28,265 nucleotides of DNA from a virus: the IMG/VR virus record IMGVR_UViG_3300031857_001049, positions 1 to 28,265 of that record; one strand, written 5' to 3'. The notes under the pieces were generated by a model, which searched no databases, was not told where the DNA came from, and saw nothing but the letters and a program-made list of their open reading frames with translations. A program made the position numbers and the translations under genes. Positions within the stretch are counted from its first letter, which is position 1; each line of letters begins with the position of its first letter. Shown piece after piece: positions 1 through 28,265 of the stretch.

Positions 1-248
1 CTCATTCTTGGGTCTAATGTATAACCCGCACCAGTAACACGACCTGTTGTTGGATCAGTTGTAAACTGAGATGAACCAAAACGAGTGGTTACTCCTACTG
101 GTCTAAAACGAGCTTCATCAGCGGCTAATCTTGCTGCATCTCTTTGTGCATCAGCTTGTATCTGTGCGGCTCGTCTAGCAGAACTGCCGCCAAATAAGCC
201 TCCCAACAGAGAAGCTCCACCACCAATTAAGGCTGCTGTAATAGGCAT
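1..248 (-). CDS. Partial gene at left edge, probable virion protein
   Basis: The ATG is at 248 and the frame stays open to position 1, so the 3' end is missing. A GGAG Shine-Dalgarno lies about 7 nt before the start, inside the end of the cupin gene. The visible 82 residues begin with a Gly/Ala/Leu-rich stretch (ALIGGGASLLGGLFGG), then an Ala/Arg/Gln helix, then a segment with RPVGVTTRFGSS. The glycine-rich hydrophobic N-terminus followed by a helical region is common in phage structural or internal virion proteins next to tail genes. I do not recognise a named family. The position downstream of the tail genes supports a structural role by inference only. Confidence 0.75.
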   Translation of the reverse strand, partial: MPITAALIGGGASLLGGLFGGSSARRAAQIQADAQRDAARLAADEARFRPVGVTTRFGSSQFTTDPTTGRVTGAGYTLDPRM

Positions 249-250
249 AA

Positions 251-544
251 TTAAACTCCAATCAAAATATCGTCCACTTTTGACGGGTCTTTCTCGTCAG
301 TGGCATGAATACAAAACCAAACACAATCTGTCAAAGCCTTAACACCATGTGTAAGACCTGCTTTAATCTCAACACACGCTGGCGCTTCAATAACTTCTAC
401 TTCATCACCCTTCATCACCGCAACCTTACCTTTAGCTAAGATAGACAAATGGCTAAAGTCATGGGTATGCTTCAGAATGGCTGTACCCGCCTCAAATGAG
501 GCTTCCTTGGCATACAAACCATCACTAAAGTGGTGTGAAATCAT
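251..544 (-). CDS. Small cupin-fold protein
   Basis: A protein of 97 residues. It has the cupin metal-binding pattern HTHDFSH, then LAKGKVAVMKGDE (a GX5-6G-like beta turn), and a later HGVKAL that could supply the third histidine. Single-domain cupins are small beta-barrels, often metal-binding. The start is put at the ATG at 544 because it overlaps the TGA of the collar gene (ATGA), as at the other junctions here. A GTG at 559 would add five residues. It lies directly after the tail-collar gene, so it may be a tail-associated or sugar-binding accessory protein. That role is inferred from position. Confidence 0.8.
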   Translation of the reverse strand: MISHHFSDGLYAKEASFEAGTAILKHTHDFSHLSILAKGKVAVMKGDEVEVIEAPACVEIKAGLTHGVKALTDCVWFCIHATDEKDPSKVDDILIGV

Positions 545-1239
545 GCTGTACGTTTCCACATCGCCACAGCAATGTATGGCTGAAGGTTAGCGTTAGTGCC
601 AGGATCACCACTAGTGTTAATTGTTGTTGAAACACTAATTCCAGTAGATGCGTTTGCAGTATTGTTAACAACACTTATGTTAGCGCCAACACCACCATAG
701 GCATAAGAGCCAGAGCCTGTTTCTGTAAGGAAATTACCAGAAGATGCTGCGTGATTGTGTTGTGGGTCAGTAACTGTTGTTGAAGTTGTGTGTGCGTGAG
801 TTACGACAATAGCGTCTTTGCTACCACCAGTTTCTTCCAAAGTATCAAACAATGCGTCACTTGCATTGAGGCCAACCATGACTCGACCCGCACCAAATGC
901 TGTCCAAGTACCAAAGCCTAGCAAAGTCGCAGGGTTTGTTGAAACACCAGCATTGATGTAAATAGAACCTACAGGGTAAACAGCCGCCAAAGAAGCTGTT
1001 ACTGCCGCTGTAACAAAAGCAGTAGTCGCCAATTGAGTAGTGTTTGTTCCACTAGACGCTGTAGGCGCTGCTGGTGTACCAGTAAATGTAGGAGAAGCTA
1101 AATCAGCTTTGGTCGCAATAGCAACAGCAATATTGACATACTCAGTGTTGATCTCAGTACCTTTAACGATCTTTAGAGGATCACCAGAAGGAAGTGAATC
1201 TTTAGTAGCAAAGTTAGTGGATTGTGTATAGTTACTCAC
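541..1239 (-). CDS. Phage tail-collar / short tail fibre protein
   Basis: A protein of 232 residues. The N-terminal part has the fibre repeat ADLASPTFTGTPAAPTASSG followed by a TTQLATTAFV motif. The C-terminal half resembles the T4 gp12-like collar domain: YPVGSIYIN, then PATLLGFGTW and GRVMVG, then histidine pairs THAH and QHNH that in gp12-like fibres coordinate metal, ending NLQPYIAVAMWKRTA. It is probably a receptor-binding trimer. The GTG start at 1239 is chosen because it overlaps the upstream TGA (GTGA). Its place after the nozzle gene fits a distal tail part. Confidence 0.88.
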   Translation of the reverse strand: MSNYTQSTNFATKDSLPSGDPLKIVKGTEINTEYVNIAVAIATKADLASPTFTGTPAAPTASSGTNTTQLATTAFVTAAVTASLAAVYPVGSIYINAGVSTNPATLLGFGTWTAFGAGRVMVGLNASDALFDTLEETGGSKDAIVVTHAHTTSTTVTDPQHNHAASSGNFLTETGSGSYAYGGVGANISVVNNTANASTGISVSTTINTSGDPGTNANLQPYIAVAMWKRTA

Positions 1240-2780
1240 GACATTTTCCCATCTTTAGATTGAATTTCAATTCTCTGCATAGAAAGCGCAGTACCATTGA
1301 TATTTGTTTCGTAGCCAGTTTGAACAATTTTACCGCTACCACTTGCCTGTACAACCAAAGTCTGTATAGCAACACCATCAGAGTATTGAGCAATGTTGTA
1401 CTCACCAATACCATACTCAGACGTTCCTTGAGAAGGAATCAAAGCGTTAGCAGATAAGTAATTTGTACTAAAGTCAAATCCCCATTTAATCGTGACAAAC
1501 TGGTTTGTTCCACCAATCACAACTACTTTTAGACGCTTTAACAATGAAGTGACATTGGCATTTCCAAGGTCAGCATGGTTTGTAAAATACTGCATCCTGT
1601 AAGAAGAAGTATGGTCTTGATAAGTACTATACTTACCAATGTAACCATTCTTGCCAATCAGAACATCACCATTTCTGCGAGATAGCAAAGCAGTTGGCTC
1701 TATCGAATTCCAAACAGTCACCCTGAAAGAACCATCTTGTAATTGACCTCTTGTGTCAAAGCAATAAACCTCTTTGACAGTAGGCACAGTCAACAAGTAA
1801 AAGGCTTCTGTTTCAGAGTAAACAGTCTTGATATTGGAAGGTGTTTCACTACCAACAATAGCCATAAAGTCACTGCGAATGTTCTTAGACAAGTCTCCAA
1901 TCGGAGCAGACTTCTCAATGATTGTTCTAGCAAATGAACGCACACCAGAGTTAGATAAGAACAAAACATCCTTACCAGTACTCTGAATAGAGTCCCTTGC
2001 AATACATCCAATGCCACCAACAGTGTCAGACAAAGTAATAATTGCAGGTGAAGTCGCATTGGCATACACCAGAATCTGACGTTTACCAAAGATGATTAAG
2101 TAGTTGTTATGTGCCGCTAATCCTGTAATCTCATCAGCACCATTAGGCCAAACTCTATCAATGTTTAAACTTCCAGCCGTTCCTGTACTCCAAACATGAC
2201 CCGCTAAAAGGTCAGAGAAAAAGACAGTTACATTGTCTGTAGTTGTATCAGCAGCCCACAAACGTCCAAATGCAGAAATAACGATGTTTGCAGAAGGAAC
2301 AGTTCCTACATAACCAGTTTTCTCACTAACTCTGCGATAAGTTGATGTACTTACAGCAGGGTCATAAATCAATGGATCATGACCAACTTGGAAGAAATAA
2401 GTAATCCCATTGAGTGAAGCACATGACCAATTACTAGCAGTAATGGTAGGAGCAGTACCACCCCCCCCATAGGTCAATTCAACAACAGCGTTTGAGCTAT
2501 TTAACTTAAATAACTTGTTGTTCCCTGCGAACAAAACTGTAAGAGTGCCATCAGATTGAACTAACTCATGGATAACACCAACATCGTTAGCACCAAGGTT
2601 TCCAGAAGATGAATTAACCCTTGCATAACCCTTACGAGAACCAATGCGACCATATTGATCAATGATGCAATTTGTTGCAACCAAAGCAAAACCAGCCGCC
2701 AAATCTAATGGCGAGTCTTGTGTATTCAGACCAAAGAAGCCTGGTGCTGAAATACTTTGCGTTTGGAGTTGTTGGCTCAT
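1236..2780 (-). CDS. Tail nozzle protein, T7 gp12 / P22 gp10-like
   Basis: A protein of 514 residues rich in beta strands, beginning with FFGLNTQDSPLDL and a CIIDQYGRIGSRKGY segment. This N-terminal pattern is typical of podovirus tail tubular B / DNA-stabilisation nozzle proteins. It should form the hexameric distal tail tube below the adaptor. The ATG at 2780 overlaps the adaptor TGA. A run of eight G (coding strand) at 2461-2468 encodes a Gly-rich loop and could slip. The family assignment is from pattern recognition and gene order. The T7-type versus P22-type label is uncertain. Confidence 0.78.
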   Translation of the reverse strand: MSQQLQTQSISAPGFFGLNTQDSPLDLAAGFALVATNCIIDQYGRIGSRKGYARVNSSSGNLGANDVGVIHELVQSDGTLTVLFAGNNKLFKLNSSNAVVELTYGGGGTAPTITASNWSCASLNGITYFFQVGHDPLIYDPAVSTSTYRRVSEKTGYVGTVPSANIVISAFGRLWAADTTTDNVTVFFSDLLAGHVWSTGTAGSLNIDRVWPNGADEITGLAAHNNYLIIFGKRQILVYANATSPAIITLSDTVGGIGCIARDSIQSTGKDVLFLSNSGVRSFARTIIEKSAPIGDLSKNIRSDFMAIVGSETPSNIKTVYSETEAFYLLTVPTVKEVYCFDTRGQLQDGSFRVTVWNSIEPTALLSRRNGDVLIGKNGYIGKYSTYQDHTSSYRMQYFTNHADLGNANVTSLLKRLKVVVIGGTNQFVTIKWGFDFSTNYLSANALIPSQGTSEYGIGEYNIAQYSDGVAIQTLVVQASGSGKIVQTGYETNINGTALSMQRIEIQSKDGKMS

Positions 2781-3424
2781 ACTGCTACAAACTCCTGATT
2801 TTCAGGATAACGAGTGCCTTCTAGAGCAATCTGGTCAGCCAACATACCCCTATACAGTTGATAAGCCTCAGAAGAGTTCAATCCACCATCTTCACCACGT
2901 TCAACCAATGCTCTAGCATAAGCATTCTGCACAACAAGAACATCAGGAACTAACACTGAAGTGCCATCAGCAGTTAATGTAGCTTGTGGCACTGTCAGAG
3001 AGAATGGAATGCTATAAACGCCATCAGGTCTTGGATAGAGAACTACTTGTGTGTCTCCATTGTTGTCTACACCATCGAATGCGTAGTACTGAGGAACTCC
3101 AGTGATTGAAGGAACAAGATTCTGATACCTGTTCATCTCCACAAATGAGATGTTCTGCAATGCAACATTTGATGTGGTGTTCAAAGCATCCATCACTTGA
3201 AACTTCTGACCAGCACCCGTCATTGAGTAAACATGGGCGCTTGATGATGTGGTCAATGTAACTGTACGACCAAGGACATTCCAACTAAAAGAATCCTCAA
3301 TCTGACGTTTGGCATCGTTAACAAACAAGCCAATCAGAGTTGAATAGGCAGTCTCATTGTTGGTAGAAACTTGAGTCTCACGCAAGCGAATCAATACATT
3401 GTTAATCAGTTGTAGGAATGTCAT
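2777..3424 (-). CDS. Head-tail adaptor, tail tubular A (T7 gp11)-like
   Basis: A protein of 215 residues. It opens with an amphipathic helix (TFLQLINNVLIRLRET) and a second helix, LIGLFVNDAKRQIEDSFSWN. Beta segments follow, with YYAFDG and QVVLYPRPDG, and then a C-terminal helix rich in Ala/Glu/Arg. This helix-helix-beta layout with the W-containing second helix is characteristic of podoviral adaptors that join portal to nozzle. The length is close to T7 gp11 (about 196 residues). It overlaps both neighbours by 4 nt. The next gene is the nozzle, as expected for the pair. Confidence 0.8.
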   Translation of the reverse strand: MTFLQLINNVLIRLRETQVSTNNETAYSTLIGLFVNDAKRQIEDSFSWNVLGRTVTLTTSSSAHVYSMTGAGQKFQVMDALNTTSNVALQNISFVEMNRYQNLVPSITGVPQYYAFDGVDNNGDTQVVLYPRPDGVYSIPFSLTVPQATLTADGTSVLVPDVLVVQNAYARALVERGEDGGLNSSEAYQLYRGMLADQIALEGTRYPENQEFVAV

Positions 3425-3759
3425 ATTCGTTGCGATCCTTCAATTTCAAAAGTTGCAATGACAGAAATAGTAGAACCAGTTTCTGAAGTAGCAGATATGT
3501 AATCACCCTCTTCCAACACAATATATTGATTAACATCAATCTCAGCATAAGTTGACTTAGATGTTAGTGTGTACTCATTGGTAATTAGAATATTTGCGTT
3601 TGCACTAAAGTCATGCCAAGTAAAACTAATGTGTTTATTTGATGAACCATTGTTTGAGGCGTGAAGAAGGACGCACAAAGCATAATAGCCAGTCGGTACT
3701 GTAAACAGCGTAGTAGCCGTATTAGCAGTTAGATTTTTACCGACAGAAAATGGTCTCAT
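3421..3759 (-). CDS. Small beta-rich structural protein, unknown
   Basis: A protein of 112 residues. It is predicted almost all beta: TATTLFTVPTGYYAL, then SFTWHDFSANANI, then IVLEEGDYISATS. The VPTGYYA...LEEGDYI pattern is seen in small beta-sandwich proteins of phage virions, but I cannot name a family. It overlaps the DUF6321-type gene upstream and the adaptor downstream by 4 nt each, so its translation is probably coupled to the head-tail genes. A role as a decoration, connector or stopper protein is inferred from position. Confidence 0.8.
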   Translation of the reverse strand: MRPFSVGKNLTANTATTLFTVPTGYYALCVLLHASNNGSSNKHISFTWHDFSANANILITNEYTLTSKSTYAEIDVNQYIVLEEGDYISATSETGSTISVIATFEIEGSQRI

Positions 3760-4046
3760 TTGTTCCTCTTAGAGATAGCTTTGGCTTTTGCTCTAGCGTC
3801 TTCCTTGGACGATGCACCCCAAGCTCTAAGAGAAAGAAGAAGTCGGGTAGGCTTTCCATCTTTCATCTCAGCGCCAGGCATATTGCCCATTCGTGCTAAA
3901 AAGGATGCCCTACGAGGGTTATCTCCCGACTTTACAGGTGCTTTTAAATTACCACCAGTTTCTGCATTATAAGATGCTCTCCCCTTGGCATTCAAGCCCC
4001 CTTTCGGGTTTTTTCCTTCTTTAGTTTGCCAAGCAGGGGATTTCAT
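3756..4046 (-). CDS. Lysine/arginine-rich protein, DUF6321-like
   Basis: A protein of 96 residues. It carries the conserved pattern SPAWQTKEGKNPKGGLNAKG, then ASYNAETGGNLKAPV, then RRASFLARMGNMPG, and KPTR before a helical basic tail. I recognise this as the small phage family annotated DUF6321 (function unknown). It is strongly basic (about 22 K/R against 7 D/E). It is the last and largest of five tiny basic proteins in a row. Its own end (AACAAATGA) contains the start of the next gene. A nucleic-acid-binding or virion-packaged role is inferred from charge. Confidence 0.82.
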   Translation of the reverse strand: MKSPAWQTKEGKNPKGGLNAKGRASYNAETGGNLKAPVKSGDNPRRASFLARMGNMPGAEMKDGKPTRLLLSLRAWGASSKEDARAKAKAISKRNK

Positions 4047-4192
4047 TTCTTCACCTTTTTTGGAGGTGTGTGAGTAAGAGTTTTGCTGTTAGAGGTGTGT
4101 TTTGCACCAGTCATTAAAACGCCACCATCTTTGTGGACAGGGCCTTTGTAGACTTTTCCATCAGGCAAATAGTGTGTGGCTGTTTTGCTCAT
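4043..4192 (-). CDS. Tiny basic His/Lys-rich protein, unknown
   Basis: A protein of 49 residues with ATG at 4192 overlapping the upstream TGA. The sequence features are HYLPDGKVYKGPVHKDGG, then TGAKHTSNSKTL, and a PPKKVKK tail. It has ten lysines and four histidines. The small repeat-like pattern DGkvYkGp.H....TGakHt resembles short conserved phage proteins of unknown function. It sits inside the five-gene lysine-rich chain. The codons for its KKVKK tail (AAAAAGGTGAAGAAATGA) carry the AAGGTGA that can act as Shine-Dalgarno for the next gene. Confidence 0.75.
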   Translation of the reverse strand: MSKTATHYLPDGKVYKGPVHKDGGVLMTGAKHTSNSKTLTHTPPKKVKK

Positions 4193-4335
4193 TTCTTTTT
4201 AGCAGTCTTAGCTGCCGCCTTAAATGCCGCCTCAGTAGGAGCGCCTTTAGAGCCAACCTTACGCATCTTTTCCTTAGAGCCAGCCTTAATGCGTTCTTGT
4301 TTGGCATTGATGTTAGCGTATAGACCTTTTTTCAT
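4189..4335 (-). CDS. Tiny lysine-rich protein, KKGLYANI family
   Basis: A protein of 48 residues. It starts MKKGLYANINAKQERIKAGS, then EKMRKVGSKGAPTEAAFKA, and ends AKTAKKK. The motif GLYANI..K..RI..GS.EKMR..G.KGAPT is conserved in many environmental phage proteins of unknown function. It has 13 Lys and 2 Arg in 48 residues. Both ends are ATGA overlaps. It may bind DNA or RNA, judging from charge only. The translation was made directly from the minus strand and has no internal stop. Confidence 0.75.
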   Translation of the reverse strand: MKKGLYANINAKQERIKAGSKEKMRKVGSKGAPTEAAFKAAAKTAKKK

Positions 4336-4484
4336 TTCTTGACCTTTCGAGCCTGAGATAAAGCAATGGCAATAGCCTGTTTAGGCTTTTTGACAATAGG
4401 GCCACCTTTGCCAGAGTTAAGCGTTCCCGCCTTAAACTCTCGCATGACCTTAGAGATTTTGGCCTCTGCTTTAGTCTTTTTCAT
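4332..4484 (-). CDS. Tiny lysine-rich protein, DUF6496-like
   Basis: A protein of 50 residues. The core KVMREFKAGTLNSGKGGPIV followed by KKPKQAIAIALSQARK matches the pattern I know as DUF6496 (gk.V..vm.EfK.G.L.SG...g.V.krkQAiAIAlsea). The function is unknown. The AIAIAL helix next to basic residues is the most conserved part. It has 13 Lys, 2 Arg and 2 Glu. It is coupled by ATGA overlaps upstream (4481-4484) and downstream (4332-4335). Confidence 0.8.
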   Translation of the reverse strand: MKKTKAEAKISKVMREFKAGTLNSGKGGPIVKKPKQAIAIALSQARKVKK

Positions 4485-4642
4485 TTGCTACGACCTGATT
4501 TCTTCATCATGTTAGTAGCAGTACGGCTACCACGAACAGGCATAGACTTAGGCTTGCCAACAGCAACCATGATGGCTACAGGCATACCTTTAGCCTTCTT
4601 AGGGGCTTTAGAACTGGTCATTTTTGGGGATTTTCCGTACAT
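4481..4642 (-). CDS. Tiny basic protein without acidic residues, unknown
   Basis: A protein of 53 residues read from the minus strand. It begins MYGKSPKMTSSKAPKKAKGM, then PVAIMVAVGKPKSMPVRGSR, and ends MMKKSGRSK. It has 11 Lys, 3 Arg and no Asp or Glu, giving a net charge near +14. The start follows a GGTGA Shine-Dalgarno and lies 4 nt after the stop of the membrane protein gene. It is the first gene of the coupled lysine-rich chain. I cannot assign a family. The composition resembles histone-H1-like or DNA-condensing peptides. Confidence 0.72.
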   Translation of the reverse strand: MYGKSPKMTSSKAPKKAKGMPVAIMVAVGKPKSMPVRGSRTATNMMKKSGRSK

Positions 4643-4646
4643 GATT

Positions 4647-4850
4647 TCACCTTACTAGTTTAGTTGCAACAAAAGAAATAATACCGCCAACAACAGAGGC
4701 GATAGCCATACCTACAAAGAAACCACCTTTAGACTTGTTTGCCATCTCTAATAGAGATTTAATGTCTTCACGCAAAGCATGAACTTCTGTCTGTAAAGCC
4801 TCAACTTGGGCTTCTAGTTTGCCAAACTCTCTTGGATCAATATCAGACAT
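4647..4850 (-). CDS. Coiled-coil protein with C-terminal membrane segment
   Basis: A protein of 67 residues. Residues 9-40 form a heptad-type coiled coil (FGKLEAQVEALQTEVHALRE). One hydrophobic segment follows (GGFFVGMAIASVVGGIISFV) and a short basic end TKLVR. This layout matches XhlA/haemolysin-type and other small phage membrane proteins with an N-terminal coiled coil and a C-terminal anchor. A holin or holin-accessory role is possible, but it lies in the head/tail block, far from the endolysin. It overlaps the upstream gene by 8 nt. Confidence 0.78.
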   Translation of the reverse strand: MSDIDPREFGKLEAQVEALQTEVHALREDIKSLLEMANKSKGGFFVGMAIASVVGGIISFVATKLVR

Positions 4851-5040
4851 TTTCTACTTTCTTTGGTCTACCTAGCTTCTTGACAGGAGTAGGTGGTGAT
4901 AGAACAACTGGTTTTTCAAAGGACTCTTTTTCTTCTCCATCAATTCTGACATATCCTGCATGACCTTTCATGCTGTCAATATCGTGCTGATGAACAAATG
5001 TTACTGTTTGACCGCTTGTTAAACAACGAAATGTAGCCAT
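4843..5040 (-). CDS. Hypothetical protein with basic AT-hook-like tail
   Basis: A protein of 65 residues, MATFRCLTSGQTVTFVHQHD at the start, a short beta-like first half, then a proline linker (VVLSPPTPVKK) and LGRPKKVENV. GRPKK is like an AT-hook core (GRP), but a single copy is weak evidence. A good AAGGA Shine-Dalgarno precedes the ATG, which lies just downstream of an intrinsic terminator at 5053-5074. Leakage through that terminator would set its expression. Function unknown. Confidence 0.72.
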   Translation of the reverse strand: MATFRCLTSGQTVTFVHQHDIDSMKGHAGYVRIDGEEKESFEKPVVLSPPTPVKKLGRPKKVENV

Positions 5041-5052
5041 AAAAATCCTTTG

Positions 5053-5074
5053 AAAAAGGGGACTATTAGTCCCC
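5053..5074 (-). terminator. Intrinsic terminator after the small beta protein
   Basis: On the minus strand GGGGACT-AAT-AGTCCCC forms a perfect 7-bp stem with a 3-nt loop, followed directly by TTTTT. It lies 6 nt past the stop of the 108-residue gene, so it should stop or attenuate late transcription before the accessory and tail genes. Confidence 0.85.
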
Positions 5075-5079
5075 CTTTA

Positions 5080-5406
5080 TTAAACTACTGCACGAGCAAC
5101 AATGAGTTGCAATGTAGTAGATGCCAAGTCCACAGAACCTGCTGTAGGGTTGTAGGTCACGATAGTCACTGTATTAGCGGCTGAAACATAGGCTCTACGA
5201 ACCAAACCTGCTTCAGAAACGCCAATGGACATACCGAGAACCATATCACCCAATGCAACGCCTGGTACTGTAACTGTATCTGTAGCGGTAGCAGTAGTTG
5301 CTATTGATGCGCTATCTAGAGTACAAGAAACATCCCAAGTGTCTGTAAAAAGACCACGGAACTGGTCGTTGCCCCTACGGGAAACAACTGCTGTTGCTGC
5401 TGCCAT
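5080..5406 (-). CDS. Small beta-rich capsid-associated protein, candidate decoration
   Basis: A protein of 108 residues, rich in Thr/Val/Ala. Its core, VPGVALGDMVLGMSIGVSEA, then RRAYVSAANTVTIVTYNPTA, looks all-beta. A strong AGGAG Shine-Dalgarno precedes the ATG. It follows the major capsid gene at once and sits between two terminator hairpins, which suggests high, separately tuned expression as for a capsid decoration or head-fibre protein. That role is inferred from position and size. I do not recognise a named family. Confidence 0.8.
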   Translation of the reverse strand: MAAATAVVSRRGNDQFRGLFTDTWDVSCTLDSASIATTATATDTVTVPGVALGDMVLGMSIGVSEAGLVRRAYVSAANTVTIVTYNPTAGSVDLASTTLQLIVARAVV

Positions 5407-5427
5407 AATAATTCTCCTAATTAAGTT

Positions 5428-5458
5428 AAAAAAGTCCCCCCACCACTAGGATGAGGGG
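5428..5458 (-). terminator. Probable leaky terminator after major capsid gene
   Basis: Minus-strand order is CCCC (5458-5455), a 13-nt loop in which a CC/GG pair may extend the stem, GGGG, then AC and TTTTTT (5433-5428). The stem is short, so read-through is likely. The position just after the major capsid gene is typical for such attenuators. Confidence 0.55.
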
Positions 5459-5469
5459 CGCAACTGCAA

Positions 5470-6444
5470 TTAGGCTGGAACTGCCAAAGCAAAGGCGGCT
5501 GAAGCGTTAGAAGCAGAGCTTGTAGCGCTTGTACGCAGAGCCTTCACGCCATACAGAGTGTCAGCAGTAAACAATGTACCAAGGTACTCTTGCTTGTACT
5601 GAGTCTGTGAACGGATGCCCAACTGCTCAACCAACACCATCGCATCACGATGACCCATCAAGCAGATACGATCATTACCAGAGTTACCAGCACCAGTATC
5701 AGCATTAGAGGTAGCGAAAACAGCCATGCCGTAGAGCTGACCGATTTCACCATTGCGGATTGCATCGCCATTGCCGACAAATGCTTGCTCAGTGTAACGA
5801 GCCAAACCCATCAAAGTGTTACGGCTTGAAGGTGGGATCAGGAAGAAACGACCATCCATAGGAATGTCGTTGTCGTCCAAACGCTGAATGGTGCGACGAA
5901 TAGCAGCATCAGTCAAAGCGGCAGCGTTAGAAGATGTGCTGTTGTAAGCAGTAGTACCATCAGAACCAATAAAGGCTTTGGTAGTAGTGTTGCTAGTAGC
6001 ATAGTCATCAGTACCAACTGTAGCGCCATTGAAAGCACGACCCAAACGAACCAGATCGGTGTCAATACGACGAGCCAAAGCATAACCAGCGTCTTCTGTG
6101 TAGAAAGAACGCAGTGATGTCAGGGCTTGCACTTCAACGATGTCTTCGATCAAGCGTGAGTACTCATAGTGTTGGTTGATCAACACTTGAATGTTGGTTT
6201 CGCTGTTAGCGATCAAAGTCACAGCATCAGTAGCGGCCTTCAATGAGGCAGAGCCACGAGCAGGGCTAGGAATGTTAACAGTGTCACCCTTTTTGCCTTT
6301 GAAAGACATCTTCTTGACCAAATTAGCCAAAACGAGGTTTTTCTTATAGGCGGCAACAATTTCATCACTCCAAATTTCTGGAATAAATGCGGCTGCGGAG
6401 GTAGTGGTTACACTATTTGTTGGGGAAAATGCTTGGTTAGCCAT
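5470..6444 (-). CDS. Major capsid protein
   Basis: A protein of 324 residues. The N-terminus SAAAFIPEIWSDEIVAAYKK leads into VLANLVKKMSFKGKKGDTVN. The central part has QHYEYSRLIEDIVEVQ (P-domain-like), and YALARRIDTDLVRLG forms a long helix typical of HK97-fold coats of T7-like and related podoviruses. The C-terminal half has GRFFLIPPSSRN and GMAVFATSNAD. The size fits a coat protein of about 34 kDa. It lies directly after the scaffold gene and before a leaky terminator. It has a good AGGAAA Shine-Dalgarno. The identification rests on fold motifs plus gene order. Confidence 0.9.
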   Translation of the reverse strand: MANQAFSPTNSVTTTSAAAFIPEIWSDEIVAAYKKNLVLANLVKKMSFKGKKGDTVNIPSPARGSASLKAATDAVTLIANSETNIQVLINQHYEYSRLIEDIVEVQALTSLRSFYTEDAGYALARRIDTDLVRLGRAFNGATVGTDDYATSNTTTKAFIGSDGTTAYNSTSSNAAALTDAAIRRTIQRLDDNDIPMDGRFFLIPPSSRNTLMGLARYTEQAFVGNGDAIRNGEIGQLYGMAVFATSNADTGAGNSGNDRICLMGHRDAMVLVEQLGIRSQTQYKQEYLGTLFTADTLYGVKALRTSATSSASNASAAFALAVPA

Positions 6445-6465
6445 GATTAAATTTCCTAAGTTAAA

Positions 6466-7194
6466 TTATCGAACACGACCTTCAGAGTACGCTTGCATGA
6501 TTTCATCACTCAATGCTTCATATCTCTGTGGGTCAGTCATCTTGAGACGAATGAGGTCACTCCTTCGATAGACTCTCTTTGAACTCTCTCCAGAGCCACC
6601 TACATCAACTTGTGCGGCTTTCATGCTCTTTGTCCTCTGTGCGTTACCCGCTTGTTCAGACTCTTTAGCTTTAATACCACGCAATTGTTTGAAGGTAGAC
6701 AACAATTCATTAGCCGAATCATAGTCAAAATCACCATCAGCCTTTGCATAAAGTCCCAAACGTACAGGTGAAGATTTCACCCAATTTTGGAACTCGGAAT
6801 CATTGACTACTTGGGAGTAATCAGGATGATCTTGCGCTAACTTCTGCTGAATCTGCATCCTTTTGAACTCTTGACTAGCTTGTCTAGCCGCAAGTACATC
6901 AGGATGTCTATCAATCGTATTCTGAACTGCTTTCTGAGGGTTCTCAAAAAAGTCAACTTCAGGTTCTTCCTCAACTTGCTGTTGTTTTGATCCGAGGTTC
7001 TGCTTGAGCAACTCATCAGCCAATTTACGGACTTCGCCAACCTCTTGGGCTTGCTTACCAATGAGCTTTTCAGCCTCTTGGTGCATCCGTACTATCTCTT
7101 CTAGACTTTTTGCCCTGTATTTCTCAGGAAGTTCAGTTTTAGACTCTTCTACTTCGAGTTCGCCTAGCGGCTCTTTTTCATCATCAATCAGCAT
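6466..7194 (-). CDS. Capsid assembly scaffolding protein
   Basis: A protein of 242 residues, very charged and mostly helical. It has an acidic N-terminus (LIDDEKEPLGELEVEESKTE), a coiled-coil stretch around residues 30-65 (EEIVRMHQEAEKLIGKQAQE), a Gln/Glu-rich linker, and a basic C-terminal helix pair (YRRSDLIRLKMTDPQRYEAL). The C-terminal basic helix-turn-helix that grips the coat protein is a hallmark of phage scaffolds. It ends 21 nt before the capsid gene. The AGGAA Shine-Dalgarno supports the ATG at 7194. Confidence 0.85.
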   Translation of the reverse strand: MLIDDEKEPLGELEVEESKTELPEKYRAKSLEEIVRMHQEAEKLIGKQAQEVGEVRKLADELLKQNLGSKQQQVEEEPEVDFFENPQKAVQNTIDRHPDVLAARQASQEFKRMQIQQKLAQDHPDYSQVVNDSEFQNWVKSSPVRLGLYAKADGDFDYDSANELLSTFKQLRGIKAKESEQAGNAQRTKSMKAAQVDVGGSGESSKRVYRRSDLIRLKMTDPQRYEALSDEIMQAYSEGRVR

Positions 7195-7244
7195 ATTTTT
7201 GTTCCTGCCAAAATGGTTGTAGGATAATCAACTCGGCTTTACGC

Positions 7245-7472
7245 TTATGAGTTGGCTTTGCGCTCTGCCTTCAACTTATCAATGTGTTTAGCCTCAAACC
7301 GCCCATAAGAGGACGGGAAGTGACCAGACCAACCTTCTAAGTTAAAGTTAGGTGCGCTTACGATACGATGGGCTACCCCACCGCATCCACACTGAATACT
7401 GGAGACCTCATAAATCACCAGAGCCTCAGTGCGCTGCCCGCATTCGCAAGCAAATTCAAACATTCTTCTCAT
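7245..7472 (-). CDS. FmdB-like zinc-ribbon protein
   Basis: A protein of 75 residues. The start MFEFACECGQRTEALV and then IQCGCGGVAHRIVSAPNFN form two C-x-C knuckles, matching the FmdB-type zinc ribbon (Y.F.C..CG......C..CG......). A basic tail KHIDKLKAERK follows. In phages such ribbons often sit between portal and scaffold/capsid genes and are of unknown role. The ATG at 7472 overlaps the upstream gene by 17 nt. A second Met four residues in (7463) is an alternative start. Confidence 0.82.
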   Translation of the reverse strand: MRRMFEFACECGQRTEALVIYEVSSIQCGCGGVAHRIVSAPNFNLEGWSGHFPSSYGRFEAKHIDKLKAERKANS

Positions 7473-7695
7473 TTAAGTCCTCGTATGCTCTTTCACTAAC
7501 CCATTTCAGGGTTTGTAGCCAAACTAGCATAGAAATCTCACCTTTGCGAAATTGTAGACTTTTTTCGTCAGAAATGGTAGAGACATTATTCATAGATTCA
7601 AGCATTTTGTCTACATCTTGCATTAAATCTATCCACCCCTGTTTAGAAAACAGATCAAATCTGTCCTCATAGTATTTTTGCAGTTCTGGACTCAT
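7456..7695 (-). CDS. Conserved helical phage protein, unknown
   Basis: A protein of 79 residues. It starts SPELQKYYEDRFDLFSKQGW, then DLMQDVDKMLESMNNVSTIS, and SLQFRKGEISMLVWLQTLKW. Its helices with alternating charge suggest a small helical bundle. I have an impression of similar proteins with the yyE.RFd.fs..GW.dl..d pattern in other phage genomes upstream of head genes, but none with a known function. It overlaps the upstream gene by 4 nt (ATGA). Confidence 0.8.
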   Translation of the reverse strand: MSPELQKYYEDRFDLFSKQGWIDLMQDVDKMLESMNNVSTISDEKSLQFRKGEISMLVWLQTLKWVSERAYEDLNEKNV

Positions 7696-7913
7696 TTTTC
7701 TTCTACGTCCATGACTGGATCAAGTTTTTCCTTCAGGATGGCAAAGAAAGCATCTCTACCTACTTGAAGTTGATCAACATTGAATCTAGCAGAAGCCAGT
7801 TTTCGGTCTAAATCTGCTACATGGTTGACTAGAGTCTGTTGCTCTTGTGTCATGTCCTCAAAAATGTACTCAATTCCATCAATTGTCACTGGGTTTTTTG
7901 TGTTGTTGCCCAT
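7692..7913 (-). CDS. Small coiled-coil protein, DUF6447-like
   Basis: A protein of 73 residues. PVTIDGIEYIFEDMTQEQQT is followed by LVNHVADLDRKLASARFNVD and VGRDAFFAILKEKL. The layout (short beta hairpin 'tiDG.eY...dls.e', then a coiled coil, then 'a.r.Ay...L') matches the small phage family I know as DUF6447. The function is unknown. The Shine-Dalgarno AAGGAAAAT lies before the ATG and an RNA hairpin (7930-7951) sits 17 nt upstream of the gene. The family name is from memory of its pattern, not a search. Confidence 0.78.
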   Translation of the reverse strand: MGNNTKNPVTIDGIEYIFEDMTQEQQTLVNHVADLDRKLASARFNVDQLQVGRDAFFAILKEKLDPVMDVEEK

Positions 7914-7929
7914 GATTTTCCTTTAATGT

Positions 7930-7951
7930 GCCACTAAGTTCAGGTAGTGGC
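7930..7951 (-). other. Perfect hairpin in leader of the DUF6447-like gene
   Basis: GCCACTA and TAGTGGC form a perfect 7-bp stem with an 8-nt loop, in the 46-nt gap between two minus-strand genes. No U-run follows on the minus strand (next bases ACATTAAAGG), so it is not a standard terminator. It may be an RNA processing or stability element for the downstream message. Confidence 0.5.
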
Positions 7952-7959
7952 TTCCTGTT

Positions 7960-8253
7960 TTACCAAGGTGTGCCAGTAGCTTTTACAGGGTTCTTTAGCA
8001 AAGCAATCTGAGCCGCCAAAGAAGCCTCTGTAGCATCCTTATCAATGCTTTCCCAAACCCAACCAAGGACTATAGCTTGCGTGAGGTCTTCATAAGGGAT
8101 TGTAGGAGTTCCTTCAGGCCATCCGCAAGTAGAGTAGGCAGAAGCAGAGAACTCTCCATCTACTGCATTACATTGCCAGTGAGCCACAGTAACAAAACCT
8201 GTAGCGACATCTCTGTCTAAGGTTGAAATGTTCCAGTTATATGTGATAGCCAT
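7960..8253 (-). CDS. Conserved small tail-associated protein, DUF7936-like
   Basis: A protein of 97 residues. The motifs are ITYNWNISTLDRDVATGFVT, then VAHWQCNAVDGEFSASAYST, IPYEDLTQAIVLGWVWESI, and AQIALLKNPVKATGTPW. This matches a small phage family (I believe labelled DUF7936) often found beside tail-fibre genes. Its function is unknown. Here it lies 8 nt after the S74 fibre gene, supporting a link with fibre assembly. Its start region (AAGGAAAATCATGGC) is nearly identical to that of the next gene, so the two share the same ribosome-binding sequence. Confidence 0.82.
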   Translation of the reverse strand: MAITYNWNISTLDRDVATGFVTVAHWQCNAVDGEFSASAYSTCGWPEGTPTIPYEDLTQAIVLGWVWESIDKDATEASLAAQIALLKNPVKATGTPW

Positions 8254-8261
8254 GATTTTCC

Positions 8262-11200
8262 TTATTTAGATTCGAGTTGAGCAACACGCTGACGCAATGA
8301 TTGAATTTCCTTAACCAACATTGGTACAAGTTTGGAGTAGTCCACAGCCATCATTTGTTCTTCGTCTTCTGGTTGATGTACCGCTTCTGGAGCAACACTT
8401 ACAAGTTCTTGAGCAACAAAGCCATAACGCTGATGTGAGCCATTAGATTTCCAGTCAAACTGACGAACTTGTAAGGCATCAATCAAACTAGATGCTGAGT
8501 CTGCATCTTGGATATTTTGTTTTAACCGTTGGTCAGATGAAGTGTTATAGCTAGTAGCAGTTGTTGTAATTGAAACAGTACCAACAGGAGTTCCGCTAAG
8601 ACCGCTGGCATTTGATGTATGGAAAAAAGCCAAGGCATTTGAGCCATTGCGAGAAATACATATCGAGCCAACTGGATCAGTTTGTACACCTGCCCAACCA
8701 ATAGTTGCTGTGTTTGATCCAGAACCAGTTAAATTAAAAAGACCACTTGATGTTACACGAGCACGTTCTGTGTTGTTGGTAAAGAACCGTAAATCATAAG
8801 AATTATCTGTACCAACGTATCCACCATTAGCATCAGAACCAAAAACAGTTTGTACTGTTGATGAGTTAATTCTGAAAAAATTTGACGCATCACTAACTGA
8901 ACCTACAACTAATCTGTTTGAGGGGCTTGTTTCGCCTATGCCAAGACGACCACTAGCATCCAGAGTCATTGCCTGAGTAAAGGTAATGGCGGCATTTTCT
9001 GTGCCTATTGTATTAGTCACATACCAAGCGTGATTACCTGCGCCTGTTTGAGAATACCTACCTGCTTTGTCGCCTGTGTATGCGTATTCCCAACGAGAGT
9101 CTGTACTGTCATAAACCGCATTGAATGCAAGAGTTAAATCACCAGCACCTGCTCCTGTTGCGGCTAGAGAACGACCTGTGTTTTGAATCTGAAATGCTTT
9201 ATAGCTTCCACCCCAAGCACTAGGAGTAACTCCCAAGCCTAGATTGCCTGATGTATCAATAGTGGCTGAATTAAACCAACCTACACCACCACTCTGATAG
9301 TTCCAAACTGCAAGACCACCAGAAGTGTTTAGTTGCAAGTTAGCCGCGCTTGTTGTTCCTGAATTTGCCAACAACAAAGAAGCCTGAACAGAATTGGATG
9401 GAGTAATAGTTGCTCTGATTGCTCCTGATACTTCAAGTTTTTGGCTAGGACTAGTTGTACCAATACCTACATTGCCAGAAGAATCAACAGTCACGGCCTG
9501 TATTGAACCATCAGCAACTAAAAACTTCATTGAATTTTTAGAGTTGAAGAAAGCTACATTTGAAGATGCTGTATCAATACCAATATTTAAAGCTCCTGTA
9601 GCATCACGCACTCTTATATATGGTGTTGATGAACCAAGAATATCTAATTTACTTACAGGACTACTTGTACCAATACCTAGATTGCCTGAAGAATCAAGGT
9701 AAACATGAGGATTGTTATTTGTGCCAAAAACCAATAAGTTTGTGGACAATGAACGCAAGAATAGTCCGTTAGATGGAGAATTCCCAGAGCTTAACAATGA
9801 AATTGCGCCTAAATCTCCAGTGTTATTGGCAAACAAAACACCAGCCGCAGCTCCTGAATTAGCATTGGTATTTGATACTTTCATCCAAGTAGATGAATTA
9901 GCATTGTTTTCTACATGAAATTTTTGTCCAGCACTTACACCTATTCCAACATTACCACTTGCATCAATTCTTAATCTTTCTTGACCATTCGTGCCAAATG
10001 TCAAAACAGTAGAAGCACCAGCAGCATACAAAGATAATGTTGCAGAGCCTCCGACCAAATAACCAGATGAAGTTCCACCAGACTTAAATGCAATCAGTGA
10101 ATCTGTTGATCCATTCAACTCAATACATGAGCGTCCTGTATTGTTGTAAACAGATGTTGTAGTACCAACCAACAGATTAGTACCATCAAACTGAAGAGCA
10201 TTACCAGTAGCCAATGCACTTGTACTAGTAGCATAAACAACACCATTGAGAGTAAACGCTGTTAATCCAGTACCACCATTTCCAGTGCCTAATGTGCCTG
10301 TAATATCAGCAGTTGATAAGCTAACTGCATCCCATGAAGTATCAGTTCCATTGGTTTGTAGATATTTATTTCCATTACCAGTTTGGCTTGGCAACAAAGC
10401 ATTCAAAGCCGCATTAGCCGTAGTCTGTCCTGTACCACCATTAGCAATTGGTAAAGCAGTTCCTGACAAAGAAACAGCTAATGTACCGCTTGATGTAATC
10501 GGTGAACCAGTGACAGACAAGAAAGCAGGAACAGTCATCGCAACACTTGTTACAGTGCCAGATGCTGCAGTAGCCCATGACAAAGTGCCACTGCCATTGG
10601 TCGTCAATGCCTGACCATTTGTTCCATCAGCAGAAGGAAGAGTGTAAGTAGTCGATCCTGCCGCAGATGCAGGTGCTAAACCTACATAACCTGATGTAGA
10701 GCCAGACAGTCTTAAAGTACCTTTTACATCTAACTTAGAGCCAGGTGTTGAAATTCCAATGCCAACATTAGAAGAAGAATCAATTCTCATTGACTCTACA
10801 AAATCAACATTCTGAACAACAGTACCACTGCTTAACGTGCCACTGCTAGTTGCAGTCCAAATAGTTCCAACAGTATTGTTAGATGCACCAAAAGAAGTTT
10901 GATTACCACTTGTTATATTTGTATAAATATTTCCAGAAGTAATCGTAGTGGTTGGGTTAGCAATACCTGAAGGCGCTGTACTCCAAACATGGTCTCCAGA
11001 AGACTGAAGATACTGTGATGCAACACCATTTGTTTTGTAGTATGGCCTACTAAGATTTACTGCGTTGTAAATATTTGAGGATATACCAGTTTGGTTTAGA
11101 TTTGAATCAAAAGAGAATGAAGCTCTCGTTCCAAGATCAATGGCTCTAAAATCTGATCCCCAAGCACTTGGAGTCGTGCTTACTCCCAAGTTATTGCCAT

Positions 11201-12566
11201 CAAACTGAAGTGCTGTACCCGTAGTCAATGCACTTGTAGATGTTGCGTAAGGTACACCTTTATTGGTAAAAGATGTTAATCCTGTACCACCAGATGTAGT
11301 TGGCAATGCTGTACCTGATAGACTGAATGCCAAAGTTCCAGATGAGGTAATAGGTGAGCCACTAACAGACAAAAACGATGGCACTGTCGCTGCTACAGAA
11401 GTAACACCTGCGCTTACTGTCGCCCAAGAAGTTGTAGTTCCATTGGTCGTCAAATACTTGCCAGAATTACTAGCTTGGCTAGGTGCTAGAGCATTAAAAG
11501 CATTGGTAGCAGTGGTTTGACCTGTGCCACCATTTGCAATAGGCAATGTTCCTGTTACACCAGTAGACAAAGGCAAACCAGTACCATTTGTTAAGGTAAC
11601 AGATGTAGGAGTTCCTAAGTTAGGAGTTGTCAATGTAGGACTTGTTGCCAATACATTGTTACCAGAACCAGTATTCGTGACGCTTACTACTTCTTTACTG
11701 GCATTCAAAGCCAATGCTGTAGATGCTGTCAGATTAGATAGAGTTGTTGTTCCACTTACAGACAAATCTGTAAAGTTGCCAACAGCTCCACCCTCAACTC
11801 GTTGCCAAACTGTTCCGTTATAAACAGCCCAATCTCCAACACCCCAATTGCTAGTTCCATTTAGGTTGGTAGTACCAGCAACAGAGACAATATAGAACGT
11901 ATTAGCAGTGCCAACACTAGAAGTTAGTGTAGGTGTATTGGTACTGGCATTCCAAGTACCTTTATAGACCAAGGCAGATGCAATCAAATTGATCTGTGCT
12001 TGCAAACTAGCCAATTCATCAAGTACTGGTTGGCTTGTACCACCACCATTGGTGATAACTTTGATCTTTTCTGCAATGTCAGCAGCAACAACTTCACCAA
12101 CATTGATCACTCGACCAGAAGACAAAGTGATGATCAGACTGCCATCAAAGTCGATATGAGCATCTTCTACAGATACACCATCTTCTCCATCTTGACCATC
12201 TTTACCATCTAGACCTTTAGGGCCATCAAATCCTCGTGGGCCAGTAGCTCCATCACGACCATTGCGACCATCTTTGCCATCACGCCCATCTTTACCATTT
12301 AGTCCATCACGACCATTTTTACCATCAATACCATCACGACCATCTTTGATGTTTGCAATGCGAGTCTCAAGAGTTGTTGTTACGCCATCGTACTTATCAC
12401 GAATGTCGTTATCAATCTTCTTTAGTGCTTGAACAACTAATTGAACATTCTCAGCGGCTTTACGCTGCTGCATTGCTTTGATTTCTGATACAGAATTACT
12501 AACAGAGTTGAATAGATTGTCAGCAATACCATCTACCGCACCATCAAAGATTTTATCTATTGCCAT
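8262..12566 (-). CDS. Long tail fibre with collagen-like stem and S74 chaperone domain
   Basis: A protein of 1434 residues. Residues 1-70 are a helical attachment region. Residues 76-130 contain 19 Gly-X-Y triplets (collagen-like). A beta-rich shaft follows, with two copies of a roughly 130-residue block carrying FLSVSGSPITSSGTLAFSLS or its variant. Next come at least six repeats of the type DSSGNVGIGTTSPSQKLEV. From about residue 1343, SSDQRLKQNI...FVAQELVSVAPEAV...VDYSKLVPMLVKEIQSLRQR is a Peptidase_S74 intramolecular chaperone. In that family the chaperone trimerises and cleaves itself off near the conserved Ser-Asp. The final residues form a coiled coil. The gene overlaps the portal gene end by 14 nt. 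Confidence 0.93.
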   Translation of the reverse strand: MAIDKIFDGAVDGIADNLFNSVSNSVSEIKAMQQRKAAENVQLVVQALKKIDNDIRDKYDGVTTTLETRIANIKDGRDGIDGKNGRDGLNGKDGRDGKDGRNGRDGATGPRGFDGPKGLDGKDGQDGEDGVSVEDAHIDFDGSLIITLSSGRVINVGEVVAADIAEKIKVITNGGGTSQPVLDELASLQAQINLIASALVYKGTWNASTNTPTLTSSVGTANTFYIVSVAGTTNLNGTSNWGVGDWAVYNGTVWQRVEGGAVGNFTDLSVSGTTTLSNLTASTALALNASKEVVSVTNTGSGNNVLATSPTLTTPNLGTPTSVTLTNGTGLPLSTGVTGTLPIANGGTGQTTATNAFNALAPSQASNSGKYLTTNGTTTSWATVSAGVTSVAATVPSFLSVSGSPITSSGTLAFSLSGTALPTTSGGTGLTSFTNKGVPYATSTSALTTGTALQFDGNNLGVSTTPSAWGSDFRAIDLGTRASFSFDSNLNQTGISSNIYNAVNLSRPYYKTNGVASQYLQSSGDHVWSTAPSGIANPTTTITSGNIYTNITSGNQTSFGASNNTVGTIWTATSSGTLSSGTVVQNVDFVESMRIDSSSNVGIGISTPGSKLDVKGTLRLSGSTSGYVGLAPASAAGSTTYTLPSADGTNGQALTTNGSGTLSWATAASGTVTSVAMTVPAFLSVTGSPITSSGTLAVSLSGTALPIANGGTGQTTANAALNALLPSQTGNGNKYLQTNGTDTSWDAVSLSTADITGTLGTGNGGTGLTAFTLNGVVYATSTSALATGNALQFDGTNLLVGTTTSVYNNTGRSCIELNGSTDSLIAFKSGGTSSGYLVGGSATLSLYAAGASTVLTFGTNGQERLRIDASGNVGIGVSAGQKFHVENNANSSTWMKVSNTNANSGAAAGVLFANNTGDLGAISLLSSGNSPSNGLFLRSLSTNLLVFGTNNNPHVYLDSSGNLGIGTSSPVSKLDILGSSTPYIRVRDATGALNIGIDTASSNVAFFNSKNSMKFLVADGSIQAVTVDSSGNVGIGTTSPSQKLEVSGAIRATITPSNSVQASLLLANSGTTSAANLQLNTSGGLAVWNYQSGGVGWFNSATIDTSGNLGLGVTPSAWGGSYKAFQIQNTGRSLAATGAGAGDLTLAFNAVYDSTDSRWEYAYTGDKAGRYSQTGAGNHAWYVTNTIGTENAAITFTQAMTLDASGRLGIGETSPSNRLVVGSVSDASNFFRINSSTVQTVFGSDANGGYVGTDNSYDLRFFTNNTERARVTSSGLFNLTGSGSNTATIGWAGVQTDPVGSICISRNGSNALAFFHTSNASGLSGTPVGTVSITTTATSYNTSSDQRLKQNIQDADSASSLIDALQVRQFDWKSNGSHQRYGFVAQELVSVAPEAVHQPEDEEQMMAVDYSKLVPMLVKEIQSLRQRVAQLESK
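12177..12341 (-). repeat. Collagen-like Gly-X-Y coding repeat in fibre gene
   Basis: This encodes 19 consecutive Gly triplets (such as GRDGIDGKNGRDGLNGKDG). At DNA level it is a degenerate 9-nt repeat (plus strand: variants of CCATCACGA and CCATCTTTG). Such tracts form triple-helical stems in phage fibres and can change length by recombination. Confidence 0.9.
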
Positions 12567-14583
12567 TCTGCAACTCCGTGTTCAAACTTTCAAGAAAGTC
12601 GTTTTCTACGTCAACAACACTGTTCTTTGCATTGTTCATTTGCAACTCAACAATCTTGCTCTTGTTCTTAATGTCGGCTTCTTTAAGCATTAGTTCAGCA
12701 ATCTTAACTCGTTTGTCGAACTCATTAGACTCATTCCCTTGTGGAAGATTCTTGGTAGTAGAAGCAATCACTTTAGCCTGTACTTCTTGTGGCATCAATT
12801 GAGCCTCAGTCATCAACTTAGCCGCCTCTGCACGATTCTGCTCTGCTTGTGTCGTATTGACAGCAATCTGAGCCTGTGCCGCTTGTAGAGCCAACTGCTG
12901 TTGAACTTGTTGCATCTCTTGGGCTTGTGGGTCAGGTTGACTCATCTGATCCAAAGCACTCATCAACTCAAATCTGTTAGTCAAACTAGAGTTGTTCAAG
13001 ATACCCTTCAATATTAAGGGCAGAACAGGTGTATTCGGGCCAAGAGTCTGTAATAAACCAATGAACTGTTGTTGTTCGTACTCACGAGCAATAATTCCAA
13101 GCGTAGCAGTAGGAATAAACCTCATGTCCACACTAGGATATCTCTCAGGGTCAAACTGCATATAGCGGAATGCCGCCTTCTGGATAAACGGAATCAAGAA
13201 GTCTTCTTGGAAGTTTACCAAGGTACGCTTGTATTTCTTGATAATCGTAGCAACCGCCATGCTCATGCCAGCGCCATCACGATTACCCTGAGAAACCATG
13301 CCTTGAGAGTCTAAAGTACCAGTAGCCTGAAGGAGCATACGCTCAAACTCTTTGGCAGTATTCAGGTTATTCAGACTTGTCTCACCAAACTTGAATGGAT
13401 AGAGAATCTCAGAAGGATTACCATTGACCATGAAGGCTTTGCCTGGCTTTACCTCAAACTTAGCACCTCTTGGTAGGCGAGAAGCATCCATACCCATCAT
13501 AGGAGAGGTAGTCAATGCTAAAGAGTCCAAATGTGAACGCACTTGAGCATCAATAGCCTTCTGCATATTGTAGGATTTCTCTACAGTACCCCTACCTAAC
13601 AGTCGATTAGGAACTGTATCGTCTTGATAGGAAATAACAGGGCGGTCTTTCATCATGTATGGGTTTTCTTCTGCTTTGAGAAGCATCCCATCATTGGCAA
13701 TCACCACAATTGCCTCAACCATGTCTGTGTAATCTTCTGCTACTGAGTCATCAGGAAACAACTCTTCAACTTCTACATCTTTTTCAGTCAAATATTCTCT
13801 AGGAACTAAACCATAGTACGTCAAAAGTAATACTTTTTCATCACGATATTGGCTTAACTCTTGAGTAGGCTCTAAATCTGTATCTTCATAGGTTGTTGTG
13901 ATGTCAACCTTGCGATAGATGCCTTTTTCGATGCCTTCAACGATCTTGTGGATGCCAACATACTTCTCAATGGCAACACCCATACAGTCATCTACGCTTG
14001 TTCCATTAGGGTCGAACAAGAAGTTCTTAGGATTGACGGGGACAATCTTGACTGCAATACGATTCTTTTCTACAACACCGATAGCGGCTTGCATTGATTG
14101 ACCAGGAATCGGCTGAGTAGCGGGTTCAAAGATTTTCTCTGTTTTGACAACAATCTCACCGATGCCAGTTCCGTAGATTTCTGCCATCAACTCAATTTGG
14201 TCTATAGATTTACGGATTTTGTCTTGTTTGAAGTCTTCCATCAGTTGAGCTTTAAGCACTTCAACGTCTAATGGATTGCCATCTATGTCTTTCAGGTCAT
14301 CTTCAATGTCAAAGTACTCACCTTGACCAAAGATTGCTTCCATAATCTCGGCATGGCGAGTCTCTACGGCTTGTTGGGTAGCGGGAGTAACGATTCTAGA
14401 ACGCTCAGAGTCCCTAGTTTTATCCTCTGCTGCCCACTCTCCACGGAAAATACGCTCGTATTCAAGGTAACTATCAAGGAAATTGGTGTTGCGATAGTCT
14501 CTCCAGCGATCACAGTGGTCAATAACGAATCGAGTTAACTCTTTGTCGTTCTCTGTTGGCTGGTAAAACTCGTTTTGTTCCAT
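12553..14583 (-). CDS. Portal protein
   Basis: A protein of 676 residues. It opens with a helical region (DRWRDYRNTNFLDSYLEYER), then IFRGEWAAEDKTRDSERSRI and VTPATQQAVETRHAEIMEAI. That is the clip/wing pattern of large podovirus-type portals (P22/Bordetella-phage style rather than the ~500-residue lambda type). Later YQDDTVPNRLLGRGTVEKSY and GRDGAGMSMAVA-like segments precede a Gln/Ala-rich helical tail (residues about 570-640), plausibly a barrel. It forms the dodecameric DNA channel that docks terminase. It starts 2 nt after the terminase TGA with an AGGGG Shine-Dalgarno. Confidence 0.88.
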   Translation of the reverse strand: MEQNEFYQPTENDKELTRFVIDHCDRWRDYRNTNFLDSYLEYERIFRGEWAAEDKTRDSERSRIVTPATQQAVETRHAEIMEAIFGQGEYFDIEDDLKDIDGNPLDVEVLKAQLMEDFKQDKIRKSIDQIELMAEIYGTGIGEIVVKTEKIFEPATQPIPGQSMQAAIGVVEKNRIAVKIVPVNPKNFLFDPNGTSVDDCMGVAIEKYVGIHKIVEGIEKGIYRKVDITTTYEDTDLEPTQELSQYRDEKVLLLTYYGLVPREYLTEKDVEVEELFPDDSVAEDYTDMVEAIVVIANDGMLLKAEENPYMMKDRPVISYQDDTVPNRLLGRGTVEKSYNMQKAIDAQVRSHLDSLALTTSPMMGMDASRLPRGAKFEVKPGKAFMVNGNPSEILYPFKFGETSLNNLNTAKEFERMLLQATGTLDSQGMVSQGNRDGAGMSMAVATIIKKYKRTLVNFQEDFLIPFIQKAAFRYMQFDPERYPSVDMRFIPTATLGIIAREYEQQQFIGLLQTLGPNTPVLPLILKGILNNSSLTNRFELMSALDQMSQPDPQAQEMQQVQQQLALQAAQAQIAVNTTQAEQNRAEAAKLMTEAQLMPQEVQAKVIASTTKNLPQGNESNEFDKRVKIAELMLKEADIKNKSKIVELQMNNAKNSVVDVENDFLESLNTELQNGNR

Positions 14584-14584
14584 A

Positions 14585-15844
14585 TCAGACCCCTGAAATA
14601 ATATCTATAGGTTGCCAATCATCACTGTTATCCTCTTCCATGTAGGATGTAACAGCGAGTTGGTCAATGTAACTAAGAGAGTCAGGTAGGTCGTCATGGA
14701 CTCCTTGAGCAGGGAACAGGATTAACTGGTCAACAAACTCATCCCAATCTCCCTCAGAATTTAACACAATTCTGCCATGCTCAAACCTTCCTTGCAATGC
14801 CCAAATGATCCTATCAGCCTTTTTTCTGTTCCCATGAGTCAAATCCACGATATGGGCATAGGTGTTGTTCTTCCTCATAAGGTCGCTCAAATAAGGCAAA
14901 ACAGCGTTCTTTAACGCCCCCCTCTCTATCCCAACACTCAAAGGTCTGTAATCCCTTATCGCCAAGAGAATCTTAGCCGCAGTCTCCCGAATATCCCACC
15001 TACCATGCTCAATCTTCTCTACAAACCACTTACCATCATCAGTAACCTTCACCACAGAGATAGCAGTTTCATCCAACCTTTTCTTAGAATTAGCCGCTTG
15101 TTTGGCAACTTCTTCAAATCCCGCTAAGTCCACAGCTACGAAGTAAGAACCATATTGAGGCTCTTCCCCATATTTGATCCACTCTTCCTTAAAAATATCC
15201 GATCCCGCATTGGTAAAGCTCGCCATGTACTCTTGTTTAAAAGCAAAGGTACTCAGGGTCTTCTTGGCAGACTCAATCTCTTTTTGGTCAATCAAAGGGT
15301 TATCAGCAGTGGTGAAGTGCCATGACTTCCAATCAGGATCATCCTCTGACTCACCCAGTTTAAAGGTATCATAGAACCAGTTACGTCCCTTGGGTGTCCC
15401 AATGAACAAGGCTCTACCTCGTTTGTCAGACAATGAAGCCCGAATAACCTGTTCCCAAGCCTCTGGTTTGATATCCGCTACCTCGTCTAGTACAGCATAG
15501 GTCAGCGAGACTCCCCGTAAGGTATCAGGTCTATCAGCACCACGAACATAAATCCTTGCTCCGTTTATCAGGGTGATGTCTAAGTTATTCACATGGCTAC
15601 TCTGTATTACCTCTCTACCAAGGTCTAACAGCAAGTCCCAGATAATCTGCCTAGACTGCCCCATAGTAGGACTCACATAGAGCACAGCAGACCCTTGAGG
15701 ACACTTGAGTCCCTCTATCAATAGGGTAACAGCCGCCATACGAGACTTACCACATCTACGACCAGCAGCGACTACTTTGAACCTAGTCGTATCCTTAAAT
15801 ACTTCTTGTTGCCAAGGTAAGAGAGAGAAATTCAAATCAGCCAT
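14585..15844 (-). CDS. terL: Terminase large subunit (TerL)
   Basis: A protein of 419 residues, the DNA-packaging motor and nuclease. The ATPase part shows Walker A GRRCGKS (28-34), Walker B YAVLDE (116-121) with the catalytic Glu, and a coupling motif FIGTPKG (147-153). The RNase-H-fold nuclease part shows YFVAVDLAG (Asp 239), VGIERG, and HDDLPDSLSY with C-terminal Asp residues. The length is typical. It overlaps the small-subunit gene by 8 nt and is followed by portal, the standard order. All catalytic motifs appear intact. Confidence 0.96.
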   Translation of the reverse strand: MADLNFSLLPWQQEVFKDTTRFKVVAAGRRCGKSRMAAVTLLIEGLKCPQGSAVLYVSPTMGQSRQIIWDLLLDLGREVIQSSHVNNLDITLINGARIYVRGADRPDTLRGVSLTYAVLDEVADIKPEAWEQVIRASLSDKRGRALFIGTPKGRNWFYDTFKLGESEDDPDWKSWHFTTADNPLIDQKEIESAKKTLSTFAFKQEYMASFTNAGSDIFKEEWIKYGEEPQYGSYFVAVDLAGFEEVAKQAANSKKRLDETAISVVKVTDDGKWFVEKIEHGRWDIRETAAKILLAIRDYRPLSVGIERGALKNAVLPYLSDLMRKNNTYAHIVDLTHGNRKKADRIIWALQGRFEHGRIVLNSEGDWDEFVDQLILFPAQGVHDDLPDSLSYIDQLAVTSYMEEDNSDDWQPIDIISGV

Positions 15845-16208
15845 ACTTTGCCTCTACATCTTCTGCTTGTTCAGTACTGATTATGGTCGGCTCTTCACCT
15901 AATCCAGTGATATTGATGGTCACAGCACTCCTCTGACTCTTATCCTTCTCAAACATAGAAACAGGTAGAGTCCTGTCCAAACACATCTTCAAAGCCACCA
16001 GTTGATGGGGATGCTCGTCATTTAAAGCTATCTCTATCACCTTCTGAGCAACATCCTTACCCCCACTCCTAATCATCAGTTCTTTAAGCTCCTTGAGCCT
16101 CTGATGGTCAGTCTTAGGCAAAACACTAGGAGGGTTATCAGCAAACCTCTGTATGGTCATCTTGACGCTTCCTTTAGGTCTTCCTCTTCCTCTTTTCAAT
16201 TGTTCCAT
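15837..16208 (-). CDS. terS: Probable terminase small subunit
   Basis: A protein of 123 residues. The N-terminus KRGRGRPKGSVK is a DNA-binding basic arm with an AT-hook core (GRGRPKG). A helical middle follows, with LKELKELMIRSGGKDVAQKV, then VALKMCLDRTLPVSMFEKDK, and a beta segment AVTINITGLG. This arrangement and its place immediately upstream of TerL fit small terminases. It lacks an obvious HTH, so the call rests mainly on position. A strong AAGGAGG Shine-Dalgarno precedes the ATG at 16208, marking the first gene of the packaging block. Confidence 0.75.
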   Translation of the reverse strand: MEQLKRGRGRPKGSVKMTIQRFADNPPSVLPKTDHQRLKELKELMIRSGGKDVAQKVIEIALNDEHPHQLVALKMCLDRTLPVSMFEKDKSQRSAVTINITGLGEEPTIISTEQAEDVEAKYG

Positions 16209-16328
16209 TTGTCCTCCTTGGATGGAATTTCACTTTTTCGGTATAGAGGGGGCTACACCAATATCTACACACACCACTCTACCCCTCCCCCCCCCATACA
16301 TCAGGGTTTACCCTCATAGGGTTTCTAC

Positions 16329-16348
16329 TACTGTCTATCCATACAGCA
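16329..16348. promoter_or_regulatory. LexA (SOS)-like box
   Basis: TACTGTCTATCCATACAGCA contains the exact CTGT-N8-ACAG core of E. coli/betaproteobacterial LexA operators and matches 16 of 20 positions of the palindromic consensus. It lies about 120 bp upstream of the small terminase start. A chance match to CTGT-N8-ACAG is expected roughly once in 65 kb. Confidence 0.45.
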
Positions 16349-16422
16349 TGGTTTACCCTCATGGTTATCCTTACAGTACTGTGCATTTCATCAGTGCTGT
16401 CAATCTATCCAGTATTTCCAAT

Positions 16423-16437
16423 TGAGAATGATTCGCA
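16423..16437. promoter_or_regulatory. Fur-like box 1
   Basis: TGAGAATGATTCGCA matches 11 of 12 defined positions of the 7-1-7 Fur operator TGAnAATnATTnTCA. It lies 20 nt from the TTGACA hexamer (16398-16403), on the upstream side of that minus-strand element. Confidence 0.4.
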
Positions 16438-16514
16438 TTTACTTAGATGGTTATGGTTTATAACTAGTTGCATGAATGAGACAGATGCACCTTTTCTAGG
16501 GGTCTTAATCTTAT

Positions 16515-16529
16515 TGAGAATCATTCGTA
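16515..16529. promoter_or_regulatory. Fur-like box 2
   Basis: TGAGAATCATTCGTA matches 10 of 12 defined Fur-operator positions and differs from box 1 at only two of 15 bases. The two sites start 92 bp apart. It is 40 nt from the end of the small minus-strand gene. Confidence 0.35.
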
Positions 16530-16536
16530 TCCTTCC

Positions 16537-16554
16537 ATTAGGTGTTTACCCTAT
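16537..16554. repeat. TTAGG-TTTACCCTA palindrome-like element
   Basis: ATTAGGTGTTTACCCTAT has inverted TAGG / CCTA arms around a GTTTA core. It belongs to the same element family as sites at 17069, 19949 and 22680, all in or next to control regions. A related half, ACTTACCCTTA, follows at 16561-16571. Confidence 0.4.
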
Positions 16555-16568
16555 CCTAGTACTTACCC

Positions 16569-16796
16569 TTATAGACAATCTTCATTAGGGCTGTTAGTTA
16601 TCCCGCGATCTATTTTTAAAATACTCATGTCCATGTCAGGGCGAAACCCTTGATTGTGGGCATAGTGGTATAAATCCAACACGTTTTCAAACCCTCTACA
16701 TAAATTGCCATTTCCCGCTGAAAGCAAGATCATCCGTTCTGGGGCTGACAATGTCCTTTGGAAATATCGGGTATCAGGTTTTGAGGGTCTGCCCAT
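16569..16796 (-). CDS. Small unknown protein, possible DNA-binding regulator
   Basis: A protein of 75 residues. It begins MGRPSKPDTRYFQRTLSAPE, with a GRP basic arm, and continues RMILLSAGNGNLCRGFENVL as two predicted helices, then DLYHYAHNQGF. The pattern '..pe...ll..GnGN...G...vl.ly' suggests a compact DNA-binding fold like those of small phage regulators, but I cannot assign a family. It is isolated between the two non-coding control stretches, which is where regulators usually lie. The Shine-Dalgarno is weak (GGTGA). Confidence 0.65.
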   Translation of the reverse strand: MGRPSKPDTRYFQRTLSAPERMILLSAGNGNLCRGFENVLDLYHYAHNQGFRPDMDMSILKIDRGITNSPNEDCL

Positions 16797-16942
16797 TGTT
16801 TTTTCACCAATTAAATGAATTTAAATAATTGTATACCTATGTTCTACGGGTTTCTACTAGTTTTGTAAAAAGGCTCAGGAAGGCCATTTTTAGCCCGTTA
16901 GAGAGCCTCAAACCTCTGTCCATACTTACCCATCAAAAATAG

Positions 16943-17023
16943 TTATCCACACCACAAGTTATAGATGTCCACAATTCCAACTCTTATATAAGACTGAAAC
17001 CTGTGAATAACTGGTACTCCACA
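16943..17023. other. DnaA-box cluster
   Basis: TTATCCACA (16943-16951) and TGTGAATAA (17002-17010, reverse of TTATTCACA) are exact matches to the bacterial DnaA box TTATNCACA in opposite orientations. ATGTCCACA (16965-16973) and TACTCCACA (17015-17023) each match with two mismatches. The first two box starts are 22 bp apart, two helical turns. Confidence 0.6.
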
Positions 17024-17068
17024 GGGTATGCATTAGGGTTTTTACTTAAGGGTTTAAAGTTGGTAAAA

Positions 17069-17085
17069 CTAGGGTTTGTACCTAG
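17069..17085. repeat. CTAGG-N7-CCTAG inverted repeat
   Basis: CTAGGGTTTGTACCTAG has perfect 5-bp arms. It belongs to the TAGGGTTTA(Y)CCTA element family and lies about 75 bp before the first plus-strand gene, a fitting place for an operator. Confidence 0.45.
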
Positions 17086-17123
17086 AGTTTTTCTTTTTTT
17101 GTTTGGTAATATATCTTTACTGA

Positions 17124-17138
17124 CCTAGCAGATCTAGG
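17124..17138. repeat. CCTAG-N5-CTAGG inverted repeat
   Basis: CCTAGCAGATCTAGG has perfect 5-bp arms, in the reverse arm order to the other palindromes. It ends 22 nt before the ATG of the first plus-strand gene, so it may be an operator or a leader hairpin. Confidence 0.4.
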
Positions 17139-17160
17139 GACTTTAAAAGGCGTTAATAAA

Positions 17161-17415
17161 ATGGCTTATAACTTCAACATCAAATTGCACCCTTGGGGAA
17201 ACAGTCCAGAATTCGGCACTGTTGTGGTAGACGAAACCGCTATGTATGGCGGATGGGATTACAAAGACGGAAGCGAAGGCGGAGGTCTGTGGTTTGAGAA
17301 AACCTCAAAAGGTAAGTTAAATCTTACAGATTTTGATGGGTCTTATGCTTTACCCAAAAAAGTTATTGAGGCTCTCCGCTTGGCGGGTTTCTCAGTAGAT
17401 GCTGATTTTGAATAA
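17161..17415 (+). CDS. Unknown early protein, first gene of plus-strand cassette
   Basis: A protein of 84 residues. It starts AYNFNIKLHPWGNSPEFGTV, has a Gly/Trp/Tyr-rich centre (GGWDYKDGSEGGGLWFEK) and a C-terminal helix (PKKVIEALRLAGFSVDADFE). I do not recognise it. It is the first gene rightward of the candidate origin, so it is probably expressed early. The Shine-Dalgarno AAAAGGCG is about 8 nt upstream of the ATG. Confidence 0.78.
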   Translation: MAYNFNIKLHPWGNSPEFGTVVVDETAMYGGWDYKDGSEGGGLWFEKTSKGKLNLTDFDGSYALPKKVIEALRLAGFSVDADFE

Positions 17416-17425
17416 GGGGCAAACC

Positions 17426-17641
17426 ATGAAATATACAAAAGCTGTCGATATCTGGGCACTGTCTCAAGATCAGCGCAAACAACTCCAAGTCGGTCAATGG
17501 GTCTTAGCGGGTGGCTCTAAGGGTCAATGGCTTGGACAAAAAGCCTCAGGCACTGATGTAGCCGCATGGCATCATTCAGGGATTAAGGGTTGGAAGGCCA
17601 AAGTCTCTACCCTTCGGGCTTATGCTAAGAATTGGGGTTAA
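17426..17641 (+). CDS. Unknown small protein
   Basis: A protein of 71 residues starting at the ATG at 17426 (MKYTKAVDIWALSQDQRKQL), behind an AAGGGGC Shine-Dalgarno. A longer reading from 17399 has no ribosome site and would overlap the previous gene. The body QVGQWVLAGGSKGQWLGQKA suggests a small SH3-like beta domain, followed by a basic KGWKAKVSTLRAYAKNWG tail. Function unknown. Confidence 0.75.
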   Translation: MKYTKAVDIWALSQDQRKQLQVGQWVLAGGSKGQWLGQKASGTDVAAWHHSGIKGWKAKVSTLRAYAKNWG

Positions 17642-17644
17642 ACC

Positions 17645-17902
17645 ATGAAAAACTATTCTTGGAAATACTTAGTCTGCTCGATGGCAATTACTGACCTTGC
17701 AGACCTTGATCTAAATGGGTCAATTCCTGATGACTGGAAATTTACAGTAAAGAATGGCTCAACTCTTTACGATGAAGTTGGCTCTGCTTGGAGGGAAAGG
17801 TCAGAAAATACAGTTTATTTGTCTCATAAAAACGATTCTGACTCTAAACAAAGATGGTTTCACCCTGACACAATGGTCGATGTTTATAAGGTGTCACTAT
17901 GA
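17645..17902 (+). CDS. Unknown small protein
   Basis: A protein of 85 residues starting 3 nt after the previous stop. The motifs are KYLVCSMAITDLADLDLNGS and IPDDWKFTVKNGSTLYDEVG, with a later YLSHKNDSDSKQRWFHPDTM. It looks like a mixed alpha/beta soluble protein. No family recognised. Part of the tightly packed plus-strand cassette, so co-transcribed with its neighbours. Confidence 0.75.
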   Translation: MKNYSWKYLVCSMAITDLADLDLNGSIPDDWKFTVKNGSTLYDEVGSAWRERSENTVYLSHKNDSDSKQRWFHPDTMVDVYKVSL

Positions 17903-18090
17903 AAAAAGATGAAGCTATTTCATACGCAAAGGAAAAGGTTAAAACGTTTAGAGACTCTTTGGATGGCATTGAAATATGGGAAATGCCCAATGGTTCTTAT
18001 GATGTTGTTCATACTTCAAACAGTAACGGGCGAAACGATAACATTGCCAAAGGTGGCAAAAAGATACAAACAATTAAGGGCAAAGCATGA
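17899..18090 (+). CDS. Unknown small protein
   Basis: A protein of 63 residues whose ATG overlaps the previous TGA (ATGA). It begins KKDEAISYAKEKVKTFRDSL, a charged helix, then EIWEMPNGSYDVVHTSNSNG and a lysine-rich tail. Unknown family. The overlaps at both ends and its place in the chain favour this frame over the competing one at 17909-18097. Confidence 0.72.
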   Translation: MKKDEAISYAKEKVKTFRDSLDGIEIWEMPNGSYDVVHTSNSNGRNDNIAKGGKKIQTIKGKA

Positions 18091-18182
18091 ACGATAACCA
18101 AAAAGATATCATCACAGCAATCTTGGCGGGTCTTATCCTGTGTTTTGGTCTTTTGGCGTACTTTGATGTCCTGACCAAATAA
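18087..18182 (+). CDS. 31-residue single-pass membrane peptide
   Basis: A very short gene: MNDNQKDIITAILAGLILCF, then GLLAYFDVLTK. About 18 hydrophobic residues form one transmembrane helix with a short polar N-terminus. It is supported by the ATGA overlap with the previous stop and by the tight spacing of the cassette. Such peptides are common among phage early genes that act on the host membrane. No function can be assigned. Confidence 0.65.
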   Translation: MNDNQKDIITAILAGLILCFGLLAYFDVLTK

Positions 18183-18214
18183 TTTTCTTTTCTTTTTTTT
18201 AATAGGTGTAAATG

Positions 18215-18544
18215 ATGACAATTGAAACTGAAACACGCTTGCAAGATCATGTGCAACATATTGCAAACACAATCACAAAAGGCTTTAGTGAAGAGCTAAA
18301 TTATGACGATGAGCCAATGAGCGCCTTTGATTATCTCCAAGACGCATTAGACATTGAATACATTGTCAACAGTAAGAGAGAATATTTGGGCGCTAGGGTT
18401 TTGGTTGCCTTTGGTGGCCCTAATATCTGGGTCAATACTCGCACAAAAGTAGTCGAGGGCTATTGGTGGGGCGAATACGCTAAAGCCTCATTTGATGATG
18501 GCATTGGTTTAGATGATGCCTTACAGACTTTGTGGGAGTGCTGA
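18215..18544 (+). CDS. Conserved protein with VLVAFGGPNIWVNT motif, unknown
   Basis: A protein of 109 residues. The central stretch ARVLVAFGGPNIWVNTRTKV followed by VEGYWWGEYAKASFDDGIGL is similar to a widespread small bacterial/phage family with the pattern a.vlvafGGPnI.vdt....v.gyWw. Its function is unknown. The ATG at 18215 is better spaced from AGGTG (6 nt) than the adjacent ATG at 18212. It lies 32 nt after the membrane peptide gene, behind a T-rich stretch without a hairpin. Confidence 0.82.
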   Translation: MTIETETRLQDHVQHIANTITKGFSEELNYDDEPMSAFDYLQDALDIEYIVNSKREYLGARVLVAFGGPNIWVNTRTKVVEGYWWGEYAKASFDDGIGLDDALQTLWEC

Positions 18545-18545
18545 A

Positions 18546-18749
18546 ATGTACAAACAAGATATACAAAACCTTGCTGAGAATGCTTTGCATGAGGCTTGCC
18601 GACATATCCAAGACGTTCTAGGCGTTAAAACTGGAGATAATGCCGCCTATTTTTTCAGCGGTGAAGCTGAAGACACAATATATAGAATTTTTAGAAACTA
18701 TATTCAAGACGAATTATCAATTCAAGAATATAAAACCGAGGACAATTAA
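18546..18749 (+). CDS. Small helical acidic protein, unknown
   Basis: A protein of 67 residues, taken from the ATG at 18546 (1 nt after the previous stop). It reads YKQDIQNLAENALHEACRHI, then QDVLGVKTGDNAAYFFSGEA, and an acidic tail. It resembles small phage proteins with the pattern a..al..ac..iq..lGv..gd.Aa.fFsg. I believe this family recurs in early regions, but it has no known role. The longer frame from 18513 would overlap the previous gene without a ribosome site. Confidence 0.75.
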   Translation: MYKQDIQNLAENALHEACRHIQDVLGVKTGDNAAYFFSGEAEDTIYRIFRNYIQDELSIQEYKTEDN

Positions 18750-18750
18750 A

Positions 18751-18927
18751 ATGACTTTTAGAACTTATCTCATTGAGTTTTACCCATACCCTGATTGTGT
18801 TCACGCTGAATATGATGAAATAAGCGCAGAATCTTTAGAGGATGCGGTGGCTGAACTAAAAAAATATCACCCAGATGCTGAGATTTTGAACACCTACATC
18901 CACACAGCGTGTTTAAACGGCCTATGA
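18751..18927 (+). CDS. Small unknown protein, end of plus-strand cassette
   Basis: A protein of 58 residues: TFRTYLIEFYPYPDCVHAEY, then DEISAESLEDAVAELKKYHP and DAEILNTYIHTACLNGL. The beta-alpha-beta pattern with 'eSledAvaelkk..p.aeil' looks like a small ferredoxin-like or host-protein mimic, but that is only a shape argument. The ATG at 18751 follows the previous stop by 1 nt. The longer reading from 18640 overlaps the previous gene heavily. Confidence 0.7.
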   Translation: MTFRTYLIEFYPYPDCVHAEYDEISAESLEDAVAELKKYHPDAEILNTYIHTACLNGL

Positions 18928-18977
18928 TTTATGCTTGCATTGCTCTAATTCTGCGAATACTTAGCGGTAAACGCTAA
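18924..18977 (+). CDS. Possible 17-residue peptide
   Basis: MIYACIALILRILSGKR starts at an ATG that overlaps the previous TGA (ATGA) and ends just before the terminator. It is hydrophobic with a basic end. The coupling suggests it may be translated, but at 17 residues it may be accidental. Confidence 0.3.
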   Translation: MIYACIALILRILSGKR

Positions 18978-18986
18978 ACCCTCAGG

Positions 18987-19007
18987 CCCTCTAAGGAGGG
19001 TTTTTTT
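18987..19007 (+). terminator. Intrinsic terminator of the plus-strand cassette
   Basis: CCCTC-TAAG-GAGGG is a perfect 5-bp stem with a 4-nt loop followed by seven T. A longer alternative pairs AAACCCTC (18976-18983) with GAGGGTTT (18996-19003). No U-run exists in the minus direction, so it acts on the plus strand only. Confidence 0.88.
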
Positions 19008-19048
19008 ACGTCCATGCTACCCAACTATTGACCAGTGCTAAAAAACGC

Positions 19049-19339
19049 CTAAAACGGGCTTTTATCGCCTTTTGAGGGCATATCTTCGCACAATCTGCGG
19101 ATGGTTTCATTCAGTGCATCTATTTCATCCATCTTTTGAATAGCCCATGCCCTCTTTTGCCCATGCCATCCAAGCACTGGGTTTCTATGGCAATCAACAC
19201 AAAGGGCTATGCAAGTATATTGAAGCCCTTGTTTGTAGTGGTGAGCCTCACTCGGTGGTGGTGCTTCGCAAACGCTACAAGGGAGGTTTTTAACCCTTGC
19301 AAGGTGTAACCTCTCTTTGGCGTTTAGTTTGTTGTTCAA
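19049..19339 (-). CDS. Small HNH / Ref-like nuclease
   Basis: A protein of 96 residues. It has PCSVCEAPPPSEAHHYKQGL (Cys 21, Cys 24, His 33-34) then LCVDCHRNPVLGWHGQKRAW (Cys 47, Cys 50, His 51, His 59). The C-x2-C ... HH ... C-x2-C-H ... H layout is that of zinc-stabilised HNH nucleases of the DUF968/Ref type found in phage recombination modules. It probably cuts DNA during recombination. The last gene of its minus-strand block; it overlaps its upstream neighbour by 4 nt. No intron or inserted target gene is visible, so homing is unlikely. Confidence 0.82.
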   Translation of the reverse strand: MNNKLNAKERLHLARVKNLPCSVCEAPPPSEAHHYKQGLQYTCIALCVDCHRNPVLGWHGQKRAWAIQKMDEIDALNETIRRLCEDMPSKGDKSPF

Positions 19340-19659
19340 GTGGTGGCCTTCATTTCCATTCGGGCACTATATTGCTCTGTTCTCCAGCACTCTATGCGGG
19401 CTTGAGCCGAGGTCATAAGCCAGCGAAAACGCTCTTCCTTCTCCACGGCTTGCCTGATGCCTTCTAAAATTTCAATGTAATCAGCATGAGCATAGGCATA
19501 GGTTTCTTGTTTTCCGAGCACTTCAGTACCCGCTTGGCTCATGAGTTGGGCTTTGCGTGATTTCCTGAACTCTTCTAAATACATTCTATCGGCCTTGGCT
19601 TTGGCATATAGTGGAGCAGTATCAATTAAGTATTGGATGGCTTTAGTTGGTTCGTTCAT
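19336..19659 (-). CDS. Conserved helical protein next to HNH gene, unknown
   Basis: A protein of 107 residues, nearly all helical: AIQYLIDTAPLYAKAKADRM, YLEEFRKSRKAQLMSQAGTE, and EKEERFRWLMTSAQARIECW. The pattern 'aplyAkAkAdrmyLeefrKS.kA.lm' recurs in phage recombination loci, but its function is unknown. It might be a structural accessory to the annealing or nuclease proteins. It is coupled by ATGA overlaps to the genes on both sides. Confidence 0.82.
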   Translation of the reverse strand: MNEPTKAIQYLIDTAPLYAKAKADRMYLEEFRKSRKAQLMSQAGTEVLGKQETYAYAHADYIEILEGIRQAVEKEERFRWLMTSAQARIECWRTEQYSARMEMKATT

Positions 19660-19895
19660 ACATCCTCATACTTGTAGTTGAGTTTGTGATGCTGAAAACG
19701 CATTGCTGCCTCCATCTCTAGTTCTTTGCAAGCCTCCTCGGACATACATCCCACAATATCACGACCCTCGAACCAAACTTCTTTGACAGACTCGTTATAT
19801 GTGGATTTGTCATCGTCTATTTCGTATTCATAGACAACTGTCACTACTTCGCTACCCTGACCGATTGTTGTATCAAATTCCCAAGTTTTTTCCAT
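19656..19895 (-). CDS. Small acidic protein, unknown
   Basis: A protein of 79 residues: EKTWEFDTTIGQGSEVVTVV, then YEYEIDDDKSTYNESVKEVW, then a helix EEACKELEMEAAMRFQHHKL. It looks like two or three beta strands followed by a helix. A CAGGAGTCA Shine-Dalgarno precedes two adjacent ATG codons. The second (19895) has better spacing; 19898 would add one Met. Family not recognised. A palindrome of the TTAGG...CCTAA family lies about 55 nt upstream. Confidence 0.75.
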   Translation of the reverse strand: MEKTWEFDTTIGQGSEVVTVVYEYEIDDDKSTYNESVKEVWFEGRDIVGCMSEEACKELEMEAAMRFQHHKLNYKYEDV

Positions 19896-19948
19896 CATTG
19901 ACTCCTGTTTAAAAATTAAATGTTATTCCTGTTTTGCAAAGTTTTCTA

Positions 19949-19964
19949 TTAGGACTTACCCTAA
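19949..19964. repeat. TTAGG-N6-CCTAA palindrome
   Basis: TTAGGACTTACCCTAA has perfect 5-bp arms and a TTACCC core like the elements at 16537 and 16305. It spans the stop of the VRR-NUC gene and lies upstream of the 79-residue gene, so it could be an operator or promoter element for the last three genes of this block. Confidence 0.45.
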
Positions 19965-20222
19965 TGTCTGAATCATTCGTAAAGCCGCTTCAGGGCTGTC
20001 TATTCTGCACAATGTACCGCCACACCAATTCTCGAAAAAGTCTGTTTGTAGCTTGGTTAATCTCTTTTTAGAGTCTGTTTTGATCTCTACTAAGAACGTG
20101 TGACCTTTGTAGCCAACTAGCAAATCAACAGGCAGACCAATAATCCAAACGTATGCACCAGCGGCTCGCAAGGCAGAGACTATCTGTTCTTGGTTTGCGT
20201 CTACCCTTGCGGCTCTTCTCAT
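19956..20222 (-). CDS. VRR-NUC-type PD-(D/E)XK nuclease
   Basis: A protein of 88 residues. The fold signature is clear: VSALRAAGAYVWIIGLPVDL with Asp 33, then YKGHTFLVEIKTD with Glu 46 and Lys 48 (E-x-K), then TKLQTDFFENW with Gln 59. This is the small VRR-NUC / Holliday-junction-resolvase-like nuclease common in phage DNA-metabolism clusters. It probably cleaves branched DNA in recombination or before packaging. All catalytic positions appear intact. It overlaps the upstream gene by 4 nt. Confidence 0.87.
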   Translation of the reverse strand: MRRAARVDANQEQIVSALRAAGAYVWIIGLPVDLLVGYKGHTFLVEIKTDSKKRLTKLQTDFFENWCGGTLCRIDSPEAALRMIQTLG

Positions 20223-20431
20223 AGCAATGTCCCGTCTTTGATTCTGTTCATGTATTCTCTGATTCTGTCTCTAGCACCAGAGCCATAGATTCTTTCGGCT
20301 CTCTCAAGTCTGGCACGAATGAGATCACGATTCTTAGATGACTCCCAATTTCGATAGAGTTCCCTTGCTTCTGCTTGCTCAAGGATTACCCTATCGCTTT
20401 GGCCTTGAATGTTACGTCTGCTCCAAGTCAC
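20219..20431 (-). CDS. Small basic helical protein, unknown
   Basis: A protein of 70 residues with a GTG start at 20431, rich in Arg. Segments: TWSRRNIQGQSDRVILEQAE, ARELYRNWESSKNRDLIRAR, and RAERIYGSGARDRIREYMNR. It is all helical and basic, perhaps nucleic-acid-binding. It overlaps the upstream 37-residue gene by 20 nt and the nuclease gene by 4 nt, so translation is coupled to both. Function unknown. Confidence 0.68.
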   Translation of the reverse strand: MTWSRRNIQGQSDRVILEQAEARELYRNWESSKNRDLIRARLERAERIYGSGARDRIREYMNRIKDGTLL

Positions 20432-20525
20432 CAGTTAACTCCAAGGCTTGATTGATTAGACGTACGGGATATGGTACGCCTTCCTTAACTCTGTCTAACA
20501 GTCTCATTGCTTCAAAGTAGTTCAT
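20412..20525 (-). CDS. 37-residue conserved phage peptide
   Basis: A short gene, MNYFEAMRLLDRVKEGVPYP, then VRLINQALELTGDLEQT. It overlaps the Mom-like gene stop by ATGA. The pattern 'mnyfeAm.lLd.vreG..yp...in.AL.ltGD' resembles small phage proteins of unknown function. Its short length is natural for this type. It overlaps the following GTG-start gene in another frame. Confidence 0.68.
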   Translation of the reverse strand: MNYFEAMRLLDRVKEGVPYPVRLINQALELTGDLEQT

Positions 20526-21178
20526 ACAAATAAAAGTTGTTGGGTTTTTACAGTTGTTCCAGAGTCGTATCTCTGTGAGTCACCTTTTGGATAAGGCATA
20601 ACTTCGTATTTCAGCTTAGATCGCATGACTTTCTTGTCAGTCTTTGACCCGTGAAATAAGATGTAACGATGCTTCCTAGATCGTTCGACATAGTAAAAAT
20701 CATCACCATGAAGTTCTTTTATCTCTGCCAAAGTTAGGCCATCGCCAATGGTTTTAGCGTGTTTATGCTCTTGTCCTTTGATTGTCCAATCAATTCTGTT
20801 TGCTGATAAACCTGTGTAAAGGAAGTTGGTGGCTTGATAAACGTAACCCACATGACCTTTGCTTGTGTCGGCAAACGAAACCACAATCATTGGTTTTGGC
20901 AATAACTTGATTGAGTTCGCAACCAAAAATGATGCTTCGTTTTTATGGTTGTCCAACAAACAGACTCGGTTTAGCTCTAAAACTTTATCTGAGTACTCTT
21001 TCCCACAGATTCCCATGCAAAGTGGTGGTGAAGCGGGAATCCCATAAGTCACTACGCCAACCAGAATGTCATCTTTGTAAAGCCCAAACGCAAACATTAT
21101 TTGTGGCATACGCTTGGCATAGTGTTTTTCAAGTAACCACGGCTCAACTTCAAAGTTGTTAATCGGAAGAACTTTCAT
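20522..21178 (-). CDS. Mom-like DNA adenine modification enzyme
   Basis: A protein of 218 residues, close to Mu Mom (about 231). Key parts are WLLEKHYAKRMPQIMFAFGL, GVVTYGIPASPPLC, VLELNRVCL, NEASFLVANSIKLLPKP, VVSFADTSKGHVGYVYQATN, and HRYILFHGSK. This pattern is the Mom family, a GNAT-related fold that hypermodifies adenine in phage Mu and protects DNA from restriction. All long conserved blocks are present and the frame is intact. It probably protects this phage's DNA from host nucleases. The start (ATGA overlap with the DUF1376 gene) couples it to replication. Confidence 0.85.
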   Translation of the reverse strand: MKVLPINNFEVEPWLLEKHYAKRMPQIMFAFGLYKDDILVGVVTYGIPASPPLCMGICGKEYSDKVLELNRVCLLDNHKNEASFLVANSIKLLPKPMIVVSFADTSKGHVGYVYQATNFLYTGLSANRIDWTIKGQEHKHAKTIGDGLTLAEIKELHGDDFYYVERSRKHRYILFHGSKTDKKVMRSKLKYEVMPYPKGDSQRYDSGTTVKTQQLLFV

Positions 21179-21948
21179 GCTCTTTTCCTCAACTCAGCCA
21201 TCTTTGCCAACACTTCTAGCGGAATCGGAACTGCTTTTTTTCTGTCAGCTTCAATCTTCAGTAAAGCAGGTTCAGGCTCATTTGATGGTGGAACTGTGAC
21301 CCTTCCAATGTCAGCATGGTTTGGTTTGATAACCCAATCTGCCTTAAATGCTTGCCAACCACGAACAACACATTCCTCCAAGGCTTTCTCTAAAGTCCAA
21401 TTGGCCTTGTTTGCTTCAGTAGTTATGGCATCAATGGCTCTTTGTGTTATCGGTGCTTTCTTGGCTTTCCTCAAAGATTTGAATTCTTGCCAAACAGAAT
21501 CAGAAACACCTTCAGGTGTTGCAACGACAGTTGCTTTCTCTTTATTTGGTTTATGGTTAATGGTTATTGGTTCTTGGTTAGGGTTATTTTGGCTTTCATC
21601 TGGCAACCCAGAAATAACCGACTGGGTTTTCTTTGGCCTACCACCTAGCTTCCCATTGTTCTTATTTTTCTCTGCTTGCTCTTGATAATCTTTAATTTCA
21701 ACTTCAATGCGTTTGTGCTTATATCCTGTTTTTCCTAAAACAAAGAAATCTGACAATACATTTTGAAGGAATTTAACTTCATCAGAACCCAAACGTAACC
21801 GCCTAATAACCACTTGGGTTTCTTCTGGAATTGGTTGTTCATCAAGGTAATACCAATCAATCAACTGGCGATAAATGCCATGTTCAATTGTTGACAGATG
21901 GCCTGTATCTTTCCGATAGTCGGCAATGTTGAACTTGTAATAGTGCAT
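21175..21948 (-). CDS. DUF1376 replication-type protein
   Basis: From the ATG at 21948 this is 257 residues. MHYYKFNIADYRKDTGHLST, then EHGIYRQLIDWYYLDEQPIP and LRLGSDEVKFLQNVLSDFFV match DUF1376 (YdaU-type), a winged-helix-like domain of phage replication-initiation proteins. A lysine-rich linker with GKLGGRPKKTQ (AT-hook-like) and a second, C-terminal region (VWQEFKSLRKAKKAPITQRA) follow. A GGAAAA site precedes this ATG and family members start with such M.YY. An upstream ATG at 22023 would add 25 atypical residues. It may recruit host replication proteins. Confidence 0.85.
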   Translation of the reverse strand: MHYYKFNIADYRKDTGHLSTIEHGIYRQLIDWYYLDEQPIPEETQVVIRRLRLGSDEVKFLQNVLSDFFVLGKTGYKHKRIEVEIKDYQEQAEKNKNNGKLGGRPKKTQSVISGLPDESQNNPNQEPITINHKPNKEKATVVATPEGVSDSVWQEFKSLRKAKKAPITQRAIDAITTEANKANWTLEKALEECVVRGWQAFKADWVIKPNHADIGRVTVPPSNEPEPALLKIEADRKKAVPIPLEVLAKMAELRKRA

Positions 21949-22057
21949 AAATTTTCCGCTTTTTAAGACCCCTTTGAAAGAAACTGCGGCAGGAGAAGGG
22001 TTAACTCTTTTCGGTACGCTCATGACTTCGTACCTAGCCGTGTTTCAAAACATTGTA

Positions 22058-22423
22058 TCAAATAAATTGATTGTTGGTAATTTCGTTTTCTGGCTTTGGT
22101 CTGCCAAGCAATCTTTTAGCTTGTGCGTTCATCACCGCATACTCTGATTTTGTAAATATACCCTTTGCATTCCTGATGTCAAACGGGTTTAGCAAACATC
22201 TAGGCTCTTCTTTTGGCTTGCTATCAATCATGTGATCAGCAAGGGTGTATTTGAGTATCCAAGAACGACCCATCTTGATCTTTTCAGCCGTAAGCTCTTT
22301 CTTGCGAATCATTTTCTTGCAAGCAGCAACAATGGAAGCCCTTGGGATGCCTGTCATGTTTTCCATGTCATAGGATGTCAACGATCCATCTTGCAGACAT
22401 TTAATGATGGACTCTTGGGTCAT
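22058..22423 (-). CDS. Winged-helix DNA-binding protein
   Basis: A protein of 121 residues. Residues about 16-50 (TSYDMENMTGIPRASIVAAC then KKMIRKKELTAEKI) form an HTH with a basic recognition helix and a beta wing, followed by WILKYTL. The C-terminus has AVMNAQAKRLLGRPKPENEI. It is a likely transcription or replication regulator acting beside the DUF1376 gene. The ATG at 22423 overlaps the stop of the 59-residue gene (ATGA). Confidence 0.78.
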   Translation of the reverse strand: MTQESIIKCLQDGSLTSYDMENMTGIPRASIVAACKKMIRKKELTAEKIKMGRSWILKYTLADHMIDSKPKEEPRCLLNPFDIRNAKGIFTKSEYAVMNAQAKRLLGRPKPENEITNNQFI

Positions 22424-22599
22424 TTGTAAAGGTTCTCCAGGTTAATTTTTCGGTTTAGATGGAGTTCTAGCGTTCTGCCAAGCAAAGCAGTAATAGAAGC
22501 ATCTAAGTCCTCTGGTTCGGTTGTATAAGCATCTGCCATTGTTTGAGAGTACCCAAGCAAGGCTTCAGCGCATCTTTGTTCAAGTATTTCAACGTGCAT
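22420..22599 (-). CDS. 59-residue unknown protein, first gene of minus-strand DNA block
   Basis: MHVEILEQRCAEALLGYSQT, then MADAYTTEPEDLDASITALL and GRTLELHLNRKINLENLYK. It is helical and acidic. It ends in ATGA overlap with the winged-helix gene, which argues that it is real. No Shine-Dalgarno is visible (the leader is pyrimidine-rich, CTTCCTTCTTCTT), so it may be read from a leaderless or weak site. Family unknown. Confidence 0.68.
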   Translation of the reverse strand: MHVEILEQRCAEALLGYSQTMADAYTTEPEDLDASITALLGRTLELHLNRKINLENLYK

Positions 22600-22767
22600 A
22601 AGAAGAAGGAAGTAGGTAGAAGGGCTATTAGTTAATAGGACAAGTCTTTTCAGATTAGCATAGAAAAAAGTGCTGTCTATTAGGGTTTATCCTAGTATAA
22701 AAAGATAAAAAGGTGTGGCACATTATCGGTGTGGGCAAATAGTAACCCACGTTTAACAGGAGTGAAT
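22600..22767. promoter_or_regulatory. Divergent promoter region with two palindromes
   Basis: A 168-bp gap between divergent genes. It contains CTATTA-GT-TAATAG (22625-22638, perfect), TTAGGGTTTATCCTAG (22680-22695), a plus-strand -10-like TATAAA (22696-22701) directly after it, and a leader hairpin GTGGG/CCCAC (22731-22735 with 22746-22750). The -35 for the plus promoter is weak (CTGTCT), suggesting activator or phage-specific control. Confidence 0.55.
22680..22695. promoter_or_regulatory. Operator-like palindrome in the promoter spacer
   Basis: TTAGGGTTTATCCTAG has inverted TAGG / CCTA arms and the same GTTTA core as elements in the 16-17 kb control regions. It abuts the TATAAA hexamer at 22696, so a protein bound here would block or position RNA polymerase on the plus-strand operon. 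Confidence 0.45.
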
Positions 22768-22968
22768 ATGCCGATTCTTAATGGAAAAAAGGTCATAGAC
22801 CTAGAGGTAGATGGAGTAGACAGCAGAGATTATCCAGACTTCTCTGATGCCTACTTCTCAAGTGGATGTTACGAAGATGGAACACCATTGACAGACGATG
22901 AGTTAAACAAGCTCACCGATCTCGCAGGTGATGTTCTCTGGGAAATGGCTTTCGATAGGCTCACATGA
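22768..22968 (+). CDS. Small acidic protein, first gene of recombination operon
   Basis: A protein of 66 residues. The ATG at 22768 follows a clear AGGAGTG Shine-Dalgarno; a longer frame from 22729 has none. The sequence PILNGKKVIDLEVDGVDSRD, then YPDFSDAYFSSGCYEDGTPL and TDDELNKLTDLAGDVLWEMA resembles small phage proteins with 'veGvd..DypdF.DAy...a.y.dG..Lt.deLd.L'. Unknown function; this pattern is common near annealing proteins. The next gene overlaps by 4 nt. Confidence 0.8.
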   Translation: MPILNGKKVIDLEVDGVDSRDYPDFSDAYFSSGCYEDGTPLTDDELNKLTDLAGDVLWEMAFDRLT

Positions 22969-23150
22969 AAACACTATTTCAGACCTATTTGGAAGAGTTC
23001 TCCGACATCCAATACTGTCCTTATTGCCTGACAATCAAGGGAAACAGAATAGTTTGCTGCCAAGAAGCAGACTTTATCGAGTTCAAGGATTTAGACCTTG
23101 ACCAACAAAAGCAAATAATTGAAAACGAATTAGATACTTATTGTATTTAA
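22965..23150 (+). CDS. Small Cys-containing protein, unknown
   Basis: A protein of 61 residues: KTLFQTYLEEFSDIQYCPYC, then LTIKGNRIVCCQEADFIEFK. A C-x2-C pair and a CC pair suggest a small zinc-binding knuckle. An acidic helical tail follows. The ATG overlaps the previous TGA by 4 nt. No named family. It may be an accessory to the annealing protein that follows 22 nt later. Confidence 0.75.
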   Translation: MKTLFQTYLEEFSDIQYCPYCLTIKGNRIVCCQEADFIEFKDLDLDQQKQIIENELDTYCI

Positions 23151-23172
23151 TTGAATACTTAAAGGAGTTAAT

Positions 23173-23781
23173 ATGTCAATAGAAGCGTTACTTAAAAAAG
23201 ATGTTAATTCTCATACAGAGAAGAAAAACAACCTGACCTACCTGTCATGGGCTTGGGCATGGGCAGAGGCTCTTAAAGCCGATCCTACTGCTTCCTATAA
23301 GGTAGAGATGTTTGGTGACAAGTGTTTCATGGATATCAATGGTACGGCAATGGTGTTTGTTACTGCCACCATGTTTGGCAAACCAATGACCTGTCAGCTT
23401 CCTGTGATGGACTACAGAAACAAAGCCATCCCCAATCCTGATGCTTTTGCTGTCAATACCGCCATCATGCGCTGTATGACCAAGACTCTAAGTCTGCATG
23501 GCTTGGGACTGTATATTTACGCTGGTGAAGACCTTCCAGAAGAGGGTAAATCAGTGGTTATCACACCTACTCAGGGCGCAACAGACAATATCCCTATGGA
23601 GGAACTAAGGTATCTTGAAGAAGTGGCAATAGATTTGATTGCCATGTGTGAGCAAGGTGATCCCAAGGCGGCTTGGGTTAAGTTGGAGGGAGAGAACCTA
23701 GACGATCAACAAAAGATTGCCCTGTGGACACTCCTTCCCAGTAAAGTAAGAAGTGCGTTAAAGAAAGCAAAGGAAATGTAA
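23173..23781 (+). CDS. Single-strand annealing protein, DUF1071 / Sak3-type
   Basis: A protein of 202 residues. NLTYLSWAWAWAEALKADPT, then MFVTATMFGK-like strands (VFVTATMFGKPMTCQLPVMD), and AFAVNTAIMRCMTKTLSLHG with GLGLYIYAGEDLP match the DUF1071 family, assigned to Sak3-type single-strand annealing proteins. It would pair with the SSB-like protein next door and the VRR-NUC and HNH nucleases to drive phage recombination and replication restart. An AAGGAG Shine-Dalgarno supports the ATG. The frame is complete. Confidence 0.88.
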   Translation: MSIEALLKKDVNSHTEKKNNLTYLSWAWAWAEALKADPTASYKVEMFGDKCFMDINGTAMVFVTATMFGKPMTCQLPVMDYRNKAIPNPDAFAVNTAIMRCMTKTLSLHGLGLYIYAGEDLPEEGKSVVITPTQGATDNIPMEELRYLEEVAIDLIAMCEQGDPKAAWVKLEGENLDDQQKIALWTLLPSKVRSALKKAKEM

Positions 23782-24017
23782 TGGAAAAGAAAGATAACTC
23801 TGGCGTTTTGTTCAAAAACGATAAGAAAGAAACAGGAAACCATCCCGATTATAAAGGGAACATAACCGTAAATGGTCAGGATTACTGGCTATCTGCTTGG
23901 ATAAAAGAAGGTAAGTCAGGCAAGTTCATGGGTTTGGCAGTATCTCCTAAAGAAGATTATCAGCCTAAACAAGCCCCTAAGAAGGCTAGTTTTGATGATG
24001 AAGACCTGCCTTTTTAA
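23781..24017 (+). CDS. Small SSB-like protein with acidic tip
   Basis: A protein of 78 residues. The centre GNITVNGQDYWLSAWIKEGK and KFMGLAVSPK suggests a small OB-like beta barrel. The last residues DDEDLPF match the acidic C-terminal tip of bacterial SSB (D-D-x-I/L-P-F) that binds recombination and replication partners. It starts on the last base of the annealing-gene stop (TAATG). I infer a single-strand DNA-binding role partnered with the Sak3-type protein. The OB fold cannot be proven from the sequence alone. Confidence 0.78.
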   Translation: MEKKDNSGVLFKNDKKETGNHPDYKGNITVNGQDYWLSAWIKEGKSGKFMGLAVSPKEDYQPKQAPKKASFDDEDLPF

Positions 24018-24027
24018 GTAAGTTTAC

Positions 24028-24099
24028 GAGGCGAAAGCGGATGCTGTGCCAGTTGCGATCAAAAGCCTCTGATTACGCACAGACGCAGCGAGTAGCCTC
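24028..24099 (+). ncRNA. Candidate structured RNA between SSB-like and winged-helix genes
   Basis: A 100-nt gap (24018-24117) without a start-bearing frame. GAGGC (24028-24032) can pair with GCCTC at 24095-24099 or at 24065-24069. CTGTGC (24044-24049) can pair with GCACAG (24077-24082). The first choice gives nested stems, the second an H-type pseudoknot. A GC-GAAA-GC mini-hairpin (24031-24038) is present. It is more GC-rich than the flanking genes. Confidence 0.4.
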
Positions 24100-24117
24100 A
24101 CCTAATAGGAGTCAATA

Positions 24118-24432
24118 ATGGATATTAAAAGTGCTTTCGACAGAATTTTTCAGATGCCTGAGTTTCCTAGAGTCAGGAAAACAGACCCCGAAACGTCATT
24201 TCAGGCAGCAGAATCAATCAAACCAGTATCAGAGCGACATTTTCAGGTCATTCTGGAGTGTTTACAGGCTCATGGTGCGCTTGGAAAAGATGGGATAGCC
24301 TCTTTGACCAACTTAGATGGAAATCAGGTTGCAAGGCGTTTAAACGAGATGCAGAAAATAGGTCTTATCCATCTTACTGGTAAAACAGTTAAGTCCAACT
24401 CAGGCAGAAGCGAAAGAGAATGGTCAGCATGA
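24118..24432 (+). CDS. Winged-helix DNA-binding protein
   Basis: A protein of 104 residues. RKTDPETSFQAAESIKPVSE is followed by a winged-helix unit: VILECLQAHGALGKDGIASL, then TNLDGNQVARRLNEMQKIGL, ending IHLTGKTVKSNSGRSEREWS. This layout (t.p.TS..Aa..i....... and a wHTH) is common in small phage proteins near replication genes. It may regulate the operon or bind DNA at the replication site. An AGGAGTC Shine-Dalgarno follows the structured gap. The next gene overlaps by 4 nt. Confidence 0.83.
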   Translation: MDIKSAFDRIFQMPEFPRVRKTDPETSFQAAESIKPVSERHFQVILECLQAHGALGKDGIASLTNLDGNQVARRLNEMQKIGLIHLTGKTVKSNSGRSEREWSA

Positions 24433-24608
24433 CACTTCCTCCACATTCAAAGATCAGTTATCCATCTGTTCCGACCAAGGATTTCAAGTGGGAGTCAGGG
24501 TCTGATGTCCAGGCACTATGGAGAAAACATGGATGGACTCCACCTTCAGAACACATGACACCACCTCCTCCAGAAAAGAAAGAAGTTCCTTTAAGGAGGG
24601 TGAGATGA
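24429..24608 (+). CDS. Small proline-rich protein, unknown
   Basis: A protein of 59 residues starting at the ATG at 24429, which overlaps the previous TGA (ATGA). Features: LPPHSKISYPSVPTKDFKWE, then GSDVQALWRKHGWTPPSEHM and a PPPPEKKEV run. It carries a W.k.GWtPP pattern found in short phage proteins of unknown role. Its last codons contain the strong AAGGAGG Shine-Dalgarno for the next gene. Confidence 0.7.
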   Translation: MTLPPHSKISYPSVPTKDFKWESGSDVQALWRKHGWTPPSEHMTPPPPEKKEVPLRRVR

Positions 24609-24763
24609 ACTTGTTAAACCAAATAGGTTGCAAGCCAAAAGAGCCTGATGCCAAGTGTTTTAACTGTAAGAGAAGAGTATTCTCTACATTGCAAGTCAGG
24701 ACTAAGAACTCAAAAGACAAGGCTTGTATTTACATCCCAATATCTTTACAGGAGAAGGTATGA
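24605..24763 (+). CDS. Small Cys/Lys-rich protein, possible zinc knuckle
   Basis: A protein of 52 residues from the ATG at 24605 (ATGA overlap). NLLNQIGCKPKEPDAKCFNC, then KRRVFSTLQVRTKNSKDKAC. Cys 9, 18, 21 and 44 could bind zinc. Lysine-rich. The strong AAGGAGG Shine-Dalgarno just upstream confirms the start; the longer frame from 24518 overlaps the previous gene. Function unknown. Confidence 0.68.
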   Translation: MNLLNQIGCKPKEPDAKCFNCKRRVFSTLQVRTKNSKDKACIYIPISLQEKV

Positions 24764-24954
24764 GCGAATATGGATTTTTTGAATCACCAAAAGGGCAAAC
24801 TTACAAATTTGTAGAGCCTCCAAAGCCAGTTGGGTATTGGGATTTATACGCTCAAGCTCCTCAAAGAACATCAATTGCGATGTATCACAAACCAACTGAC
24901 GAGCAGATCAAAAACACCGAGCAATTGCTTGGATGGAAATGGAGAGATGCATGA
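24760..24954 (+). CDS. Small unknown protein
   Basis: A protein of 64 residues from the ATG at 24760 (overlap ATGA, behind GGAGAAGGT). SEYGFFESPKGQTYKFVEPP, then KPVGYWDLYAQAPQRTSIAM and a helix DEQIKNTEQLLGWKW. No family recognised. It is one of a chain of 4-nt-overlapped genes after the winged-helix protein. Confidence 0.68.
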   Translation: MSEYGFFESPKGQTYKFVEPPKPVGYWDLYAQAPQRTSIAMYHKPTDEQIKNTEQLLGWKWRDA

Positions 24955-25190
24955 CTGACTGGACAAAAGAGGAAGATGAAGCCTTTAACATGGTTGAAAA
25001 GCAAAGTAACCTTGGTAAACAAATCCTGAGAGACATGGATGGACAACCATACTACTTTGATATTTACGTTTCTCCATCACAAAGAAACGTAGTCTTAGAA
25101 GAAGTGGCTCTTGAGTTTGACAAGATGCCATTTGGCGACACATCACAGAGTTTTGCTCAATTTGTAAGAAACATGAAAGGAAAATTATGA
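24951..25190 (+). CDS. Small unknown protein before MazG-like gene
   Basis: A protein of 79 residues from the ATG at 24951 (ATGA overlap). TDWTKEEDEAFNMVEKQSNL, then GKQILRDMDGQPYYFDIYVS and a C-terminal helix SFAQFVRNMKGKL. A mixed helical/beta pattern. Function unknown. The longer frame from 24933 has no ribosome site. It is coupled by ATGA overlap to the MazG-like gene. Confidence 0.7.
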   Translation: MTDWTKEEDEAFNMVEKQSNLGKQILRDMDGQPYYFDIYVSPSQRNVVLEEVALEFDKMPFGDTSQSFAQFVRNMKGKL

Positions 25191-25495
25191 GTTACGCAGC
25201 AATAGAAGTTAAGATAATTCAGTGGGCAGAGGCTCGCAAAATTATCCCTAACAGCACACCAGAAGTTCAGCTTCTAAAAGCAATGTCAGAGATGGGAGAA
25301 CTAGCAGATGCAACCATTAAAAATGACCAAGAAGCTATTGTGGATTCTGTTGGTGATGTCATGGTCTGCCTTATCAATTATTGCGCTCTGCAAGACATCA
25401 ATTTGGTAAACTGTATGGAAGTAGCATACGATCAGATTAAGAATCGTAAGGGCATTCTATTGCCCAATGGAGTCTTCAAAAAGGACGGTAATTAG
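25187..25495 (+). CDS. MazG-like nucleotide pyrophosphohydrolase
   Basis: A protein of 102 residues, all helical. LLKAMSEMGELADATIKNDQ (Glu 35, Glu 38, Asp 41) followed by EAIVDSVGDVMVCLINYCAL (Asp 53, Asp 57) and YDQIKNRKG gives the four-helix MazG-like pattern ('E..GEl.d......DsiGD.mv.li'). Such enzymes hydrolyse (d)NTPs or ppGpp-like nucleotides to monophosphates. In phages they may clear aberrant nucleotides or delay host starvation responses. Ser 54 replaces the second Glu of the classical E-x2-D pair, as I recall in other phage versions. The ATG overlaps the previous TGA. Confidence 0.85.
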   Translation: MSYAAIEVKIIQWAEARKIIPNSTPEVQLLKAMSEMGELADATIKNDQEAIVDSVGDVMVCLINYCALQDINLVNCMEVAYDQIKNRKGILLPNGVFKKDGN

Positions 25496-25562
25496 TTCTT
25501 TTTACCGACACAATCGTAATTTAGTATTTCATTGCAACAATTGGTTGCTCAAGGAGAACACT

Positions 25563-25766
25563 ATGAAATTTGAAATGGAATTCGGCTGGACAGGTCATGA
25601 GAAAATTACAGTTGAAACCTTTGACTTCGATAAGATTAAAATCATTCAAGATTTTATTCAAGAACAAGAAGCAAACGGCTGGTGTGATGATGAATATGAA
25701 GACTCTGACGACTTTGAAGATGAAGATACAGAAGAAGAACTTGAAGGTTCAGAAGCGCACAAGTAA
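25563..25766 (+). CDS. Highly acidic small protein, possible DNA mimic
   Basis: A protein of 67 residues. KFEMEFGWTGHEKITVETFD leads to a helix, and then a dense Asp/Glu tail (CDDEYEDSDDFEDEDTEEEL). About 25 acidic against about 6 basic residues give a net charge near -20. DNA-mimic anti-restriction or anti-defence proteins of phages are small and acidic, but here the acid is in a flexible tail, so a general acidic tail is also possible. AAGGAG Shine-Dalgarno before the ATG at 25563. It ends the plus-strand operon. Confidence 0.72.
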   Translation: MKFEMEFGWTGHEKITVETFDFDKIKIIQDFIQEQEANGWCDDEYEDSDDFEDEDTEEELEGSEAHK

Positions 25767-25782
25767 ATGAAACCTATGGGTT

Positions 25783-25926
25783 TTACTTGGCTAACAGGTA
25801 CAAACCCACATTACTAAAAGCATAACCCGCATAGACCATTGCCATGTGTGGGTTATCTTTCCATAGCTGCTCACCAGCAATGTAGGCATAGATAGCCCCT
25901 GTGAGGATGATTAGCCAAGCACTCAA
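25783..25926 (-). CDS. 47-residue two-helix membrane protein, candidate holin
   Basis: Read from a TTG start at 25926, which overlaps the phosphoesterase TGA (TTGA). Sequence: SAWLIILTGAIYAYIAGEQL, then WKDNPHMAMVYAGYAFSNVG and LYLLAK. Two hydrophobic helices are joined by a short polar loop. The pattern 'liLtGliYayia.eq...n..ma.vy.GYafsniGl' resembles small membrane proteins in environmental phages. Its place downstream of the lysis genes suggests a holin or antiholin, but this is not proven. Confidence 0.62.
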   Translation of the reverse strand: MSAWLIILTGAIYAYIAGEQLWKDNPHMAMVYAGYAFSNVGLYLLAK

Positions 25927-26912
25927 AATGCACCTACATCAATTACTTCACCACGAAACTCTATCAGGTCTTCGTCAAACTTGTGTACGAGTTCAGGCCA
26001 CAATAACTTCCCATTAAAGAAGTTCAGTACTGCAAAACCTGATCTATGGTTACTAGGGTTTAGTTCAGCATAAGTAAACTGTGGGCCATCAGTCTCAGCA
26101 AGTGTCCCTGTATCTACCCCAAATCTGTTCCCGTTATAGTCAGTAAATGGGGTCACTTTTAAACTATGAAGATGCCCCGTTACCACCGAAATGCCCGCTT
26201 GGACTGTATTATTGTGAGTAGCATGGACTCCACCTTTGTATCGGTGCTTGATGATTACTTGTGGGGTAGGCCATACTGCCCAACAGAAATCCCACTCGGT
26301 GATATGGTCTGTCAGCTTAAAGCCCTGTACATCTTTAAATTGTGGTGCGTGTTGAGCCAATCTGTTGGCAAACCTTACATCGTGATTCCCAAATGTAAAC
26401 ACTAGCTTTACATTGTGCCTTGCTGCTTTAGCTACTTCCTCAATCTCGCCAAGCATAGCCTGGCAAGCCTTCAACTCTTGGATAACAGAAGTCTGTGGTT
26501 GATCAGTAACATCGTGCCTTGATATAGACGCACCATCGAAAGCATCACCATTACATATCACTGCCTTTGGTTTGAACTCTTGGATGGCCCATAGAAGCCC
26601 TTTAAACGCTGTTGTACGCTGTGCAGGTATGAAGTGAGCATCTGAGAACACAATAACAGTCCCATCCAATATGCCAAGCTCTATTTGTTTTAAAGGAGAA
26701 AAGGATTTAGCTCTTTTCTTATCGTAAAGAACACCTCTTGAGTCTATAGCTGTCAAAGCACCCACACGATTTTCCATGCGTCTTCTGCGGTAATTTACAG
26801 CCCGTTCAGTGAGACATAAGAGCTTTGCTATTTTGGCGACAGATTGATACTTGTCCCAAAGGGCTATAAATTCCTCATCTGAACAAGTTGTTAGCCCATT
26901 ACTTGATACCAT
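25923..26912 (-). CDS. Metallophosphoesterase with N-terminal HTH
   Basis: A protein of 329 residues. Residues about 18-45 (WDKYQSVAKIAKLLCLTERA) look like a helix-turn-helix. From residue 85, calcineurin-like phosphoesterase motifs follow: FSDAHF (Asp 91, His 93), CNGDAFD (Asp 123), TFGNHDVR (Asn 176, His 177), GVHATH (His 230), and GHLHS (246-250). All metal-binding residues are present. It should be a nuclease or phosphatase, perhaps with DNA targeting by its HTH. It overlaps the HExxH gene by 14 nt. Confidence 0.88.
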   Translation of the reverse strand: MVSSNGLTTCSDEEFIALWDKYQSVAKIAKLLCLTERAVNYRRRRMENRVGALTAIDSRGVLYDKKRAKSFSPLKQIELGILDGTVIVFSDAHFIPAQRTTAFKGLLWAIQEFKPKAVICNGDAFDGASISRHDVTDQPQTSVIQELKACQAMLGEIEEVAKAARHNVKLVFTFGNHDVRFANRLAQHAPQFKDVQGFKLTDHITEWDFCWAVWPTPQVIIKHRYKGGVHATHNNTVQAGISVVTGHLHSLKVTPFTDYNGNRFGVDTGTLAETDGPQFTYAELNPSNHRSGFAVLNFFNGKLLWPELVHKFDEDLIEFRGEVIDVGAF

Positions 26913-27273
26913 GAGAATCCTTAGACAGTAACTTTTCTAGAAGATTGATGACTCTATGCTCTTGCATCTCCACTTCATCTTGTGATGACTTAGGGTCTTG
27001 TGCAACAGTCATTAAATCGTGCAGGAATACATGAAGTAACTCATGTAAAGCAGTCTTATCTAGTGACTCAGGCGTGATCTTTTCAGCACCAAAATCACCT
27101 AATCTGTAAGTCGCCAATCTAGCAGAGGCATTGAACTCAACAGAAGCCATTGCTGCTTTTGCTGGTTTACTGCCTTTTTCTATTCTCCAATCACCCAAAC
27201 TCAACATTTGTTGCCACTTTTTAACACTTTGTGCAAACAGCTCGGCATCTTGTTGATTGGGTATGTTAGGCAT
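26899..27273 (-). CDS. HExxH metallopeptidase-like protein
   Basis: A protein of 124 residues. KTALHELLHVFLHDLMTVAQ holds the zinc motif H77-E78-x-x-H81, with His 85 close by, and EMQEHRVINLLEKL supplies a possible third ligand Glu. The size and motif are those of small phage HExxH metallopeptidase-like proteins (SprT-like in outline). The substrate is unknown. Lying between endolysin and phosphoesterase with overlaps of 8 and 14 nt, it belongs to the late operon. Confidence 0.78.
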   Translation of the reverse strand: MPNIPNQQDAELFAQSVKKWQQMLSLGDWRIEKGSKPAKAAMASVEFNASARLATYRLGDFGAEKITPESLDKTALHELLHVFLHDLMTVAQDPKSSQDEVEMQEHRVINLLEKLLSKDSHGIK

Positions 27274-27862
27274 TTAGAACATCCAGAGCATGATTGATAT
27301 GACGAATCCTGTCGTCTAATCCTATCGTGCCTCCGTTAATCTTTTTTGTCATAAGGACATAATTCTTGGAATCGGCAAGTGGATTGAGCTTATGGGTGTC
27401 CCAGAACCATCCCGCAGTGAGTGCGGCATACATTGGAGTTGCTACAAGATCAGGATTCATCACAAAATCCACCCCTAAAGCCTGACCAGCATGGTAATAA
27501 TTGGCGTGTCCTGTCAATTGAATACACCCACGACCTCTAAACCGATAGCCATCACCAGAAGCCTCATCCCTGTTTCCCATTCGACTAGAGTAAACAGTAT
27601 TGGCAATCAACTTAGGATTGCGAGCGCACATCTGTGCCTTAGTAGCATCAAACCTTCTAGGCCATAACTTCTGTAAAGCCTCTGCACGATAGTTCAGGTT
27701 TTCTTCAAGTATTTTGAAGTTCCCACATTCATGCCCACATTGACCAATGAAAGCCGCTTTTCTAAGGGGATTCATAATGTCAAAACGCTCAAAAGTGGCA
27801 TTTAAACCATCTAACCACTCAGGGCCGATATGAAGCTGTTTAAGTTGTTCACTTGTTACCAT
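27266..27862 (-). CDS. GH19-type endolysin (chitinase-like lysozyme)
   Basis: A protein of 198 residues. AAFIGQCGHECGNFKILEEN carries the GHE catalytic Glu (E45) and a second Glu pair (E53/E54). YRAEALQKLWPRRF and then GYRFRGRGCIQLTGHANYYH are hallmarks of glycoside hydrolase family 19 endolysins, followed by WFWDTHKLNPLAD and KKINGGTIGLDDRI. It lacks an obvious signal or SAR helix, so it should need a holin to reach the cell wall. The size is typical for a single-domain phage GH19 lysin. It overlaps the Rz gene by 14 nt. Confidence 0.93.
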   Translation of the reverse strand: MVTSEQLKQLHIGPEWLDGLNATFERFDIMNPLRKAAFIGQCGHECGNFKILEENLNYRAEALQKLWPRRFDATKAQMCARNPKLIANTVYSSRMGNRDEASGDGYRFRGRGCIQLTGHANYYHAGQALGVDFVMNPDLVATPMYAALTAGWFWDTHKLNPLADSKNYVLMTKKINGGTIGLDDRIRHINHALDVLNA

Positions 27863-28265
27863 TTAGCAAATCTCTCATCTGATTGTACGAATCCACACAC
27901 GCATTGAGTGCAGCAGTATTCCGATCTCCCTGTGCCACTATTTCTGCGATGGCTTGGAGGGTTGCTCTGTCGGCATCAGAAGCTGTGTCAGCCTGTCTGT
28001 CAGGTTCACTGGTTGCTTTTGTATCTGTGGTGGCAATGGGGGTACTTGTGGGGGTTTGTACACAACTTGGGGTGGGGAGGCGCACCCTACCAGCACGAAT
28101 GGCAGCATCCAAAGCACTTTGTTTTTTGTTGACAACATCGTTAACCTCCAAAAGTTTACCAGCAGTAGCGTTTAATTGTTCGTTGAGTTTCTGTTCAGTT
28201 TGACGAGACTCCTCATTCTTGCGAGCAATCTCAATCTGCATCTCTTTGTCTCTGTCTGACCAACC
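27849..28265 (-). CDS. Rz: Rz-like inner-membrane spanin, partial
   Basis: The frame is open to the right edge (GWSDRDKEM... before the Met at 28241), so the N-terminal part, which should hold the membrane anchor, is outside the window. The visible 138 residues have a coiled-coil stretch (ARKNEESRQTEQKLNEQLNA), a Pro/Thr-rich linker, and a second helix (LQAIAEIVAQGDRNTAALNA). Rz-type spanins bridge inner and outer membranes and fuse them in the last lysis step. An Rz1 lipoprotein is embedded out of frame, which supports the call. Confidence 0.8.
   Translation of the reverse strand, partial: GWSDRDKEMQIEIARKNEESRQTEQKLNEQLNATAGKLLEVNDVVNKKQSALDAAIRAGRVRLPTPSCVQTPTSTPIATTDTKATSEPDRQADTASDADRATLQAIAEIVAQGDRNTAALNACVDSYNQMRDLLNGNK
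27938..28138 (-). CDS. Rz1: Rz1-like outer-membrane spanin lipoprotein, embedded in Rz
   Basis: A protein of 66 residues read in another frame of the same strand, wholly inside the Rz gene. MLSTKNKVLWMLPFVLVGCA is a lipoprotein signal peptide with a lipobox LVGC at Cys 19. A proline-rich stretch (YKPPQVPPLPPQIQKQ) follows. Small, proline-rich lipoproteins nested in Rz are the standard Rz1 arrangement. It should form the Rz-Rz1 complex across the periplasm. Confidence 0.88.
   Translation of the reverse strand: MLSTKNKVLWMLPFVLVGCASPPQVVYKPPQVPPLPPQIQKQPVNLTDRLTQLLMPTEQPSKPSQK

Follow-up and report, generated by a model that had tools for sequence, protein, structure and literature searches.

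The locus analysed here raises the question of what a group of DnaA boxes does in the DNA of a freshwater phage. The phage is known from the IMG/VR record IMGVR_UViG_3300031857_001049, and the window, i.e., the whole stretch of DNA that was analysed, comprises 28,265 nucleotides (positions 1 to 28,265). Two exact DnaA boxes are located on opposite strands, box 1 (TTATCCACA) at 16943–16951 (+) and box 3 (TTATTCACA) at 17002–17010 (−). Both are situated in a gap of 364 bp (16797–17160) flanked by an ORF on the minus strand (16569–16796) and an ORF on the plus strand (17161–17415), and the box region is therefore intergenic and divergent. An earlier note had described this arrangement correctly and had proposed a host-dependent replication origin. 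Across the whole 28-kb window, three strict TTATNCACA boxes are found, compared with a mean of 1.5 when the window is modelled as a first-order Markov chain, and two strict boxes within 60 bp occur in 3 of 1000 Markov-simulated windows, so that the closeness of the exact pair is rarer than chance. Boxes with one mismatch are not enriched (63 observed, 79.7 expected), and weak boxes are thus uninformative by themselves. Two such weaker boxes had been counted in the cluster. The first, box 2 at 16965–16973 (+), is degenerate in the window (ATGTCCACA) and holds its place by homology, being situated where most relatives have a conserved box, either TTATCCACA or TTGTCCACA; the second, TACTCCACA at 17015–17023 (+), is unconserved in relatives and probably arose by chance.

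Between boxes 1 and 2 on one side and box 3, which faces them, on the other lies the AT-rich palindromic CTTATATAAG (16983–16992), a candidate unwinding site. The AT-rich run at 17085–17120, to which the earlier note had pointed, does exist, but it lies outside the element in the early-operon leader (17081–17153, +), which is also found in relatives lacking the element. That run is therefore not the unwinding region of the element, and CTTATATAAG is the better candidate. No iterons were found in the window element. A hairpin or RNA structure was rejected as the nature of the element, since folding of the window region is no better than that of shuffled sequences (z −0.43, 0.92, and 0.35).

The element is conserved far beyond the window. 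In a distant blastn comparison, non-coding DNA of Limnohabitans phage DC31 matches window positions 16923–17012 with 78% identity, and Curvibacter phage P26059A also matches. Searched against viral contigs, a pattern that combined CTTATATAAG with the right-hand box gave 84 matching stretches, and a looser pattern of one box plus CTTATATAAG gave at least 120 viral matches. In total, 132 loci were taken from both patterns and other routes; 130 could be oriented, and 117 distinct 100-bp cores were obtained, with two loci left out of the core set because CTTATATAAG was absent or close to the contig end. The carriers thus comprise at least 117 distinct phage sequences, including the isolates DC31 and P26059A; their genomes otherwise differ, and the core is non-coding in them. 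Of the 91 phage records from one search, most match over only about 22 bp with an E-value of about 5, and these were disregarded. An alignment of 85 sequences together with the 117 cores delimits the conserved core, consisting of box 1, box 2, CTTATATAAG, and box 3, at about 16935–17012 (+) of the window.

Boxes 1 and 2 are conserved in the 85-sequence alignment although neither was part of the pattern selecting on CTTATATAAG and the right-hand box. The conservation of box 3 is partly imposed by that pattern, which fixed all but its N base. This base, at which DnaA tolerates any nucleotide and which the pattern left open, varies freely over the 117 cores (C 42, G 37, A 21, and T 17). In the core survey, box 2 was located by its CACA, and only its non-CACA bases are therefore informative; eight of the 117 cores without such a CACA were excluded from the counts for boxes 1 and 2. 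The start-to-start distance from box 1 to box 2 is 22 bp in 100 of 109 cores, that from box 2 to the centre is 8–9 bp in 103 of 109, and that from the centre to box 3 is 8–10 bp in 114 of 117. The order is box 1, box 2, CTTATATAAG, and the reversed box 3, with every box directed toward the centre, and many carriers have extra boxes to the right of box 3. Averaged over the aligned elements, stability is lowest in the 15-bp stretch at the CTTATATAAG centre, which forms a local minimum in 83% of 112. Twelve carrier genomes contain 73 strict boxes in total, of which 46 are no more than 150 bp from CTTATATAAG; each carrier has 2 to 6 strict boxes close to the centre, whereas the window has two strict boxes and one degenerate box.

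Two features of oriC-type origins are present, a cluster of DnaA boxes in the window and in other carriers, and an easily melted AT-rich stretch at which the boxes point. We consider the element to be a portable, oriC-like cassette at which host DnaA binds and opens the phage DNA, a reading to which we assign a probability of roughly 0.5. The fixed spacing, the inward-pointing boxes, the free N base, the unstable centre, and the non-coding core in differing phages argue for it; the presence of only two strict boxes in the window version argues against an origin. Judged from the sequence, binding itself is the firmest part, and host DnaA very probably recognises the element. Host DnaA would bind the outer and middle boxes, all pointing inward at the AT-rich CTTATATAAG; the resulting DnaA assembly would open the centre, and the opened centre may then serve as an entry point for a helicase and as the start of replication. 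The helicase entering would be that of the host in window-like phages and the phage's own where the carrier encodes one.

A comparable order exists at the junction of the DUE and R1 in E. coli oriC (NC_000913), where the AT-rich CTCTTATTAG is followed a dozen bases on by the inward-facing strong box CCTGTGGATAAC, although this gap is somewhat longer than the gap between centre and box in the phages. Unlike E. coli oriC, the phage core spans only about 78 bp, its facing boxes flank a single palindromic centre, and no row of 13-mers is seen. E. coli DnaA is reported to prefer boxes 2–3 bp apart (PMC11317965), and the window core contains no boxes at that spacing, a further point against an origin.

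Such an element could have been copied from the host origin; this candidate was rejected. The element pattern has no match in bacterial genome contigs covering 84,980 species with one genome per species, nor in 299 genomes of the Comamonadaceae, the family of Limnohabitans; both searches used the exact pattern, which a diverged version would escape. The element is thus not copied from a host oriC and, as far as these searches go, is not a prophage feature either. In addition, nhmmer gave no match to the element in the host loci examined, and plasmids gave no meaningful match. In 14 Limnohabitans genomes, the rpmH–dnaA and dnaA–dnaN regions hold some boxes and no CTTATATAAG, the host oriC itself not having been located; box pairs occur at other places in six of these genomes and are unlike the element.

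Among the closest relatives, the element is either present or absent as a unit. Of the 80 closest terminase relatives, some of which are too short to reach the site, two carry the element as scored by nhmmer (L002 and L031). The remaining 78 have zero blastn coverage of about 16865–17069, while some of them cover both sides, which defines an insert of about 205 bp whose limits, taken from this coverage, are good to about 12 bp only. In the relatives lacking the element, the terminase side runs directly into the early leader at the same place (56 loci with the neighbouring gene). Even relatives with a terminase 94–97% identical and a homologue of the DUF1376 type lack a DnaA box at this site, and in some of them the entire available stretch is free of such boxes. 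Since these close box-less relatives share the DUF1376-type replication, this type of phage can replicate without DnaA boxes, which makes the element an optional cassette.

A second terminase lineage presents a more varied picture. Among its 46 loci (of 80) with at least 1.9 kb upstream, six carry the element at over 40 bits, or seven if L285 with 15.7 bits is included. Another cluster of three or more boxes is found in six of the 46, iteron-like repeats in seven (in none of 230 shuffled regions), and neither boxes nor repeats in 27, the last figure also counting against an origin at this place. L266 and L270 have terminases 98–100% identical to that of the element carrier L107, yet other sequence occupies about that place: GGCAAATATTGCCG repeats in L270, and TCTTATATAAGA repeats without DnaA boxes in L266. 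Upstream of the terminase in L282, L285, and L286, a second, different DnaA-box array consists of four boxes in one orientation, followed in L282 by TGCACTATAATGGTGA-like repeats.

The earlier note had pointed out that the window encodes a DUF1376 replication-type protein and no polymerase, primase, or helicase, and had suggested that the phage may load the host replisome through DnaA. The protein is confirmed: the DUF1376, or primosomal O-like, replication protein is encoded at 21175–22023 (−; PF07120, E 2.6e-23; phrog_6451 and phrog_678), and the annotated proteins of the window include neither PolA nor a DnaB-type helicase, which are likewise absent from all seven long relatives lacking the element. 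A Mom-like DNA modification protein (20522–21178; PF25680, phrog_1384) adjoins the DUF1376 gene. Carriage, however, is not linked to a missing replisome: among 32 carrier records searched, PolA is found in 20, a DnaB-type helicase in 25, and at least one of them in 27. These counts are lower bounds, since several records are fragments and PF00476 missed the annotated polymerases of P26059A, whose annotation lists DNA polymerases and a primase/helicase. The element cannot be a general necessity, because close relatives replicate without it and many carriers bring a replisome of their own. The proposal of a host-dependent origin is thus partly supported: the cluster is conserved across many phages, is built like a DnaA-responsive origin, and is a larger observation than the note had seen, but the argument for host dependence fails in the form given.

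A DnaA sink, in which multiplying phage DNA titrates DnaA, halts new rounds of host replication, and saves nucleotides for the phage, would also explain why phages with a full replisome carry the element and why close relatives do without it. DnaA titration is known from sites of the datA type, which are clusters of DnaA boxes outside oriC; unlike these, the phage element is located on phage DNA and has fixed spacing around an unstable centre. Such spacing and inward-pointing boxes are unexpected for a plain sink, and the mere 2 to 6 strict boxes that each genome has around the element would titrate little DnaA before many copies exist. We regard a sink as distinctly unlikely.

Other types of origin were compared with the locus. 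In a lambda O-type origin, a phage initiator recruits the host replisome, and the window resembles lambda in having an O-like DUF1376 protein. Unlike lambda, no iterons are clustered in or near the DUF1376 gene; between 20400 and 22760, the repeats found were limited to 12-mers in two copies, 128 and 374 bp apart, a search that diverged repeats could escape, and the DnaA boxes are situated in the element, 4 kb away. On this search, the lambda type was rejected. Plasmid and P1-type origins, in which DnaA boxes are combined with iterons, are short portable replicators using host DnaA. In comparison, no Rep initiator was identified beside the phage element and its core has no iterons, while some related loci have iteron-like repeats at this place; an iteron-type plasmid origin was rejected for the window, whose element is free of iterons and whose neighbours match no Rep family. 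The single-subunit RNA polymerase of T7 (PF00940) is absent from all 39 records searched, with T7 itself as a positive control, which makes a T7-style, transcription-primed origin unlikely in those records, and this candidate was set aside.

The genomic position of the element bears on two further alternatives. In podophage-type carriers, so called because they share portal and head–tail adaptor matches with the window, the element mostly occupies intergenic DNA that separates the early arm from the terminase arm, with the terminase genes about 1 kb away. Host DnaA bound there may accordingly repress or activate early and late promoters that diverge from the site, so that phage transcription would follow the replication state of the host; DnaA is known as a transcription factor (PMC8203912). 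Such a regulatory site is nevertheless unlikely, if still worth serious consideration. With respect to the gene arms, the element points one way in the window type and the other way in the PolA/helicase type, and both annotated neighbours run in one direction in DC31 and P26059A. Carriers also differ widely in how far the element is from the nearest gene, and a plain operator needs no AT-rich centre. The proximity of the terminase genes also fits a packaging (pac/cos) site that happens to contain DnaA-like words, but about 12 kb separate the element from the terminase gene in P26059A, and we hold such a site to be hardly probable at all. The cumulative GC skew reaches its minimum no farther than 1 kb from the element in only three of 12 genomes, a measure confounded by gene direction; in the window, the minimum is at 22330.

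A small early protein of 71 aa, similar to phrog_21585 and encoded at 17426–17638 (+) in the window, is often close to the element in other carriers. It is present at 40 of 85 element loci, the window included, versus none of 78 loci lacking the element, a co-occurrence suggestive of a partner of the element. The suggestion is weakened by phages that have the protein without a visible cluster: the protein occurs in 23 phage records, including phages of Pseudomonas, Salmonella, and Nitrincola, and three inspected stretches with its gene contain no DnaA-box cluster. The boxes could on this basis be an operator for a phage protein recognising TTATNCACA-like DNA, such as an early regulator that belongs with the element, and the other repeats near the same place in other phages would agree with this. 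The free fifth base and the exact match to the DnaA consensus suit DnaA better, and an operator of this kind appears quite improbable.

Returning to the portable, DnaA-opened cassette, we tentatively propose, at somewhat less than even odds, a wider account in which virulent freshwater phages of Comamonadaceae trade a phage-only, DnaA-dependent origin module of about 80–200 bp. It would permit an immediate start through the host initiator even where the phage later has its own replisome, while in related phages other repeat modules, or no module at all, would occupy roughly this position. Chromosomes and plasmids are known to have DnaA-box origins. A search of open-licence papers, judged partly by the top-ranked matches, gave no shared phage DnaA cassette and only a software prediction for a single phage. 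This is the Pseudomonas phage vB_PseuGesM_254, for which DnaA boxes were proposed in a predicted origin, as here, and the available part of the report describes no cassette shared across groups (PMC11512268). The available portion of the main text on DC31 does not mention DnaA (PMC12195039). If the cassette reading is correct, the element would be a transferable phage replicator dependent on the host's own initiator, and infection would be tied to the DnaA level and growth state of the host. It would also offer a small, testable model of DnaA opening, with one centre, boxes on two sides, many natural variants, and relatives with and without the element.

Several minor features accompany the element in particular carriers. 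In the element-carrying phage P26059A (KY981271), the gene at 60783–61100 has the annotation integration host factor; IHF assists DnaA at E. coli oriC. The right flank of many carriers, e.g., L001 and L325, contains TGGCAT-N5-TTGC words just past box 3, which are absent from the window version and which resemble a sigma-54 promoter. On the other side, a CAGGAAGGCCATTTNTAGCC-like flank is common to window positions 16872–16900 and to three loci of the PolA/helicase lineage (L107, L269, and L412), and an AGGCC-rich word similar to this flank is found in a Nitrincola phage.
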